DNA from: Methanohalophilus euhalobius
GTDB lineage: Archaea; Halobacteriota; Methanosarcinia; Methanosarcinales; Methanosarcinaceae
Assembly: GCF_900215215.1 (NCBI RefSeq)
Contig: NZ_OBDR01000004.1
Coordinates: forward strand, 1 to 64,000
Direction: 5' to 3'
Length of the DNA: 64,000 nucleotides
Shown piece after piece: positions 1 through 64,000 of the stretch (the stretch's first letter is position 1; the number at the start of each line of letters is the position of its first letter). A program made the translations under genes and the position numbers. Below the pieces are notes generated by a model. That model saw only the letters and a list, made by a program, of their open reading frames with translations. It did no database searches and had not been told where the DNA came from.

Positions 1-498
1 CCCAAGAGATTCAGGATCAACAATGCACTTGTTGATGTAACTTATTCTTTGCAGACAAAACTGGCGGATATGGATGAAAAAGAGTGTATCAAACTGCTGG
101 AGGAGAAGGTGATTACAGGTAGAGAAGGATTTTTCTGTCTGAAATCAAGCAGGAATTTGACACTAAAACAGGCTCTTTCTACATACAGAAAGAAGGATTC
201 TATTGAGAAAATCATCAATTCGTTGAAGAATGAGATTGAGATCAAACCATTGCGAGTGTGGACGGATGCTAGCATTTATGGAGCTGTGATTATTGGATTC
301 ATTGCGCAATTGTTAATATCGCTGATGCGATATGAGTATGATGAACTCAAATCTAAGTCTACAAAATTCATTAAAAATAGCTTATTGAATTTGACAGTTA
401 CCGTGGATTACATGAGAAATAAGGCAAAAAGATACATTTACGCTAACTTTGATGCTATAAATACACTGATTTTAAGGCAAAAAAGGATGAAATCGTAG
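1..498 (+). pseudogene. C-terminal part of an IS1634-like DDE transposase, cut by the window edge
   Basis: The frame is open from base 1 to a TAG stop at 496-498, so the gene starts outside the window. The first internal start (TTG at 49) gives 149 residues. The visible part resembles the C-terminal region of IS1634-type (IS4 superfamily) transposases: a basic ITGREGFFCL-type segment, then a hydrophobic helix near residues 80-95 of the TTG-started piece and a Lys-rich tail. It would catalyse transposition of its own element. Whether the upstream half is intact cannot be seen. The TAG stop is rare in this window and otherwise confined to one chromosomal gene and another transposase. The family assignment is by overall likeness only. 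Confidence 0.55.
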
Positions 499-542
499 AA
501 ATTAACGTGAATTATTTAAGACTGTCAAATGGGTTTTCCTGA

Positions 543-704
543 CAAAAAAGTGAAATTTTTAGGTTGGAAGAGGAGACGGTTTCTTCAGCAAGGAGTGGAT
601 ACTGTCAAACTTGGGATGGAACATATAATAATGCGGATGTTACATTCTATATACCATGCAGTGAAGTGACATCAAAATTGGATGTTACACCTCTTGAAGC
701 ATGA
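543..704 (+). pseudogene. C-terminal remnant of a probable surface protein
   Basis: An open frame without start codon runs from just after a TGA (540-542) to a TGA at 702-704. It encodes about 53 residues rich in Ser, Thr, Tyr and Asn, including GYCQTWDGTYNNADVTFYIP. This looks like the end of an extracellular beta-rich protein whose 5' part was lost when the adjacent insertion sequence arrived. A hairpin with a T-run follows at 741-769. The gene identity is unknown. Confidence 0.35.
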
Positions 705-740
705 TTCTGAAGAGGTTAACTATCATGTGTAACCTCATTT

Positions 741-769
741 AAAGGCACATTTCGTGCCTTTATCTTTTT
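741..769 (+). terminator. Hairpin plus T-run
   Basis: A perfect 8-bp stem (AAAGGCAC 741-748 with GTGCCTTT 754-761, loop ATTTC) is followed by a T-rich stretch at 764-769. It would end transcription of the surface-protein remnant. It lies directly before the next gene's ribosome site. Confidence 0.6.
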
Positions 770-780
770 GGAGAATAAAC

Positions 781-1461
781 ATGTACAAAATTATTGTCAC
801 ACTTTCAATGTTGCTGATTCTTTTTACTAATATGGGGTCTGCAAATTTTGATGATATTGAATATGTAGATTATTATACAGATGAAAGGGCATTATCAGTT
901 TATCTTGGATTAAAAAATGAGAAGATCTCAAGTTTCACAAATCCTGCTAGTAACATCTATGATCCAAATGTCATCAAAGTATACGGTGAGCTCCCAGAGA
1001 TTGAAAATACTGGCCAGTTAGTTTCATATATCTATACTTTGAGAGATATAAGAGCTAATTCTTATGATAAAATTGGTCCCGATTTCTATCCTGAAGGAGA
1101 TGTTGTGCTTTATGGATACAATACAGCAACCGGTTATTTTGCAATTGATCTTTACAGGAATGATAATAATACAACGTATTCTGATGAAGAAATAGAGAAG
1201 ATATACAATATTGTAAAAGAAGAAGCAGACAAGAATGGGATAGAAAACATACCAGTTGTTTTTAGGCTTACAAACAATATTGATGTGGTTGGTTACTATG
1301 ATGTGAATTTTGGATCCCTGGATGAGACTTTAGAAGATAATAAAGAAACTAACATCAGCGATTCTAAGGACACTGGAGAAGATCGATCCACTCCTGGATT
1401 TGGAGCATTTTTATGTCTAATGATGTTAGCGTTTGTATTCTATAAAGATCGTTTATTGTAA
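781..1461 (+). CDS. Exported protein with C-terminal PGF-CTERM sorting signal
   Basis: The ATG at 781 is preferred over an upstream GTG at 754 because TTGGAG precedes it and it opens a clear signal peptide (residues 1-21, MYKIIVTLSMLLILFTNMGS). The mature part is acidic, with many Asp, Glu, Asn and Tyr residues and no domain I recognise. The C-terminus has an acidic/Ser-Thr linker followed by TPGFGAFLCLMMLAFVFYKD. This matches the PGF-CTERM layout recognised by archaeosortase A, which cleaves and lipid-anchors S-layer-type proteins. The usual Arg cluster is weak (only KDR). The protein is probably surface-anchored and its function is unknown. Confidence 0.7.
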   Translation: MYKIIVTLSMLLILFTNMGSANFDDIEYVDYYTDERALSVYLGLKNEKISSFTNPASNIYDPNVIKVYGELPEIENTGQLVSYIYTLRDIRANSYDKIGPDFYPEGDVVLYGYNTATGYFAIDLYRNDNNTTYSDEEIEKIYNIVKEEADKNGIENIPVVFRLTNNIDVVGYYDVNFGSLDETLEDNKETNISDSKDTGEDRSTPGFGAFLCLMMLAFVFYKDRLL

Positions 1462-1491
1462 TATTATAAATGAAATAACGAATCGCTGTTG

Positions 1492-1555
1492 ATGCTGGGA
1501 GGTGAATCCCACGTTGGGAAGTGGAAATTCACATACTTCCAGGAGGAAGCAGCAT
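1492..1555 (+). other. Compact three-way-junction stem-loop element
   Basis: Three nested or adjacent helices fit without gaps. Outer stem: ATGCTG 1492-1497 with CAGCAT 1550-1555. First arm: GTGAAT 1502-1507 with ATTCAC 1527-1532, extended inside by CCAC/GTGG. Second arm: CTTCC 1536-1540 with GGAAG 1545-1549 around an AGGA tetraloop. The second arm abuts the closing strand. It lies between the PGF-CTERM gene and the IS5-like element. It could be a structured RNA, a 3' regulatory element or a leftover transposon end. Confidence 0.4.
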
Positions 1556-1613
1556 ATACTTGATTAAATAAAAACGGGCAGGTTCAAGCTTGTTGGAATC
1601 AGCCCGGTTTAAA

Positions 1614-2408
1614 CTAAATAGTAAATTTGGGCTTTGTAGAAATCCTCAACCAGACAAAACATACAATCTTGACAGATCTGTCAAGATTGTGCAATACCAC
1701 TTTTAATTTCACTTCTTTTACTTGGTTTCTATATTTCCTGGCTCTCAGATTTTCCCCATATTTTCTTTTCAATACAGAGAACATCGTTTCACTCAAATTT
1801 CGCAGCGAGTAAATTTTATCATCAAATTCTCGTAACATTTTCTTTCTATAATGTCCTTTTATACTCTTTCTTTCACGCTGTCTCAGTGGAACAATTGCTA
1901 TTGATCCGAGTTTTTCTCTCGTCAATTCATGTATGCTTTCAGAATCATACGCTTTATCCATTACATAATATCTTGATTTCCTGTTGCGATGACATTGCTA
2001 AAGCAATGTCTTTGCATGTTTTGCATCATGAACAGGTTTACCTGATATTTTGTATCCAGTTATGACAAATTTCTGCACATCAACTGAAATACTGGTCTTG
2101 ACATAATTTCGCCTCCACTTCTTGATTCTCCAGGAATAGTAGTTGCTACAATACCCACTTGTAAAACCAGTTGAATCGATACCAGTAACTTCAACTGACT
2201 CTCCATTCTTGTAAAATAAGTCTAATGTCTTTTTGAAAATACGATCAAGTATTACTGAATAGATTCGAGTAACAAATTTTTGAAGTGTAGTAAAATGAGG
2301 CACTTTGGTTAATCCAAGTTTAGTCTGGATAGAACTCATCAATTCAACAAGATCAACAAAATCCCTGTAATCTTCTCCTAAATATTCCTTTAACAAAACC
2401 AACGTCAA
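1614..2408 (-). CDS. IS5-family transposase with an in-frame UAG codon
   Basis: Two segments (2408-1998 and 1961-1614) lie in the same frame and are separated by a single TAG at 1998-2000. Read through, they form one IS5-type transposase with the N-terminal KYSKQTYTQHQLL-like helix region, a GIDSTGF catalytic-Asp motif, and the C-terminal DKAYDSE and FSVLKRKYGE motifs. The open frame continues upstream of the TTG at 2408 to about 2490 without an ATG or GTG, so the true start is uncertain. At the UAG site the context reads TLL-X-QCHRNRK. Relatives, as far as I recall, carry a basic residue there. In a Pyl-decoding methanogen X could be pyrrolysine; otherwise the gene is dead. The normal stop is also TAG, just outside the left inverted repeat. 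Confidence 0.7.
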
Positions 2409-2641
2409 TAGCTGGTGTTGTGTGTATGTTTGTTTGGAATATTTGCAGCTGTAGAGTGGCGGTGTGAATACCGTGTTACTTGCAATGCTATATCAATAAA
2501 ATTTAAGTACTTGTTAGACAAACACAATCATCCCCTTGTGTTTCTAGTGCAAAAGTACACAGGGGACTTCTTCTTATTAAAATTATACCAGCTTAGCTGA
2601 ATTTAGAGAAAAGGATTTCTACAGAGCCGAAATTATTACTA
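1619..2641 (-). mobile_element. IS5-like insertion sequence with terminal inverted repeats
   Basis: The left end reads GGCTTTGTAGAAATCCT from 1630. The right end, read on the minus strand from 2628, is GGCTCTGTAGAAATCCT, so 16 of 17 bases match. The match continues outward through AATTT and, with a 1-2 base offset, to TAGTAA (1619-1624) and TTACTA (2636-2641). The element is about 1.0 kb, normal for the IS5 group, and carries one minus-strand transposase gene. A target duplication could not be fixed because the exact outermost base is uncertain. Confidence 0.75.
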
Positions 2642-2877
2642 CAATTAAATATAGATTCATATTTCATCCCGACTACTTAAACACAATTAAGCTGATTAGT
2701 AGCCTGGTTATTTTTAATTGTATATATAGAAGATTAAATGGAAGTCTTTTGGCAAACTCAAAATATACGTGTCTATATAGGGTATTTAGATATTGATTTA
2801 GTGTAATTTGAACATGCTATAGATGAAAGTCTCTTTAAACCATTATTATTTATATTTCAGGTTTCAACATTATTACA
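2642..2877. other. AT-rich intergenic region upstream of korA
   Basis: No gene is visible. It contains TATA-like stretches (TATATATAG near 2721 and TCTATATAG near 2773) that could serve the downstream oxidoreductase genes. Insertion of the IS directly upstream may have replaced part of the original promoter region. Confidence 0.4.
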
Positions 2878-4626
2878 ATGACTTTTTGTTTAGGTGTTAT
2901 TTCAGGGGGAATCATTATCGTCGATATAAACATAAAAATAGGTGGAGAAGCCGGTCAGGGCATACAAACTATAGGATTGGTTCTTTCAAGAACATTTGTA
3001 AGGGATGGTTTCTATGTTTATGGAAATCAGTTCTATCTTTCCAGGGTGCGGGGCGGACACAACTATTTCCACATAAGGGTGAGTGATCACCCTGTATATG
3101 CACTGGATGAAAAGATAGACGTATTGGTGGCTCTTGACAACCAGACAATTCCTGAGCATATTGAAGAGGTCAAAGAAGGATTCGTGCTTGCCGATGAATC
3201 TATTGTCAGGGACAATGTAGATGAAAAGATTGTATCTGTTCCTTTCACAGAAATCGCAAAGGATGTAAGTGGTAAAAAATTATTTTCAAATACCGTTGCT
3301 GTAGGAGCTGTATTTGGACTGCTTTGCTATGATCTTTCAACACTTAAAAAGTTCCTTTCCGAGACTTTCAAAAGAAAAGGTGATGAGGTTGTAGAGAAAA
3401 ACATAAAGGCAGCACAAGCAGGTTATGATTATGTAAAAAATGGTAAATTTGAGGGGATTTGTAACTATAATCTCAGCCCACAACCGACTAACAGGCGGAT
3501 TTTGATAAATGGTAATGACAGTGTGGGAGTGGGTGCCCTTGCTGCAGGAGTGCAATTCCTTTCGGCATATCCCATGACCCCTTCAACTGGTGTCATGACC
3601 CGAGTAGCAGCACATGCAGACGATTTCAATGCTGTTGTGGAGCAGGCCGAGGATGAGATCGCTGCCATAAATATGGCTATCGGAGCATCCTTTGCAGGGG
3701 TGCGTGCCATGACTACTACTTCAGGTGGAGGTTTCTGCCTGATGACAGAAGGATTGGGTCTCTCCGGCATTACTGAGACACCGATTGTCATCTTTCTGGG
3801 CCAGCGTCCCGGGCCTGCTACCGGCCTTCCCACAATGACCGAACAGGGGGACCTTAATTTTGTGCTTCATGCGGCACAGGGGGAATTCCCCCGTTGTGTA
3901 CTTGCCCCTCGTACGGCAAAAGACGCCTTCAACCAGACAAGACGGGCATTCGACATAGCTGACAAATACCAGATCCCGGTTCTGATATTGAGTGACCAGC
4001 ATCTTGCAGATGGTCTCTTTACCTATGAGATGTTTGATACATCCGGCCTGAAGATTAACAGGCATCTTCTGGAAGACAGGGCTGTGGGAAGTGACTACCA
4101 GAGATATACAATTACCGAATCCGGTATATCACCGAGGGCTATTCCCGGCCAGAACGGTGCACTGGTGGTTGCAGACAGTGATGAACACAACGAATCAGGT
4201 CATATCGATCAGACTACTGGTAACCGCATTCGTATGAATGAAAAACGTCTGCGCAAGGTAGATGGACTTACGGATGAAATGCAGATGCCAGCTATTCATG
4301 GTATAGACGGAGCAGATATTTCCCTGATAGGCTGGGGATCTACCTATGGTCCCCTTGCAGAGGCAGTTGAGATCCTGAATCGTGATGAAGTATCCATAAA
4401 TTTGATTCATTTTAGTGATATTTACCCGTTTTCTCATGATACTGTCAGTTTACTGGATGGGTTGAACACCACTATATGCGTGGAAAATAATGCAACAGGC
4501 CAGTTTGCACGCCTGCTGCGGGCCGAATTAGGATTTGAAGTTTCAAAGAAGATGTTAAGGTATGATGGCCTGCCCTTTACACCACAATCGGTAATCAGGG
4601 AGCTTAAAGGAATGGGGGTGATCTGA
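2878..4626 (+). CDS. korA: 2-oxoacid:ferredoxin oxidoreductase, fused gamma-alpha subunit
   Basis: This subunit, with KorB, oxidatively decarboxylates a 2-oxoacid to the acyl-CoA and reduces ferredoxin; 2-oxoglutarate is the usual assumption. The gamma domain is N-terminal, with the GGEAGQGIQT loop at residues 22-31. The alpha (pyrimidine-binding) domain follows from about residue 195, with AYPMTPSTG and EQAEDEIAAINMAIGAS motifs. The length of 582 is usual for the fused form. The family usually starts near the VDINIKIGG segment (about residue 16). A strong AGGGGGA lies just before that point but no canonical start codon follows it. The ATG at 2878 is therefore the only standard choice and adds about 15 residues. 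The substrate is not settled by sequence. Confidence 0.85.
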   Translation: MTFCLGVISGGIIIVDINIKIGGEAGQGIQTIGLVLSRTFVRDGFYVYGNQFYLSRVRGGHNYFHIRVSDHPVYALDEKIDVLVALDNQTIPEHIEEVKEGFVLADESIVRDNVDEKIVSVPFTEIAKDVSGKKLFSNTVAVGAVFGLLCYDLSTLKKFLSETFKRKGDEVVEKNIKAAQAGYDYVKNGKFEGICNYNLSPQPTNRRILINGNDSVGVGALAAGVQFLSAYPMTPSTGVMTRVAAHADDFNAVVEQAEDEIAAINMAIGASFAGVRAMTTTSGGGFCLMTEGLGLSGITETPIVIFLGQRPGPATGLPTMTEQGDLNFVLHAAQGEFPRCVLAPRTAKDAFNQTRRAFDIADKYQIPVLILSDQHLADGLFTYEMFDTSGLKINRHLLEDRAVGSDYQRYTITESGISPRAIPGQNGALVVADSDEHNESGHIDQTTGNRIRMNEKRLRKVDGLTDEMQMPAIHGIDGADISLIGWGSTYGPLAEAVEILNRDEVSINLIHFSDIYPFSHDTVSLLDGLNTTICVENNATGQFARLLRAELGFEVSKKMLRYDGLPFTPQSVIRELKGMGVI

Positions 4627-4627
4627 A

Positions 4628-5482
4628 ATGGTAACAATGGACAACTATAAAGACGGTGAAACTGAATGGTGTCCCGGGTGTGGCAATTTCAACATACTTG
4701 AGGCTGTGAAACGCTCTCTTGTGGACCTTGGTAAAGAGCCCCGCGAAGTTTTGATGGTATCAGGAATCGGTCAGTCGGGTAAATTACCACACTACCTGAA
4801 ATGCAATACATTCAACAGCCTTCATGGCAGGACCCTGCCTCCGGCTACTGGAGCAAAGGTTGCCAATCCTGAACTCACTGTGATTGCGGTAGGTGGTGAC
4901 GGGGATTCCTATGGTGAGGGAGGAAACCACTTCATACATGCCATTCGCCGCAATCCCGATATTACTTTGATAGCACATGACAACCAGATATACGGTTTGA
5001 CCAAAGGCCAGGCCTCCCCTACAAGTGAATTGGGCATGAAAACCAAGGTGCAGACGCATGGTGTTCTCCATACCCCTTTCAATCCTCTGGCAGTTGCTAT
5101 ATCTCTGGATTGTCCCTTCGTGGCACGAGGATTTGCCGGTGATGTCGATCATCTTTCATCATTGCTCTCACAGGCGATTTCTCACAAGGGATTTTCCCTT
5201 GTGGATGTTCTTCAGCCTTGTGTTACCTTCAATAAACTCAATACATACAAGTGGTATCATGACCGAGTTTACAAAATGGAAGATGATGGGCATGATCCTG
5301 CAAACAGGATTGCAGCTTTTGAGAAAGCTCTTGAATGGGGTGACCGGATTCCTACAGGTGTGTTCTATAAGAGAGATTCAGAGCCATTCGAGTCCAAACT
5401 GGAGGTACTAAAAAAGGGACCACTTACAGGAAAACAATACGATTTTGCAAAGCTGGACAGTGTGTTTGAGAATTTTTCCTGA
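4628..5482 (+). CDS. korB: 2-oxoacid:ferredoxin oxidoreductase, beta subunit
   Basis: This is the thiamine-diphosphate and Fe-S subunit that pairs with the preceding KorA. It starts one base after the korA stop, with a strong GGGGGTGATC ribosome site ahead, so the two are translationally linked. CPGC (Cys15, Cys18) near the N-terminus supplies cluster ligands. GGDGDSYG (residues 89-96) followed by the [12 protein letters not shown] stretch forms the TPP/Mg-binding fold. PCVTFN near residue 195 is the usual third conserved cysteine region. The length of 284 matches the PorB/KorB family. The enzyme is cytoplasmic and feeds or draws on reduced ferredoxin. Confidence 0.88.
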
Positions 5483-5490
5483 GGTTAATC

Positions 5491-6030
5491 ATGAATCCCA
5501 AAATCAACAGGCTTGCCCGGGAAAACAGTCCCTACCTGAGACAACATTCCACAAATCCTGTTGATTGGTATCCGTGGTCAGAAGAAGCTTTTGAGCAGGC
5601 GACAAGGAAAAACCTCCCGGTCTTCCTTTCCATTGGGTATTCAACATGTCACTGGTGTCATGTGCGCTACCGTGAGTTAGCCCGTACAACCCTGTCGGCG
5701 TTTGGTGGAATACTGCAGCGTTCTCCACCGGCCTATAGCTACATGTTAACAGGCCTCATGCTTGAAGCAGAGGCTACCCTTGTGGTAATAGTTACAGATT
5801 CTGAAAAAATCGGGCTTAAGGAAATGATGGGTGTTGTAAGGAAAAATAATCTTCCCCAAACAATATTGTTATTGAAAAACCCCAAATCTGCCAGAGATCT
5901 GGCCAGGATTGCCCCTTATACGTTTGATATGGATGTAAAAGAAGGGAGAACTACAGCTTATGTCTGCAAAGGACAAAGCTGCGCTCCTCCGGTCAACGAT
6001 CCCCGGGAATTAGAAAGCCTGTTGTTTTGA
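5491..6030 (+). pseudogene. Internally deleted DUF255 (YyaL/SSP411-type) thioredoxin-domain protein
   Basis: Residues 1-58 match the N-terminus of the long (about 650-700 residue) DUF255 family: [21 protein letters not shown] and the thioredoxin-like STCHWCHV motif. From about residue 59 (near base 5665) the protein jumps to what looks like the extreme C-terminal part of the same family ([13 protein letters not shown], then a VVIVTDSE Rossmann-like strand and a PP-x-DP ending). About 500 residues, including the whole glycosidase-like central domain, are missing. The fusion is in frame, so a 179-residue protein could still be made. It follows korB by 8 bases. It is likely non-functional, but a mini-thioredoxin role is not excluded. 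Confidence 0.7.
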
Positions 6031-6034
6031 TCAT

Positions 6035-6652
6035 TTAAAAGTACAGGGCATCTTTTGGACAGGCTTCTACACATCGGCCACATTTTATGCAGTCGGGGTT
6101 ATTGCCTATATCCCTGACCGTCAGTTCCATGGGGCAAATTTTTTCGCATTTCTTGCAATCTATGCAAAGATCATGTGCCATTTTAAGCTGGTAGCGGTCT
6201 CCTCCGATTATTCTTTGTGCAGTTCCCATCGGGCATACCGTACACCAGGCCCTGGAATTGTAATATCCACCAAGCAGGATTGCTGCTACAGTTGTCACGA
6301 TACACATGGATACCAATATCACTCCAATCTTTTCGAACATATTACGGGTGGCAAATACAATTGATACCCTGTATATCATCAATGACATAATCAGAATGAA
6401 AAGAGGCACTCTTACCCACAAACTTCTGAGAACACCGGGTATGTTCTTTTTCCTCGAGATTTTGTTCAGTACAAAATCATTGAAACTTCCACGTGGGCAG
6501 AGATTTCCACAGAACCAGCGTCCACGGAAGACGGCAGTGATCATCAGGGTTAGCATTACTACAGCCATGACATATCCCAGGTATGGATACCACAATCCTC
6601 CCAGAGTAACAATAAGTACAAGTACCCACAAATAACGTGTTATATTCAACAT
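6035..6652 (-). CDS. Membrane-bound 4Fe-4S protein of the NapH/CcoG type
   Basis: The 205-residue protein has four predicted membrane helices (about residues 8-40, 75-95 and 108-130). Cys-rich loops CGNLCPRGS and CTVCPMGT lie at membrane boundaries, as in NapH/RdxA-like proteins. Two C-terminal ferredoxin motifs follow: CIDCKKCEKICP and CIKCGRCVEACP. It should pass electrons across or along the membrane, with partner unknown. The gene starts one base after the stop of the upstream HTH gene, so they form an operon. The last residues run to the very end of the second cluster motif, so there is no extra C-terminal domain. Confidence 0.75.
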   Translation of the reverse strand: MLNITRYLWVLVLIVTLGGLWYPYLGYVMAVVMLTLMITAVFRGRWFCGNLCPRGSFNDFVLNKISRKKNIPGVLRSLWVRVPLFILIMSLMIYRVSIVFATRNMFEKIGVILVSMCIVTTVAAILLGGYYNSRAWCTVCPMGTAQRIIGGDRYQLKMAHDLCIDCKKCEKICPMELTVRDIGNNPDCIKCGRCVEACPKDALYF

Positions 6653-6653
6653 T

Positions 6654-7001
6654 TCACCATGCCTCCAGCTCTTTATCGACTTTGTTTACCCACTCATGTA
6701 CAATTTGCATAATAATTTCCTTTATCTCATTTTTTTCCTTCAGTTTATAGATATAGGTGTATCCTCCACGATCCAGATTTGTTTGGGATTTGGTAAGGAT
6801 TTCTTTTTCATGTAATTTTTTAACCGATCTCTGGACAGTTGAAAGGTCAAGCCCGGTATCATTTGCTACATCTTCGGTATTTACCCATTTTTCAGGCATA
6901 TCAAAGAATAACCCGATGACCTTCATGTCGGCTCTTGTAAGTTTCAGGGCACATTTGATAACATCGTTTAAACGGAATTCTTTGCAGGCAAAGTCTATCA
7001 T
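6654..7001 (-). CDS. Small winged-helix transcription regulator
   Basis: The 115-residue cytoplasmic protein has a central winged helix: helix-turn-helix around WVNTEDVANDTGLDLSTVQR (residues about 39-58), recognition helix, then a Gly-Tyr wing (DRGGYTYIY). This fits TrmB/MarR-like archaeal regulators. A short C-terminal helix probably dimerises it. It is the first gene of an operon with the membrane Fe-S protein and diverges from iorA across 155 bases. It could control either or both. No ligand domain is present. I found no symbol for it. Confidence 0.7.
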   Translation of the reverse strand: MIDFACKEFRLNDVIKCALKLTRADMKVIGLFFDMPEKWVNTEDVANDTGLDLSTVQRSVKKLHEKEILTKSQTNLDRGGYTYIYKLKEKNEIKEIIMQIVHEWVNKVDKELEAW

Positions 7002-7044
7002 TCCAATACCTCTTTTAATTTACAGTACTGTCTATAATCCACAG

Positions 7045-7056
7045 CATATATAAACG
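7045..7056 (-). promoter_or_regulatory. TATA box for the HTH/Fe-S operon
   Basis: Read on the minus strand the sequence is GTTTATATATGC. It lies about 45 bases before the HTH start codon, which would place transcription start near 7022-7025. It is part of a divergent intergenic region shared with iorA. Confidence 0.5.
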
Positions 7057-7110
7057 CTTTTAACAACTGCTGTATGTTGCCAAAAATTAGCAGTACTCAT
7101 GGTATTACGA

Positions 7111-7121
7111 GATATATTTAT
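7111..7121 (+). promoter_or_regulatory. TATA box for iorAB
   Basis: GATATATTTAT sits about 40 bases before the iorA start codon. Transcription would begin near 7140, giving a short leader. It is one half of the divergent region with the HTH regulator gene. Confidence 0.5.
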
Positions 7122-7156
7122 CAATAATGTATATTATGAAGTAGCAGGCGATTACC

Positions 7157-8962
7157 ATGAGCGGTCGTGAATATATGCTAGGCAACGTTGCCATTGCCCG
7201 CGGTATTGTAGAAGGGGTTGTGGACGTTGTGTCCGGTTACCCAGGGACCCCTTCTTCCGAAATTGTGGATACTCTGGCTTCTATGAAGGAAAGGGACTTC
7301 TATATTGAATGGTCCGTAAATGAAAAGGTTGCAATGGAAGTGGCTGCAGGGGCCTCTATGGCAGGTGCCCGTTCTGTGGTTACCATGAAACACGTAGGTC
7401 TGAATGTAGCTGCTGATCCCCTGATGACCCTGGCATACATGGGTGTCAAGGGAGGCATGGTTATTATTGTGGCCGATGACCCTTCCTGCCACTCTTCCCA
7501 GAATGAGCAGGATACCCGCAGGTATTCTGTGTTCTCACAGATTCCCTGCCTCGAGCCATCAACCCCCCAGCAAGCCAAGGACATGATTCCTTATGCCTTT
7601 GAATTATCTGAAAAATATGAAATACCGGTAATCTTTCGCTCCACAACACGCATTTCCCATGGCAAGTCGGATATCGAACTGGCTCCAGTCAGGCAGAAGA
7701 CCGGTAAAATCAAATTTGAAAAGAATCCTGACCGTTGGGTAATGGTTCCTAAAAACGCGAGGGTACGTCACCCTCATTTGCTCTCGATTCAACAGGATAT
7801 TCGCGGCGAGCTTGAAGTTTCCGGCTGGAATGAACTTACCATAGAAGCAGAAAGTAATGTTGGTATCATCGCTTCCGGAACAGCTGCAGTTTATGCAAAA
7901 GAAGCACTTGACAGGCTTGGTATCACAGCTTCTTTTTTGAAGATAGGAGCGTATCCAATTCCAGAAGACAGTGTTCGTCAACTTCTTGCTAAAACAGAAC
8001 AGGTAATTGTGATCGAGGAACTTGAACCTGTTATTGAGGATCAGTGCAAGGTAATTGCAAGAGATGTAGAGTTTGAAACTGAAATATTTGGCAAAGCAGA
8101 TGGCCTTCTTCCCCGTACAGGTGAATTCAATGTTGATATCTGCATGGAGGGAATCGCTAAAGCCTTTGGAATTGATTCATGTGAATGTAAACCTGCAAAG
8201 CAGGATATGGAACTGCCTGTAAGACCGCCTGCAATGTGTCCGGGTTGTTCCCACAGGGGTACTTTCCATGTCATGAAAAAAGTATTTGGTGAAGATGCAG
8301 TATTTCCCAGTGACATCGGCTGTTATACTTTAGGTATCCAGCACGGGACGGTGGATACCACTCTATGCATGGGATCCAGTATCAGTGTTGCTTCGGGAAT
8401 CTATGATGCCGGTGAGAAAAAACCCATATGCTGTACAATCGGTGATTCTACCTTTTTCCACACCGGGATTAACAGTTTAATGAATGCTATCTACAATAAA
8501 TCTGATATCACCGTATTGATACTTGATAACAGGACTACTGCGATGACCGGTCACCAACCCAATCCGGGTATGGGTAAGACAGCAACCCGTGAACCAACCG
8601 TCGAGGTTGCGTTTGATAGATTGTGCAGTGCAATGGGTGCTGAATTCGTGGAAGTGGTTGATCCCTACGACATGGCTGCCACAGAAGATGTACTTGAGAG
8701 AGCAAAAGCCTATGAAGGGGTTTCAGTTGTGATAGCCAAACGTGCCTGTGTTATTTCCGCAGCAAGGGAAGGTATAAGATACACTCCGTTTATGGTTGAC
8801 ACAGATCTCTGTAAAGGTTGCCGCAAATGTTTGAAATTTGGCTGCCCTGCAATTGAATTTGATGAAAATTCCAAAAACGCCCTTATCAATTCGATGTGCA
8901 GCGGTTGTGGATTGTGTGTTGAAATATGCACTTTCAACGCTATTGTGGAGGTGAAAAAATGA
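7157..8962 (+). CDS. iorA: Indolepyruvate:ferredoxin oxidoreductase, alpha subunit
   Basis: The large subunit of the enzyme converts aryl pyruvates (from Trp, Phe, Tyr transamination) to aryl-acetyl-CoA with ferredoxin reduction; in methanogens the reverse reaction can make aromatic amino acids from aryl acids. The length of 601 is typical. Order of domains: pyrimidine-binding domain with SGYPGTPSSEI (residues about 26-36) and a HVGLNVAADP motif; a transketolase-like middle; a TPP domain with CPGCSHRG near residue 359 and GDSTFFHTGI; and a C-terminal pair of 4Fe-4S motifs (CKGCRKCLKFGCP, CSGCGLCVEIC). The iorB start overlaps its stop in an ATGA, so the two are co-translated. Confidence 0.92.
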   Translation: MSGREYMLGNVAIARGIVEGVVDVVSGYPGTPSSEIVDTLASMKERDFYIEWSVNEKVAMEVAAGASMAGARSVVTMKHVGLNVAADPLMTLAYMGVKGGMVIIVADDPSCHSSQNEQDTRRYSVFSQIPCLEPSTPQQAKDMIPYAFELSEKYEIPVIFRSTTRISHGKSDIELAPVRQKTGKIKFEKNPDRWVMVPKNARVRHPHLLSIQQDIRGELEVSGWNELTIEAESNVGIIASGTAAVYAKEALDRLGITASFLKIGAYPIPEDSVRQLLAKTEQVIVIEELEPVIEDQCKVIARDVEFETEIFGKADGLLPRTGEFNVDICMEGIAKAFGIDSCECKPAKQDMELPVRPPAMCPGCSHRGTFHVMKKVFGEDAVFPSDIGCYTLGIQHGTVDTTLCMGSSISVASGIYDAGEKKPICCTIGDSTFFHTGINSLMNAIYNKSDITVLILDNRTTAMTGHQPNPGMGKTATREPTVEVAFDRLCSAMGAEFVEVVDPYDMAATEDVLERAKAYEGVSVVIAKRACVISAAREGIRYTPFMVDTDLCKGCRKCLKFGCPAIEFDENSKNALINSMCSGCGLCVEICTFNAIVEVKK

Positions 8963-9552
8963 CTCCCGATCTATCAAAATTTGATCTTGTGATAGCCGGT
9001 GTAGGAGGCCAGGGTGCTGTCAAGGTTTCCGATATAATAGGCAAGGCAGCGGTCTCTGAAGAAATGAGTGTTCGGGCAGCAGAGACACACGGGATGGCCC
9101 AGCGTGGTGGTTCTGTTGTGAATTATGTAAGACTTGGTTGTGAGTTAGGTTCTCTTATTCCCTGCAGCAGTGCCCACGGTATGCTGGCACTGGAGCCGGT
9201 AGAGGCAATGCGCTACATTCATGATGTTGCAAAGGACGGGATAGTTGTGATGAATAACTCCCCGATTTATCCGGTAACCGTTACATCGGGACAATGTACC
9301 TACCCTGATCCACAGGAAATAGTTACCAGAATTGAGAAGGATTACAGGGTTGTGGCTTTTGATGCTGTAGCCCTTGCCAGAGAGGCCGGGAATATGAAAA
9401 CCCTGAATGTTGTGATGCTGGGGGCAATTTCCTCTTATCTTCCAATCCCCGAGGAAACACTGGTGGAATGTATAAGGAATATGGTACCCCCAAAGACCAT
9501 TGATACCAACCTGGAGGCATTCAGGCTGGGCAGGGAAACAACAAGACAGTAA
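8959..9552 (+). CDS. iorB: Indolepyruvate:ferredoxin oxidoreductase, beta subunit
   Basis: This 197-residue subunit carries the gamma-type domain of 2-oxoacid oxidoreductases: VIAGVGGQGAVKVSDIIG near the N-terminus, then ETHGMAQRGGSV, a hallmark of IorB. The ATG at 8959 overlaps the iorA TGA by ATGA, with GGAGGTG ahead; an in-frame start further upstream would lie inside iorA and is not preferred. It forms the active complex with IorA in the cytoplasm. Confidence 0.9.
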   Translation: MTPDLSKFDLVIAGVGGQGAVKVSDIIGKAAVSEEMSVRAAETHGMAQRGGSVVNYVRLGCELGSLIPCSSAHGMLALEPVEAMRYIHDVAKDGIVVMNNSPIYPVTVTSGQCTYPDPQEIVTRIEKDYRVVAFDAVALAREAGNMKTLNVVMLGAISSYLPIPEETLVECIRNMVPPKTIDTNLEAFRLGRETTRQ

Positions 9553-9562
9553 CAATATTACC

Positions 9563-10402
9563 ATGTACAGTATACCCGTTTCATGCTTTGACCTTGACCA
9601 CACTCTGGGATGTGGTCAGGTATTTCGCTGGACAAAAGAAGATGACTGGTGGCACGGTGTGGTACAGGGAGATTATGTACATGCCTTCTATGAACAGGAG
9701 GCGGAGACCCTTTACATTGATTCCCGTCTCCCTGTTGAGTTTTTTGTGAAATATTTCAGGCTGGATGATGACCTGCCCTGTATCTTTTCTTCAATCGATC
9801 ATGATCCTTACGTACATGAAGCAATATCAAAATACAGGGGGTTGCGCCTGATTAGGCAGGATCCCTGGGAATGCCTTGTGTCTTATATGATAGCAACTGC
9901 TTCGAATATTCCCCGTATAATGAAATCCATAGAGAAACTGTCCCGGCTGCTGGGTAGGGAAATTGTAGATGGGATTTATGCCTTTCCTGAAATATCTGCC
10001 CTTGCAGCTTGTTGTGGTGAGGATCTTTGTGACTGCAGTCTGGGTTTCAGAGCACGCCGACTTATCAAAGCTGCCAGGATGATAGAATCAGGGGAATTAG
10101 ACCTTTATGGGCTGTATAATATGGATTATTTTCAGGCCAAGCAGCAATTGATGAATATAGAAGGTATCGGGGAAAAGGTGGCTGATTGTATCCTCCTTTT
10201 CTCCTATGGAAAAATGGAAGCTTTTCCTGTAGATACCCATGTTGACAGGGTAATCAGAAATTATTATTCCGATAGTTTTGAAGGGCCTTACACTAAACCT
10301 AAAATGGCTGAGTGGGCACGATCCTATTTTGGACATTACTGTGGTTATGCCCAGCAGTATCTTTTCTATCAGCACAGGCGTGAAGGTAAACTGGGCAGTT
10401 GA
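9563..10402 (+). CDS. ogg: 8-oxoguanine DNA glycosylase/AP lyase (HhH-GPD family)
   Basis: The enzyme removes oxidised guanine from DNA and nicks the abasic site. The N-terminal OGG-like domain (residues 1-95, with CGQVFRW) precedes the helix-hairpin-helix region IEGIGEKVADCI. In that region Lys205 is the expected Schiff-base lysine; 19 residues later Asp224 in VDTHVDR is the catalytic acid, the same spacing as in human OGG1. The ATG at 9563 is chosen over an open frame from 9500 because it removes overlap with iorB and gives the family length of 279. It converges with the CCA transferase gene. Confidence 0.88.
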   Translation: MYSIPVSCFDLDHTLGCGQVFRWTKEDDWWHGVVQGDYVHAFYEQEAETLYIDSRLPVEFFVKYFRLDDDLPCIFSSIDHDPYVHEAISKYRGLRLIRQDPWECLVSYMIATASNIPRIMKSIEKLSRLLGREIVDGIYAFPEISALAACCGEDLCDCSLGFRARRLIKAARMIESGELDLYGLYNMDYFQAKQQLMNIEGIGEKVADCILLFSYGKMEAFPVDTHVDRVIRNYYSDSFEGPYTKPKMAEWARSYFGHYCGYAQQYLFYQHRREGKLGS

Positions 10403-10407
10403 ATGTA

Positions 10408-11745
10408 TTAAAGGAATTCATTGAGAAAAGCCCGGTAGTCGGTATCCTTTATTTGCAGGATACTTTTCCCGGACAGGATTTCATATTCTTCTTTAATGTT
10501 CTTTGCAACCTGTTTTCCCAGGGAACAGTTGTAAATTTCATTTTCAAGTAATGAAGAGGCTGTAGTATATTTGCGCGGTACTTCAGCTACATATTTCCCG
10601 TCTTCTATGTAGAATGCAAACACATCTGTTCTGTTGGTGTATTTCTCCCTGAACATTTCAGCATGTTGCTTAACCCATACTGGCGGACCCCTGTGTTTTT
10701 TGACCGTTGCAATCTGGGAATTTTCCAGTTCAATGATAAGTACGACATCCTTGCCTACCCATATACCACTTTTAATGAGTTGAAAGTCCTGTTTTTCAAG
10801 TAATGCTTCCACGGACTTTTGCATTTTGAAAAGCTGGGGATACAATATATCTTCTACAACTTCAGGAGTATGGAACTTCAACGCAATTATGGAGCTTGTT
10901 CTTTTATTCATTCTCTGGATTACTTGTTCATCGGACAGTGGAACAGGATTTTTTCGGACAAAAAAAGATTCATTTGGTTCTTTCAGATACTGGCGGCAGA
11001 GATCAACGAAGAGGCAAAATTTATCCAGGGATAGAGCAGCGGCTACGTTTCTTCCTGCATCTGTGGGGTCAATCACCTGAAGAGGCTCGCTATATTCTTT
11101 TGTGGGCTTCAGGAACTCTATTTTCTGATTCGGCTCCCACACTGCTGCGGCTTCAAGCACGTTTTTGAAAGAGCCATAATGGATTATGAGCAGTTCGGTG
11201 AGATAGCCCGAGAAACCCCGGGTTTTCAGTTCTGAGCCATATGTCCCTCCGGCTTTCATGAATTGTTTGAGTAAAAGCACGTCATCTTCAAGACCTTTGA
11301 TCCTCTCTTTTATGAAGCGGTTGTGAAAAGGAGTCCTGTCAACAGCTGAGATAATTCTGGAGGCGTCGGTTACACGGTAGCAGGGAACGATATCTACATC
11401 AAATCCGGCATAGTTCATTTTGGTGTAGGGGTGTTCTGCATAACCTTCCTCCCAAAATCGGCTTTCTTTTGCGAGTTCGTGACCTATGAACAAACCATAC
11501 TCTTCAAGTTTTTCCCGTGGAAGGGATGGGTCAAAACTTATGAATATATCAAGATCATGTGTTCCGGTGATCCATGTATTGCGAGCAGCTGAGCCTACCA
11601 GCTGGACCTTCACATCGGTAATACGTTCTTTTTTGGCTATCTGGATCGCTCTTCTCATCAGATAATCGGCAGTTTTTTCCAGTTTTTCTTTTTCTTTCAA
11701 TGAAGGTTTGATACGTTCCAGTACCTTTTGTTCAAGAGGCAGCAT
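10408..11745 (-). CDS. cca: CCA-adding tRNA nucleotidyltransferase, archaeal class I
   Basis: The enzyme adds or repairs the 3' CCA of tRNAs without a template. The nucleotidyltransferase signature GSAARNTW (residues 51-58) and the metal-binding pair Asp64 and Asp66 in HDLDIF are present, followed by a third carboxylate in FDVDIVPCY. The central tRNA-binding and C-terminal ferredoxin-like domains fill the remaining length; 445 residues is normal. The promoter region upstream has a TATA stretch (read on the minus strand GGATATATAG) near 11812. It is a monocistronic gene converging with ogg. Confidence 0.9.
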   Translation of the reverse strand: MLPLEQKVLERIKPSLKEKEKLEKTADYLMRRAIQIAKKERITDVKVQLVGSAARNTWITGTHDLDIFISFDPSLPREKLEEYGLFIGHELAKESRFWEEGYAEHPYTKMNYAGFDVDIVPCYRVTDASRIISAVDRTPFHNRFIKERIKGLEDDVLLLKQFMKAGGTYGSELKTRGFSGYLTELLIIHYGSFKNVLEAAAVWEPNQKIEFLKPTKEYSEPLQVIDPTDAGRNVAAALSLDKFCLFVDLCRQYLKEPNESFFVRKNPVPLSDEQVIQRMNKRTSSIIALKFHTPEVVEDILYPQLFKMQKSVEALLEKQDFQLIKSGIWVGKDVVLIIELENSQIATVKKHRGPPVWVKQHAEMFREKYTNRTDVFAFYIEDGKYVAEVPRKYTTASSLLENEIYNCSLGKQVAKNIKEEYEILSGKSILQIKDTDYRAFLNEFL

Positions 11746-11886
11746 GCAAATCCTTTTGAGTTCTGTGTTTTACAGTTATGTTATGTATGGCTTTTCAGCT
11801 GTTTTTTACTATATATCCTTTGAAGCTATATACTGTTTCTTTTATTGTTATTTTATAATATAAATGAACATAAAACTGTCTAACGA

Positions 11887-11899
11887 TAAAAATTTATAG
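11887..11899 (+). promoter_or_regulatory. Probable BRE/TATA of the ferritin operon
   Basis: GATAAAAATTTATAG lies about 110 bases before the ferritin start, giving a leader of roughly 80 bases. The leader contains GACAG and CTGTC arms (about 11935 and 11963) that could form a loose hairpin. No clear metal-regulator box is visible in the 258-base gap. Confidence 0.4.
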
Positions 11900-12003
11900 C
11901 TATCTATCTTCTCTTCTATGGATAACGGGAGTTTGACAGATGGAGAACAGGTGGTGCAGTTTAACTGTCGTTGTCTTTTTTGAGTCTATATTTGGAGGTA
12001 AAT

Positions 12004-12519
12004 ATGTTAAGTGAAAAGATGATCGATGCGCTGAACGAGCAAATAAACAGGGAAATGTACTCTGCTTATCTTTATATGGCAATGTCAGCTGCAAGTTCAT
12101 ATAAAGGACTTGACGGCTTTTCGAACTGGTTTATGGTGCAGTATCAGGAAGAAATGACTCATGCCATGCGTATATATGATTACTTGAATGGACAGGGGGC
12201 ACAAATCCAGCTTAAGGCAATAGAGCAGCCACCAAAGGAATTTGGTACGCCTCTTGAGATGTTCAAGGCAACCCTTGAACACGAACAGTTCATCACAAGG
12301 TCCATCAATGAACTGGTCACTCTTGCAAATGAAGAGAAGGACTATGCAACAAACATATTCCTGCAGTGGTTTGTCACCGAACAGGTCGAAGAAGAGAGCA
12401 ATGACAATGAAATAATCAGCAAACTCCAGCTTGCAGGTGAAGATGGCAATGGCCTTTTTATGATTGACAAGGAACTCGGGGCAAGGGTTTTCACCCCACC
12501 GGCACAGGAAGAACAGTAA
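12004..12519 (+). CDS. ftn: Ferritin (non-heme iron storage)
   Basis: The protein oxidises Fe(II) and stores Fe(III) in a 24-mer shell. All classical ferroxidase-centre residues are present in this reading frame: Glu17, Glu50, His53, Glu94 and Gln127. The length of 171 and the four-helix pattern fit bacterial/archaeal FtnA. The ATG at 12004 follows TTGGAGGT and is preferred to an upstream TTG. It is the first gene of a run with superoxide reductase, an AhpD-like protein and DUF2892. Iron storage coupled to superoxide removal limits Fenton chemistry in an anaerobe exposed to oxygen. Confidence 0.93.
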   Translation: MLSEKMIDALNEQINREMYSAYLYMAMSAASSYKGLDGFSNWFMVQYQEEMTHAMRIYDYLNGQGAQIQLKAIEQPPKEFGTPLEMFKATLEHEQFITRSINELVTLANEEKDYATNIFLQWFVTEQVEEESNDNEIISKLQLAGEDGNGLFMIDKELGARVFTPPAQEEQ

Positions 12520-12540
12520 TCAGTAAAAGGAGGATTTGAT

Positions 12541-12888
12541 ATGGATATTGAAGAATTAATTAAAGGAAAGGTATCGGAAGGCAAAGAGAAACATGTACCT
12601 GATATTTCAATCAGCAAGTCCCATGGTTCAGACGTGGAAGACCTTGTGACGGTCCATGTGGGAAAGGAAGTTGCCCATCCCAATACGGTTGAGCATCATA
12701 TTGTATGGCTTGAGTTGTATGGTGTGAAAGGGAACGGGCAGGTAGTAGATCTTGGACGTGCGGAGTTTGGCCCCTCTTTTACCGAGCCTCTTGCAAGGTT
12801 TAAGTTAAATGTTGCCGATTTCAAGGCCGTGTTTGCTATGTCCTATTGTAATGTACACGGCCTGTGGCAGAACCTGATCGAACTCTAA
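12541..12888 (+). CDS. sor: Superoxide reductase (class II, neelaredoxin type)
   Basis: The protein reduces superoxide to peroxide at a single Fe(His)4Cys centre. The ligands are visible: His18 (in EKHVP), His46 and His52 (AHPNTVEH), Cys103 and His106 (SYCNVHG). Glu16 and Lys17, the usual catalytic loop residues, are also present. No N-terminal desulforedoxin domain exists, so this is class II. It lies 21 bases after ferritin with AAAGGAGG ahead. A diverged second copy occurs at 42900-43328. Confidence 0.93.
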   Translation: MDIEELIKGKVSEGKEKHVPDISISKSHGSDVEDLVTVHVGKEVAHPNTVEHHIVWLELYGVKGNGQVVDLGRAEFGPSFTEPLARFKLNVADFKAVFAMSYCNVHGLWQNLIEL

Positions 12889-12903
12889 GGTTAGGTGAAA
12901 TTC

Positions 12904-13263
12904 ATGGGCACAAATGCAGATAATGGAAAAGAAGTCAAGGGTTTCCTTCCAAGGTCCATAAGGTATGCCCAGGACATAAATGAAGACTTCTCTGAGGCCC
13001 TTGCATCCTTTTACACTGCTGTTTGGGAAGACAGGGAGGATGGTCTCTCCATGAAGGAGAAACATCTTCTTGTCTTTTCCATTGCCTGTTCCAATAATAA
13101 CAGTGAAAGTGCAGTGAAAATTCTTGAAAGACTCAAGAAATTTGGGGCAACCCGTACTGAGATCACGGATTGTATGATGATCGCTGCCTGGACAGGTGGT
13201 ATCCAGAATTTCACTGATTTCAGCAGGCAGGTATTAAAGCAGATGGATAAATTGGAATTCTAA
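12904..13263 (+). CDS. Carboxymuconolactone decarboxylase (AhpD-like) family protein with one cysteine
   Basis: The 119-residue all-helical protein has the AhpD-like core (EKHLLVFSIACS around residues 52-63). AhpD enzymes use a CxxC pair plus His to reduce peroxiredoxin; here only Cys62 remains, followed by SNNNSE, so classical disulfide chemistry is unlikely. The ATG at 12904 follows TTAGGTGA at a better distance than the GTG at 12895. Its position after superoxide reductase suggests a role in handling the peroxide formed or in thiol repair, but the activity is uncertain. Confidence 0.7.
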   Translation: MGTNADNGKEVKGFLPRSIRYAQDINEDFSEALASFYTAVWEDREDGLSMKEKHLLVFSIACSNNNSESAVKILERLKKFGATRTEITDCMMIAAWTGGIQNFTDFSRQVLKQMDKLEF

Positions 13264-13276
13264 AAGGCAATCGACT

Positions 13277-13501
13277 ATGACTTTCAAAGATATATTGCTC
13301 GAGGAAAATGTCGGCGGATTTGACCTTTTCCTCAGAGCCCTGATTGGTTCAGTGGCAACGATTGCCCTGGCCATGGGTCTGGTAGAAACCTCCCCCTGGA
13401 ACTGGCTGGTTGCTCTGGTGGCTTTGGCTGGATTATTTACGGCAATGATAAGGCACTGTACGCCCTATCATTATCTGGGTATCAATACCGCAAAAAAATA
13501 A
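13277..13501 (+). CDS. DUF2892 (YgaP-like) small membrane protein
   Basis: The 74-residue protein has two membrane helices (about residues 17-37 and 43-60) and a C-terminal RHCTPYHYLGINT-type motif, the DUF2892/YgaP transmembrane-domain signature. In bacteria this domain often accompanies rhodanese or sulfur-handling proteins. Here it ends the ferritin-superoxide reductase run, 13 bases after the AhpD-like gene. The function is unknown. It converges with ahbC, with only base 13501 between reading frames. Confidence 0.75.
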   Translation: MTFKDILLEENVGGFDLFLRALIGSVATIALAMGLVETSPWNWLVALVALAGLFTAMIRHCTPYHYLGINTAKK

Positions 13502-14695
13502 TTATTCCAGCCCGATCTCTTCATCTGTAAGATAACAGGCCGGGTCATCTGCCCAGACATTGCCATAAACAGCTTCTGCACGGACACGGAAATTTCCGTT
13601 ACAGATGTCCAGCCACTTGCACCGGCCACATCTTTTTGCATGTTCCTTCAATAGGGGTTTGCGATCTTTCAGGCCTGCAAGTAAATTGTCGCTGAGATCT
13701 GTCCATATCTCACTGAAAGGTCTTTCCCTGATATTCCCGATGTTGTAGTGGCGCCAGAACTGGTCCGGGTGCACTGTTCCATCCCAGGAAACACAACCAA
13801 TTCCTACGCCGGTGGAATTTCCTCCGTTCATTTTCATAAGTTCGAGGGCCTCGGCCGCACGTTCGGGTTCTTCTTCCTTTAATTTCATGTAGAGGTAAGG
13901 AGCATCACAATGATTGTCCACTGTGAGTACCTCTGGTTTAATTCCCTTCTCATAAAGCTGTTTTGTACGATCCAGAATCAAATCTACGGTTTCCCGGCTT
14001 TCTTCATGTGTCAGGTCCTGTTTTATGAGGTCGCTGCCTCTGCCTGCATACACAAGATGATAGAAACAAATCCGCGGAATTCCTTCTTCTTCCAGCAGGT
14101 CGAATATTGCAGGGATTTCCCGGAAATTACTTTTATTGATTGTAAAACGCAGGCCAACCTTGATTCCTGCTTTCATGCAGTTGCGGACACCTTCAAGCGC
14201 CTTTTTGAAAGCCCCTTGTTGTCCGCGGAACCTGTCATTTGTCTCTTCCGTGCCGTCAATGGATATTCCAACATAGGACAGACCGATTTCCTTTAGTTTT
14301 TTTGCCATGTCCATATCTATTAGTGTGCCATTTGTGGAAATTACTGCTCTTAGGCCTTTTGAGACTGCATATTCGGCCAATTCAGGCAGGTCTTTCCTTA
14401 CAAGAGGTTCTCCTCCGGAAAAAAGTATGACAGGGGTCTTGAATTCTGCCAGGTCATCAATGAGTCTTTTTCCTTCTTCTGTGGATAGTTCCCCCTCAAA
14501 ATCCTTCTCATCTGCCTGGGCATAACAGTGAATGCATTTGAGGTTACATTTGCGGGTGATATTCCATACTACAACAGGTTTCTTGTCCTTTGAGAACTGG
14601 AGGAGGTGGGAAGGTAATCTGGAGGAATGCCGTCCATATCTCAGGGCATCCGATGGTTCGACAGTTTTGCAATAGAGCTTTGAAATACCGATCAT
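13502..14695 (-). CDS. ahbC: Radical SAM heme-synthesis enzyme (12,18-didecarboxysiroheme deacetylase)
   Basis: AhbC removes two acetate chains from 12,18-didecarboxysiroheme in the siroheme-dependent heme route, giving Fe-coproporphyrin. The radical SAM triad is Cys50, Cys54 and Cys57 (CNLKCIHC), followed by FSGGEPL. A SPASM-like C-terminus with CGRCKWLDIC and a final Cys binds another cluster. The start at 14695 (MIGISKLYC) matches the family and has GAAGG ahead; an upstream in-frame GTG/ATG at 14716 would overlap hemD. Cytochrome-containing methanogens use this route. Neighbours hemD and cobA supply the precursors. Confidence 0.85.
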   Translation of the reverse strand: MIGISKLYCKTVEPSDALRYGRHSSRLPSHLLQFSKDKKPVVVWNITRKCNLKCIHCYAQADEKDFEGELSTEEGKRLIDDLAEFKTPVILFSGGEPLVRKDLPELAEYAVSKGLRAVISTNGTLIDMDMAKKLKEIGLSYVGISIDGTEETNDRFRGQQGAFKKALEGVRNCMKAGIKVGLRFTINKSNFREIPAIFDLLEEEGIPRICFYHLVYAGRGSDLIKQDLTHEESRETVDLILDRTKQLYEKGIKPEVLTVDNHCDAPYLYMKLKEEEPERAAEALELMKMNGGNSTGVGIGCVSWDGTVHPDQFWRHYNIGNIRERPFSEIWTDLSDNLLAGLKDRKPLLKEHAKRCGRCKWLDICNGNFRVRAEAVYGNVWADDPACYLTDEEIGLE

Positions 14696-14708
14696 TTCTA
14701 AACCTTCT

Positions 14709-15497
14709 TCAGTCAAAGTATTCGTCTTTAATTGTCTTTAGCATTTCATCGAAGGTGTACTTGCAGGGCTTTATAGTTGTTTCCACGCCATATTCCCGAA
14801 TGGTATTTGCTGTAGGAGTGCCAATTGCAGCCACGATAGACTTTTTCATTACTTCCTTTATGTCATCGGTTTTTCCCATCTCTTCTGCCAGGCTGAAAAA
14901 ATTGCGTACCATCATGGAACTTGTGAAGGCAAAAATCGTAATATCCCCGGTTGCCGCCCTTTTGATAAGTTCTCTCTGCTTGTCTCCTTCGGGACGCATG
15001 AGTGTATATACCTGTGTTTCCAGAACTGATGCACCACACTTTTCGAGTCCTTCTATAAGCAGGATTGAGCCATAGGCACTGCGCGCGGTATCCACTATCT
15101 TTCCCTTAACATCAGGACAGAGATATTCGACCAGTCCTTCTGAGCTGTAGACACCTGGTATACCAAGAACTCCAATATCAAGCTCTTCCAGCCTCTTTTT
15201 TGTATTTGGGCCGATGGTTATTACTTTTGTCCTGTTAAGAGCATTGGCAAATTCATTCCTGTCATCTACCTTGTCCAGGGTATAGTCGATACCGTTGGCA
15301 CTGGTAAATATCACATAGTCGCTTTTTCCAGAAAGGACATGCTCTGTGAATGTATCGAACATGTCATCTTTCATATCCGTCAGCTCGATCATTGGCGCCT
15401 CGAACACCTCATATCCCATGGATTGTGCCATCTCACGGGATTTTGCGAGGTAATTGCGAGGCCTCATTATTGCTATGGTATTATTTTTTTTATCCAT
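14709..15497 (-). CDS. hemD: Uroporphyrinogen-III synthase
   Basis: The enzyme closes and inverts the D ring of hydroxymethylbilane to uroporphyrinogen III. The fold is a two-lobed alternating alpha/beta structure; recognisable stretches are VIFTSANGI (about residues 63-71), KVITIGPNT, and FAFTSSMMVRNFF in the second lobe. I chose the ATG at 15497 (MDKKNNTIAIMRP) with GGGGAT ahead, not the longer frame to 15560, because the latter overlaps cobA and is hydrophobic noise. cobA ends one base before this start, so the genes are co-translated. Confidence 0.85.
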   Translation of the reverse strand: MDKKNNTIAIMRPRNYLAKSREMAQSMGYEVFEAPMIELTDMKDDMFDTFTEHVLSGKSDYVIFTSANGIDYTLDKVDDRNEFANALNRTKVITIGPNTKKRLEELDIGVLGIPGVYSSEGLVEYLCPDVKGKIVDTARSAYGSILLIEGLEKCGASVLETQVYTLMRPEGDKQRELIKRAATGDITIFAFTSSMMVRNFFSLAEEMGKTDDIKEVMKKSIVAAIGTPTANTIREYGVETTIKPCKYTFDEMLKTIKDEYFD

Positions 15498-15498
15498 A

Positions 15499-16263
15499 TT
15501 ATCCCCATAAGACCTTTTGCATACCCAGAATATCATGTACGGAAACCACATCACCCACAACTGTTATTGCAGGGGCCTTTACACCGGCCTTTTTTGCTTT
15601 TTCTGCTATGTTCTCAATATTTCCTGTGGTGATCCTCTGATCGGGTCGGGTTCCTTTTTCGATAATTGCTACCGGAGTTGATGGCTGTTTGCCGTATTTT
15701 TTCAGTGCGTTCATATTCTGCTCCAGCCTTTTTACTCCCATAAATATGACCAGGGTCCCCGGGAATTGTGCCAGGTTTTCCCAATCAAGACCGGTTTTTG
15801 TTTTGGTCGGGTCTTCATGGCCGGTAATAAATGTAACCATTGATGCATGGTCCCTGTGGGTTACAGGGATTCCGGCATAAGCAGGTGCTGCAATTGCAGA
15901 GGTGATACCGGGTACAACCTCAAAATCGATTCCTGCCTGTACAAGTTTTTCAGCCTCTTCGCCGCCCCTGCCGAACATATAGGGGTCCCCTCCCTTTAAT
16001 CGAACGACACTTTTTCCTTCTTCTGCCTTTTTCACTATCAGATCGTTGATTTCTGTCTGGGTTAGTTTATGGTTGCCTGCATATTTTCCTGCATCTATTT
16101 TTTCTGCTGTTTCAGGCATGCTTTGCAGGATTGCTTCTCCTGGCAACTGGTCATAGACGATGACCTCTGCGTTGTCTATTAACTTTCTTGCTTTTATTGT
16201 GAGCAGTTCCGGATCTCCGGGGCCGGACCCAACAAGATATACTTTCCCGTATCCGCTATTCAT
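15499..16263 (-). CDS. cobA: Uroporphyrinogen-III C-methyltransferase
   Basis: The SAM-dependent enzyme methylates uroporphyrinogen III at C2 and C7 to precorrin-2, the branch to siroheme, heme (via AhbABCD), cobalamin and F430. Clear SUMT motifs: VYLVGSGPGDPELLT at the N-terminus, VVRLKGGDPYMFGRGGEE (about residues 86-103), VPGITSAIAAPAYAGIPVTHR. The length of 254 is normal for a stand-alone SUMT. It is the first gene of the cobA-hemD-ahbC cluster. Confidence 0.93.
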   Translation of the reverse strand: MNSGYGKVYLVGSGPGDPELLTIKARKLIDNAEVIVYDQLPGEAILQSMPETAEKIDAGKYAGNHKLTQTEINDLIVKKAEEGKSVVRLKGGDPYMFGRGGEEAEKLVQAGIDFEVVPGITSAIAAPAYAGIPVTHRDHASMVTFITGHEDPTKTKTGLDWENLAQFPGTLVIFMGVKRLEQNMNALKKYGKQPSTPVAIIEKGTRPDQRITTGNIENIAEKAKKAGVKAPAITVVGDVVSVHDILGMQKVLWG

Positions 16264-16347
16264 GATATTAATCCTCTATTGACGTGTTTGAGGAACTAAG
16301 GATTTGATTGGTTAAAAAGGTTATATGTACCGGATAGAAGTTGGAGG

Positions 16348-16388
16348 AAGAAAAAGTGAAAAATATACTCATTGTTTATCGAGTATAT
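16348..16388 (-). terminator. Hairpin terminator after the DUF1699-like gene
   Basis: ATATACTC (16363-16370) and GAGTATAT (16381-16388) form an 8-bp stem with a 10-base loop; on the minus strand the stem is followed by TTTTTCACTTTTTC. It overlaps the stop codon of the gene at 16369. Confidence 0.6.
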
Positions 16389-16767
16389 ATAATAAAATGT
16401 CCTTGTTGAGTTTTCCTTCTTTTTCTATCTTTCTGGCAATTTCTTCGTCTGACATGCCTTCCGATTTCAATTCCTTTATCCTTTCATTAACAGAAGGAGA
16501 GATACTGTAATATTCATTTATGTCTTTCCTGTGACCCCACACATCTCCTTCTATAAGTCTGATTCCTTCCATCTCAAGGAACATCTCAATGGATTTTGAT
16601 ACAGTTTTCCTGTAAGAAGAAGGTATCTGGATCACTTCCACATTCTTACATCTTTTAACGAGATCAAATATGTCCTTATTGGACGGACGGAAAGCCAGAT
16701 GAATCACTCTTTCCCCTTCATCGAGTGTTTCAATTTCTTTCCTTTTGCTGACAACTCTGATTTTCAT
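16369..16767 (-). CDS. DUF1699-like conserved methanogen protein
   Basis: The 132-residue soluble protein has an N-terminal KIRVVSKRKEIETL strand-helix unit, a conserved HLAFRPSNKDIFDL segment and an EGDVWGHRKDINEYY stretch, which I associate with the DUF1699 family of Methanosarcinales. The C-terminus carries a short SDEEIARKIEKEGKLN helix pair of the kind seen in DNA-binding tails. The start at 16767 is supported by CAGGAGTGG. No function is known. It is isolated from neighbours by a terminator and AT-rich gaps. Confidence 0.6.
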   Translation of the reverse strand: MKIRVVSKRKEIETLDEGERVIHLAFRPSNKDIFDLVKRCKNVEVIQIPSSYRKTVSKSIEMFLEMEGIRLIEGDVWGHRKDINEYYSISPSVNERIKELKSEGMSDEEIARKIEKEGKLNKDILLYILDKQ

Positions 16768-16856
16768 GATTCCACTCCTGATATTAAGCTCGATGTACAA
16801 CTCAATAAATTATTATTAATTCTAACCTCTTAAATAATTATCGAGTGAGAGGATCA

Positions 16857-18140
16857 TTAATTTTTCTTCAAACGCAACCTTACGGCATCAGCATGAGCGT
16901 ACAGCCCTTCTTCTTCTGCAAGTGTGATTATTGTATCACTCAGGGATTGTAAACCTTTCCTGTCCAGCTGCTGTATTGTGGAATATTTCAGGAAATGATT
17001 GATGTTTAATCCCGAGTAGAGTCTTGTATATCCGGCTGTAGGGAGTACATGATTTGTTCCTGAAGCATAATCACCGGTTGAAACGGGAGCATATTTTCCC
17101 ATAAAAATCGATCCGGCACTATCAATTCTGTCCAGGACTGCATCATCATCTGCTGTCACTATCTCAAGATGTTCGGGTCCGAAACGATTGGATAATCCAA
17201 TACACTCATCAAGGGAATCGCCTATAAGGATGGCCGCATTTTGCAGGGCTTCTTTCACGATTTCTGACCTGGGTGTAGTATCTGCAAGTTCCCCTAAGCG
17301 TTGTTGTGTATTCGCTGCAATTTCCTCAGAGGTAGTGGCTAATACACAGATTGCATTGGGATCATGTTCGGCCTGTGCCAGCATGTCAGATGCGATAAAA
17401 TCCGGATCTGCAGTTTCATCTGCAATTATCAGGATCTCACTGGGCCCTGCCGGGAAATCTATCTCTGCATGTGTGCGGATAAGCATCTTTGCCGCAGTCA
17501 CAAATACATTTCCCGGTCCTACAATCTTATCTACGGGTTTAACACTTTCAGTTCCATAGGCAAGAGCTGCAACAGCCTGGACCCCGCCGAGTCTGTATAT
17601 CCTGTCAGCACCAGCGACCTTTGCAGCTGCAAGTGTCAAAGGATTCACCTTACCATCGGGCCCGGGAGGAGTACACATGGCTACGTCCTTCACTCCTGCA
17701 ACTTTGGCAGGGATTATTGTCATAAGGGCGGTTGAAGGGTATGATGCTCTTCCTCCTGGCACATATGCACCTACGGATCTTAAGGGTACTGTTTTCTGTC
17801 CGGCTTTAACTCCCGGGGAAATTTCTACAAACCATTTGTCCCGGGGTAATTGTGCTTCATGGAATTTCCTGATGTTGGATGCAGCTTTATCCAGATGTTT
17901 CAACAAAGACGGGTCTATTTTTGTCATTGCTTCATTAATTTCGTCTTCAGTTACTTCGATGGCACCAATTCGGGCTTTGTCAAATTTTTCAGTATAATGA
18001 CGCAGGGCACTATCCCCCTCCTTTTTCACATCCTCAAGAATTGTTTCAACTGCATCCCTTACAGCCATCAGGTCTGATGCCCTTTCCATAAGATTATCCA
18101 ATTCACCATTGGTGAGGTCTTTAATTTTTTTATAAAGCAT
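16857..18140 (-). CDS. hisD: Histidinol dehydrogenase
   Basis: The enzyme oxidises L-histidinol to L-histidine with two NAD+, the last histidine-synthesis step. Family motifs in order: [32 protein letters not shown] (Zn-site region), [10 protein letters not shown], and [22 protein letters not shown] with the HVLPT ending. The length of 427 is normal. GGAG precedes the ATG. It stands alone with no other his genes in the window. Confidence 0.93.
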
Positions 18141-18183
18141 GGGGTAAGTCTCCGTCTTTGTGTTTATGTATTAGATAGTTATC

Positions 18184-20373
18184 TCAGATAAAGTCCTGAA
18201 ATGTTTTCTGTTGTTTCTTATTTTCCAATGTTTCCGGCTCTACATAACCATTGCTGTCAGTTTCCCTGCCCAGATATGCAAGAATTTTTTGGGCGATCTT
18301 TGGCCCGACTATCCCTGCAAGTTGCTTTTCATTTGCTGTTGCAAGTTTCTGACGGCTGCTATATCCTTTCTTGAAAAGTTTGCGTGCTCTTGCCCTGCCT
18401 ACATCGGGGATTTCCACCAATTCCATTAGTTCACTGCCTGCACCATAATGTATCCTTTTTTCAAGTTTTGCACATTCGGTTTCAAGTTGTGGATTTATTC
18501 TGGATGCAATCCTTAAAGTGGCATGCATCAACCACTCGGCAATATCAGAGCTGGCATAAATGTCGCCTTCTGCGACCTGATAGTTCTCAACAATTTTTTC
18601 CAGGCTTTTCTCATTGATCCATTCCTGGAGCAACAAAGCGGTCTTGACCTCTGAAAGAAACCATTCATATTCTATCTGTTTGAATGGACTGGGCACTTCG
18701 ATAAAATCTTCGGTATGATTCATCACATAATCATTTATTATTTCATAATCCCTGTTGCGCAAGTAAAGCAGGCGCATATCCGGTGTACTGCAAATCAGTT
18801 GTAACAAAGTAATATCTGTGACATGTGTGGTTTTTTCCAGTCCGCGGATGATTTTTGAAGCCGAAAGAGGATCAATATATAGAGAGGATATCATTTTTCC
18901 CAGTTCGGTTGCCCGGATGATCTCATTATCCTGTTCAAGCATTCCCTCATTTTTAAGGAATATCAGGCAGTCTTCCAGCAGTTCTTCGAAATTCCAGCTC
19001 TCTTGCTGGTGGGCAAAAAAAGTGGAACCCAAAAAGGTAAGCACCTCCTTGTGGCAATTTGCAAAACCGCTTGCAATAGTGGAAAGGATGTGGGTGCGCA
19101 GTGCATTCTCGGTACCCAGTTTGGACCAGATATCTTCTGCAGAAGCGTTGATATATCTCTCCAGCACATCGGTTAGTTCTTCATATGTTTTCACTATGAC
19201 TACAGCCTCTCCATAGGGGTCCAGATGTGGCCTGCCTGCCCTGCCGGCCATCTGTTTGTAGTCAAGCACAGGAATGGGTTGCATTCCTGCATTGGGATCA
19301 TAACGTTTGTAACTGCGGATGATCACACGTCGGGCAGGCAGGTTCAACCCGGCTGCCAGTGTTGGTGTGCTGCAGATCATCTTTATTAAATTGTTCCGGA
19401 AAGCATCTTCTACGATCCTGCGATGGGCAGAATTCAGTCCTGCATGATGAAAAGCAACCCCTTTTTTAATACAGTATGCAAGAGTTTCAGTAAGTTTGGT
19501 CTCCCCGTTTTCCAGAACCTCTTTTGCAACTTCTTCCAGTTCATTGCGATTTTGTCTGTCGAGAAGTTCTCCTGCAACAGGAGCACATTTCTTTGCAAAT
19601 CCAACACAATTTCGCCGGCTGCTGTCAAATACAAGACATTGTCCTTCTTCGATAATAGTGTCCAGTACAAGATTTACAGTATCTTCCTTGTGGCGTCTTT
19701 CGATAAACTTCTGGCTTTCATTGAAATTGATGGCATCTCCGAAGAAAATTCCCTCATATAAGTCCGTGGGTCTCCACTCACTTAATACGAGTTTTGCTTC
19801 CAGCCACTGAGCAATTTCCATCGCATTACCAACTGTAGCTGAAAGAGCAACCACTTGTGCCTCAGGATTGAGTCTTTTGAGTTTTGCCAGGGTTACTTCC
19901 AGGGTGGGTCCTCTGTTTGCCGAGTCAAGCAGATGGACCTCATCAACGATCACAGTGGTGATGTCTTTCATCCAGGGTGTGGAATTACGCAAAAGGGAAT
20001 CCGTTTTCTCGGAGGTAGCAACTATTATGTCATTGGAACCGAGCCATTCATCCCTTGAATCAAAATCTCCTGTAGATATGGCAGTTTTTATACCCAGACT
20101 TTCAAATCGTTTAAAATCCCTGAATTTTTCAGAAGCCAGTGCGCGCAGTGGTACAATGTAAAGGGCCTTGCCTCCCTTTTTGACAGCCTTTAACATCGCC
20201 ATCTCTGCAAGTAAGGTCTTCCCTGATGCTGTGGGGATTGCTGCAAGTAGGTTTTCTCCTTGCAGAAGTCCTTTTTCTACAGCATCTGCCTGGGGCGGAT
20301 AGAGTTCTTCTATACCGGCCTGAAGATATAGGTTAATGGCTTCTGAAGGCAGGTCCAGTTCTTCTATTTTCAT
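18184..20373 (-). CDS. hel308: ATP-dependent DNA helicase Hel308
   Basis: This Ski2-like 3'-5' DNA helicase acts at stalled replication forks. Motif I is PTASGKT (Lys52), motif II is DEVH (residues 144-147), motif III SATVGNA, and motif [15 protein letters not shown]. The winged-helix and ratchet domains follow, and a C-terminal helix-hairpin-helix ([20 protein letters not shown] and [13 protein letters not shown]) completes the archaeal Hel308 layout; 729 residues is typical. It is a single gene with start at 20373. Confidence 0.93.
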
Positions 20374-20590
20374 AAAATTTCACATCTAAAGGCGAGTTTG
20401 GATATCCATTTTGCTGGTGAAAGTTACAAATACAATTAATGGCATTTATTATTAAGGGAATACAGGTTATTTTGCAAATAGGTATTCTGCTTCAAAGTAA
20501 AAGCATCGGTTTAATCCCGTTCTGGACATTTAATAGTAAAAACTAAATTATAAGCACTATTACTTATTGGGTGTTTTAGTAAGAGTAAAT

Positions 20591-21538
20591 ATGGTAGGTC
20601 CAATGGCAAACACAACAGATGTACTTTCCGACACTTCATGGCATTTCTGGAATTCCTGGCATGCACTGGATATTCTATACGTAATTATCATTATCGTACT
20701 TACGTTTGTTGCATCAAAATTAGTTGACAGGTTTATTAATCACCAATTTGAAATGGCCAGCCGTAGGATGGATGTAGATGAAACTGCTTATCGAATGATC
20801 AGGCATACATCCGTAGCTCTTGTTTATGTATTTGGCTTAGTTTTGATAATAATGCGTTTCCCTACACTGCAAAACCTTTCCTTTGCTATCTTTGCAGGTG
20901 CAGGGTTTTTGGGTATAGTCGTTGGTCTTGCTGCCCAGAGCACAATGTCAAATATTATTTCAGGTGTATCCCTTGCCATATTTCGTCCCTTTAGGGTAGG
21001 AGATCGCGTTAATATCAGGGATGATTACGGCAAGATTTCGGACATCACTTTGCGTCATACGGTCGTAAAAACCTGGGATAACCGCAGGCTTATCATACCA
21101 AATCATGTAATCAGTGATGAAGCAATCATAAACTGGACAATAGAGGACCCAACGGTATGCTGGCCGATTGATATCGGTATAAGCTATGATTCAGATATTG
21201 ATCTTGCCCGTAAGATAATGGTCGAAGAAGGGCGCAAAAATAAAAATACGATGTCTTTCTCTGAACTTCGTAAATATGATAAAAAGTTCAGTGATGATGA
21301 TGTCTCTGTCCTTCTAACAGGACTCGGAGACTTTTCAGTTAATCTAAAATTATTTGTGTGGTTGCGGGATAGAAGTTTTGCTTATGGTGCAGGATGTGAG
21401 ATTAGGGAGGCTGTCAAGAAGCGTTTCGATAAAGAAGGAATCGAGATTCCGTTCCCATACAGGACACTGGTGTACAAAAAAGACCTGATTGCAGAAAAAA
21501 GTTACATCGGGCAAAAAGAAGGAAAAGAGGATTTTTAA
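20591..21538 (+). CDS. mscS: Small-conductance mechanosensitive channel (MscS family)
   Basis: A membrane channel that releases solutes on osmotic downshock. Three N-terminal membrane helices (about residues 24-45, 65-88 and 92-120) are followed by the pore-lining helix GIVVGLAAQSTMSNIISG and the MscS beta-domain (RPFRVGDRVNI). The C-terminal alpha/beta domain ends with EIPFPYRTL. The ATG at 20591 is chosen; the ATG at 20603, with TAGGT just before it, is an equal alternative, while a TTG at 20567 lacks support. The product fits a halotolerant organism. Confidence 0.85.
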   Translation: MVGPMANTTDVLSDTSWHFWNSWHALDILYVIIIIVLTFVASKLVDRFINHQFEMASRRMDVDETAYRMIRHTSVALVYVFGLVLIIMRFPTLQNLSFAIFAGAGFLGIVVGLAAQSTMSNIISGVSLAIFRPFRVGDRVNIRDDYGKISDITLRHTVVKTWDNRRLIIPNHVISDEAIINWTIEDPTVCWPIDIGISYDSDIDLARKIMVEEGRKNKNTMSFSELRKYDKKFSDDDVSVLLTGLGDFSVNLKLFVWLRDRSFAYGAGCEIREAVKKRFDKEGIEIPFPYRTLVYKKDLIAEKSYIGQKEGKEDF

Positions 21539-21556
21539 TATCCTCTTCTTTTTTTA
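21525..21556 (+). terminator. Terminator of the mscS gene
   Basis: AAGAGGAT (21525-21532) and ATCCTCTT (21540-21547) form an 8-bp stem that includes the stop codon in its loop, followed by a run of T residues to about 21555. It may also serve the convergent trpB2 gene. Confidence 0.7.
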
Positions 21557-22855
21557 TTCGTTTCCAAGTTCCCCGTTGAAATACTTGTCGTATGAGATCA
21601 TATCAAAATGACCATGGCCACTCAGATTGAACAGGATGGTCTTTTCTTCCCCTGTTTCCCTGCACTTCATTGCCTCATCGATAGCACATTTGATTGCATG
21701 GGATGATTCAGGAGCTGGGGCAAATCCTTCTGTTCGGGCAAAGGTCACGCCTGCTTTGAATACTTCGATCTGATGGTAATTTGTGGCTTCCATGAGGCCT
21801 TCATTGACAAGCTGACTGATTATTGGTGAACAACCGTGATAGCGCAGTCCACCGGCATGGATTGCAGGCGGGATGAAATCGTATCCCAGAGTATGCATTT
21901 TCAACAATGGTGTCATCTTTGCCATATCTCCATAGTCATATCTGAATTCCCCTGCGCTTAAGGTAGGACATGCGGATGGTTCTACACCGATTACTCTCAG
22001 ATCATTGCCATCCATTTTATCCTTGATGAATGGAAGTCCGATTCCTGCAAGGTTACTACCGCCACCACAGCAGCCGATAACGACATCCGGGTAATCCTCG
22101 GCCATTTTCATCTGTTCCTGGGTTTCCAGTCCTATTATTGTCTGGTGATGCATAACATGGTTAAGTACACTACCCAATGCATATTTGGTATTATCATTGA
22201 GAGCAGCATCTTCTACAGCTTCACTGATGGCTATACCCAGACTTCCGCTTGTATCAGGGAAATCTTCCTGGATCTTTCTGCCGAACTGGGTCTCATTGCT
22301 CGGGGATGGAATTACATTTGCTCCCCAGAGGTTGATGAGGGATTTTCTGTAAGGTTTCTGGTAGAAACTGGATTGTACCATGTACACTTTACATTCAATA
22401 TCAAAATAGTTACATGCAAGGGAAAGAGCACTTCCCCACTGTCCTGCTCCGGTTTCAGTAGTAATCCTTTCGGTTCCCTCTTTCATGTTGTAGTAAGCCT
22501 GGGCAATTGAGGTGTTAGGTTTGTGGCTGCCAGCAGGGCTCACACCTTCGTGCTTGTAGTAGATCTTTGCAGGTGTGCCGAGTTCCTTTTCAAGTCTTGA
22601 GGCACGGTAAAGGGGAGATGGTCTCCAGAGCTTATAGATATCTTTTATTTCATCGGGGATGTCTATGTAACGCTTATCAGACATTTCCTGTTTGATAAGT
22701 TCCCTGGCAAAAAGAGGTTCAAGTTCCTCCGGTTTGATTGGTTCATTTGTTGCAGGGTTCAATGGAGGCTCAAGGGGAGTGGGCATGTCAGGTAAAATAT
22801 TATACCATTTCTTTGGCATATCATTTTCATCGAGTATATATTTTGTATATTCCAT
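21554..22855 (-). CDS. trpB2: TrpB2-type tryptophan synthase beta chain
   Basis: The PLP enzyme condenses indole with serine (or phosphoserine) to tryptophan; TrpB2 works independently of the standard TrpA. Its length (433) and N-terminal extension ([15 protein letters not shown]) are typical of TrpB2 rather than TrpB1. The PLP lysine is Lys112 in GSHKPN; the phosphate-binding loop is [15 protein letters not shown] is the substrate carboxylate loop. The start at 22855 has GAGGGA ahead. The promoter carries three GTAC-centred boxes at exactly 10-bp steps, so it is probably repressed, possibly by tryptophan. Confidence 0.88.
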
Positions 22856-22875
22856 GATAAGTCCCTCATATTTAA

Positions 22876-22901
22876 TGTACACTTTAGTACTATTTTGTAC
22901 G
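22876..22901 (-). promoter_or_regulatory. Three phased GTAC boxes in the trpB2 promoter
   Basis: Boxes TGTACA (22876-22881), TAGTACTA (22885-22892) and TGTACG (22896-22901) place GTAC cores at 22877, 22887 and 22897, exactly 10 bp apart. The core TGTACA equals the TRP-box consensus bound by TrpY in Methanothermobacter. The likely TATA (TTAAATAA, 22911-22918 on the minus strand) would put the transcription start within this array, a position suited to repression. Confidence 0.6.
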
Positions 22902-22910
22902 GACAGTTGT

Positions 22911-22918
22911 TTATTTAA
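22911..22918 (-). promoter_or_regulatory. TATA box of trpB2
   Basis: Minus-strand TTAAATAA about 60 bases before the start codon; transcription would start around 22885-22890, inside the GTAC array. Confidence 0.45.
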
Positions 22919-22994
22919 GACTATCGGATAATCATACCAGAAAAGGTTGCAAAAGAAAAGATATATTCATGAATTTTTAGGGTTTGCAACCCAA

Positions 22995-23510
22995 CTACAC
23001 TCTTTCTTCTGGTGAGAGGGATAAATAAAAATCGATTATTTCAAGATCATTATAGTGTTTGCTATGCAACACCTCAAAAAAACGGTCAAGTTTCTGGATA
23101 GTTTCCTTATGCATGGGCTTTAAAGATAGGAATTCTTTTGATTCTTTTTCCAAACCCACTTTAGCAAGCTTGTCTGCCAGTACTTTCACTGTTTCTCGAT
23201 CCTGTTTCAAAAATTGTTGCCTTATGTAATCTATGTCATCCCTGGAATCATCAATTCCCTCTTTGTTTTCCCTGAATTCTTTTGCAGTAATATCATCATA
23301 AAGACGCATATATCTTTGATGCAACTTTGCACTTTTTTCCATGTACCAGTACCAGAAGCCATTGTCCATATCAGGATTACTTTCCCTTGTACCATGGCTA
23401 CTTCTTTCCTTTGCCTTTTTGACCAGCCATTCCCTTCTCCATTTATTGAATTCTGAATCGGGGTTCTGGCTGGCCTCGGGGGCTTTGTTTGGACTATCCC
23501 CACTCTTCAT
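22995..23510 (-). CDS. Hypothetical charged helical protein ending in TAG
   Basis: The 171-residue, highly charged and mostly helical protein has a conserved-looking aromatic stretch NGFWYWYMEKSAKLHQRYMR (about residues 50-69) and a C-terminal DLEIIDFYLSLSPEERV. No signal peptide or membrane helix is present. I do not recognise the family. It ends with TAG (22995-22997), the only such stop among intact chromosomal genes here; reading through would add six residues before TAA at about 22977. It is placed between trpB2 and hmgA, apparently alone. Confidence 0.6.
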   Translation of the reverse strand: MKSGDSPNKAPEASQNPDSEFNKWRREWLVKKAKERSSHGTRESNPDMDNGFWYWYMEKSAKLHQRYMRLYDDITAKEFRENKEGIDDSRDDIDYIRQQFLKQDRETVKVLADKLAKVGLEKESKEFLSLKPMHKETIQKLDRFFEVLHSKHYNDLEIIDFYLSLSPEERV

Positions 23511-23789
23511 TAGCTCATACCACCACGTCTGCTATAAAGATAGAGAAGCACAACAGATAGCCTATACTATCGCTATTAATGTAAGCTCTCTTGTTGTACC
23601 ACCTGCTATACCACTAGCAAGTTCAAATTATATTTATTCTTATTTAACGTTATTCGCATCGTCTTGTATAGTAATCATCAGTATGAGGGAGTATGTTTTA
23701 AGATTTTATTTTCTAAAGATTATTATGCGTGAAATACTTGTAACAATATGTGCTAATTATACATATTCAAAAACTCATTAGTGATCACA
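23511..23789. other. Intergenic region between a hypothetical gene and hmgA
   Basis: An open plus-strand frame (ending in TAG at 23781) crosses this stretch, but its first half only shadows the hypothetical gene on the other strand and no ribosome site is visible. I see no supported gene. The base composition is AT-rich and could hold promoters for both flanking genes. Confidence 0.4.
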
Positions 23790-25034
23790 ATGAATACAGA
23801 AAATCAACTTTCTATGGAAGAAAAGGAATTATTGAGCCAACTGGTAAGTGGCAGCCTTTCAATGCATCGTCTGGATAAACATGTCGAAAAGGACAGGGCT
23901 GTGCTCCTTCGCAGAATGGCTCTGGAAAGAATTAGAGATGTACAATTGGAACATATTGGTAGTTTCAGTATAAATGAAAATGAAGCAAGTAAGCGCAATA
24001 TTGAAAATATGATTGGAGCGGTGCAGGTTCCTCTGGGAATTGCAGGTCCTGTTAAAATAGGTGGGGAATTTGCGCAAGGGGAGTATTATCTTCCTCTTGC
24101 CACTACAGAAGGAGCTCTGGTTGCCAGTGTGAATCGTGGTTGTTCAGCGATTTCTGTTTCAGGTGGCACTGTAGTGAGGGTCTTCAATGAAGTGATGACC
24201 AGGGCGCCTGTGTTCAGGATGAATGATATTAATCATGCAAAAGAATTTGTTGACTGGATAAAAGACGGGGACGTTTTTGGCCAACTTCAAAATAAAGTTT
24301 CTGAAACGACACGTTTTGGTAAACTTACCGGTGTTGAACCATATGTACTGGGTAACAATGTTTACCTGCGTTTTGAATTTGACACCAAGGATGCTATGGG
24401 AATGAATATGGTAACTATTGCTACCCAGGCGATTGTGGACCTGATCAGTAACGAGTTCGGTGTTTATCCGATATCCCTTTCTGGAAACATGTGCTCCGAT
24501 AAAAAACCCGCAGCTATCAATAACATCAAGGGCCGGGGTAAAACTGTGGTTGTTGAGGCTGAATTGCCTGCTGAAGTTGTAGAAAAGAAATTAAAGACCA
24601 CTCCGCAAGCAATGGAAGAGGTGAATTACAGGAAAAATCTTCTGGGTTCAGCCCGTGCGCAGTCCCTGGGATTCAATGCCCATGCGGCCAATATAATCGC
24701 TGCCATGTATATTGCCTGTGGCCAGGACCCTGCTCATGTTGTTGAGGGTAGCAGTGCGATAACTACAATGGATGTTACAAAATATGGCTCCCTTTATTGT
24801 ACTGTGACCCTGCCGGCATTACAGCTGGGTACTGTAGGAGGAGGCACTATAATAGGTACGCAGGCAGAATGCCTGGCTTTGCTGGGAGTTGCCGGTGGAA
24901 GTGATGTGCCTGGTGCCAATTCAAAAAAACTGGCTGAAATAATAGCATCAGCGGTACTTGCAGGAGAAATCTCTCTTGTAGGTGCACAAGCAGCCGGTCA
25001 TCTGGCACGCGCCCATGCTGAACTGGGAAGATAA
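23790..25034 (+). CDS. hmgA: 3-hydroxy-3-methylglutaryl-CoA reductase (NADPH)
   Basis: The committed enzyme of archaeal isoprenoid lipid synthesis reduces HMG-CoA to mevalonate. Motifs: IGAVQVPLGIAGP near residue 70, TTEGALVASVNRG with the catalytic Glu, GNMCSDKKPAAIN with the catalytic Lys, DAMGMNMV dinucleotide loop, and GTVGGGT followed by the C-terminal AGHLARAHAELG bearing the catalytic His. It is class I without membrane domain, 414 residues. The ATG at 23790 follows GTGATC and is preferred to the upstream in-frame GTG at 23781. Confidence 0.95.
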   Translation: MNTENQLSMEEKELLSQLVSGSLSMHRLDKHVEKDRAVLLRRMALERIRDVQLEHIGSFSINENEASKRNIENMIGAVQVPLGIAGPVKIGGEFAQGEYYLPLATTEGALVASVNRGCSAISVSGGTVVRVFNEVMTRAPVFRMNDINHAKEFVDWIKDGDVFGQLQNKVSETTRFGKLTGVEPYVLGNNVYLRFEFDTKDAMGMNMVTIATQAIVDLISNEFGVYPISLSGNMCSDKKPAAINNIKGRGKTVVVEAELPAEVVEKKLKTTPQAMEEVNYRKNLLGSARAQSLGFNAHAANIIAAMYIACGQDPAHVVEGSSAITTMDVTKYGSLYCTVTLPALQLGTVGGGTIIGTQAECLALLGVAGGSDVPGANSKKLAEIIASAVLAGEISLVGAQAAGHLARAHAELGR

Positions 25035-26720
25035 TCAGGATCTCTGGGAGTGGTATATCTCCCCGATCCTTTCCAGGCTCTCTGCTTCTTCAGGAGATTT
25101 ATCATCCCTCACATTAACAAGCCTGGGAAAACGCAGGGCATATCCGGATTCATAATTGGGACTCTTTTGTATCTCTTCAAAAGCAATCTCAAAGACAATT
25201 TCCGGTTTTAATTCTATTTTTCGGCCGGCTTCATAAACAATCAAGTCAGAAAAAAGAGTGGTGAGTTCTGCCAGTTTATCGTCTGTAATTCCGGTGGCAA
25301 CCTTCCCAATGGCAGGGAATTTCCCGGTGTCCGGATCATAACATCCAAGTGCATAGGAACCAATGAGATTTGCCCGTCGTCCATATCCCCATTCGGCACC
25401 GATAACTACAAGGTCCAGGGTTTCCATGAGTGGCTTTTTCTTGAGCCAGTTCTTGCCTCTTTTACCGGGAGAATAAGGTGCATCGGGCTTTTTTATCATT
25501 ATTCCTTCATGGCCTGCCCTGAGGGCATCTGCATAAATTTCCTGTATCTCTTCCTCATTATCGGTAATAACCTGTCTGTCCACGAGTATCCTGTCATTGC
25601 TCTGGACATTCTGGAACAATAACTCTCTTCTTTTCCTGAGTGGGTTATCAATCAGGCTTTCCCCGTTAAAGTAGAGTATGTCAAAGAGGTTTAGTTTGAG
25701 GGGGATTGCTTTGGCAATTGCTTCAACATCATATTTTCTTCTGAACCGCTTAAGTATGTCCTGGAATGCGCGAGGTTTACCATCTTCTCCGATTGCCACG
25801 GCTTCTCCTTCCAGAATAGCCGTGTCTGCATTCACATTTTCCTGAACTGCTTCTACTACATCGGGCAGGGAGGATGTTACATTTTCAAGTCTGCGGGAGA
25901 ATATGTGTATGTTATCTCCTTTTTTATGTATCTGCACTCTTGCCCCATCAAACTTCCATTCCACAGCAACTTCTCCGAGGTCATTCAGGGCTGACCGGAT
26001 ACTGGGTGTTACCTGTGCCAGCATCATTTTGACAGGCCGATTCAGCTGAATGTCAAGTTTCTGTACTTCTTCATTGCCACCATTGCAGGCCGCAACGGCT
26101 ACAAGCCCCAGGTCGTTTGTCAGCATGAATGCCCGCTCGACTGCAGCCACATCAGTATCAAAGGCTTTGGATATCGCATCTCTGACAATTCCTTCTCCCA
26201 CACCGATACGCAGTTGCTCGATAGCAAGCCGGGCCAGGTAACGTGCCTCTATCGGGGTTGCCGAATTGAAAAGATATTGTAGATTTTTTATTTTGGTACT
26301 CTGAGAACGTTTTCCTGTAGCATCTGCAATATGGGTGAACCTCTCATAAACTTCTTTGATTTCCATGCCGGGTTTTTCTTCAGTAAATGCTGAGAATGTG
26401 GACTGTCCTGCAGGATTGGATGACAGGGCCTGTACTGCTGTTTCCCCTATGTCCCCGGTTTTACGGATGATATTTTCGATTTCTTCCTCTGAAACCCCTG
26501 ATGATTTTGAGAGGGCGGTATATAGGAGTCTGTTCCCGACACCCATTTGCCTATCACTCCAGGCAGGGAAAACCGAACCCATTACAAAGTGGGTCACGAC
26601 AGGAAGTTCTTCAATTGTAACCTCTTTCAGGAGTTTTGCAATCACATCGGTCATTTCCAGTGAACCGGGGATTTGTTCGATACTTGCACATGTTTTTGCA
26701 AAATATTCAAAAGAGGTCAC
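25035..26720 (-). CDS. lig: ATP-dependent DNA ligase
   Basis: Seals nicks in replication and repair. Domain order: N-terminal DNA-binding helical domain (1-220), adenylation domain with catalytic Lys256 in EWKFDGARVQIH, motif LEGEAVAIG, motif HEGIMIKKPDAPYSPGKR, then OB-fold. The length of 561 is normal for archaeal ligases. The start is a GTG at 26720 with AGGTG ahead. It is tail-to-tail with hmgA with no gap, and follows the homoserine dehydrogenase gene on the same strand. Confidence 0.93.
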   Translation of the reverse strand: MTSFEYFAKTCASIEQIPGSLEMTDVIAKLLKEVTIEELPVVTHFVMGSVFPAWSDRQMGVGNRLLYTALSKSSGVSEEEIENIIRKTGDIGETAVQALSSNPAGQSTFSAFTEEKPGMEIKEVYERFTHIADATGKRSQSTKIKNLQYLFNSATPIEARYLARLAIEQLRIGVGEGIVRDAISKAFDTDVAAVERAFMLTNDLGLVAVAACNGGNEEVQKLDIQLNRPVKMMLAQVTPSIRSALNDLGEVAVEWKFDGARVQIHKKGDNIHIFSRRLENVTSSLPDVVEAVQENVNADTAILEGEAVAIGEDGKPRAFQDILKRFRRKYDVEAIAKAIPLKLNLFDILYFNGESLIDNPLRKRRELLFQNVQSNDRILVDRQVITDNEEEIQEIYADALRAGHEGIMIKKPDAPYSPGKRGKNWLKKKPLMETLDLVVIGAEWGYGRRANLIGSYALGCYDPDTGKFPAIGKVATGITDDKLAELTTLFSDLIVYEAGRKIELKPEIVFEIAFEEIQKSPNYESGYALRFPRLVNVRDDKSPEEAESLERIGEIYHSQRS

Positions 26721-26736
26721 TTATGAACACCTATTC

Positions 26737-27735
26737 TCAATCTTCTCTGTAAATTGATATAAGGTCGCTCAGGATTGCACTCGCAGTTTCGATAGAACCT
26801 GCACCCCTGCCAGTTGAGGTAACTGTGCCTGCAAGATCGGTCTGCACCGATACAACATTGAGGGTTCCTCCAACGGCAAGTGGATGACTTTCCGGAACAA
26901 GACGTGGTGAGGTTTGGATAAATCCATCCTTGACTTCTCCTATTTGCTTGATAACATATCCTTCGGATTGTGCAAGGGAGAGAGCTTCAGGAGTAATTTT
27001 GGTGATACCTTTTACATCCACATCATGGTATGTTGCTTTCATTCCGAATACATAGTTTGCAAGAATTACAAGTTTACAGGCAGCATCGATTCCTTCCACA
27101 TCATATGTTGGATCAGTTTCAGCAATGCCGAGCTCCTGGGATTCTGCAAGCATCTGTTCATATGATGCGTGCTCCTCCATCATCCTTGTTAAGATGTAAT
27201 TGCAGGTTCCATTCAGGATTCCTTCAATACTGATAATTGAGTTGCCTGCTATACTATCACGTATCAGGTTTATTGCCGGCATGGCACCACCGACAGTTGC
27301 CTCAAACCTGAATTTAGCATTGTTTTTTTGGGCAGCTTCTGCAAGTTCCCCATATTTGAGGGCCAGGGGACCTTTGTTGGATGTTACCACATCCATTCCC
27401 TTTTCAAAAGCTGTCAACATGTTGTCAAGCCCGACTCCTCCGGTTTCAATGTCTGTAGGGGTGGTTTCAATGACAACTTCATGATCTACATTTCTGATAA
27501 CTTTCAGGCCGCTTAATGTTTCGGGTCCTACCCGGCCAATTTCCTTTTTACTCTTGAGAATCTTTTCAAGATCAAGGCCTTTTTCATCGATAGCAGCACT
27601 TCTGGAATCAGCCACAGCAACAACTTTCAGGTCAAAACCCTTTTTTTGGATCTCCTCTTTTTTCTGGAGTAATACCTGAGCTACTCCCTGTCCTACAGAA
27701 CCAAAACCGATTATTGATGCACGAATAATTTTCAT
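26737..27735 (-). CDS. hom: Homoserine dehydrogenase
   Basis: Reduces aspartate semialdehyde to homoserine for Thr and Met synthesis. The NAD(P)-binding motif is GFGSVGQG at residues 11-18; substrate-site motifs include ATVGGAMP and [14 protein letters not shown], and the catalytic Lys/Asp region is around [14 protein letters not shown]. It has no C-terminal ACT domain; instead, a separate ACT-domain gene lies 12 bases upstream in the same operon. The start has GAGGAG ahead. Confidence 0.92.
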
Positions 27736-27747
27736 ATGTATAACTCC

Positions 27748-28254
27748 TCAGGAAAATTCTGCCCTTATGGGCTCAACAACAAGCAGGTCTTTTTTCTCTG
27801 CAATATTTTTTAGTATGCTGATTGCTTCATGCAGTTCCTTTATCCCTACAGCACATATCTTCAGGGAAGCAGATGAAGCGGTATTTATATGGGGCATGGA
27901 AAGAGAAATGTCCACAACTTCTGCATACCCGGTCCTGTCAATGCTGTCGATAGTGTCCTGAATATCGGTATGGACAATATGACCTATCAAGATGACTGCT
28001 CCTTCCTCGATCAATCTTTTTTCATCTACTTTGCTGATTCCTATGCCATTTTTTTTAAGTTTTTTTATAATTGCATCGAGATTATCAGGTTCGGCTTCAA
28101 AAACGAGCTGTACTGGAATGGTGCCTCTAGGTGTCCTTTCTTCATGGTGATGGACTATTGATTTCAGGTTCCCGCGTAATTCTGATATGGGTGTCAGAGC
28201 GCAAAGGAGCTGACCAGGCGTGTCTTTCAGTTCTATATCCATTGAAACTCTCAT
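27748..28254 (-). CDS. ACT-domain protein, partner of homoserine dehydrogenase
   Basis: The 168-residue protein begins with an ACT domain (MDIELKDTPGQLLCALTPISELRGNLKSI in pieces; residues 4-75) and has a second related fold, with a central DEKRLIEEGAVILIGH linker. ACT domains bind amino acids. Its place directly before hom, which lacks its own ACT domain, suggests that it is a detached regulatory subunit sensing threonine or a related amino acid. The start at 28254 follows AAAGGAGGT. The specific ligand is inferred only. Confidence 0.72.
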   Translation of the reverse strand: MRVSMDIELKDTPGQLLCALTPISELRGNLKSIVHHHEERTPRGTIPVQLVFEAEPDNLDAIIKKLKKNGIGISKVDEKRLIEEGAVILIGHIVHTDIQDTIDSIDRTGYAEVVDISLSMPHINTASSASLKICAVGIKELHEAISILKNIAEKKDLLVVEPIRAEFS

Positions 28255-28345
28255 AGGTAACCTCCTTTTGGTATAATTCGGATTATCTGTTTTGCATTCC
28301 TAACGGGTAATAAACAATTATAGGTTTTGGTGGGCGGGATCATTT

Positions 28346-29182
28346 TCATCCTTTTAATACCAGTATATTTCCCCTTCCTTTTTTGAACTTGTCAATATAT
28401 CCCCTTCTCTGGAGGTCTGCTACCATCAGGCTTGCCTTAGCCTCGGAACAATTAAGTCTCTGTCTGAGGTCTTTCTGGGTTATTCTTCCTCCGGCTTTCT
28501 GTAATATTGTCAGGATTTCCTTCAGGTCCGCAGGCAGTTCCTCTTCTTTTTTATCCTCGTCTTCTGGCCTTGCAGTATGAGACTTTCCACCCGTTTGCTC
28601 CAATTCCTGTATCTGTTCAATTTCGGATATGCCTGAACTGCTGGTAACAGAATTTTTGCCATTTTCTTCTTTTTTGTGCCGATAAAAATAGATGGCAACA
28701 ATAAGGAGTGGGATTATGAGTATTAAGAGATAGTAGGAATTGCTCTTATCATCAGATGTTTGTTCAACGATTTTTGTACCTTCCTCTACAGAGGCTGTCA
28801 GGTTGCTTAACTCAGTATCGTTGAGGTCTTCAATATCTTCTTCATATACCGGATAAAGCAGGATGTCGATTACGTAATCTCCTTGCTTTTTGATTGTAAT
28901 TTCTTCTTCCGAGTAAGCTGTGAGAGTACCGTTTTCATACCCTCTGGCGATTATAAGGTATGAACCTGGCTCCAGTGTGAATGCATATATCCCATTACTT
29001 GCCACTACAGTTTGTGCAGGAGTTGTGTTTATTTCGAGGATGACATCTTCCTGTGGTTCTAAAGTGTACCAATTATATAGTGAGCCATGGACTGTTGCAG
29101 TATCTTCGGCGGCTGTACAGTTAGCAAACATCAGGGTGCACAGAAGAACAATTGTGGCGATTCGAAGTTGTTTGTTACTCAC
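28346..29182 (-). CDS. Membrane-anchored winged-helix regulator with an extracellular domain
   Basis: The layout is visible: signal/anchor peptide at residues 1-25; an extracellular carboxypeptidase-regulatory-like beta-sandwich at about 28-110 (VHGSLYNWYTLEP, EPGSYLIIARG); an acidic linker; one membrane helix at 149-167 followed by RHKKEE; a charged linker; and a cytoplasmic winged helix at 218-278 (GGRITQKDLRQRLNCSEAK as recognition region, DKFKKGRGNILVLK wing). It could sense an external signal and act on DNA directly. It is upstream, on the opposite strand, from the surface-protein genes at 29444-31450, so it may control them. Confidence 0.7.
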   Translation of the reverse strand: MSNKQLRIATIVLLCTLMFANCTAAEDTATVHGSLYNWYTLEPQEDVILEINTTPAQTVVASNGIYAFTLEPGSYLIIARGYENGTLTAYSEEEITIKKQGDYVIDILLYPVYEEDIEDLNDTELSNLTASVEEGTKIVEQTSDDKSNSYYLLILIIPLLIVAIYFYRHKKEENGKNSVTSSSGISEIEQIQELEQTGGKSHTARPEDEDKKEEELPADLKEILTILQKAGGRITQKDLRQRLNCSEAKASLMVADLQRRGYIDKFKKGRGNILVLKG

Positions 29183-29376
29183 AGTCCTAGTTTAATACAG
29201 TATTGCATATATGTTTATTGAAAATATGATTCTTCCTTTTTGGTATTTTTTTGTCTTTTAATCTGCTTATTTGGGTTTAATTAACTTTTAAATTAGTTTA
29301 AAACCTTGTTTGTAAAAATTAAACGATTATAAAGTTTTAAAACGCTTTATTTTTCTTTAAAGTTGCCTGTTGAAAA

Positions 29377-29391
29377 AGTATATTTATATCC
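29377..29391 (+). promoter_or_regulatory. TATA box for the 29.4 kb surface-protein operon
   Basis: AAGTATATTTATATCC lies about 60 bases before the ATG at 29444, consistent with a short leader. It lies in a 261-base intergenic region shared with the divergent membrane HTH gene. Confidence 0.45.
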
Positions 29392-29443
29392 TCATCTGCC
29401 CAATATGCGATTGATAACGATGCTAAATACAAGGAGGATTGGA

Positions 29444-30982
29444 ATGGATTTCAGAAAGATATTGACTTTTGTTCTGGTCATTGTAATGTGTGCAAGTATG
29501 TTTACAGCCGTTGCAGTTGCAAAGCCAGATAATAGAATGAATGCAGACCGGGGCAACATGAGCCCTAACAATACTTCTGTCCCTGATGATGTACCGGGAA
29601 GGAATGTGGAAATGAATACGGCCCAGGGCAATATGAACCCTGGCAATACTCCAAACCCTGAAGTTTCTGCTCGCGACAAGGTGCCGGGACAGAGGGAGCG
29701 GATGAAGAATAATTATGAGAATTCCAGGAAAAAGCTTCTGACTGTAAAGGAGAGGGTCCAACAGGGGCAACTCTCCGCTAATTCCGAAGACGTATTCAAT
29801 GTATCCAGTGAGTATCTAAATGACACGATCAATTACATGGTCAGCCGCCTGTCCGATACAAAGGAAGATTTCGAGGCTGAAGGTGTACCAGAGGATTCCA
29901 TCGAAAGAATCGATGAATACATCGGCCAGCTTGAAGATCAGCAGGAAAAACTCGAAGATGCCAATGACCGGAAAGAGCTTTCAGAGATTGCACGGGATGT
30001 GCGTAAGATCTGGCATGACGTTTCAATGGACCTATACAAATTCAGGTCTCTCAACGTCCTGAATGGTGTTGGAAATTATATTGATAAAGCCGATTCCATT
30101 TCTGAGCGTCTCGAGTCCGAAATAGAGCGTCTCAATGAAAGTGGGGTGAATACAACAGAAGTCGAACTAATGCTTGAGCGCTATAACACACTGATAGAAA
30201 ATGCATCAGAATACCGTGAACTGGCCCTGGATGAAGAACAAGGCAGCAGTGAATCACTTGCCTACATGCAACAGGCTGTGAATGCTACACGCCAGGCCAA
30301 CGATGTACTCCATGACATCCTGGAATTCCTGAAGGATCACAGGCAGGGATTTGCTAATCTTTCAGAAGATACAGATGTCAGTGCACAAGGAAATGGTACA
30401 GCTGTGTTGTCTGGTAATTTCGATATAACCCTCTCGGCAACAGATGCAAAACTTGTTGTGAAGGATCTGGCAGGTGATGCAACCATCGAGATGGATGGGG
30501 AATATGAACGGATAACTCCAGAAGGATCCATGGGTAGGGGTACTCCTGCAGCAGTCTATCTTAACTTCACAGGAGATGCTCATATCAATGGCAGCCGTCT
30601 TACTATGATGGTTTCAGGGGAGAATCTCTCCATTAATGCCACGGGTACTGGAAGCACGGTGTTCTCCGGGGAAGGTACCTACACCACGGATTCTGAAACC
30701 ATGGAATGGGCAGGAACCTATTCTACAGAGAATGAAGATTTCGATGATGAGGAAGAAATCGAGATTGAAGTAGAAATAAAGGGCGAACAATCGGAAGTAA
30801 AAATAAAATTCAATGAAACCGAGGATGAGTTTACTCTCAATACCACCGATATGAATGAAATAATAGCTGAAATCGGTAACAGAACCTCATTGACAAATGA
30901 TCAAATCAAGCAGTATATGGAGATCGATGAGGATGAGGGCTCAATGAACAGTACAATGAATAACGAGTCGGTGGAGGAATGA
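29444..30982 (+). CDS. Large secreted coiled-coil protein
   Basis: The ATG at 29444 is set by AAGGAGGAT and opens a signal peptide (residues 1-27). Two near-repeats in the mature N-terminus (RMNADRGNMSPNN and EMNTAQGNMNPGN) are followed by a long helical, coiled-coil-like region (about residues 70-310), a beta-rich region (about 315-430) and a very acidic tail. There are many Asn-X-Ser/Thr sites. No membrane anchor or PGF-CTERM is present, so it is released or held by partners. The family is unknown to me, though the N-terminal helical part is reminiscent of DUF5667-like proteins. Confidence 0.65.
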   Translation: MDFRKILTFVLVIVMCASMFTAVAVAKPDNRMNADRGNMSPNNTSVPDDVPGRNVEMNTAQGNMNPGNTPNPEVSARDKVPGQRERMKNNYENSRKKLLTVKERVQQGQLSANSEDVFNVSSEYLNDTINYMVSRLSDTKEDFEAEGVPEDSIERIDEYIGQLEDQQEKLEDANDRKELSEIARDVRKIWHDVSMDLYKFRSLNVLNGVGNYIDKADSISERLESEIERLNESGVNTTEVELMLERYNTLIENASEYRELALDEEQGSSESLAYMQQAVNATRQANDVLHDILEFLKDHRQGFANLSEDTDVSAQGNGTAVLSGNFDITLSATDAKLVVKDLAGDATIEMDGEYERITPEGSMGRGTPAAVYLNFTGDAHINGSRLTMMVSGENLSINATGTGSTVFSGEGTYTTDSETMEWAGTYSTENEDFDDEEEIEIEVEIKGEQSEVKIKFNETEDEFTLNTTDMNEIIAEIGNRTSLTNDQIKQYMEIDEDEGSMNSTMNNESVEE

Positions 30983-30987
30983 ATAGC

Positions 30988-31242
30988 ATGAAAAGGTCCG
31001 TTTCTTTGTTGATAGCTTTAATCATGTTTTCATCCCTGATGGTTTCGGGTTGTACAGACCAGAGTGATTCGGAAGTGGTAAATGAAACTGTATCCGAAGA
31101 TGTTGCCGAAGACATACTTGCACAGGAAGGTGCAGCTCTTACCGATGAAGAAATATCATCATTGGAGGATGACTTGGCAGAACTTGAATCGATGCTTGAA
31201 GGTGTCGATAATGAGTCCAATATTACTGTAGAGGATATCTGA
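30988..31242 (+). CDS. Small acidic lipoprotein
   Basis: The 84-residue product starts at the ATG at 30988, which is 10 bases after GTGGAGG; an ATG at 30979 overlaps the upstream stop but is too close to that site. The signal ends in a lipobox-like MVSGC, so the protein is probably lipid-anchored outside the cell at this Cys. The remainder is strongly acidic, with a helical segment (ALTDEEISSLEDDLAELESM). It follows the large secreted protein directly and is probably its partner. Confidence 0.7.
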   Translation: MKRSVSLLIALIMFSSLMVSGCTDQSDSEVVNETVSEDVAEDILAQEGAALTDEEISSLEDDLAELESMLEGVDNESNITVEDI

Positions 31243-31259
31243 ATATCCTCTTCCTTTTT
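31231..31259 (+). terminator. Terminator after the lipoprotein gene
   Basis: GAGGATAT (31231-31238) and ATATCCTC (31243-31250) form an 8-bp stem with loop CTGA that contains the stop codon; T-rich sequence follows to 31259. Confidence 0.7.
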
Positions 31260-31321
31260 AAGGGTCATGTATTAATAGAATGATTTATATAATGAAATAC
31301 GATTAATATCAGGAGATGGTT

Positions 31322-31450
31322 ATGAAAAACACTAAAATGTATGGAGAGGAAGATGCACAATACAATCCAGGTGCTGTACTCCTCATCTTTGCTCTTGTGA
31401 TCATGTTCCTGTCAGCCCTGTTTTTGGTAGGTATTGTTGGTGTGACCTAA
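31322..31450 (+). CDS. 42-residue membrane miniprotein
   Basis: ATG at 31322 follows AGGAGA with good spacing, and a TATA-like TTTATATAA lies about 35 bases upstream. The product has a polar N-terminus (KNTKMYGEEDAQYNPG) and a single 23-residue membrane helix rich in Leu, Val and Phe, ending near the C-terminus with GVT. It has its own promoter, so is likely real. No family is known. Confidence 0.6.
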   Translation: MKNTKMYGEEDAQYNPGAVLLIFALVIMFLSALFLVGIVGVT

Positions 31451-31461
31451 ATTAACACTTT

Positions 31462-31962
31462 TCATCTAATTCTTCTGGACAAGTAAACAACCAAAAAGAT
31501 AGCAACCAGTGACCTGAAGACTCCAATAAATGGAGATTCTTTAGTAAGTTTATTCATAACTTCATCTTTTTCAGATAGGGGATGTTTACCATTTTCCATA
31601 AAAGTGACTTTGAATTCATTCTCGCTGACACTTATATCTTTGAGCATCAGGATGACTTGTTCGCTCTGATTAAATCTTGTGGCACCTTCGATTTCAAATG
31701 AAGTACCCACTTCAGTTCTTACAATTATTTCATCCCGGGGCAACCGGTTCATCAACCATTCATTTACTTCTATAGTTACCAATGTATAGTTCTCAAACAT
31801 TTCAATATTGCTTACATTTCCTACTATGATTCTGTCTGAATGTTCGATTTGGTATGAAATTTCAGCAACTTCTGGTGGCCACTCCGTTGCTAGAGCATTT
31901 GATGGGATGAGCAGTAATGCTAAAAGAATAAATATACTTAAACGCTTCAAAAAGTTCTTCAT
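31462..31962 (-). CDS. Exported protein, paralogue of the neighbouring exported protein
   Basis: A signal peptide (1-26) is followed by a beta-rich domain with the pattern SDRIIVGNVSNIE ... IIVRTEVG ... FNQSEQVILML. The same pattern appears in the next gene (32027-32662), so the two are diverged copies of one domain. The C-terminus has SPFIGVFRSLVAIFLVVYLS then RRIR, a membrane segment plus basic tail like a sorting signal. It is the last gene of a three-gene run beginning with a matrixin protease. Function unknown. Confidence 0.6.
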   Translation of the reverse strand: MKNFLKRLSIFILLALLLIPSNALATEWPPEVAEISYQIEHSDRIIVGNVSNIEMFENYTLVTIEVNEWLMNRLPRDEIIVRTEVGTSFEIEGATRFNQSEQVILMLKDISVSENEFKVTFMENGKHPLSEKDEVMNKLTKESPFIGVFRSLVAIFLVVYLSRRIR

Positions 31963-32001
31963 TTAGATCATTCCATTTTTATATTATATCCTCTTGCAAA
32001 G

Positions 32002-32029
32002 TAAAAAGTGATGCTGATATACAGCATCA
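32002..32029 (-). terminator. Terminator after the exported-protein gene
   Basis: TGATGCTG (32009-32016) and CAGCATCA (32022-32029) form an 8-bp stem with loop ATATA; on the minus strand it is followed by CTTTTTAC. It includes the stop codon of the gene at 32027. Confidence 0.6.
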
Positions 32030-32662
32030 TTTAGATTCTTCTGCAACAAAATGTTCTTCAGCATTCTCAAGAGGAAGGAGGAGTTCTTCAAATGCAACTA
32101 CTTCATCTGGTCTAATTGCTTTACCATCATCTGTCAGCGTGTATTTGCCTTGCATTGAACCAAGAACAAAGTAATGTTTTGGACCCATATTTTTGGTATA
32201 TTCCCAATTGTCTTCAACTAAGTACAAAAATACTTTTTCATTTAAAGAGAACGATGGTTCGGAGTCGAGTACAAATGAATCTTTTCCAACTGTTCCGCTA
32301 AATATCCTAACAACCACTTCTTTCTTATTTAATGGGTTTTTGTGATATTCATCCACAGCCACGACTACATCAGTATAGATCATATCATGCCATTTTAGAT
32401 CATGGACAGATTTAGAAGATCGCTTGCCATCTATGGTGTTCCATTTACTGGGCAATATTTCTGTAACTGTGCCTGTAAGAATTACATCAGATTCATTTTT
32501 CAGATATTCATGACTCACTGATTCAAGTTCTGCATGAGATTCAATGGTTATGCCCACATTTTCGTTAGTGCTAAAGTCGTTTGCTAAAGCCATCCCTACT
32601 AATGCAATTGACAAAATTCCCAAAATGAATAAACCACCTTTTAATGTATTATTTGTTGACAT
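32027..32662 (-). CDS. Exported protein with the same domain as its neighbour
   Basis: The 211-residue product has an N-terminal membrane/signal segment (residues 8-27) and the domain SDVILTGTVTEI ... VVVAVDEY ... VVVRIFSG ... FSLNEKVFLYL, matching the smaller protein at 31462 in order and spacing. A C-terminal acidic helix follows. It lies between the matrixin protease and its paralogue. The arrangement suggests secreted partners, inhibitors or substrates of the protease. No database family is recalled. Confidence 0.6.
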   Translation of the reverse strand: MSTNNTLKGGLFILGILSIALVGMALANDFSTNENVGITIESHAELESVSHEYLKNESDVILTGTVTEILPSKWNTIDGKRSSKSVHDLKWHDMIYTDVVVAVDEYHKNPLNKKEVVVRIFSGTVGKDSFVLDSEPSFSLNEKVFLYLVEDNWEYTKNMGPKHYFVLGSMQGKYTLTDDGKAIRPDEVVAFEELLLPLENAEEHFVAEESK

Positions 32663-32673
32663 ATTCTGTCACC

Positions 32674-33237
32674 TCATTCTGGTCCATACATTGCTCTTAT
32701 TCCACATTCATCATCAGAATGGAGGGATCTTTTCCAAGTTGTTCCAGTATATCCATATTGCCACATTGTTGCATCGCTGTAAGTTGAGTGGGCTAAACCA
32801 AGCGCATGGCCAAATTCATGTGTTGCAGTGCTTTGAACATCCATCTTACCAGGTAGACAGATAGAATATGTTGACCACGATTTAGCAGTATTTAACGTGA
32901 TAATAGTCTTAATTATAGAGTCACCAGAATAGGTTGTTGAACACAAACCATTCCATGTTTCTTGTGGGAGATATTGACATTGGAATTTATTATCACTACT
33001 AGAGTCATAGTAATAATAAAAATCAGATGGTGCATCGTTCCATTCATCCATAGCAGAATTCAAAGCATTGTGCCAAGTTGTTGATACCGATGAATCAATT
33101 TTAAAACCAGCTTTTTCATCTTGCCACCAATAAGATTTCAGGCTATATGCAGATGCAGATCCGATTGTAGATAACAATACTAAACATATGACAATGCCAC
33201 ACGCTAATATTCTTTTGCTATTTGTTTCAATTTTCAT
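32674..33237 (-). CDS. Secreted matrixin-type zinc metalloprotease
   Basis: A signal peptide (1-30, ending SASA) precedes a 157-residue metzincin catalytic domain. The zinc motif HEFGHALGLAHS places His140, His144 and His150 as ligands with Glu141 as base, and Met158 in SDATMWQY is a fitting Met-turn. Two cysteines (Cys87, Cys99) could form a disulfide. No propeptide cysteine switch is visible. It heads a run with two related exported proteins. It would act outside the cell. Confidence 0.8.
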   Translation of the reverse strand: MKIETNSKRILACGIVICLVLLSTIGSASAYSLKSYWWQDEKAGFKIDSSVSTTWHNALNSAMDEWNDAPSDFYYYYDSSSDNKFQCQYLPQETWNGLCSTTYSGDSIIKTIITLNTAKSWSTYSICLPGKMDVQSTATHEFGHALGLAHSTYSDATMWQYGYTGTTWKRSLHSDDECGIRAMYGPE

Positions 33238-33473
33238 AGTTTACCTCATTATACAAATTGTACCAAAGGCAAAGCTATGTTTATATAATGTGAAATTAGA
33301 CATAACTATGCCTTCGGGCCAATGTGGAGTTCTGTTTGGTAACGCGCATTCAAACTCCACATTGTAAAATACTATAATGTGATAGTATATATAGTTGAGG
33401 GTTACAAGTATTAGCTTTTTTATTAACAAAAATAACAGAAATGATTGTATAAAAAATTGTGTATGCTTGATGA
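33238..33473. promoter_or_regulatory. Upstream region of the matrixin operon with a 12-bp inverted repeat
   Basis: CAATGTGGAGTT (33320-33331) and AACTCCACATTG (33353-33364) form a perfect 12-bp inverted repeat around a 21-base spacer. TATA-like sequences on the minus strand lie on both sides (near 33278-33288 and 33384-33394). The repeat is either a leader hairpin or an operator for the matrixin operon. An open minus-strand frame here (33241-33429) has no ribosome site and is not called. Confidence 0.45.
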
Positions 33474-33627
33474 CACTGTTCAGTTAAAAGCATCTTTCCC
33501 ATTGATATGGCGTATATGAATTTAAATTTTGATGATTTCTGATATAATTATGATAAGCGATAAACATATCCATCCAGTTATTTATATGTTGAACGAATCC
33601 CTCTATTTATTTCTTAACTGAACAGTG
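33474..33627 (-). mobile_element. 154-bp IS remnant (MITE-like) with 14-bp inverted repeats
   Basis: CACTGTTCAGTTAA (33474-33487) and TTAACTGAACAGTG (33614-33627) are perfect terminal repeats. Between them the minus strand still encodes a transposase tail: the frame reads IEGFVQHINNWMDMFIAYHN, then a YTPYQWERC-like ending with a stop inside the left repeat, resembling the C-terminal end of IS6/IS240-type or related DDE transposases. The front of the gene is gone. No target duplication is evident. Such an element could still be moved by a full-length copy elsewhere. Confidence 0.7.
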
Positions 33628-33728
33628 CAACCCAACTTGTCCGAAATATTTTTATAGAATTACAAATCATATTAGTTTATTAATATGAGCTTATTTTGAC
33701 ATAATCCGAAGTATGCTCGAGGTATATC

Positions 33729-34583
33729 ATGAAGAACATGCTTAAAACTACAGTATTACTTGCAACACTCACGGGTCTGCTGGTAATGGTTGGTTCATAC
33801 TGGGGTACAGGGGGAATGCTGGTTGCTTTTGCCTTTGCTATCCTCATGAATTTCGGTACCTACTGGTATAGTGACAAGATTGTGCTTAAAATGTACAAGG
33901 CAAAGGAAGTTACAGAAGCACAAGCTCCACAGCTGTACCGGATAGTGCATAATCTTGCTTATAATGCCGGTCTTCCAATGCCGCGGGTTTATATTGTGGA
34001 GACGTCCATGCCCAATGCTTTTGCTACAGGCAGGAATCCTGAGCATGCTGCTGTGGCAGTGACTACAGGTATTATGGATATCCTGAATTCAGAGGAGATC
34101 GAAGGTGTTCTGGCTCACGAACTTGCTCATGTCAGGAACAGGGATACACTGATCAGTGCAATAGCCGCAACAATTGCAGGTGTAATCACCATGGTTGCTA
34201 CATGGGCCCAGTGGGCAGCAATATTTGGAGGACTCGGCGGACGTGACGGTGAAGGCAATAATATCATAGGCTTCCTGGCTCTTGTCATAGTTGCTCCCCT
34301 TGCAGCTACGATTATACGCCTTGCAATTTCCCGGTCCCGCGAATTTGCAGCAGATTCAGACGGGGCCCGTATTTCCAAAAACCCCCAGGCTCTTGCAAGT
34401 GCTCTTTCTAAACTTGAGAAGGGTGCAACCAATTACAAGCAAAATCCAAAGGATGTGAAAGCATCTGAAAGTACGGCTCATATGTTTATCGTAAATCCGA
34501 TAAGGAAAAGTACGCTTGCTAACCTTTTCCGCACGCATCCCACAACAGAAGAGCGTATTAAACGCCTGGAAAATATGTATTAA
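33729..34583 (+). CDS. htpX: Membrane zinc protease HtpX
   Basis: An M48-family membrane protease that degrades misfolded membrane proteins. Two N-terminal helices (about residues 6-25 and 29-47), the HELAH motif (His130, Glu131, His134), two more helices (about 147-170 and 180-200) and the third ligand region [10 protein letters not shown] are visible. The length of 284 is typical. GAGGT precedes the ATG. It ends tail-to-tail with the DUF488 pseudogene, overlapping by about 4 bases. Confidence 0.92.
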
Positions 34584-35022
34584 AAGGGGAGGGATGCCTG
34601 CCCGGGGTCGGTCAGGTGTATCACCTTTATCCCCTCTTTTTCAAGTTTTTCTGCAATATGTCTGCGATGACAGTTGCGTGGATTCTTTTCTGCACACATA
34701 AGAGCGATCTTTGTATCGTTGTCTGCCTTCCTGTTTATCTGGTATAATAGATCGCAAACTCCTTCCTGAAACCTGCACTTTCCATATATTCTATATAAGA
34801 ACGCTTACCCATCCCTCCAAGCAAAGGATAGTGATAATAGGCAATTTCATTCTCTGGAAGTTTCACTTCCAGGTTTTCGGCATTGTATTCCGGACGCTGT
34901 GATTGCGGATAACTACGTACATCCACAACTATTTTTATGGAGTTGTCCTGTAACCTATTCAGGAATTCATTAAAAATGCTATTTCCATAACCAATAGTAT
35001 AGCATATCTGCCCGTCTTCCAT
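34580..35022 (-). pseudogene. Frameshifted DUF488 protein gene
   Basis: The first part (ATG at 35022) encodes the DUF488 N-terminus: YTIGYGNS and VVDVRSYPQSQRPEYN, then YHYPLLGGMGKRSYIEYM. Near 34756-34758 (AAA on the plus strand, a T-run in the gene) the family continues in another frame: DLLYQINRKADND then LMCAEKNPRNCHRRHIAEKL, ending at 34580. Adding one base in the T-run restores one open frame of about 147 residues. So the gene carries a recent single-base loss, or a sequencing error, in a homopolymer. Confidence 0.75.
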
Positions 35023-35143
35023 AAACACCCTATTTGATACCCGATTTCATTAGGATTTCGATGGGTTGTTCTATATGGGCCTATTCAGGTAAAGATTATA
35101 TATTCATGAAATTCTATTCCCTTGCAGCTTGAGAGGATTTGAC

Positions 35144-35797
35144 ATGGTTCACAATACGCCTATAGGAAGAATAATTAAGGCCGATACAATTAGCGATGCA
35201 TGGTATCGCGGACTCAATATAATATGGAATCACGGGGAAAATGGAACTGATGAAAGGGGTAGCAGAATCAAGGAATTCATGAATATGATGGTTGTTATCG
35301 ATGATCCTTATTCCAATGAGATACCTGCTGATATTTCCTGGAATCAGGAACGTCTGGACGAATATGCAAAACAGCTAATTACGGGAGAAAATCCCCAGGA
35401 CTTCGAATATACTTATGGGCAGCGATTACGCAACTGGGATGAGCGAGTGGATCAGATTTCCTATGTAATTGACAAACTTAAATCCAGTAAAACTACCCGC
35501 AGGGCAACTGCTGTAACATGGATTCCCTACATCGATACTGAAGTTGATGAAGTGCCATGTATGATCCTCGATGATTTTAAAGTCCGGAACAACCGGGTTC
35601 ATCTGACCACTCTTTTTCGCAGTCATGATTTTGCAGGAGCATATCCTGCAAATCTTTATGGTCTTTCACAGCTTCTAAAATATGTGGCACAGAATGCCGG
35701 TTATGAAACAGGTACTATTACAACTATCAGTGTATCTGCACATATCTATGAACATGACTGGGATCGTATTGAAAAGATTGTTACAGGAGTGTGCTAA
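35144..35797 (+). CDS. thyA: Thymidylate synthase, archaeal type
   Basis: Methylates dUMP to dTMP with a C1-pterin donor (tetrahydromethanopterin-derived or folate-like in methanogens). The protein of 217 residues is shorter than bacterial ThyA, as usual in methanogens. The catalytic cysteine is in DEVPCMIL (about Cys139), with the dUMP-binding region FRSHDFAGAYPANLYGLSQL and a later HIYEHD motif matching the ThyA H-x-Y element. The ATG at 35144 follows GAGAGGAT; the upstream TTG at 35129 is unlikely. It is first in an operon with aroA and a reductase. Confidence 0.82.
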   Translation: MVHNTPIGRIIKADTISDAWYRGLNIIWNHGENGTDERGSRIKEFMNMMVVIDDPYSNEIPADISWNQERLDEYAKQLITGENPQDFEYTYGQRLRNWDERVDQISYVIDKLKSSKTTRRATAVTWIPYIDTEVDEVPCMILDDFKVRNNRVHLTTLFRSHDFAGAYPANLYGLSQLLKYVAQNAGYETGTITTISVSAHIYEHDWDRIEKIVTGVC

Positions 35798-37081
35798 ATG
35801 AGGGTAAAAATCAGTCGTACCAGTGTGGAGGGTGAAGTTTTTGCACCTCCGTCAAAAAGTTACACGCACAGGGCAATCACTATAGGTTCCCTTTCTGAGA
35901 AGTGTGTTGTTCGCAGGCCACTTATTTCGGAAGACACAAAGGCTACGATCCGTGCATGTAGAATGCTTGGTGCACAGATTAATGAGGAAAAAGGGGACCT
36001 CTTTATTGAGGGAGTTAAGGGCAAACCTCACATTCCTGAAGATGTGATTGATGTGGGTAATTCGGGTACAACATTGCGTTTCATGACTGCTGTGGCATCC
36101 CTTGTGAACGGTGTATCGATTCTAACGGGTGACAATTCCCTGCGCACCAGGCCAAATGGTCCCCTTATTGAAGTTTTGCATGACCTGGGTGCGGAAGTAA
36201 TATCCACTCAGAATAATGGTTGTGCTCCCCTTGTAGTAAAAGGGGGATTGAAGGGAGCAATAGCCAAGATAGATGGGTCCATCAGTTCCCAATTCATCTC
36301 CGCACTGTTGATAGCATGTCCGCTCACAAGCCGGAGTACCACTCTTTCCATAAAGGGTGAGCTTCGTTCAAAACCCTATGTCAATTTAACTCTCGAAATA
36401 ATGCGTAAGGCCGGAGCTGAAATATTTGAAGATAATAACCATAACATCAAATTCATAATTCCTCCCAATCAGGATTACGATTTAAGGGATTATCTGGTTC
36501 CAGGAGACTTTTCTTCTGCATCATATTTACTGGCCGCTGCCGCAATGACCGGTTCCAGAGTAGTTGTGAAGAACATGTTCCCTTCCCAACAGGGAGATAT
36601 GGCTATAATTGAGATACTCAAGCAAATGGGTGCGGGAGTATCCTGGGATAAAGAAAACGGTGTGGTAACGGTTAATGGCCGTGACCTTAAAGGTGTACGG
36701 GTGGATGCTGCAGCAACGCCGGACCTTGTGCCAACCATAGCCGTCCTGGGTGCTGTCGCTGAAGGACAAACCGTGATAGAGAACGCTGAACATGTCAGAT
36801 ATAAGGAAACCGACAGGTTACATGCCATGGCTGTGGAACTCAAGAAGATGGGTGTTTCTGTGAAGGAAGATCGGGACCAACTGACAATAAAAGGGGGTAA
36901 GCCCAAAGGAGGTGACCTGCATGGGTGGCATGACCATCGTATCGTAATGGCACTTACGATTGCCGGTATGGTTGCGGGTGATACAACCGTGGACACAGCA
37001 GAGTCGATATTCATCTCCTATCCCAATTTCTTTGATGATGTCAGGTCTCTGGGTGCTGATGTTATTGTGGATAAACAGTGA
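35798..37081 (+). CDS. aroA: 3-phosphoshikimate 1-carboxyvinyltransferase (EPSP synthase)
   Basis: The sixth shikimate-pathway step joins phosphoenolpyruvate to shikimate-3-phosphate. Motifs: PPSKSYTHRA at the N-terminus, DVGNSGTTLRFM, GDNSLRTRPNGPL, SSQFISALL, and C-terminal RYKETDRLHAM and GWHDHRIVMAL. The length of 427 is normal. It begins directly after the thyA stop with ACAGGAGTG ahead, so it is translated from the same message. The next gene overlaps or abuts its end. Confidence 0.94.
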   Translation: MRVKISRTSVEGEVFAPPSKSYTHRAITIGSLSEKCVVRRPLISEDTKATIRACRMLGAQINEEKGDLFIEGVKGKPHIPEDVIDVGNSGTTLRFMTAVASLVNGVSILTGDNSLRTRPNGPLIEVLHDLGAEVISTQNNGCAPLVVKGGLKGAIAKIDGSISSQFISALLIACPLTSRSTTLSIKGELRSKPYVNLTLEIMRKAGAEIFEDNNHNIKFIIPPNQDYDLRDYLVPGDFSSASYLLAAAAMTGSRVVVKNMFPSQQGDMAIIEILKQMGAGVSWDKENGVVTVNGRDLKGVRVDAAATPDLVPTIAVLGAVAEGQTVIENAEHVRYKETDRLHAMAVELKKMGVSVKEDRDQLTIKGGKPKGGDLHGWHDHRIVMALTIAGMVAGDTTVDTAESIFISYPNFFDDVRSLGADVIVDKQ

Positions 37082-37089
37082 TTGTGATC

Positions 37090-38286
37090 ATGAGTTATGA
37101 TGTCGCCGTGGTGGGAGCCGGCCCCGTGGGTTCGGTTGCCGCAAGATATGCTGCCCTACAGGGGGCAAAGGTTGCTCTTTTTGAGGAACATGCAACTGTC
37201 GGAAGTCCGGTCCAGTGTGCAGGCCTTTTGAGTGTGCGGGCTATGGATGAGTGTGGTATAAGTCCCAATGACTCTTCGGTTATTAACAGTGTCAGGGGTG
37301 CTTTTGTGCATTCTCCGGAGGGGACCTGTCTTCCTGTAAATGGCGGGCAAACCCGTGCCTTTGTAGTCTCACGCAAGATATTTGACAGGAAACTGGCATC
37401 CCTGGCAACTTCTGAAGGTGTGGATATTTTCCTGAACTCAAAGGTTGTTGCAATAGATAATAATTCAGGTTTTAAAAGATTGCATATACAAAGAGCAGGT
37501 AAACCTGAAGTTATCGAAGCCTCTGTGGTTATTGGTGCAGATGGTGTACGTCATGGTGTGGCTTCCATGGTGGGCCTGCCGGCTCCTTCACGTATTATGT
37601 CCGGTATCCAGTTTGAAGTTCAAATGCAAACAATTCGCCAGGATTTTGTGGAACTTTTCTTAGGTACCTGTGCGCCTGGTTTTTTTGCATGGGAAATTCC
37701 ATTGTCTGACGGTATTGCAAGATTTGGACTTGCAACCGATAATTTGGCCAGTCAGGATTCTCTGTCATATCTCTGTGAACTTAGAGACAAACTTTCCAAA
37801 AAAGGGCGTGTAGTAGATGGTATGCTGGATTTTGTAGTGGGAGGCATTCCTATAGGTGTTGCAGCCAGGACTTTTTCTGACGGTGTATTGATCTGCGGTG
37901 ATGCAGCAGGTCAGGTAAAACCAACATCAGGGGGTGGTGTTTATACAGGAGCTGTCTGCGCAAAGATAGCAGGTGAAGTTGCTGCAAAGGCAGCATTTGA
38001 AAATGATACTTCCCAATCCCGGCTGGAAGAATATGAAATTCGCTGGAAGCAGTCTCTGGGAAAGGAACTAAATATGGGTCTCAAAGCTCACGACTTTGTA
38101 GGTAGTTTGTCAGACGAACAACTCAATGAATTATTTTCATCCCTGGCAGAACCGAATGTGCTTTCATTAATTGAAAAGTATGGGGACATGGACCATCCTT
38201 CCATATTATTGCGTAAATTCCTGAACCCATTAAATTCCAGGCACCTAAAAGGTTTTTTTGTAGCTTTTTTGAAAACCCTGCTGTGA
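37090..38286 (+). CDS. Geranylgeranyl reductase family protein
   Basis: An FAD-dependent reductase that saturates isoprenoid chains of archaeal lipids (digeranylgeranylglycerophospholipid reductase type). The dinucleotide motif VVGAGPVGSVAARYAA is at residues 6-21, then SPVQCAGLLS, the PxxYxWxFP-like region is replaced by a GFFAWEIPLSDGIARFG stretch, and GDAAGQVKPTSGGGVYTGA binds FAD. The ATG at 37090 is chosen; a GTG at 37078 overlaps aroA. It is third in the thyA-aroA operon. The exact lipid substrate is inferred. Confidence 0.85.
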   Translation: MSYDVAVVGAGPVGSVAARYAALQGAKVALFEEHATVGSPVQCAGLLSVRAMDECGISPNDSSVINSVRGAFVHSPEGTCLPVNGGQTRAFVVSRKIFDRKLASLATSEGVDIFLNSKVVAIDNNSGFKRLHIQRAGKPEVIEASVVIGADGVRHGVASMVGLPAPSRIMSGIQFEVQMQTIRQDFVELFLGTCAPGFFAWEIPLSDGIARFGLATDNLASQDSLSYLCELRDKLSKKGRVVDGMLDFVVGGIPIGVAARTFSDGVLICGDAAGQVKPTSGGGVYTGAVCAKIAGEVAAKAAFENDTSQSRLEEYEIRWKQSLGKELNMGLKAHDFVGSLSDEQLNELFSSLAEPNVLSLIEKYGDMDHPSILLRKFLNPLNSRHLKGFFVAFLKTLL

Positions 38287-38288
38287 AT

Positions 38289-38792
38289 TCAGTATATACT
38301 GACTCCTTTTACACTTTTTATGTTAAGGATTTCATTTACGGTATCCCCTGATATCTTTGAATCAGTGATAATAGTCATTTTAGCCTTGTCGGTAAAATAC
38401 GGATCATCTGAAACTGCCTGTCTTATACTGATACCATGAGCGGCAATCACGCCAGATACTTCTGAAAGAATACCTACTGTTGCCGCATCTTCAGGTGTAA
38501 TAATTATTACTCCAAGTCCCAATGCAGGAGCCACATCCCTTAAAAAGGGAATTGAGCGCACATTCTGGAATATGTTTCGAAGGGTTTCATCTTCAAGTAT
38601 TGTGTCGGTAGTTGCATCTACGACCCGACGGTCCACACCTGCCTCTTTTGCGAGTTGGGTGTGTGCAATATCGATCTTGCCGGAGGTCACTTTCCCATCC
38701 TTACTTACCTGAAAACCTCTTTCGAATAAAATTTTCAGTACCTTTTGTTGGGCAGGATGTTTTTCAAACTTTTCAAGTAACATTTTCCACAT
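38289..38792 (-). CDS. HTH plus ACT-domain amino-acid regulator
   Basis: The N-terminal part (about residues 1-80) is helix-turn-helix like (IDIAHTQLAKEAGVDRRVVD); the C-terminal part is an ACT fold (GVIIITPEDAATVGILSEVS and a KMTIITDS strand). This fits the archaeal group annotated as regulators of amino-acid metabolism with ACT domains. The ATG at 38792 is preferred to a GTG at 38801. It converges with the reductase gene (stop at 38286). The amino acid sensed is unknown. Confidence 0.75.
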   Translation of the reverse strand: MWKMLLEKFEKHPAQQKVLKILFERGFQVSKDGKVTSGKIDIAHTQLAKEAGVDRRVVDATTDTILEDETLRNIFQNVRSIPFLRDVAPALGLGVIIITPEDAATVGILSEVSGVIAAHGISIRQAVSDDPYFTDKAKMTIITDSKISGDTVNEILNIKSVKGVSIY

Positions 38793-38801
38793 GCAAGTCA
38801 C

Positions 38802-39069
38802 TATTCATTCAAATTATAAATAGAATTAAGTTCTTTTGTAGTTTGTAATCTCTTGGAATGTTTAGCTGGTTACTTCTTATTTTGTTTTTGTATGTAGGAA
38901 GAAAGACATTTTAAGGATAAAATCTATCATAATACAATCTGATTCAATCGGTTAAATGTGCTTTTTACGAATAAAAAATCCATTTTAAGGGTTATATACA
39001 AATATTTTACAATGTATAATTATTAAGATACGGTATAAGTTATCATATTTGTGTGGAAGGAGGTATTTT
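38802..39069. promoter_or_regulatory. Promoter region of the citrate synthase gene
   Basis: An AT-rich gap of 268 bases. GGTTATATACAAAT near 38990 is the best TATA candidate for the downstream gene, giving a leader of about 50 bases ending in GGAAGGAGG. The region also holds the promoter of the divergent ACT-domain regulator. No small gene is seen. Confidence 0.45.
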
Positions 39070-40398
39070 GTGAAGGTATACAAAGATTATGGAGATCTGC
39101 CAAAAATCAAGCTTCCGCTTGATCAGGAGGTTTGTATCAGTGATAGTACCATCCGGGATGGAGCCCAAATGCCGGGGATAGTCCTAAAAAGTGGCCACAA
39201 GGTTCGAATTTATGACTATCTGCACGAGATCGGTATTGAAAAACTGGAAACTTTCGTTTATAATGAAAGAGATCGCAAAGCCATCGACCTCATGCTTGAC
39301 AGGGGTTATGAATTCCCTGAGGTGACCGGCTGGGCACGTGCAAAAACAGAAGACATAGATAAGGTACTGCAGATTGGCGGTCTCAATGAAACCGGTATAT
39401 TGATGTCTGTCTCAGATGTCCATATTCTGGAAAAGATGGGATTGCCCAGCAGAGAAGCTGCCGAGGACAGGTACCTTGAAGCCCTTCAGTATGCAGTAGA
39501 TCATGGCCTTGCTACCCGTGCTCATGTGGAAGACATGACCCGTGCTGATAATTATGGTTTTGTCTATCCAATGATTGAGAAGATAATGGAAATTGACCCG
39601 GAATGTACCATAAGGGTGTGCGACACTATCGGCTATGGGATTCCTTTTGATGGAGTGGACGAACCCTATGGTATTCCCTCAATTACCAAATATCTCAAAG
39701 ATGAGATTGGTGTTAAAAACATCGAAAGCCACTGTCATGATGATTTTGGTTTCGCTTTTGCAAATTCTATGGCATCTTACTGGTATGGTGCCAACTGGTC
39801 CAATGTAACCTTTATGGGTATAGGTGAGAGGGCGGGAAATGCTGAAATGGAAAAATTGCTTTTGTTCCTGGGCCAGCGGGTGGAAGGTTTTGATAAATAT
39901 AATCTTGATGTCATAACTGAATTCTCTGAATTCATGCAAAAAGAAATCGGCATACGTGTACCTCGTAATAAAGCCGTGGTTGGTAAGAATGTATTCTCTC
40001 ACGAGTCAGGTATACATGCTGCCGGTGCTATTAAGAATCCTTTCACATACGAACCATATCCCCCGGAGGTTGTGGGTGGAGAACGTATATTCCTTGTAGG
40101 TGATTCTTCAGGTACCGAGGTCTTAAGGTATAAGATTCAGGAAACCCTGAGGGAATTGCTTGATGTACAAATCACTGTGGAGAAAAAAGATCCCAGGCTT
40201 AAATCCATACAGAAGGATATCCAGGCACTCTATGACAATGAAAAGCGTGTATCCTGTATCTCTGATGAGGAAATCCAGGGTTATGTCGAGAAATACTTCC
40301 TGTTTGAGCCAGTTGTAGAAAAGAACATGAGCCGGGAAAGTGCCTATTCTGGTGAATATGTACCAGATCCCCTTTCAAGAAAGAAGAAGGATGTATAA
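39070..40398 (+). CDS. Probable Re-citrate synthase (homocitrate/isopropylmalate synthase family)
   Basis: A DRE-TIM metallolyase that condenses acetyl-CoA with a 2-oxoacid. The motif TIRDGAQMPGIVL near the N-terminus, HCHDDFGFAFANS with the metal-binding His pair, the GIGERAGNAEMEK loop and HESGIHAAGAIKNP are all visible. The AQMPG variant and the whole pattern fit the Re-citrate synthase branch described from Clostridium kluyveri more than LeuA, AksA or NifV. The start is GTG at 39070, seven bases after GGAAGGAGG, rather than the frame from 39049. Its partner on the other strand is an isocitrate dehydrogenase, which suits 2-oxoglutarate synthesis. Confidence 0.72.
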   Translation: MKVYKDYGDLPKIKLPLDQEVCISDSTIRDGAQMPGIVLKSGHKVRIYDYLHEIGIEKLETFVYNERDRKAIDLMLDRGYEFPEVTGWARAKTEDIDKVLQIGGLNETGILMSVSDVHILEKMGLPSREAAEDRYLEALQYAVDHGLATRAHVEDMTRADNYGFVYPMIEKIMEIDPECTIRVCDTIGYGIPFDGVDEPYGIPSITKYLKDEIGVKNIESHCHDDFGFAFANSMASYWYGANWSNVTFMGIGERAGNAEMEKLLLFLGQRVEGFDKYNLDVITEFSEFMQKEIGIRVPRNKAVVGKNVFSHESGIHAAGAIKNPFTYEPYPPEVVGGERIFLVGDSSGTEVLRYKIQETLRELLDVQITVEKKDPRLKSIQKDIQALYDNEKRVSCISDEEIQGYVEKYFLFEPVVEKNMSRESAYSGEYVPDPLSRKKKDV

Positions 40399-40435
40399 GG
40401 TAATTATTAACCTTATACATATTTACTGTTTTTAT
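40391..40435. terminator. Bidirectional terminator between convergent genes
   Basis: ATGTATAAGGT (40391-40401) and ACCTTATACAT (40410-40420) form a perfect 11-bp stem with an 8-base loop, spanning the stop of the synthase gene. A T-run follows at 40430-40433 on the plus strand. Confidence 0.65.
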
Positions 40436-41448
40436 TCAATTTTGCTGACAATAGCATCTGTCATTTCACTGAGTCTTGCACTGCCGCCCATATCGTAAGT
40501 TACATACTTACCTTCGGAAATGACTTCTTCGGTTGCTTTGAAAATAGCATTTGCATTGTCTTTTTCTCCGAGATAGTCAAGCATCCAGGCACCGGCAAGA
40601 ATTGTTGCAACAGGATTTACTTTATCTTCTCCTGCATATTTTGGTGCTGAGCCATGTGCAGGTTCGAACATTGCATAATTGTCCCCGATGTTTGCGGAAT
40701 ATACCAGGCCAATACTTCCGATAAGAGCGGAGCATTCCTCACTGATAACATCCATGAATAGGTTTGTGGAAAGCAATACTTTCTTGTTGAAAAGCTGCGG
40801 GTTCTTGATAAGTTGCTGAGCAATATTGTCGATGTGGTATTCCCAGATGTCAATATCGGGATATTCTTTTCCTATTTTCTCGACTTCTTCCAGGAAAGTT
40901 CCACATGTCTGTTTGAGAATGTTGCTCTTGTGGATTGGAACGACCGTATCATACCCACGTTTCTTTGCTTCTTCAAAGGCATACCTTGCAATGTTACGAC
41001 AGGCCGGACGGGTGGTCTTACGCAGTGCGATATACACATCATCCGTCAGTTTTACTTCTTCACCTATGTACATTCCTTCCGTTCCTTCACGTACGCATAT
41101 AAAATCAACATCACCAAGGGGTGTGTTTGTGTTGGGGAATGTTTTTGTAGGTCGGACATTTGCGTAAAGATTGTATTTCTGTCTGATTGATACTGCGACA
41201 CTTTTTGGAGAACCCGCACCTCCGGGGGTGGTGGTTGGTCCTTTGAAACCGGCATCGGAGCTTTCCAGTATTTCCCATGTCTCATCGGGAATAAGGGTAT
41301 TTCCTCCGTTTTCCTCCCACCAGGCGGCACCGGCTTCACAGGGTACAAACTCCACAGCCGTACCTGCTGCCTGTGCTACTTTTAGCATGGCATCGACAAG
41401 TTCCGGCCCTACTCCGTCTCCTTTAATAACTGCTGCAGTTTTACTCAT
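40432..41448 (-). CDS. Isocitrate/isopropylmalate dehydrogenase family, probably isocitrate dehydrogenase
   Basis: Decarboxylating beta-hydroxyacid dehydrogenase. N-terminal KGDGVGPELVDAM, the substrate loop SPKSVAVSIRQKYNLYANVRP in pieces (Ser and Arg residues), DFICVREGTEGMY, and the NAD-site region EPAHGSAPKYAGEDKVNPVA are visible. The 338-residue length fits NAD-type enzymes. The substrate loop is ambiguous between isocitrate and isopropylmalate; convergence with a Re-citrate synthase candidate favours isocitrate. The ATG at 41448 has GTGAT ahead. Confidence 0.75.
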   Translation of the reverse strand: MSKTAAVIKGDGVGPELVDAMLKVAQAAGTAVEFVPCEAGAAWWEENGGNTLIPDETWEILESSDAGFKGPTTTPGGAGSPKSVAVSIRQKYNLYANVRPTKTFPNTNTPLGDVDFICVREGTEGMYIGEEVKLTDDVYIALRKTTRPACRNIARYAFEEAKKRGYDTVVPIHKSNILKQTCGTFLEEVEKIGKEYPDIDIWEYHIDNIAQQLIKNPQLFNKKVLLSTNLFMDVISEECSALIGSIGLVYSANIGDNYAMFEPAHGSAPKYAGEDKVNPVATILAGAWMLDYLGEKDNANAIFKATEEVISEGKYVTYDMGGSARLSEMTDAIVSKIE

Positions 41449-41617
41449 TTTAATCACTTCTATAATTACTTATGTTTATAAGGCTAGATGTGCCCCTGTA
41501 ATGCCTCCATCATATATATGCTATCTGCCCAGTTGACCGTAATAATAATGGTTTATATATTTTTGATGATATTCAGGTGTTTATTAGATTAATTGCGTTA
41601 ATTTCATTTCCTAAGTA

Positions 41618-41628
41618 TTTTTATATGG
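41618..41628 (+). promoter_or_regulatory. TATA box of the TatD-family gene
   Basis: TTTTTATATGG is centred about 26 bases before the ATG at 41650. The start codon has no ribosome site, so this transcript is probably leaderless, with translation beginning at or near the first base. Confidence 0.5.
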
Positions 41629-41649
41629 CAGGCAATCATACTCTCTTTC

Positions 41650-42492
41650 ATGTCCCCAAACATTCCTATTACCGATGAGCATATACATATTGACCCCCGG
41701 GCAAAGGGTATTGATGCTGTAAAACAATTCCAGAATGCAGGAGGAACTCATATGATGGTGGTCTCCAAACCGACATGGACGCTTGGGGTCGAAGTTACAA
41801 AACCCGATGACTATCGTGCTGTATTTGATGAAACTGTGAATATTGTCCGCCAGATCAATGAACTTGGGATTGGTGCTTTTCCGGTGCTTGGCGTACATCC
41901 GGCAGAAATTACCAAACTATGTGAAAGAATGAAACTTGAAAATGCCACCTCCCTTATGAAAGTGGGTCTGGAGATTGCATCTGAATACGTAAACGAAGGT
42001 CTTGCTGTGGGATTGAAAAGCGGACGTCCTCATTATCCTGTCTCTGATGAGGTGTGGCAGGCTTCTAATTCAATAATGTCTCATGCTTTTTCCCTGGGCA
42101 AGGGTCTGGGATGTGCTGTCCAGCTGCATACCGAAAGTGTAGGAGAACCTGAGCTGGAGGACATTGCCAGCAGGGCAAAGAGTATTGGTATCCCTCTGGA
42201 AAAAGTTGTGAAACATTATGCACCTCCGCTTGTGGATGTCTGTGAAAGGATAGGCCTTTATCCTGGTGTACTTGCCGGCAAAGGAGCAATTGAAGAAGCC
42301 CTTAAGCAGGGTAGTCGTTTCATGATGGAGACGGATTATATTGATGATCCGCAACGTCCCGGTGCAGTACTTGGTCCAAAAACCATTCCCCGGCGAACCA
42401 TGAAGCTTGTTGAAACCTACGGGGAAGAAGTTTTCTGGAAGGTTCATAAGGAGAATATCGAATCTGTTTATGAGGTGGACATTGAACTTTAA
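41650..42492 (+). CDS. TatD-family metal-dependent hydrolase
   Basis: A TIM-barrel hydrolase with two-metal site. The N-terminal DEHIHIDP carries the His-x-His pair, then GVHPAE, a KVGLEIASEYVNEGL region, QLHTESVGE with another His, VVKHYAPP, and a C-terminal METDYIDDP aspartate. Substrates in the archaeal branch are unknown; bacterial members act as nucleases or D-aminoacyl hydrolases. It has 280 residues, probably leaderless, and is not in an operon. Confidence 0.75.
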   Translation: MSPNIPITDEHIHIDPRAKGIDAVKQFQNAGGTHMMVVSKPTWTLGVEVTKPDDYRAVFDETVNIVRQINELGIGAFPVLGVHPAEITKLCERMKLENATSLMKVGLEIASEYVNEGLAVGLKSGRPHYPVSDEVWQASNSIMSHAFSLGKGLGCAVQLHTESVGEPELEDIASRAKSIGIPLEKVVKHYAPPLVDVCERIGLYPGVLAGKGAIEEALKQGSRFMMETDYIDDPQRPGAVLGPKTIPRRTMKLVETYGEEVFWKVHKENIESVYEVDIEL

Positions 42493-42575
42493 AGAGCTGG
42501 AAACATACTTGTATTAATTACAGTAGCAATAATTATCTATATTCTTGTTCGTTATATCCTATCAGGAGATAATTA

Positions 42576-42872
42576 ATGAAATTTCTTATCGATAAATTAC
42601 CGGAAACTGCAAACGCATTTGCAGACATGCGTGCATCCCTTTTCAAGGATAGCGCCCTGGACACAAAGACAAAAGAGTTGATCGCTGTTTCCTCATCGGT
42701 CCTGATGAGATGTGAAAAATGTGTAGAAATCCATGCATCCCGTGCAAGAGATAATGGTGCAACCGAGGATGAGATCGCTGAAGCAGTTGCAGTCTCGATG
42801 TTTATTGCCGGTGGTTCGCAACTGCACTGGACCCGGAAATACGACCAGATATTTGAAAGTGTAAATGAATGA
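42576..42872 (+). CDS. AhpD-like carboxymuconolactone decarboxylase family protein with CxxC
   Basis: The 98-residue all-helical protein keeps the AhpD active site: Cys46, Cys49 and His53 in RCEKCVEIH. Such proteins reduce peroxiredoxin-type partners or act as disulfide reductases, usually as trimers or hexamers. AGGAGA precedes the ATG. It is convergent with a superoxide reductase-like gene at 42900, repeating the pairing at 12.5-13.3 kb, but with the intact thiol motif here. Confidence 0.8.
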   Translation: MKFLIDKLPETANAFADMRASLFKDSALDTKTKELIAVSSSVLMRCEKCVEIHASRARDNGATEDEIAEAVAVSMFIAGGSQLHWTRKYDQIFESVNE

Positions 42873-42899
42873 AACTTATGGTGTCATTGTAATTAAATT

Positions 42900-43328
42900 T
42901 TAGACTCCGAATCCTTCCTGCAAACATTTTTCTCGACGGCATCCGGCAGTTAAACGGAGTTCTTCTCTTATTTCAATACAATTTTGCCATAATCCGTGAA
43001 CATTGCAGTATGCAAGGGCGCAGAACTCTCTGTATTTGCCAAAATATATTAGTCTGAATAATGCATCAGGTGAAGTTCCCGGGGCGAAGTTGACTCGTCC
43101 GATCTGGATTGTATTCTGCATTTTAGTGCGTGCATACAATTCTATCCATTGAATTTGATGCTGCAGCGAATTCGGATGTTTCACATTTTCCCCGACTACA
43201 ACATGGATGTAATCCTTGCCGCTGTTGCCATAATTTTTTAGAACCTCTATAGAAGGTATGTGTCTTTCTTTTGATTGGGAGTCATATTTGTGTGACCTGT
43301 CATTTTTCATAATATCCGATGGATCCAT
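42900..43328 (-). CDS. Second, diverged superoxide reductase
   Basis: All five iron ligands remain: His23 (ERHIP), His51 and His57 (HPNSLQH), Cys108 and His111 (AYCNVHG). The catalytic-loop Lys is replaced by Arg22, while Glu21 stays. The 142-residue protein carries an additional C-terminal tail with two cysteines (Cys130, Cys135) not found in the copy at 12541. It is a class II form without the N-terminal desulforedoxin domain. It may work with the AhpD-like protein whose gene converges on it. Its activity is inferred from ligands. Confidence 0.82.
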   Translation of the reverse strand: MDPSDIMKNDRSHKYDSQSKERHIPSIEVLKNYGNSGKDYIHVVVGENVKHPNSLQHQIQWIELYARTKMQNTIQIGRVNFAPGTSPDALFRLIYFGKYREFCALAYCNVHGLWQNCIEIREELRLTAGCRREKCLQEGFGV

Positions 43329-43367
43329 AATTTAGCCTGCTTGTTATCTTTAAAAAGAGATAGTTTC

Positions 43368-44393
43368 TCAGAATGTTGTCTCCACTCTTCTTACAACTCC
43401 TCTGAGAAGTCTGGAAAGAATGTCTGATCCCGTCAGGATTCTTTTTTCTTCATCTGTCCAGTAGATTATCACGTCCTGGTCAATAATATCTCCTTTATCA
43501 TGCTCAGGATACATCCTTAGTTTTGGAATTACTTCTTCTAGCCTGGTTTTTGGTGACATTACGATAACCGGCCTGTGACAATAATCTTCAGGATCAAGGG
43601 TTATGTTGCCGTAGGCTAAATCTCTCAAAAGGTCATCACTGTTAAGTGTACGTATGGGATTCCCCTCTGGATCCGTGATAATAATCCATTTCTTACCGGA
43701 TTCGCTGATTTTTTTGAGGAAAGGATCTTCAAGGGTTTGTTTAAATTCCGGGAACACCGGTTTCCTGTTTTTTATAGGAAGGGAAATGATACTTTTTGGG
43801 TCAATTGGGTTGCCTTCCTTTGTGATCTTTGTATCATCCATTGTCAAAAAATTAAGAGCTCCCTGTCCCTCCACACTTCCGATATCAGATCTTGCGGATT
43901 GTATGTGTCTCTGGAGGACTTTTTTAAGGGACCTCTCTTTGAAGAACATTATTTCTTCTTTTCCCAGCCACCAGTCAAGCATTATTGCCGAAGGTTTTGC
44001 AAAAGGATAAAGGATCAATTGATACATCTTGACTAATGGAGTTAAATATGCTCCGGCTTTCAGGGCATTTCTGGTGAAATATGCCTGGGGCATAATCTCA
44101 CCAAAACAGGTTATTATTACAGTGGAGAATACAAATGCAGCAGTACCACCCATTATTGAACCTGTAAGCAGGGCAATAAGAACATTTACGGCAACGTTTC
44201 CCCATAATAAAGTTGTTAAAAGAAAGTTGGAATCCCTTCGGATATCTAGTATTTTTCTTGCATCCTTATTGCCAGATTCGGCTTCAGTTTCCAATACCAG
44301 CCTGCTCAATCCAAAAAGTCCAATGGTAAGGCCGGAAAACATTGCCGATTGACTGACAAAAAATAAAAGTAGAATCCAGGTTATAATTTCCAT
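43368..44393 (-). CDS. CNNM/DUF21 membrane protein with CBS-type domain
   Basis: The 341-residue protein begins with a DUF21/CNNM membrane domain of three to four helices (about residues 5-25, 60-82, 84-105 and 115-135) with the SGLTIGLFGLSRLVLE and FGEIMPQAYF signatures. A cytoplasmic part with CBS-like strands follows (KKWIIITDPEGNPIRTL, RPVIVMSPKTRLEEV). Relatives transport or regulate Mg2+ or Na+ ions. It lacks the C-terminal CorC-HlyC domain. A TATA (minus-strand GATATAAATATA) is near 44424-44436. Confidence 0.78.
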   Translation of the reverse strand: MEIITWILLLFFVSQSAMFSGLTIGLFGLSRLVLETEAESGNKDARKILDIRRDSNFLLTTLLWGNVAVNVLIALLTGSIMGGTAAFVFSTVIITCFGEIMPQAYFTRNALKAGAYLTPLVKMYQLILYPFAKPSAIMLDWWLGKEEIMFFKERSLKKVLQRHIQSARSDIGSVEGQGALNFLTMDDTKITKEGNPIDPKSIISLPIKNRKPVFPEFKQTLEDPFLKKISESGKKWIIITDPEGNPIRTLNSDDLLRDLAYGNITLDPEDYCHRPVIVMSPKTRLEEVIPKLRMYPEHDKGDIIDQDVIIYWTDEEKRILTGSDILSRLLRGVVRRVETTF

Positions 44394-44839
44394 ATTTTGC
44401 TTCCACTTTAGTTGTATGACAATATATTTATATCTACTTAAAACTTTGACTGTCGTAATATTGTGATATTGTTCTCAATCTGTATTATCGAACCATTTAT
44501 GCATGATGTAATTTCCTGTCAAAACATATGCCATTAATTTAAAAGAGGAGTTGTTTCAATTTTTATGGGGATATATTTGCCTGTACGGTAATCTTTGCTA
44601 TATACCCTTACATTTACTTTTGTTTGAGGATTTGGTATTTTTACTTTATGGGTATCTGTGATTTAGTTATTTTAAAATATGTTTATCTTTTGTTTATTGA
44701 AAGGTTAACATACTATTAACATTTTTGATTTGAGAATTATATCATAACTTCTATTAATTATGAATGAAGAAGTTGTAATAGTTTTTAATGTACTACTCAT
44801 GTGCCTATACGAAATAGGTTTTTGAGTGAGGGTAAAAGT
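44394..44839. other. 446-base AT-rich gap before the DUF378 gene
   Basis: No gene is supported. A 21-codon frame from ATG at 44760 has no ribosome site. The region holds the promoter of the CNNM gene (minus strand) and several TATA-like stretches (ATATATTTG near 44570, TATATACCC near 44600). I see no repeats or structured RNA here. Confidence 0.4.
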
Positions 44840-45043
44840 ATGACCGAGAAAACATAATTAGACTGGATAGCAATTGCTCTTGTAGTAATTGGAAGTTTGA
44901 ATTGGGGATTGTTTGGTATATCACAGGACTATAACCTGGTAGAACTTATCTTTGGATATAGCGCAATAGCACGGGTAGTCTACATTATTGTAGGTTTGGC
45001 AGCCCTGTACATGATATACTTTGCAAGCAAAGACCACCAGTAA
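44840..45043 (+). pseudogene. DUF378 membrane protein gene with a stop at codon 6
   Basis: The frame ATG (44840) ... ACA TAA (44855-44857) TTA GAC TGG ... resumes as a perfect DUF378 protein: LDWIAIALVVIGSLNWGLFG, NLVELIFGY, then IARVVYIIVGLAALYMIYFA and DHQ. Members normally start MxxKTPLDWIA, so the TAA falls exactly where a residue belongs. GAGTGAGGG precedes the ATG. No other start follows in the first helix. The rest of the reading frame is intact over 62 codons, so the mutation is recent, or an error, or a non-canonical start is used. Confidence 0.75.
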
Positions 45044-45062
45044 TTTGGTGGTCTTATTTTTT
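45030..45062 (+). terminator. Strong terminator between DUF378 and the beta-propeller gene
   Basis: AAGACCACCA (45030-45039) and TGGTGGTCTT (45046-45055) form a perfect 10-bp stem with loop GTAATT, followed by ATTTTTTAT. The stop codons of both convergent genes lie in or next to the stem. Confidence 0.8.
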
Positions 45063-46262
45063 ATGCATGATGAAACGTGCAGACAGTATAATTATGCTTT
45101 CCAAAAGCCCGAATGAAGGTGATTTTTCCGCCATCTTAGTACTATCGGGAAGGCTTTTTTCATCTAGTTCTATCATTGAAATCGAACGTCTTTTGTTTTT
45201 TGTTGATGTACATGCAATTTTATTTCCTTCCGGTGACCATTGTGGCATAAAACCTCTCCCGACTTGCAGTTTTTCATTTCCTTTATGGTCAGTTATCCAT
45301 ATTCCGTATTCTCCGATATCTCCGTAATTAAATACGATTTTATCTGCGTCAGGCGACCATGCAGGAAATGAATAGGCCTTGAAGTATCCCGAATTGTTGG
45401 TTATTTTTCTTTGATTGCTACCATCAGCATTCATAACCCACAGGCTTGTAGTGTGATTATTACCTGCTCTAACATATGCAATTTCAGCACCATCCGGTGA
45501 CCAGGCAATGTCATATGCTTTTCCTTTGAAAATGCGGGATTTTCCTGAACCGTCAGTTTCCATAATCCAGATACCTTCAGTTTCCGGATTATTCGAAACG
45601 TAAGCAATGAGGTCCCCTTCTGGTTGCCATTGTGGTTCAAGATAGGGGCCATTGCTATCAGTGAGTTTAGTATTTTCGCTACCATCGGAGTTAATTATCC
45701 ATATATCTGAGTCCTTGCAGATATTTGATTTATTCAACATTCTTTGTTTTGTCCCATCTTCTTTTTCTACCATATCCCATATATCACCGTTTTCAGAAGC
45801 TGCAGATACATAAACAATTTTAGAGCCATCAGGACTCCAATCGGCTTTCCAACCCCTCAAGCCCAGCAGGTAGTTTTCCAGAAAGGCTCCTTCAGTTAGT
45901 TTCCTTTTGCCAGAACCGTCTGGATGCATCGTCCATAATTCATAATTTCCTGTCAGATTTGATATATAGAGTAACAAATTTCCTTCAGGAGACCAGGGGT
46001 CAAAGAAGAAACCTCCGCTTTCATCTCCAGAAGTTAATTTTTCTTTATCTGTTCCATCTGCTTTTGATAAGCAGGCACTTAGATTTTCCAGTGAATTACC
46101 TGTGCTTGAAGAATAGGCGATATATGTTCCATCAGGGGACCAGTAAGGAGCAAAATTGTGTGTGGAATTTTCAATTGCAAATGTATTCTCGTCTGCATTA
46201 CAGGGGCTTGCAATAAAAAATAATATCAGGGTGGCGAAACAAAGGAGGTGTTTTAGATTCAT
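45054..46262 (-). CDS. Secreted TolB-like beta-propeller protein with a sorting-signal-like tail
   Basis: The ATG at 46262 opens a signal peptide (residues 1-23) and follows AAAGGAGG. The body has repeated WSPDG or WSPEG blades (at least six), each with a DGS turn, as in PD40/TolB propellers. The C-terminus reads SPSFGLLESIIILSARFIM then HKK, like the PGF-CTERM signal but with PSF in place of PGF. The protein is probably surface-anchored and binds proteins or polysaccharides. An upstream in-frame ATG at 46364 has no support. Confidence 0.75.
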   Translation of the reverse strand: MNLKHLLCFATLILFFIASPCNADENTFAIENSTHNFAPYWSPDGTYIAYSSSTGNSLENLSACLSKADGTDKEKLTSGDESGGFFFDPWSPEGNLLLYISNLTGNYELWTMHPDGSGKRKLTEGAFLENYLLGLRGWKADWSPDGSKIVYVSAASENGDIWDMVEKEDGTKQRMLNKSNICKDSDIWIINSDGSENTKLTDSNGPYLEPQWQPEGDLIAYVSNNPETEGIWIMETDGSGKSRIFKGKAYDIAWSPDGAEIAYVRAGNNHTTSLWVMNADGSNQRKITNNSGYFKAYSFPAWSPDADKIVFNYGDIGEYGIWITDHKGNEKLQVGRGFMPQWSPEGNKIACTSTKNKRRSISMIELDEKSLPDSTKMAEKSPSFGLLESIIILSARFIMHKK

Positions 46263-46512
46263 CTTTATACTTCCAGTACACAGTAACAGAATGTACACAT
46301 AGTTAATTTTGTTGTCATTCATGAAACTCCTTTGCCTTATGTGGGTATAATTTACTAAGTGCATATTATATAAATTAATTGGTAATATATTTTATTTTAC
46401 TTTTAGGTTGTCACATTGATTCACAATGTCTGATAGCAAACCTTTAATCCTTCCAGACAATATTCTCTTCCCCAAACCAACTTAAAACAATCCTTTTAAT
46501 CTTTCAGGACAC
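46263..46512. other. Intergenic region before uvrA
   Basis: This 250-base AT-rich gap lies between divergent genes. It contains promoter-like TATA sequences (TATATAAATT near 46367) but no gene and no marked repeat. uvrA has only a weak CAGGA before its ATG. Confidence 0.4.
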
Positions 46513-49338
46513 ATGTCTCTCAAAAATATAATGATAAAGGGTGCCAAAGAGCACAATTTAAAAAATATTGATGTAGTGTTGCCCAGAGATAAATTAATCG
46601 TGATCACGGGGTTAAGTGGCTCGGGCAAGTCATCTCTTGCTTTTGATACGATCTATGCCGAAGGCCAGCGTCGCTATGTTGAATCGCTTTCATCATATGC
46701 CCGGCAATTCCTGGGCCAGATGGAAAAACCCAATGTGGAATACATTGAAGGGCTTTCTCCTGCTATTTCAATCGAACAGAAGACCACCAGCAAGAATCCC
46801 CGCTCCACCGTGGGTACCGTTACCGAGATATACGACTACCTGAGATTGCTGTTTGCCCGTATAGGGGCTCGCCACTGCCCGGATTGTGGGCGTGCCATCG
46901 AACCCCTGAGTGTTGACCAGATTGTGGACAACATAATGAAATTCCCTGCAAAAAGCAAACTTCATATCCTGGCGCCTGTTGTCCGGGAGCGTAAAGGTGA
47001 ATACAGGAAACTTCTCGCTGATATCCGGTCTGATGGTTATTCCCGTGCACGTGTGGATGGGGGGATTATCCGGCTCGATGAAGCTGATTCCCTGGAACTG
47101 GGGCGCTACAATAAACATAACATTGAAATTGTGGTTGACAGGCTTTCCATCAAAGAAGGAATAGAAGAGCGCCTCTCTGATTCTGTGGAACAGGCCCTTG
47201 CCAGAAGTGGCGGTATAGTTATAGCTGATATTGTCGATGGCGATGAATTCGTATTCAGCGAAAAACTTGCCTGTCCACACTGTGGAACTGGATTTGAAGA
47301 ACTGGAACCTGCCATGTTTTCCTTTAACAGCCCCCAGGGAGCATGTGATGTATGTCATGGCCTGGGAACTTCCATGGAATTCGATCCGGACCTGATAATC
47401 CCTGACAGATCCCTGTCTCTCAATGAAGGAGCAGTTGAACCGTGGGGTACGAGAAAAGATGGCTATTACATGCAGTCTCTCCAATCTCTTGCTGATCATT
47501 TCGGATTTTCTATGGATGCTCCTTTTGAAGATCTGGAGCCACAGTATCAGAATATGATCCTCTATGGCACGGCCACCAAAGTCCCGATGGTCCATACCGG
47601 TAAAGGTGGAGGTGTCTGGAAACGCAATAGTCGTTTTAAAGGTGTTATTGCTACCATTTCCAAGATATACAATCGTACAGATTCAGAAAATACCAAGGAC
47701 CGGCTAAAACGGTATATAAGCACCAAACCATGTCCGGCCTGTGAAGGTGAAAGGCTCAAGCCAGCCAGTCTGTCTGTTTTCATAGACGGGTTCAATATAA
47801 TCCGGACAACTCACATGTCTATTGAGGATTGTCTCCACTTCTTCGAGAAACTGGAACTTAGCTTGGACCAGCGGGAATTTACCATAGCCCGCCTGATATT
47901 GAAAGAAATTAAATCCAGACTGGGTTTTTTGGTTGATGTGGGTCTTGATTATCTAACATTGAGTCGTTCAGCATCCACTCTTTCCGGAGGGGAAGCCCAG
48001 CGTATCCGTCTTGCCACTCAGATAGGCTCCAGTTTGATGGGGGTACTGTACATTCTGGATGAACCGAGTATTGGTTTGCATCAGCGGGATAATCTCAGGC
48101 TTATCAACACTCTCAAACACTTACGTGATATCGGTAACACCGTTATTGTTGTGGAGCATGATGAAGAAACAATAATGAGTGCCGATCATGTTGTGGATAT
48201 GGGACCAGGTGCCGGTATTCATGGTGGAGACCTGGTAGCGGAGGGAACTCCTGTGGAAATTATGCAAAACCCGGATTCTCTCACGGGGAGATATCTCAAA
48301 AGGGAACTGGAGATTCCGGTGCCCTCGGAACGGCGTACTCCTGAGGGTTTCATTAAACTGATTGGTGCTGCTGAAAACAATCTCAAGGAAATCGATGTGG
48401 AATTTCCTCTCTCAGTAATGATATGTGTAACCGGGGTTTCAGGGTCAGGTAAAAGTACACTTATCAATGAAACCCTGAATAAAGTGTTAGCCCGCAAACT
48501 CAATCGTGCCAGGGAGAGAACAGGAAAATATTCCGCTATCGAAGGTCTTGAAAATGTTGACAAGGTAATTACAATAGATCAGTCTCCCATAGGCAGGACT
48601 CCCAGATCCAATCCGGCTACCTATACCAATCTCTTCACACCCATACGTGAATTATTTGCCCAGACAAAACTTTCCAAATCCCGCGGCTATAAACCGGGTC
48701 GTTTCAGTTTCAATGTACGTGGAGGCCGTTGTGAGACCTGTGGCGGGGAGGGAATAATCACTATTGAAATGCACTTTTTGCCCGATGTTTATGTGCCCTG
48801 TGAAGTCTGTCATGGCAAACGGTACAACAGGGAAACCCTTGAGGTAACTTACAAGGATAAAAGCATAGCCGATGTACTGGATATGACAGTGGAAGAGGCT
48901 CTTGGTTTTTTTGCAAACATTCCAAAAATAAAACGTAAGTTACAGACGCTTTTTGACGTTGGTCTGGGCTACATCAAACTCGGTCAGTCTTCCACCACGC
49001 TTTCCGGTGGGGAAGCCCAGCGTGTCAAACTTGCTACTGAGTTGAGTAAACGCTCTACCGGTAAAACGGTCTATATTCTTGATGAACCAACCACAGGGTT
49101 GCATTTTGATGATGTCAGGAAGTTACTTGAAGTGCTTCAGCGCCTCGTTGAGGGAGGAAATACAGTAATTGTAATAGAGCACAATCTGGATGTTATCAAG
49201 GTTGCAGATTGGATTATTGACCTTGGTCCTGAAGGTGGAGAAGGTGGAGGACTTGTTGTTGCAGAAGGGGTTCCTGAAAATGTGGCAAAGGTCGAAGGTT
49301 CCTATACCGGTGAATTTTTGAAAAACATTCTCTCCTGA
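46513..49338 (+). CDS. uvrA: Excinuclease ABC subunit A
   Basis: The damage-recognition ATPase of nucleotide excision repair, acting with UvrB and UvrC (not in this window). Two ABC modules are visible: Walker [10 protein letters not shown] near residue 31 and GVSGSGKST near 643, with [12 protein letters not shown] and [12 protein letters not shown] signatures and [11 protein letters not shown] and [11 protein letters not shown] switch regions. Zinc modules [17 protein letters not shown] with CDVCHG, and CETCGGEG with CEVCHG are in order. The length of 941 is typical. In archaea uvrA is a bacterial acquisition. Confidence 0.97.
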
Positions 49339-49425
49339 GAACTCGGGCACAAGGTTTATTTTCTTTCAGGAAAGAATTTACATGACCAAAATACTGGTTA
49401 CCGGCCTTACCGGGGGTGTATTTAT

Positions 49426-49611
49426 ATGGTAAGAAAAATCCGTTGCAAGAATATCAAGAATGACCTCGAATATCTGGGGGGCATCATGTCACATCAGGAA
49501 GGCAGGGAGCCCACTCCTGATGTGGCCAGGTTTAAAACCCAGGTAGAATATAAGAAAACACTATGCAAAATACTAAGGAATGAAAAAGAGAAGGAAGAGC
49601 TTGATCGCTGA
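49426..49611 (+). CDS. Small basic hypothetical protein
   Basis: ATG at 49426 follows GGGGGTG at about eight bases. The 61-residue product is highly charged, with helix-rich LEYLGGIMSHQEGREPT in the middle and two cysteines (Cys7 and Cys47). It sits downstream of uvrA and converges with the FmdE-like gene, ending six bases before it. I know of no family. Existence as a gene is supported only by the ribosome site and codon pattern. Confidence 0.5.
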   Translation: MVRKIRCKNIKNDLEYLGGIMSHQEGREPTPDVARFKTQVEYKKTLCKILRNEKEKEELDR

Positions 49612-49616
49612 TTCCT

Positions 49617-50204
49617 TCATATATCATATTTTTCAAAACATGGAAGGCAGTAAAAGTTGCCGTTCATAACTCTTGCCCGGCTTTCCATCATTCCTTCGCC
49701 ACATTCACTGCAGATGAGGGTCTGGAAAATAACTGCCTTTTCAGGCGGTTTTATTTCGATTTCCTCAATTTTGAACAGCTCTTCAAGAGGCATGTTCAGG
49801 ACTTCATGGGATTTTTCTTCATGTTTTTGCTTAAACCTTTTTTCTTCCTCTTCTGTAGCACTGCCTTCCCTGATCTTTGGAAACAGGTTCTGATGTTCTT
49901 CATCATTTTTCATCCCATCAGGTTTCACCACGAGCCGCAGAGCTTTATCGTCTCCCCGATTGAAGAAAGTGTACACATGTTTGCCGAAATCACGGTATAT
50001 CAGATTACCTTTCCCGAAGGTGCATCCATTGACCACCTGTATGGCATCCACAGAACATGACTTGTTTTCAACTATGCACACGAGCTCTTCATCCTCTGCC
50101 CTAATGTTTTTAAAATGTTCCTCTGCTGCTTTTGCAGCCCTGAACCCCAGAGATAATCCGGGACAAAGATGGCCGTGGAACTTTACTGCGTCTTCAATTT
50201 CCAT
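49617..50204 (-). CDS. FmdE-family protein with C-terminal zinc ribbon
   Basis: The N-terminal FHGHLCPGLSLGFRAAKAA motif (residues 10-28) and the CTFGKGNLIYRDFGKHVYTF stretch define the FmdE/Tungsten formylmethanofuran dehydrogenase subunit E family. A C-terminal CSECGEGM ... YCLPCFEKY pair makes a zinc ribbon, as in many family members. It is not next to other fmd or fwd genes here, so its link to methanofuran chemistry is unproven; it may be a metal- or cofactor-handling protein. The ATG at 50204 with GAGGGAT ahead is preferred to a GTG at 50216. Confidence 0.75.
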   Translation of the reverse strand: MEIEDAVKFHGHLCPGLSLGFRAAKAAEEHFKNIRAEDEELVCIVENKSCSVDAIQVVNGCTFGKGNLIYRDFGKHVYTFFNRGDDKALRLVVKPDGMKNDEEHQNLFPKIREGSATEEEEKRFKQKHEEKSHEVLNMPLEELFKIEEIEIKPPEKAVIFQTLICSECGEGMMESRARVMNGNFYCLPCFEKYDI

Positions 50205-50212
50205 TAAATCCC

Positions 50213-51556
50213 TCACAGGTATTGTTTTCTTAACTTTTCAACTGTAATTTCAACTTGCTTAACTGCGGTACCGGTATATCGGTAAGGATCAACAAGTTTC
50301 TCGACATCCTCTCCATTAAGATAGCCGGATACATCTTTATTTGCAAGCAAAGTTTCACGCAGGTGTTTTCCGCTTTCGTGGGCCTGCATGGCAGCTGTAC
50401 GTACTATCTCATGGGCTTCCTGTCTGCCGACACCTCTTTTTGCAAGTTCTATCATGACCGCCTCGCCCATATTAAGTCCTTTGAGCAATTCAAGGTTACG
50501 CTTGATGTTTTCCGGATAAAAGTGCAGGTTATCGGTCACATGGATTCCGAGTTTCAGGATGTGGTCGGTTAGCACACATGTTTCAGGGAAAACAACCCTT
50601 TCACATGAAGAGTTTGTAAGATCCCTCTCATCCCATAGTGTATTATTCATAAGTTCAGGTTCAATCATGGAGCGTACAATTCTTGCAAGCCCGCATATCT
50701 GTTCGGATTTGATTGGGTTGCGTTTATGAGGCATCGTAGAGGAGCCTACCTGTTTTTTGCCGAAACTTTCCTCGACTTCTGCAAGTTCACTTCTCTGCAG
50801 TGTTCGTAATTCAACACCAATTTTATCCAGTGTTGTTACGACATTTGCCATCCACATAACAAATTCCGCATGACGGTCCCTCTGGATAATCTGGTTGGAG
50901 ACATCCACACCTGTGATCCCAAGATATTCCATCGCTTTTTTCTGGATTTCAATACCCTTCTCACCAAAAGCAGCCTGGGTACCTACAGCCCCGGTCATCT
51001 GGCCTACTTCTACCCTGGGCTTGAGCTGTTCAAGTCTCTCTATATGCCTGCCAATCTCGGCTGCCCAGATTGCAAAACGCAGGCCGTATGTTGTTGGTAC
51101 GCCGATCTGTCCGTGGGTTCTGCCCGCACATACAGTTTCTTTGTGTTTTTCAGCCTGACGCAGGAGCACTTCCAGTAGTTGTCTGATTTTTGGTTCCATT
51201 ACTTCAATGGCATCTTTCATCTGGAGACCTGTAGCCGTATCCAGCATATCGTTTGATGTTGCACCGAAATGTACCCATTTACTGGCATCTTCCTCACATT
51301 TTTCGGAGATGGCAAGCACAACTGCCATCATGTCATGATGGATCTCATCTTCGATTTCCTTGACTCTTTTGAGTTCCACATTTTCAATACTTTGTTCTAT
51401 TATCTTAGCGGCGTCTTCAGGGATTAATCCCACATCAGCTTCTGCTTTTGCAAGGGCTGCCTCTGCTTTCATGATACATACCAGGCGGTTTTCCTCACTC
51501 CAGACATGTTTCATTTCCTCGGTTCCGTACCGGTATTCTATGGGATGGATGGCCAT
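50213..51556 (-). CDS. purB: Adenylosuccinate lyase
   Basis: Acts twice in purine synthesis (SAICAR to AICAR and adenylosuccinate to AMP). Motifs: HFGATSNDMLDTATGLQM with a catalytic His, GRTHGQIGVPTTYG, the flexible signature loop GSSTMPHKRNPIKSE with its Ser, and ERVVFPETC. The length of 447 is normal. AAAGGAGA lies before the ATG at 51556. The FmdE-like gene follows and may be co-transcribed. Confidence 0.95.
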   Translation of the reverse strand: MAIHPIEYRYGTEEMKHVWSEENRLVCIMKAEAALAKAEADVGLIPEDAAKIIEQSIENVELKRVKEIEDEIHHDMMAVVLAISEKCEEDASKWVHFGATSNDMLDTATGLQMKDAIEVMEPKIRQLLEVLLRQAEKHKETVCAGRTHGQIGVPTTYGLRFAIWAAEIGRHIERLEQLKPRVEVGQMTGAVGTQAAFGEKGIEIQKKAMEYLGITGVDVSNQIIQRDRHAEFVMWMANVVTTLDKIGVELRTLQRSELAEVEESFGKKQVGSSTMPHKRNPIKSEQICGLARIVRSMIEPELMNNTLWDERDLTNSSCERVVFPETCVLTDHILKLGIHVTDNLHFYPENIKRNLELLKGLNMGEAVMIELAKRGVGRQEAHEIVRTAAMQAHESGKHLRETLLANKDVSGYLNGEDVEKLVDPYRYTGTAVKQVEITVEKLRKQYL

Positions 51557-51693
51557 TGATATTCTCCTTTTGTGACTATAATTTCAGATGATTGGTTTTA
51601 ATGGAACTACAGATTGCTTTTAATTATAATTATGTTTGGGTTAGCAGTACAGGCGTACCCATGATATTCTTTATGAATAATAGCCGCTTCCTA

Positions 51694-52446
51694 TCACTCC
51701 ACAGGAACTACCATCTTATAGCCGCTCACCTCACCAATGGTCACTTTTACCCCATAAACAGCTTCGATATTTTCAGGTGTGATTACTTCTTCCTTGCCGT
51801 GTGCAAACACTTCCCCATCTTTAATAAGGACATAACGATCGGAATATCGAATTGCCAGATTAATATCATGCATGGTTATTACTGCTGAAACGTGTTCTTT
51901 CCTGGCAACCTCTACAACAGTATTCAGGATACCCAGCTGGTTTTTCAGGTCCAGGCTGCTTGTGGGTTCATCCAGCAGGAGTATTCGGGGCTGTTGCACC
52001 AATGCACGGGCAAGGCTTACTTTTTGCAATTCACCGCCGCTCATCTCATCAATGTAGCGCAATGCAAGCTCTTCCATCCCCATGTCCGATATTACCTGAC
52101 GGGTAATTTTCATGTCTTTTTCTTTCATACCCCATTCGATGTGAGGTTTCCTCCCCAGTAATATCGCATCAAATGCTGTCAGACGACTGGGTTCTGTATT
52201 CTGGGGAACATAGCCGAGCCTTTTTGCGATTTCTATTCGGGGAAGTTCCAGAACATTTTCCCCTTCTACAATTATACTTCCGGATTTTGGAGTAAGAATT
52301 GTGTTGATACAGCGAAGCAATGTGGTTTTCCCTACACCATTAGGTCCCAGAATTGTCAGTACTTCTCCGGGGTTGAGGTCAAATTCAATTTCCTTGAGTA
52401 CTTCTCTTTTTTTATAGTCAAACTGAAGTTCTCTTATTTTTAGCAT
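51694..52446 (-). CDS. ABC transporter ATP-binding protein (iron-complex/cobalamin type)
   Basis: The 250-residue nucleotide-binding protein has Walker A GPNGVGKTTLL (about residues 34-44), signature MSGGELQKVSLARAL, Walker B ILLLDEPTSSLD and the H-loop ITMHDINLA. This FepC/BtuD-like pattern matches the upstream permease. It overlaps the permease stop by one base at 52446, so they are translated together. It powers import of a metal chelate; the substrate is not determined by sequence. Confidence 0.9.
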   Translation of the reverse strand: MLKIRELQFDYKKREVLKEIEFDLNPGEVLTILGPNGVGKTTLLRCINTILTPKSGSIIVEGENVLELPRIEIAKRLGYVPQNTEPSRLTAFDAILLGRKPHIEWGMKEKDMKITRQVISDMGMEELALRYIDEMSGGELQKVSLARALVQQPRILLLDEPTSSLDLKNQLGILNTVVEVARKEHVSAVITMHDINLAIRYSDRYVLIKDGEVFAHGKEEVITPENIEAVYGVKVTIGEVSGYKMVVPVE

Positions 52447-53519
52447 TAGTGGCTATACCCCCGGATAAGCAGATACAGGAACAAAGGTGCCCCCATGAAT
52501 GCAGTAATTATTCCTACAGGGAGTACATAGGGTGCAATTATCAGGCGTGCTGCAACGTCAGAAGCAAGCAGAAGAACCGCGCCTACAATACAGGCAGAAG
52601 GTATCAGGAAGCGCTGGTCATCTCCTACAAACCGGCGGGCGATATGCGGGCACACCAGCCCGACAAATCCTATTATTCCAAGAAAAGACACAGCTGCTGC
52701 AGTTGCCAGTGATGCCACCAGCATTCCTGTCAGGCGCACTCTGTCAACATTCACTCCCAGTCCCCTGGCGACCTCATCTCCTGCATCAATCGCATTATAG
52801 TTCCAGCGATTATAGAAGAAATAGGCTGAAGCTAGCAGTGTGATAAATCCCATTATGTAGATACTTTCCCAGTAAGCTCTTCCAAGATTTCCGAAGGTCC
52901 AGAACACTATTTCCGGTAGTTCTGAGTCATCTGCAAAAAACTGTAACAGCATTGTTGCAGCCGTAAGCAACGAACTCAATGCCACTCCAACAAGTATGAG
53001 CACTTCCGGGGTTGCATTTTTGTATTTTGCAATGGCCAGAATCGTTAAAGTTGATATCAGGGAAAATGCAAAAGCGGAAAGCGTTGTCATGTAAGGCAAA
53101 TCGAGCATCGGCAGCCAGTTGCGTGTACCTGCCAGGATTGAAAGAGTGGCTCCAAAAGCGGCTGCATGGGAGATTCCCAGTGTGTAGGGTGATCCGAGAG
53201 GATTGCGCAGGATGGACTGCAATACAACCCCTGATATCGAAAGGGCGACACCTGCAATTATTGCAGCAACAGCCCGTGGTATTCTCAAGTTCCAGATAAT
53301 TGATTTGGAATGTGTTAATTCAGCTGGCATTCCAAGTATCGTTCGGGTTATTTCAAAGATTGTAAGGTCGGCATTCCCCACTGAAAGAGAATACAGGAAT
53401 ATTCCTCCGGTCAACAATACTGAAAGGAGAATAAAAGAGGTCTTCCTGTCAATGTAACTTCGGTATTTTTCAGGAAGTGTCCCCACTTCATCCTCATCTT
53501 TTTTGCAGTAATATTCCAT
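52446..53519 (-). CDS. FecCD/BtuC-family ABC transporter permease
   Basis: The 357-residue protein has about ten membrane helices and the FecCD signatures IWNLRIPRAVAAIIAGVALSI, LRNPLGSPYTLGISHAAAFGA, LGIIGFVGLVCPHIARRFVG and DVAARLI. Its N-terminal 30 residues are hydrophilic and cytoplasmic. It forms the channel for a periplasm-facing binding protein encoded just upstream. Confidence 0.92.
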   Translation of the reverse strand: MEYYCKKDEDEVGTLPEKYRSYIDRKTSFILLSVLLTGGIFLYSLSVGNADLTIFEITRTILGMPAELTHSKSIIWNLRIPRAVAAIIAGVALSISGVVLQSILRNPLGSPYTLGISHAAAFGATLSILAGTRNWLPMLDLPYMTTLSAFAFSLISTLTILAIAKYKNATPEVLILVGVALSSLLTAATMLLQFFADDSELPEIVFWTFGNLGRAYWESIYIMGFITLLASAYFFYNRWNYNAIDAGDEVARGLGVNVDRVRLTGMLVASLATAAAVSFLGIIGFVGLVCPHIARRFVGDDQRFLIPSACIVGAVLLLASDVAARLIIAPYVLPVGIITAFMGAPLFLYLLIRGYSH

Positions 53520-53536
53520 GTAATCCCCTGATAGTA

Positions 53537-54727
53537 TTATTCAAATGAAATCTGTCCAAACTCATGGCCGAAATTGTCGGTCATAGTTTCGTAGATATCC
53601 TCATTTACAGGCGATTCGGCATAGAGGAATGAATATATCTCATTTGCTTTTTCCTGTGGATTTACGTCCTGGAATTCTGAAGGATAGACAACTTTTCCTA
53701 CATACCATGCATCTGCAAGTACATTTCCATGGTTTGTTGTGTACCAGTTGTAAGGCATGACTCCATAAATTTTATCATTTTTCGCCGCCTCCAGTTCAGA
53801 ATAAACCCCGCCAGTTGCAAAAGAACCAATACCGTACTTTTCGTTGGTATGGGTGTTCCCATTCTCCGAAAAATCATAGGTACCCAGATCAACGAAAATG
53901 TAATCGATACCCGGATTGGAATCCCAATTAAAAAGGGCATCATCTCCTACCTGATAGCCTTCCCAATCTCCGGTTTTTGAAACGCCGGAAGCAACATTGT
54001 TGACATTAACATATTCAAAAGGGGGATAATCCGGCTGTGTGGAAAGAATACCGTGTGAGCCTCGGTAACTAATTCCTGCTATATATGCAGTGGGAGTTTC
54101 TTTATCCTTAGTTCTCTCATTGAGTTCTGCAATTTCTTCTTCAAAGAAAGTTATTACTTCGTTGGCTCTTTGTTCCCTGTCCATTACATGGCCCATAATC
54201 TGGAGGGATTGTTTCATGTTTTCATCTCCTGTATTGCCATAATTCAGACCAACTACCGGGATTCCGACATCAGAAGATAATTTTTCTGCATCCTCAGCAT
54301 TGGAATATGTATAGAATATAACATCAGGAGCCGGGTTAAGAGTCAGAATGGATTCTGCATCATATTTTCCCCTGAATGCGCCAATATAGGGATATTTTTC
54401 AGAATCTGCGAACTGGGGGTTTGCGATCCTGTATGGTCTTTCAGGAGAATCGATGGATTCCTCCCATTGTTCAATGTCCTCCACTCCGACAACTGTGTCC
54501 TGTTCTCCAAGATAACACAGGTATCGTAATGCGCCCGGTCCCACACAAATAGTATGCTCGATGTTATCGTTTATCACTACTTGTCTTCCATAAGAATCTG
54601 TTATGGTGAGCGTTTCATTATTCCCTTCATTTCCTTTATTTTGTGGTTCAGAAGAATCCATGCATCCACAGGATACTAGAATAATTCCTAATATTGCCAG
54701 TGTGAGTAATATTTTTGTTCTATGCAT
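53537..54727 (-). CDS. Substrate-binding lipoprotein of the iron-complex ABC transporter
   Basis: A signal peptide with lipobox-like VSCGC (Cys20 or Cys22) anchors the protein outside the cell. The TroA/FepB-like binding fold follows: ITDSYGRQVVINDNIEH, then CVGPGALRYLCYLG, VVGVED and DVIFYTYSNAED. The length of 396 is normal. It is the first of three genes (binding protein, permease, ATPase). The target could be a ferric siderophore, heme or a corrinoid; sequence alone does not settle it. Confidence 0.88.
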   Translation of the reverse strand: MHRTKILLTLAILGIILVSCGCMDSSEPQNKGNEGNNETLTITDSYGRQVVINDNIEHTICVGPGALRYLCYLGEQDTVVGVEDIEQWEESIDSPERPYRIANPQFADSEKYPYIGAFRGKYDAESILTLNPAPDVIFYTYSNAEDAEKLSSDVGIPVVGLNYGNTGDENMKQSLQIMGHVMDREQRANEVITFFEEEIAELNERTKDKETPTAYIAGISYRGSHGILSTQPDYPPFEYVNVNNVASGVSKTGDWEGYQVGDDALFNWDSNPGIDYIFVDLGTYDFSENGNTHTNEKYGIGSFATGGVYSELEAAKNDKIYGVMPYNWYTTNHGNVLADAWYVGKVVYPSEFQDVNPQEKANEIYSFLYAESPVNEDIYETMTDNFGHEFGQISFE

Positions 54728-54975
54728 ACAATCATCTTCAAATTTGTAGTAATTAATAATTGTTCATAATCTCATATTAAGTGCTATTATTATTCATTTT
54801 CGTAGCAGTTAATTCTATAAATATTTGTTGCGTATTATTCATGAGTATTTTTTGTATTTTTTAATGCTACAGAACAAGAAACGAAACACAGGTTTTGTAT
54901 GGTGTACCCACAACCATTATATACCATGTTTACTTTATATAGTATATAGTTCATAATTATCAATGGAGGGTATTT
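54728..54975. promoter_or_regulatory. Divergent promoter region, ABC transporter and large oxidoreductase
   Basis: This 248-base region contains a TATA for the oxidoreductase, CCATTATATACCATG near 54911-54925 and a second TTTATATAGTATATAG near 54935. On the minus strand the transporter promoter lies among AATTAATAATTG stretches near 54745-54765. No well-defined metal-regulator palindrome is seen. Confidence 0.4.
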
Positions 54976-57900
54976 ATGTCACAACAAATCTTTGAGTTTT
55001 CAGAACAGCAGAAAAAGGAACTTTCCGATCTTTTCGGGGAAAGGGTCAATTTAAGTCGCAGGGAACGTCATTTCTATAACCATGATGTAGGAGCTTTGCC
55101 TTCCATGGCAAAGAGACTCCTTGGAAAAGCAAAACCTGCTGCGATTGTTAAACTTAGGGATGAGGATGATGTTGTCAATTTGATGGATTTTGCTTCCCGC
55201 TATTCAGTACCTGTAGTTCCCAGGGCTGGAGCTACATCCGGTTATGGGGGTGTGATTCCTACAAAGGGAGGAATCATTGCTGATGTCGGCAGGTTAAACC
55301 AGATTTATGATATTGACAGTGAAAAACTGACAGCAACAGTCGGGGCGGGAATCGTCTGGGAAAAACTGGAATCCAAACTGAATCATGTTGATCTTTCTGT
55401 CTGTGCCCTGCCTTCAAGTGCACCGGCAGCAACCGTTGGCGGCTGGCTTGGGCAGAACGGTCTGGGTTATGGAAGTTATGAGTACGGCTGGTCACAGGAA
55501 ACAATGCTTTCCGCACGACTGGTAACTCCCGAGGGTAAGGTGCGTGAGTTCGAAGGAAATGATCTGCAAAAGATTGCAGGCAATTTGGGTGTGCTTGGTA
55601 TTATTACACAGGTCACCCTCAAGATACGACCACACAGACAAACAAAAGCATTTTCTGCAAGTTTTGAGAATCCTGATGCTCTACAAAAGGCTCTGCAGTT
55701 GATTGATGAGCGCAACATTGCGCTCTGGTCCATATCATTTATTAATCCGGGTTTTGCTGACATGAAAAATCGTGCTCCTCAAAAATTGCACCATGGTGAA
55801 CCCATTGTGCTGGATGATGTCGATTTACCTGAAGCCTATATATGCAACTTTTTCTATCCGGATAACAGGGATGTATCTGGTCTTGAAGATACCATCAAAG
55901 AAGCCGGTGGTTCCATTCTTCCTGAGCAAATATCAAAACATGAAACAGGTGAATGGTTCAGGACGATGAAAGTTAAAAGGCTTGGACCTTCTTTTATTCC
56001 GGCAGAGATAGTAGTGCCTCAGGAAAAGGTCAGTAAGGTGATCGATGAGATTAACGAAAAAATTTCGCTGCCTGTATTGATCGAAGGGACGGTTTCGCGG
56101 GATGGCGAAGTCGTACTCCTCTGTTTCATTCCTCATTCGGAGAGGTCTTTCAAGTTCAATATGGCATTCACCCTGGCTCTCAGTATCATCAGGATCGCTG
56201 AAGATAACGGAGGCAGGATGTATGCTTCGGGTCTCTATTTTGCGGGTCAGGCTGAAAAAGTTTACGGTGAGATGCTCAAACAATTGATGGATATCAAAAA
56301 GGAGCTTGACCCCTCAGATATCATGAATCCTGAGACATTTACCGGCAGGGGATTATTCACTTCTGCTATTTCAATGGCAGGTAAAATGGAACCTCTGATG
56401 CGCTTTGTGGGTAACATGTCAGGAGTGGATAAGACTGATTTCAAAGATCAGAAAAACATTCCTGGTGACATAATTTCCCACGCTTATACCTGTGCACAGT
56501 GCGGCTATTGTGTAAACGAATGTGATCAGTATTACGGGCGTGGATGGGAATCTCAATCCCCCAGGGGTAAATGGTTCTTTATCAAGGAATACCTGGCCGG
56601 AAGGGATGAGATTAATCAGGAACAGACAGATACTTTCCTTGCATGTACTACCTGTGAATTGTGTGATGTACGGTGCCAGCTGGATCTTCCCATTGAGAAT
56701 TCATGGTTGCGCCTGAGGGAAAATCTTGTTCAGCAGCGTGGTAAGATGACCTTCCCGCCATTTGAGATCATGGCTCAGAGTCTGAACAAGGAACGCAATA
56801 TCTGGGCGGAATACCGTCAGGGCAGGGATGAGTGGGTTCCTGAGGACCTCAAACCCAAAATCAAGGAAAAGGCAGATTATGCCTATTTTGCTGGCTGTAC
56901 GGCTTCTTTTGTGGAAAAAGATATCGCAGAAGCTTCTGCTCGCATGCTTTCGGATGCCGGAATTGATTATACTATTCTGGGCAAGGAAGAATCCTGCTGT
57001 GGTATTCCGATGCTTGCAGCCGGGAAGTGGGATGTTTTCGAAAACATCATGAAAATGAATGTGGGCAATATGAAGAAAAAAGGTGTAAAAACTGTAATTA
57101 CTTCCTGTCCAGCATGCTGGTTCGTGTGGCATACCTATTACCGCCAGTGGGCCGAAAAACTGGGAATTGATTATGATTTTGAAGTCAAGCACTATTCCGA
57201 AGTACTTGCTGAAAGGATGGATGTACTTGAACCCAAACTCAAGGTTCCACTTGAAAAGACCGTTACTATCCATGATGCCTGTCACATGGGGCGTGCCGGA
57301 GGTATCTATGAGCCACCCAGAAAGCTTGCAAAAGCCATTCCCGGTGTTGACTTCCGTGAGATGGAGCACAACAGGGAAAACGGACATTGCTGTGGTTCAG
57401 TATTGACCCTGGTGAGCGAGCCTGACGTTGCCAATATAATTGGTGGTGTGCGGCTGAAAGAAGCCGAAGCCGTGGGTGCGGATATTATGCTTGCCGCCTG
57501 CCCATGTTGTCAGGTGCAGCTGCGTGTGTCTGCACAGAAGAGCAATATCCCTGTGGATGTGCAGGACCTGGGTGCAACCGTGGCCCGTAGTATGGGGTAT
57601 GATATTGCTGATACTACAAATGATGCTCTGGTGGGTTGGGCTGCCTTTGAGCAGATGATCTATCTTATGAAACCTGAGAACATGACCAATCTGATGATGG
57701 AATTGATGCCACAGATGATGGAGGCCATGCCTTCGTATATGAGGGGAATGATGAAAACGGTCAAGTATGTACCGGGTATGGATAAACTAATGGCACCGAT
57801 GATGCCCAAAATGATGCCGATGCTTCTGCCTTCCCTGATGCCGAAGGTCATGCCGGATATGCTTGAAGCAGTTACCCGTCATGTCCAGATGCCCGATTAC

Positions 57901-58020
57901 ATGGAAGAACAGCTCCCGGACCTGATGCCAAAAGCGATGGAGAATCTGATGCCCAACATGCTCCCACAGATTGCACCGCTTTTGACACCCCGGATGATAG
58001 AATACATCAAGCAGAACTAA
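54976..58020 (+). CDS. FAD-linked oxidase fused to Fe-S/CCG domains, with a Met/Pro-rich tail
   Basis: A GlcD-type D-2-hydroxyacid dehydrogenase (D-lactate or glycolate) fused to an electron-transfer half. Order: FAD-binding domain (about residues 45-230, with PVVPRAGATSGYGG), substrate domain (about 240-475), 4Fe-4S motifs CAQCGYCVNEC (from 506) and CTTCELCDVRC (from 557), CCG domains with CCG at about 674 and 804. A final tail of about 120 residues (from 896) has some 29 Met and 17 Pro, in patterns such as MPKMMPMLLPSLMPKVMPD. The tail is not a standard part of the family. The donor or acceptor is unknown; CCG domains bind noncubane clusters as in HdrB. GGAGGG precedes the ATG. Confidence 0.85.
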   Translation: MSQQIFEFSEQQKKELSDLFGERVNLSRRERHFYNHDVGALPSMAKRLLGKAKPAAIVKLRDEDDVVNLMDFASRYSVPVVPRAGATSGYGGVIPTKGGIIADVGRLNQIYDIDSEKLTATVGAGIVWEKLESKLNHVDLSVCALPSSAPAATVGGWLGQNGLGYGSYEYGWSQETMLSARLVTPEGKVREFEGNDLQKIAGNLGVLGIITQVTLKIRPHRQTKAFSASFENPDALQKALQLIDERNIALWSISFINPGFADMKNRAPQKLHHGEPIVLDDVDLPEAYICNFFYPDNRDVSGLEDTIKEAGGSILPEQISKHETGEWFRTMKVKRLGPSFIPAEIVVPQEKVSKVIDEINEKISLPVLIEGTVSRDGEVVLLCFIPHSERSFKFNMAFTLALSIIRIAEDNGGRMYASGLYFAGQAEKVYGEMLKQLMDIKKELDPSDIMNPETFTGRGLFTSAISMAGKMEPLMRFVGNMSGVDKTDFKDQKNIPGDIISHAYTCAQCGYCVNECDQYYGRGWESQSPRGKWFFIKEYLAGRDEINQEQTDTFLACTTCELCDVRCQLDLPIENSWLRLRENLVQQRGKMTFPPFEIMAQSLNKERNIWAEYRQGRDEWVPEDLKPKIKEKADYAYFAGCTASFVEKDIAEASARMLSDAGIDYTILGKEESCCGIPMLAAGKWDVFENIMKMNVGNMKKKGVKTVITSCPACWFVWHTYYRQWAEKLGIDYDFEVKHYSEVLAERMDVLEPKLKVPLEKTVTIHDACHMGRAGGIYEPPRKLAKAIPGVDFREMEHNRENGHCCGSVLTLVSEPDVANIIGGVRLKEAEAVGADIMLAACPCCQVQLRVSAQKSNIPVDVQDLGATVARSMGYDIADTTNDALVGWAAFEQMIYLMKPENMTNLMMELMPQMMEAMPSYMRGMMKTVKYVPGMDKLMAPMMPKMMPMLLPSLMPKVMPDMLEAVTRHVQMPDYMEEQLPDLMPKAMENLMPNMLPQIAPLLTPRMIEYIKQN

Positions 58021-58028
58021 GATTTGAT

Positions 58029-58057
58029 ACACCCCTATAAGGGGGGTGTCATTTTTT
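58029..58057 (+). terminator. Terminator of the large oxidoreductase gene
   Basis: ACACCCC (58029-58035) and GGGGTGT (58043-58049) form a 7-bp GC-rich stem, followed by CATTTTTT to 58057. Confidence 0.75.
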
Positions 58058-58142
58058 CATTTTCCTGCTTCCATTTTGCTGTTTCCTGTGTTTCCTTGTA
58101 TTATTTATAAAATGAGCACTTCTCTTTCATGGGGGTTGAAAG

Positions 58143-58412
58143 TTGTTATCGGAAATTCCTGCAATACTTGAAGAACTAGATTCAGAAGATATAGATAAAG
58201 AGGTATTAAGGGCAGCTATAATCGCAGAATTCGATGCGGTCAATATCTATGAACAGATGGCTGGCCTGACAAATGATGATAATCTACGTACGGTGCTTCT
58301 GGATATTGCCAGGGAAGAAAAACTTCATATTGCAATGTTCCAATCTGTACTTCTTGAATATGATCAGGAATATCTGGAAATAATGGCAGATTATTCCCTT
58401 GCACGCAAATGA
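58143..58412 (+). CDS. Stand-alone encapsulin-cargo-type ferritin-like domain
   Basis: The 89-residue two-helix protein has AIIAEFDAVNIYEQMA and REEKLHIAMF, the iron-binding Glu and Glu-x-x-His motifs of the encapsulated-ferritin family (also fused to archaeal encapsulin in Pyrococcus). Such proteins must assemble into annular oligomers to form a ferroxidase centre. No encapsulin shell gene is adjacent or elsewhere in the window. The start is TTG at 58143, with GGGGGTTGA ahead. The C-terminal encapsulation peptide is not obvious (the protein ends SLARK). Confidence 0.72.
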   Translation: MLSEIPAILEELDSEDIDKEVLRAAIIAEFDAVNIYEQMAGLTNDDNLRTVLLDIAREEKLHIAMFQSVLLEYDQEYLEIMADYSLARK

Positions 58413-58491
58413 TACTTTGTCAGATAAAATTTATATATTTGCAACTGTTCATTTTGATGTGAGAGATGGGTAGGGGACCTTGTGATCAATT

Positions 58492-59100
58492 ATGAACCTA
58501 ATAAATAGTCGTATTCTGATAGTTTCATTTGTCGTTTTTGTAATATTTGCGCTATTTCTGGCATTTGTGGATGCAAGCGCTTCTACTTCAAATACAGGAG
58601 TCGATCAAAAGATAAGTGGCTATTCATTCTCCCAGCCCGATTCATCCGATCCGGCTCCGACAGGTGTTGTTTACCTTGATTTAAATGGCAAGAATGGATT
58701 TTCTGTAATTCTTGAAGATGAGATTGCAGACCTTCTTGAAGAAAAAGGATTTGAAGTGGAAACAGTTTCAATGCAACCGGTTATTTATGACAGTACTGCA
58801 CTTGCTGTTGTTGTTAATAAACCAGATATTTTCTACAATCCGTTTTACTCAACTGCAACTATGGATGTGGAATTTGTTTATTCCCGCACAGGCAACATGG
58901 AATACCTGGATATGCTGATTGATGATTATGATAAGCCGGTTGTCTTTTCTTCTATGGATGGTTATCAGCTATTGCGACATGGGCAACTCACCTTTAATGA
59001 TACTACAAAGGGTCTTGTAACCTATCCCTACTATAGACGCCATCTAGCTGAAAATATAGCAACAGGAGTAGTCGAAAAAGCATTCAGTGATGATTTGTGA
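58492..59100 (+). CDS. Exported or membrane-anchored hypothetical protein
   Basis: A hydrophobic N-terminal segment (residues 8-30, LIVSFVVFVIFALFLAFVDA) is followed by a 170-residue alpha/beta domain with VVYLDLNGKNGF and FYNPFYSTATMDVEFVYS. I do not recognise the family. It has an AATTATG start with a weak GTGATC upstream. It lies between the ferritin-like gene and the YjbQ gene on the same strand. Confidence 0.6.
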   Translation: MNLINSRILIVSFVVFVIFALFLAFVDASASTSNTGVDQKISGYSFSQPDSSDPAPTGVVYLDLNGKNGFSVILEDEIADLLEEKGFEVETVSMQPVIYDSTALAVVVNKPDIFYNPFYSTATMDVEFVYSRTGNMEYLDMLIDDYDKPVVFSSMDGYQLLRHGQLTFNDTTKGLVTYPYYRRHLAENIATGVVEKAFSDDL

Positions 59101-59119
59101 GTTGATAATGGAGGATTAT

Positions 59120-59521
59120 ATGCAATTGTCCACCAGCAAGCGTGTTGAAATTGTGGATATTACCGATAAGGTGTCCGGTGTAGTGAGAAGCAGTAATATC
59201 GATGAAGGAATGTGTACGATTAGTACTTCCCACACAACGTGTGCGATCATCGTCAATGAACACGAGTCGGGCCTGGTTTCTGATATTATGGAATTGCTGG
59301 AAAAACTGGTTCCTTCAAATGCAGACTACTATCATGATCGTGTAGATAACAATGCAGATGCCCACTTAAGAGCAGTTCTCCTGGGAAACAGCGAAACGAT
59401 GCCTGTGAGGAAAGGAAACATTGAACTTGGTACATGGCAGAGTATCTTTTTTGTGGAACTGGATGGGCCGCGCAAGAGGAATGTAGATATAGCGGTATCA
59501 TCATCTGATTTTAGGGGATGA
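59120..59521 (+). CDS. YjbQ/UPF0047 family protein
   Basis: The 133-residue protein belongs to the UPF0047/YjbQ family, members of which show secondary thiamine-phosphate synthase activity. Conserved patches: TISTSHTTCAIIVNE, a YYHDRVDNNADAHLRAVLLG stretch, and GTWQSIFFVELDGPRKR. The His and Glu residues needed for activity are present. The ATG at 59120 follows GGAGGAT with proper spacing; earlier ATGs in the frame are not supported. Confidence 0.88.
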   Translation: MQLSTSKRVEIVDITDKVSGVVRSSNIDEGMCTISTSHTTCAIIVNEHESGLVSDIMELLEKLVPSNADYYHDRVDNNADAHLRAVLLGNSETMPVRKGNIELGTWQSIFFVELDGPRKRNVDIAVSSSDFRG

Positions 59522-59575
59522 ATTCTCAGCCTCTACTATCTTCAATCAGTATTAATTATGTATAGGTGGTCTATT

Positions 59576-59713
59576 ATGGTGGAAAAAGAGAATAAGCAAG
59601 AGCAAGAAATTGAAGACAAAGATAAGAAAAAGAAAGTGGCACATGTGGAGCCGGTGCATCCGGGAGATGAACGGGTAGGAAAAAGCCGACATCTGCTGGA
59701 TACCGGTGAATGA
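59576..59713 (+). CDS. 45-residue highly charged miniprotein
   Basis: ATG at 59576 follows TAGGTGGT by about six bases. The product is Lys/Glu/Asp-rich (KQEQEIEDKDKKKK core) with a C-terminal PGDERVGKSRHLLDTGE. No membrane or zinc motif. It lies just downstream of the YjbQ gene and three bases before the end of the convergent DUF2283 gene. Too short for reliable family assignment. Confidence 0.5.
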   Translation: MVEKENKQEQEIEDKDKKKKVAHVEPVHPGDERVGKSRHLLDTGE

Positions 59714-59716
59714 TAT

Positions 59717-60094
59717 TTATGCCAGTGCCAGGGTGGTTGACCCTGGGGACAAATTCATCTCGTTGTTACCTGTAACGGAAACAGTCTTTGCAACGGGATG
59801 ATTCCTTTTTACAAAAGTCATTTTAAGGTTGAGAGTAAGTTTACCGTCTTCTACTTCAAAATTAACATTCAGTTCCACAGGTTCACGCATCTCATATTTA
59901 CTGATATTGAATTTCCTGGATGCATCAAGTATTTCAATCCCGACAAACTTGTTATTTTCGTCCACGTCAAGGATGATATCATCTAACATCAATGAGGATC
60001 TGTATTTACGGTCCCGGGGATAAATGTACATGCTGTCATTTAGCCAATCGTAATCAAAATGACTATGTTCATAATGAACTACATCGCCGCTCAT
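59717..60094 (-). CDS. DUF2283-domain protein, probable partner of the DUF4258 gene
   Basis: The N-terminal half carries the DUF2283 pattern (FDYDWLNDSMYIYP, DDIILDVDENNKFVGIEILDAS). DUF2283 proteins often sit beside DUF4258 genes in toxin-antitoxin-like pairs. A C-terminal beta-rich extension follows. The start codon directly abuts the stop of the DUF4258 gene, so the two are translated together. The role as antitoxin is inferred from arrangement. Confidence 0.65.
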   Translation of the reverse strand: MSGDVVHYEHSHFDYDWLNDSMYIYPRDRKYRSSLMLDDIILDVDENNKFVGIEILDASRKFNISKYEMREPVELNVNFEVEDGKLTLNLKMTFVKRNHPVAKTVSVTGNNEMNLSPGSTTLALA

Positions 60095-60406
60095 TTACTT
60101 GATCCTCCTTTCAACTTCCCGTGGAAAACATGTCACCAATGAAACCTTGAAGGGGTTGGTGCTTCTTACTGCAATGATAATAACCACGTCGTATTTATCG
60201 TTATGCCTGTAAAGTACTTGAAATTTGTTATTTTCCTGGTCCACAATCCCTGCAGGATCTTCTGTGGATATCATGTTATGTGAAGTGGCCAGATCGGTGA
60301 GATGGTCTAATCCTCGCTCTTTGGTTCTTTTCACGAAATGCTTGCTAAACGTTATATTATCGATATCTATTGTCTGCAGGCTTTCGTGGAATTGTCTTAT
60401 GTTCAA
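60095..60406 (-). CDS. DUF4258-like protein, possible RNA-cleaving toxin
   Basis: The 103-residue protein contains FSKHFVKRTKERGLDHLTDL, then a beta-strand block NNKFQVLYRHNDKYDVVIIIAV and a C-terminal SLVTCFPRE. This resembles DUF4258/RelE-like folds, which include mRNA-cleaving toxins. It is the middle gene of a three-gene minus-strand run: HTH (60471-60713), DUF4258, DUF2283. Activity is unproven, but gene order is typical of type II modules. Confidence 0.6.
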   Translation of the reverse strand: MNIRQFHESLQTIDIDNITFSKHFVKRTKERGLDHLTDLATSHNMISTEDPAGIVDQENNKFQVLYRHNDKYDVVIIIAVRSTNPFKVSLVTCFPREVERRIK

Positions 60407-60470
60407 TAGTCTACCTCACAGGACCAGGTACATCTGTTAACCGTTAGACCTGTACATATCTGTTTCGTCT

Positions 60471-60713
60471 TCAATCCCTGGCCAACCTGAAGCCCCAGCC
60501 CTTACCTTTCATTTCTGCCTCGAGTTTGCCCTCTTCTGCAAGTTTCAACAGCCTGTCCTTGGCGTACCTGGGATTACATCCCACAATTTCCGCAACATCT
60601 GAAGCAGAAACAGTTGCTTTTTCAAGTGCTTCTTCAACAGCTTCGGTAAAATCCTCATCTGTGTACTGTACTGCAAAGCGGGCTCTGTTTTCGGTTCTTG
60701 GTTGTTCTTTCAT
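60471..60713 (-). CDS. Small winged-helix DNA-binding protein
   Basis: The 80-residue protein consists of a helix-turn-helix with ASDVAEIVGCNPRYAKDRLL and a wing near GKGWGFRLAR, a pattern common in archaeal viruses and plasmids. The ATG at 60713 follows GGTGATTC. It is the first gene of the run with the DUF4258/DUF2283 pair, and it diverges from a zinc-ribbon protein across an inverted repeat (60793-60821), its likely operator. Confidence 0.7.
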   Translation of the reverse strand: MKEQPRTENRARFAVQYTDEDFTEAVEEALEKATVSASDVAEIVGCNPRYAKDRLLKLAEEGKLEAEMKGKGWGFRLARD

Positions 60714-60792
60714 AAATGAATCACCGGGGAGAATATGGTTCGATTGCATTTATAATTAATGCTGTATACCACAAACAGCAAACTATATATAG

Positions 60793-60821
60793 TGATTACT
60801 ATATACTGTATACTGTAATCA
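60793..60821. promoter_or_regulatory. Inverted repeat between divergent genes, putative operator
   Basis: TGATTAC (60793-60799) and GTAATCA (60815-60821) are perfect arms with a 15-base spacer containing TATATACTGTATAC. TATA-like ACTATATATAG lies immediately upstream. This would suit binding by the neighbouring winged-helix protein and control of both directions. Confidence 0.45.
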
Positions 60822-60840
60822 GTAAACAAAGAGGAATATT

Positions 60841-61188
60841 ATGGCAAACACAAGAAAAGGATGTAAAGGCACGGTCTTTGTGAGGACCGTTAAGCAACCA
60901 TTCGATGAATGGCTGGTGGGCTTGATAGACCACACTGAAAAGAAAGGAAGCCGTGAATGCCGCATGTGTGGCGATCTGTGCGACTGCCACAGCGTCCGGA
61001 CTACTGAAGACGGTATAGGCCTTGTGTGGAAATGTAACCATGACCACATGTTCAAGCAGGATGTTTCCCTGGAAGAACTCCACAGGATATACCAGAAGGC
61101 CAACCCACAAAAGTATGAAAGTGAAACGGTTTATTTGAGCAAGTACAGAATGAGAGATCTACCAAAGAAACTGAGGTCAATAGTATGA
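60841..61188 (+). CDS. Zinc-ribbon hypothetical protein
   Basis: The 115-residue protein has a CRMCGDLCDCH cluster and a later WKCNHDHMF, giving enough Cys and His for one or two zinc sites. The flanks are basic and helical. No known domain is recognised; such proteins are common in archaeal mobile elements. AGAGGAA is before the ATG. The next small gene overlaps its stop by ATGA. Confidence 0.6.
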   Translation: MANTRKGCKGTVFVRTVKQPFDEWLVGLIDHTEKKGSRECRMCGDLCDCHSVRTTEDGIGLVWKCNHDHMFKQDVSLEELHRIYQKANPQKYESETVYLSKYRMRDLPKKLRSIV

Positions 61189-61346
61189 CATCTAAAGATA
61201 TACCCCCTGAACACCGTGTTGCATCCAGAGATCTAGTGCAAAAGGTAGGTGTTGAGTTCCTTGAGCATTTGGAAAAGTTTGGCGAAACTTCCCATATCCG
61301 CGGTTTCTGTGCCTACATGTTGGACATACATAGAGGTAAAATCTGA
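61185..61346 (+). CDS. 53-residue hypothetical protein overlapping its upstream gene
   Basis: ATG at 61185 overlaps the preceding TGA as ATGA. The product has an N-terminal polar stretch and a helical middle (RDLVQKVGVEFLEHLEKFGE), with one cysteine in GFCAYMLD. No family is recognised. Co-translation with the zinc-ribbon gene suggests it is genuine. Confidence 0.55.
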   Translation: MTSKDIPPEHRVASRDLVQKVGVEFLEHLEKFGETSHIRGFCAYMLDIHRGKI

Positions 61347-61354
61347 AAATCGGA

Positions 61355-61712
61355 GGAATTGATATTTACACACTCACCACATGCCCCCACTGCAAGAAAG
61401 AAAGTTATCACAATCTCGGTGTCAAGGTGAAAGAGTACAGGTAAAATCCATCGCTGAACGCACAGGTGTAAGTAAAGTTATCACAATCTCGGTGTCAAGG
61501 TGAAAGAGTACCGTGGTTCCTTGGAGATCTTTAAAATCCTTGTGACGGATTCTGTTACCGTGGAGGATTTCACGGAGGCCATCCGGGCAGAAATGCTTAA
61601 TTCCAATGGTATAATAACTACTATGGGAGTTGAAAGGATCCTCAAGGATACATTTGGCCTGAACCCCAATGACATCAACCAAATGCAAGAACGACTGTAC
61701 GAAACTGTCTAA
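61355..61712 (+). pseudogene. Glutaredoxin-like gene broken by a 38-bp direct repeat
   Basis: After GGAGG (61353) the frame ATT GAT ATT TAC reads IDIYTLTTCPHCKKESYHN, a glutaredoxin-like redox motif, then GVKVKEYR and a stop at 61442. The continuation GVKVKEYRGSLEIFKILVTD runs on from a second copy to 61712 (70-residue frame from 61500). The 38-base repeat (61401-61438 and 61474-61511) is separated by 35 unrelated bases. The 73-base period is not divisible by three, so the joint shifts the frame. The C-terminal half could be made alone from GTG at 61500. Confidence 0.5.
61401..61511. repeat. Two 38-bp direct repeats with a 35-bp spacer
   Basis: Copies at 61401-61438 and 61474-61511 are identical (beginning AAAGTTATCACAATCTCGG). 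The spacer contains a helix-turn-helix-like fragment SIAERTGVSK when read in one frame. The sizes mimic a CRISPR unit, but the repeat is coding in an adjoining gene and only two copies exist. Confidence 0.8.
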
Positions 61713-61757
61713 ACACCACGTTGATGGCACGGAGGCAGTACGTTAAAAATTAGGATT

Positions 61758-61845
61758 TGGTGCGAGGGAAGGGATTCGAACCCTCGAACTCCTACGAGAA
61801 TAGGCCCTGAACCTATCGCCTTTGGCCTGGCTGGGCAACCCTCGC
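61758..61845 (-). tRNA. tRNA-Leu (anticodon CAG), CCA encoded
   Basis: Read on the minus strand the molecule begins GCGAGGG at 61845 and ends with the paired CCCTCGC, discriminator A and encoded CCA (61758-61760). The anticodon loop TTCAGGG gives CAG, reading CUG. A long variable arm (CTC with GAG around GTAG) marks it as a class II tRNA. TTCGAAT in the T-arm. The accessory genes at 59.5-61.7 kb abut its 3' end, a common integration setting. Confidence 0.95.
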
Positions 61846-61849
61846 ACAC

Positions 61850-62120
61850 GATTTCTGGCTATAGATAGGGCTTTTGATTCTTAAGGGTTTTGGTCTTGGA
61901 TGAATAGTAGTCAGGGATATTTCACCCTGACATCTAAATATAGGAGTCTGTTTTTGGAGGTTGTAAGCCGGAAGTTTTAACCCCCGGCAAGGGTTAGAAT
62001 TTGCATTTCTCCCCTATCAACAGAACGCATGGCTTCTATATAGCCTCTTTTGCCTGGTTTTTCCAACGAGGGGTGACTCTGAGCATGGCATTAAAAAATA
62101 TAAAGGATCACTAAAATGAA
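61850..62120. other. 270-base gap between tRNA-Leu and argF with small secondary structures
   Basis: The gap holds the tRNA promoter (minus-strand CCCTATCTATAGCC near 61860-61873), a 7-bp hairpin (GTCAGGG 61910-61916 with CCCTGAC 61925-61931) and two overlapping helices near 61967-61995 (GCCGG with CCGGC, AACCC with GGGTT) that cannot easily coexist. No coding frame is supported. Confidence 0.45.
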
Positions 62121-62153
62121 AAAGGAACAAACGGATGAGTTACTTCTCATCCG
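62121..62153 (-). terminator. Terminator of argF
   Basis: CGGATGAG (62132-62139) and CTCATCCG (62146-62153) form an 8-bp stem with loop TTACTT. On the minus strand it is followed by TTTGTTCCTTTTTC. The stop codon lies within the stem. Confidence 0.7.
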
Positions 62154-63052
62154 ATAAGTTTCAATATCAGGGCTTTCTGTGCATGCAACCGGTTTTCTGC
62201 CTGATCGAAAACTACGGAATGGGTACCGTCCATAACTTCGGCCGATATCTCCTCTCCCCTGTGGGCCGGTAGGCAATGCATGACGATCACATCATTCTTT
62301 GCGACATCAAGCAAATTACTGTTAATCTGGTAATCCGCCAGGTCACTCAGCCTTTTATCCCTTTCCCCTTCGTCTCCCATGGATATCCAGACATCGGTAT
62401 AGAGAACGTCAGCATCAGTAGAAGCCTCTATCGGATCCCTGAGGATCTCAACCTTACCCCCCATTTCACGTGCCATACTTACGATATCATCGTCCGGTTC
62501 ATAACCATCAGGACAGGCCACAGCAATCTCCATTCCTACCATGGCACAACCCAGTATCATTGAATTGCACACATTGTTGCCATCGCCTACCCAGGTAAGT
62601 TTCCGGCCTTCCAGTGTGCTTTTGTACTCCTTGATTGTCAACAGGTCTGCCAGGATCTGGCAGGGGTGTTCCTTATCGGAGAGGGCATTGATCACAGGCA
62701 CAGTAGCATGTTCTGCGAGTTCTTCCACGGTTGAGTGGCTGTTCACCCTGGCAGTAATAGCTGCTACATACCCGGAAAGGACCTTTGCGGTGTCTGCAAC
62801 CGTTTCTCCTCTTCCTATCTGCATGTCCCTCTGGTTAAGATACAGGGAATGGCCGCCCATATCACTCATGGCCACCTCAAAGGAAACCCGGGTTCTGGTA
62901 GATGATTTTTCAAAGATCATCGCAAGGCTTTTGTTTTTCAGTAGATCAGTGACCTTGCCCTTAATTCTCTTTTCTTTCAGATCCTCTCCTGTCTCCAATA
63001 TATCCAGTATATCTTCTTTGGAAAGGTCCGTCATTGACAGGACATGTTTCAT
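62147..63052 (-). CDS. argF: Ornithine carbamoyltransferase
   Basis: Forms citrulline from ornithine and carbamoyl phosphate in arginine synthesis. Carbamoyl-phosphate site [12 protein letters not shown] (about residues 50-62), the HPCQILADL motif, the ornithine-binding SMGDE region and the [10 protein letters not shown] motif with the catalytic Cys are present. The length of 301 is normal. It follows purD on the same strand by four bases and may be in one transcript. Confidence 0.95.
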
Positions 63053-63056
63053 TATA

Positions 63057-64000
63057 TCAGCTCTGTTTTTGCTCTCTTATTTTATTCATATGTGTGACTT
63101 TCTTTCGTACAAGAGCCCGGGTACCGATATCCCGGCGTGAATGCAAATCGCCGATGATATTCTCAAGTGCATCCTGTGCTATTCTTTCAGCCTTGCTTAT
63201 GGAATCAGCGATACCGACAACTGCTGCGGCGCGAGATGTGCTGGTATAGATTTTCCCATCCTTTTCATCTACGCTGGAATAGAACAAAATTGCATCGCCC
63301 ATATCCCCGAAAACTATTTCTTTATCTGAATCCGGGTTATCCGGATACCCTGCAGGGACAACGTACTTACACACAGTTGCCTTCTTGCTGAACACCACAT
63401 CGAGATCTTCCAGCCGCCCTTCCACAATAGCTTCCATGACATCAAGTATATCGGTCTCAAGCAGAGGCATTATGTTCATAGCTTCGGGGTCTCCGAAACG
63501 CGCATTGAATTCTATAACCTTTGGTCCTTTACTGGTAAGAATGAACTGGCCGTAAAGGATGCCCTGATATGGAATTCCTGTAACCTCACAGAGTTTTTCT
63601 ACGGTCTTTTGCATTATGGCTTTGGCCTTTTCCAGATCATCTACCATCATGAAAGGCAGGATTACATCGGTGTCGGAATAGGCTCCCATCCCGCCGGTGT
63701 TTGGTCCAAGGTCATTTTCGAAAGCTCTCTTATGGTCCTGTACGCAGGGAGTAAAGGCAAGAGTGCTTCCATCCACAAATGCCTGCAGGGTGAATTCCTC
63801 TCCTTTCAGTTTCTCCTCAACAATCACACTATCTTTTTCGAGGATGCCAAGTGCATATTCATAGGCATCTGTAGTATCCGGCAGTTGATCACCTATAACC
63901 TTGACGCCTTTTCCTCCGGTAAGCCCGGCGGGTTTTATGGCGACATCCCCAAGTTCCTCGATATATTCTTTCAATCCATTTTCATCATTGAAGACTTTAA
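63057..64000 (-). CDS. purD: Phosphoribosylamine-glycine ligase, 5' end beyond the window
   Basis: Second step of purine synthesis. The frame stays open to the right edge, continuing upstream of the first internal TTG (63974) with [12 protein letters not shown], so the gene is partial, with roughly 110-120 N-terminal residues outside. Visible ATP-grasp motifs: [51 protein letters not shown] and [11 protein letters not shown]. The C-terminal GARS domain ends with RALVRKK. Confidence 0.93.

Follow-up and report, generated by a model that had tools for sequence, protein, structure and literature searches.

A probable pyrrolysine codon in a probable relic of an IS5-family transposase gene of Methanohalophilus euhalobius

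Results

The window, a 64,000-nt stretch of DNA from Methanohalophilus euhalobius, contains an insertion element of the IS5 family with terminal inverted repeats that match at 15 of 16 bases (Table 1). The original prediction described an IS5-like transposase gene split by one in-frame TAG, with family motifs on both sides and matching inverted repeats at the ends, and each of these features was confirmed, with the gene on the minus strand. The GIDSTGF motif (Asp codon at 2175–2177) precedes the TAG in frame, and the VMDKAYDSE (Asp codon at 1956–1958) and KRKYGE (Glu codon at 1752–1754) motifs follow it, placing the DDE catalytic triad at D106, D179 and E247. The read-through frame scores 245.2 bits against NF033579 (IS5 family transposase; cut-off 140), and the Pfam DDE_Tnp_1 match extends over residues 105–270, crossing the TAG at residue 165. 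DDE enzymes lacking the second Asp and the Glu should not be active; because the TAG splits the first catalytic Asp from these two residues, a product that terminates at the TAG should be inactive.

Table 1 Features of the element in the window and TAG-containing host genes discussed in the text
Feature	Position	Strand	Remark
IS5-family insertion element	1630–2628	minus	999 bp, bounded by terminal repeats
Terminal inverted repeat GGCTTTGTAGAAATCC	1630–1645		transposase gene 3′ end
Terminal inverted repeat GGATTTCTACAGAGCC	2613–2628		transposase gene 5′ end
Main transposase frame	1617–2492	minus	open except for the TAG at 1998–2000; stop TAG at 1614–1616 in the flank
In-frame TAG, candidate pyrrolysine codon	1998–2000	minus	between the first and second catalytic Asp codons
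Palindrome GACATTGC-TTTA-GCAATGTC (minus-strand reading)	1991–2010		surrounds the TAG; stem also in AAG and TCG copies
TTG start position used by relatives (TTG TCT AAC AAG)	2519–2521	minus	
1-nt deletion site relative to L142, L146, L212 and L213	2460–2461	minus	N-terminus out of frame
UvrB gene	L262:1278–3251 (G000:C21:21278–23251)	plus	one in-frame TAG, at residue 424
PPK2-type polyphosphate kinase gene	L252:6729–8237 (G000:C18:366729–368237)	minus	one in-frame TAG, within the domain
FilR1-type regulator gene	L251:15645–16430 (G000:C18:315645–316430)	minus	one in-frame TAG, in the FilR1 middle domain
Cas3-like helicase gene	L263:14288–16507 (G000:C17)	plus	in-frame TAG between the N-terminal part and the DEAD domain
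Cas4 and Cas1 genes	L263:1249–2868		upstream of the Cas3-like gene

The transposase frame has no stop codon of its own inside the element and reads through the terminal repeat into the flank (1614–1630), an arrangement also seen in the related copies L142, L212 and L213. A perfect 28-nt palindrome, ACAATCTTGACAGA/TCTGTCAAGATTGT, lies at 1663–1690 in the 3′ part of the gene, and imperfect forms of it in relatives retain 8–13 of 14 pairs. Perfect 8-bp target duplications flank L142, L212, L213, L147, L224 and L226, whereas the outer 8-mers of the window copy (TAAATTTG and GAAATTAT) differ, so that no 8-bp duplication is present at this position; it is also missing in several other relatives. We attribute its absence to decay or to loss by recombination, and it does not argue against membership of the IS5 family.

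Compared with L142, L146, L212 and L213, one base is missing from the window copy between 2460 and 2461, and the first ~20 codons from the TTG at 2521 are out of frame with the remainder of the transposase. Close relatives can begin at this TTG, and the same codon is present in the window; the range quoted originally, 1614–2408, starts at an internal TTG (2408). We consider programmed frameshifting at the N-terminus unlikely, as the compared relatives have the base. This separate 1-nt deletion would block full-length translation irrespective of how UAG is read, so the window copy is probably inactive, and it is most likely a relic for a reason unrelated to the TAG.

Overall, the window copy is 93% identical to L142, a copy with TCG at the TAG site that comes from genome G022 (apparently Methanococcoides). 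At element positions ~518–639, it agrees with L143 and L145, which have the TAG, instead of with L142, while outside this tract it mostly matches L142. This ~120-nt TAG-carrying tract, which distinguishes the window copy from its closest relative, points to recombination, through which either the window copy would have acquired the TAG tract or L142 would have lost it.

The check for pylT and pylS suggested with the original prediction was positive: tRNA-Pyl(CUA), encoded by pylT, and pylS, pylB, pylC and pylD are all encoded in one locus of the host. A stop-codon census on a 424-kb sample (~22% of the genome) showed that TAG terminates 4 (1.6%) of the 252 ORFs that are at least 200 aa long; UAG use under 6% has been reported for Pyl-containing archaea (PMC9723677). 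Two of these four long TAG-ended ORFs, encoding UvrB and PPK2, continue beyond the TAG. When ORFs of at least 100 aa were considered, in-frame extensions of at least 40 codons followed 7 of 16 TAG-ended ORFs, compared with 46 of 355 ORFs ended by TAA or TGA (Fisher p = 0.003). Pfam domains span the TAG in PPK2, the FilR1 regulator and the window transposase. No Pfam domain crosses the stop in the 46 TAA/TGA controls, and the controls with domains on both sides resemble neighbouring genes in one frame. With UvrB included, TAG-interrupted genes amount to 4 of 16 versus 0 of 355 for TAA/TGA (p = 2e-6), UvrB having been judged by its orthologues and the controls by Pfam.

The same-genus orthologues of UvrB, PPK2 and the FilR1 regulator (91–98% identical in most) have no TAG at these places. 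UvrB is 98% identical in five same-genus genomes, and the relatives searched have no TAG there; the orthologues of PPK2 (95–96% identical) and of the FilR1 regulator (91–95% identical) are likewise without it. The interruption of conserved genes in the sample by TAG, and not by TAA or TGA, is hard to explain unless UAG is specifically read as sense, and UAG is probably a general pyrrolysine codon in this host. TAG still seems to terminate some host genes, such as pylB. The Cas3-like helicase gene, for which a search of 12 genomes yielded no relative, is probably continuous through its TAG as well.

An identical CTT-TAG occurs in four copies of the element from three genomes: the window copy and the Methanococcoides copies L143, L145 and L213. 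Other close copies have TCG, TCA or TTG at the site, and Lys and Arg codons predominate in deeper relatives. In the comparison of related copies that the original prediction had proposed, some copies share the TAG, the protein downstream of it is conserved, and Lys is common in the deeper relatives. The residues found there in relatives are Lys, Arg, Gln, Ser or Leu, and on alignment the site is tolerant of many residues. Given the identical CTT-TAG in the three Methanococcoides copies, the TAG is best described as a heritable state of the element lineage. Both Methanohalophilus and Methanococcoides carry the element. A tree of its central tract requires at least two changes for the TAG state and weakly rejects a single TAG clade (p = 0.044). 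Part of the clade may have inherited the TAG from its ancestor, the codon may have two origins, or recombination may have moved it.

Among these copies, L213 of Methanococcoides alaskense is full length, with the TAG as its sole interruption, good terminal repeats and a perfect target duplication (AATTTTGT, 8 bp). In the part of the gene downstream of the TAG, the pair L143 and L213 has a dN/dS of 0.10, and the window copy paired with L213 gives 0.08, which is as low as the values among TCG copies; the values are pairwise and cannot show that constraint acted after the TAG arose, although they fit translation through the TAG. Transposition of L213 could have been provided in trans by L212, an intact TCG copy in the same genome. 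No relatives of the L213 protein were found among the viral contigs searched.

Many related copies of the element in these genomes have decayed, and the TAG copies in G022 are fragmentary or bear TGA stops, as L143 and L145 do. These observations, together with the frameshift and the missing target duplication of the window copy, would be in keeping with the TAG and the frameshift being two inactivating mutations in a dead copy, with UAG acting as a terminator in the host. We consider it unlikely that simple decay is the whole story, because one and the same CTT-TAG recurs in four copies from three genomes, L213 is undamaged apart from the TAG and has fresh-looking ends, and the conserved host genes are interrupted by in-frame TAG and not by TAA or TGA.

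The origin of the codon appears less simple than the one-base change from AAG to TAG first suggested. The nearest copies have TCG or TTG at the site, and the preceding Leu codon differs too, being CTT in all TAG copies and CTA or CTG in almost every other close copy. Inversion of the palindrome core would convert CTA-AAG (Leu-Lys) into CTT-TAG in one step, accounting for the Leu codon change and the TAG together, and would be compatible with decoding as pyrrolysine. In L225, L226, L227 and L149 the loop reads TAAA, of which TTTA is the exact reverse complement, and a family-wide search with the TAG-state pattern also matches AAG copies on the opposite strand, so that its hits cannot simply be counted as TAG copies. 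We regard such a micro-inversion as possible but doubtful: the loops of the nearest non-TAG copies are TATC, TGTC or TATT rather than TAAA, the AAG copies fall outside the TAG-bearing clade, and two point changes would suffice too.

The perfect 8-bp hairpin noted originally (stem 1991–1998 with 2003–2010) is exact, and the region around the TAG folds better than its shuffled versions (z = −3.3). The same stem is present in AAG and TCG copies, with modest covariation only, in coding sequence, which argues that the hairpin was not made for UAG decoding. A hairpin acting as a signal for UAG or pyrrolysine was rejected, since copies without UAG share the stem. A dedicated RNA element is not required for pyrrolysine insertion in general (PMC2933860).

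Several copies of the element in genome G061 (L224:963–4122, L232, L233 and L234) are interrupted by insertions of ~3.2 kb that sit just 5′ of the same TAG-site palindrome. The insertion in L224 carries two sets of group II intron domains together with a reverse-transcriptase-like ORF of 592 aa. We take G061 to be M. burtonii.

Discussion

The sequence comparisons indicate that the TAG within this IS5-family element is an amber codon most likely translated as pyrrolysine in the host, and that the window copy is most likely a relic on account of a separate deletion. The Pyl-tRNA would read UAG to give a full-length transposase with pyrrolysine at a variable position, and the codon would be tolerated as near-neutral sense in the element lineage. 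The TAG would then reflect the UAG decoding of the host, and would be neither a product of simple decay nor a demonstrated control switch. The 1-nt deletion near the start would inactivate the window copy regardless of the meaning of UAG. The evidence supports the pyrrolysine reading at the level of the host and of the element lineage, and from these we infer the pyrrolysine residue itself. Of the original proposal of a pyrrolysine codon, the part that rested on the host has held, as the genome is pyl-positive and UAG behaves like a sense codon elsewhere in it; the frameshift and the lack of a target duplication speak against the window copy as an active, pyrrolysine-dependent transposase.

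The original prediction went further and proposed that transposition is tuned by pyrrolysine supply, so that the mobility of the element would track growth on methylamines. The host is pyl-positive, and a full-length product would need read-through of a TAG that separates the catalytic residues. No link between transposition and growth on methylamines was found, however. A frameshift disrupts the window copy, the codon at this site in intact relatives is TCG, AAG or AGA, copies with other codons have the hairpin as well, and housekeeping genes such as that for UvrB contain UAG too, where regulation by pyrrolysine would make little sense. A regulatory role for this UAG thus seems highly improbable. 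It is also a long shot that the codon locks the element to its hosts, in the sense that TAG elements would make active transposase only where UAG is read as pyrrolysine, the lineage would be restricted to archaea with pyl genes and its mobility might track pyrrolysine supply. For the activity of a UAG-containing transposase, L213 of Methanococcoides alaskense is a better object of study than the window copy.

Beyond the element, the data support general decoding of UAG as pyrrolysine in Methanohalophilus. Routine annotation splits UAG-bearing genes, here those for UvrB, PPK2, the FilR1 regulator and probably the Cas3-like helicase, and may label them as pseudogenes. Archaea that read all TAG codons as pyrrolysine were reportedly described in 2025.

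The element shares with NF033579 and DDE_Tnp_1 transposases the DDE domain and the inverted repeats, and its relatives have the 8-bp target duplications; the window copy differs in its in-frame UAG, its frameshifted N-terminus and its lack of a target duplication. UAG-bearing transposase genes, which the original prediction mentioned for Methanosarcina, are indeed known from Methanosarcina acetivorans and M. mazei (PMC2933860), where they form the clusters transposase1 and transposase2 (PMC3639795). The likeness lies in an in-frame amber codon in a transposase of pyl-bearing Methanosarcinaceae, and the window copy differs in also having a frameshift. According to a review, related transposase genes in M. 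burtonii have no amber codon. The copies in G061, presumed to be M. burtonii, are likewise without one, and G102, presumed to be M. acetivorans, contains only fragmentary relatives of the window element.

Amber codons are also known in the citrate synthase gene of M. mahii, a housekeeping gene in the same genus as the host (PMC3017947), and in the gene for Thg1, which is not a methyltransferase, in M. acetivorans (PMC2933860). These cases resemble ours in that a conserved gene of a methanogen with pyl genes is intact except for an in-frame UAG, whereas here the UAG occurs in a mobile element and in the genes for UvrB, PPK2 and the FilR1 regulator of one genome. UAG-containing transposases in Methanosarcina and a housekeeping gene with an amber codon in Methanohalophilus were thus known already, and the element in the window adds another case.
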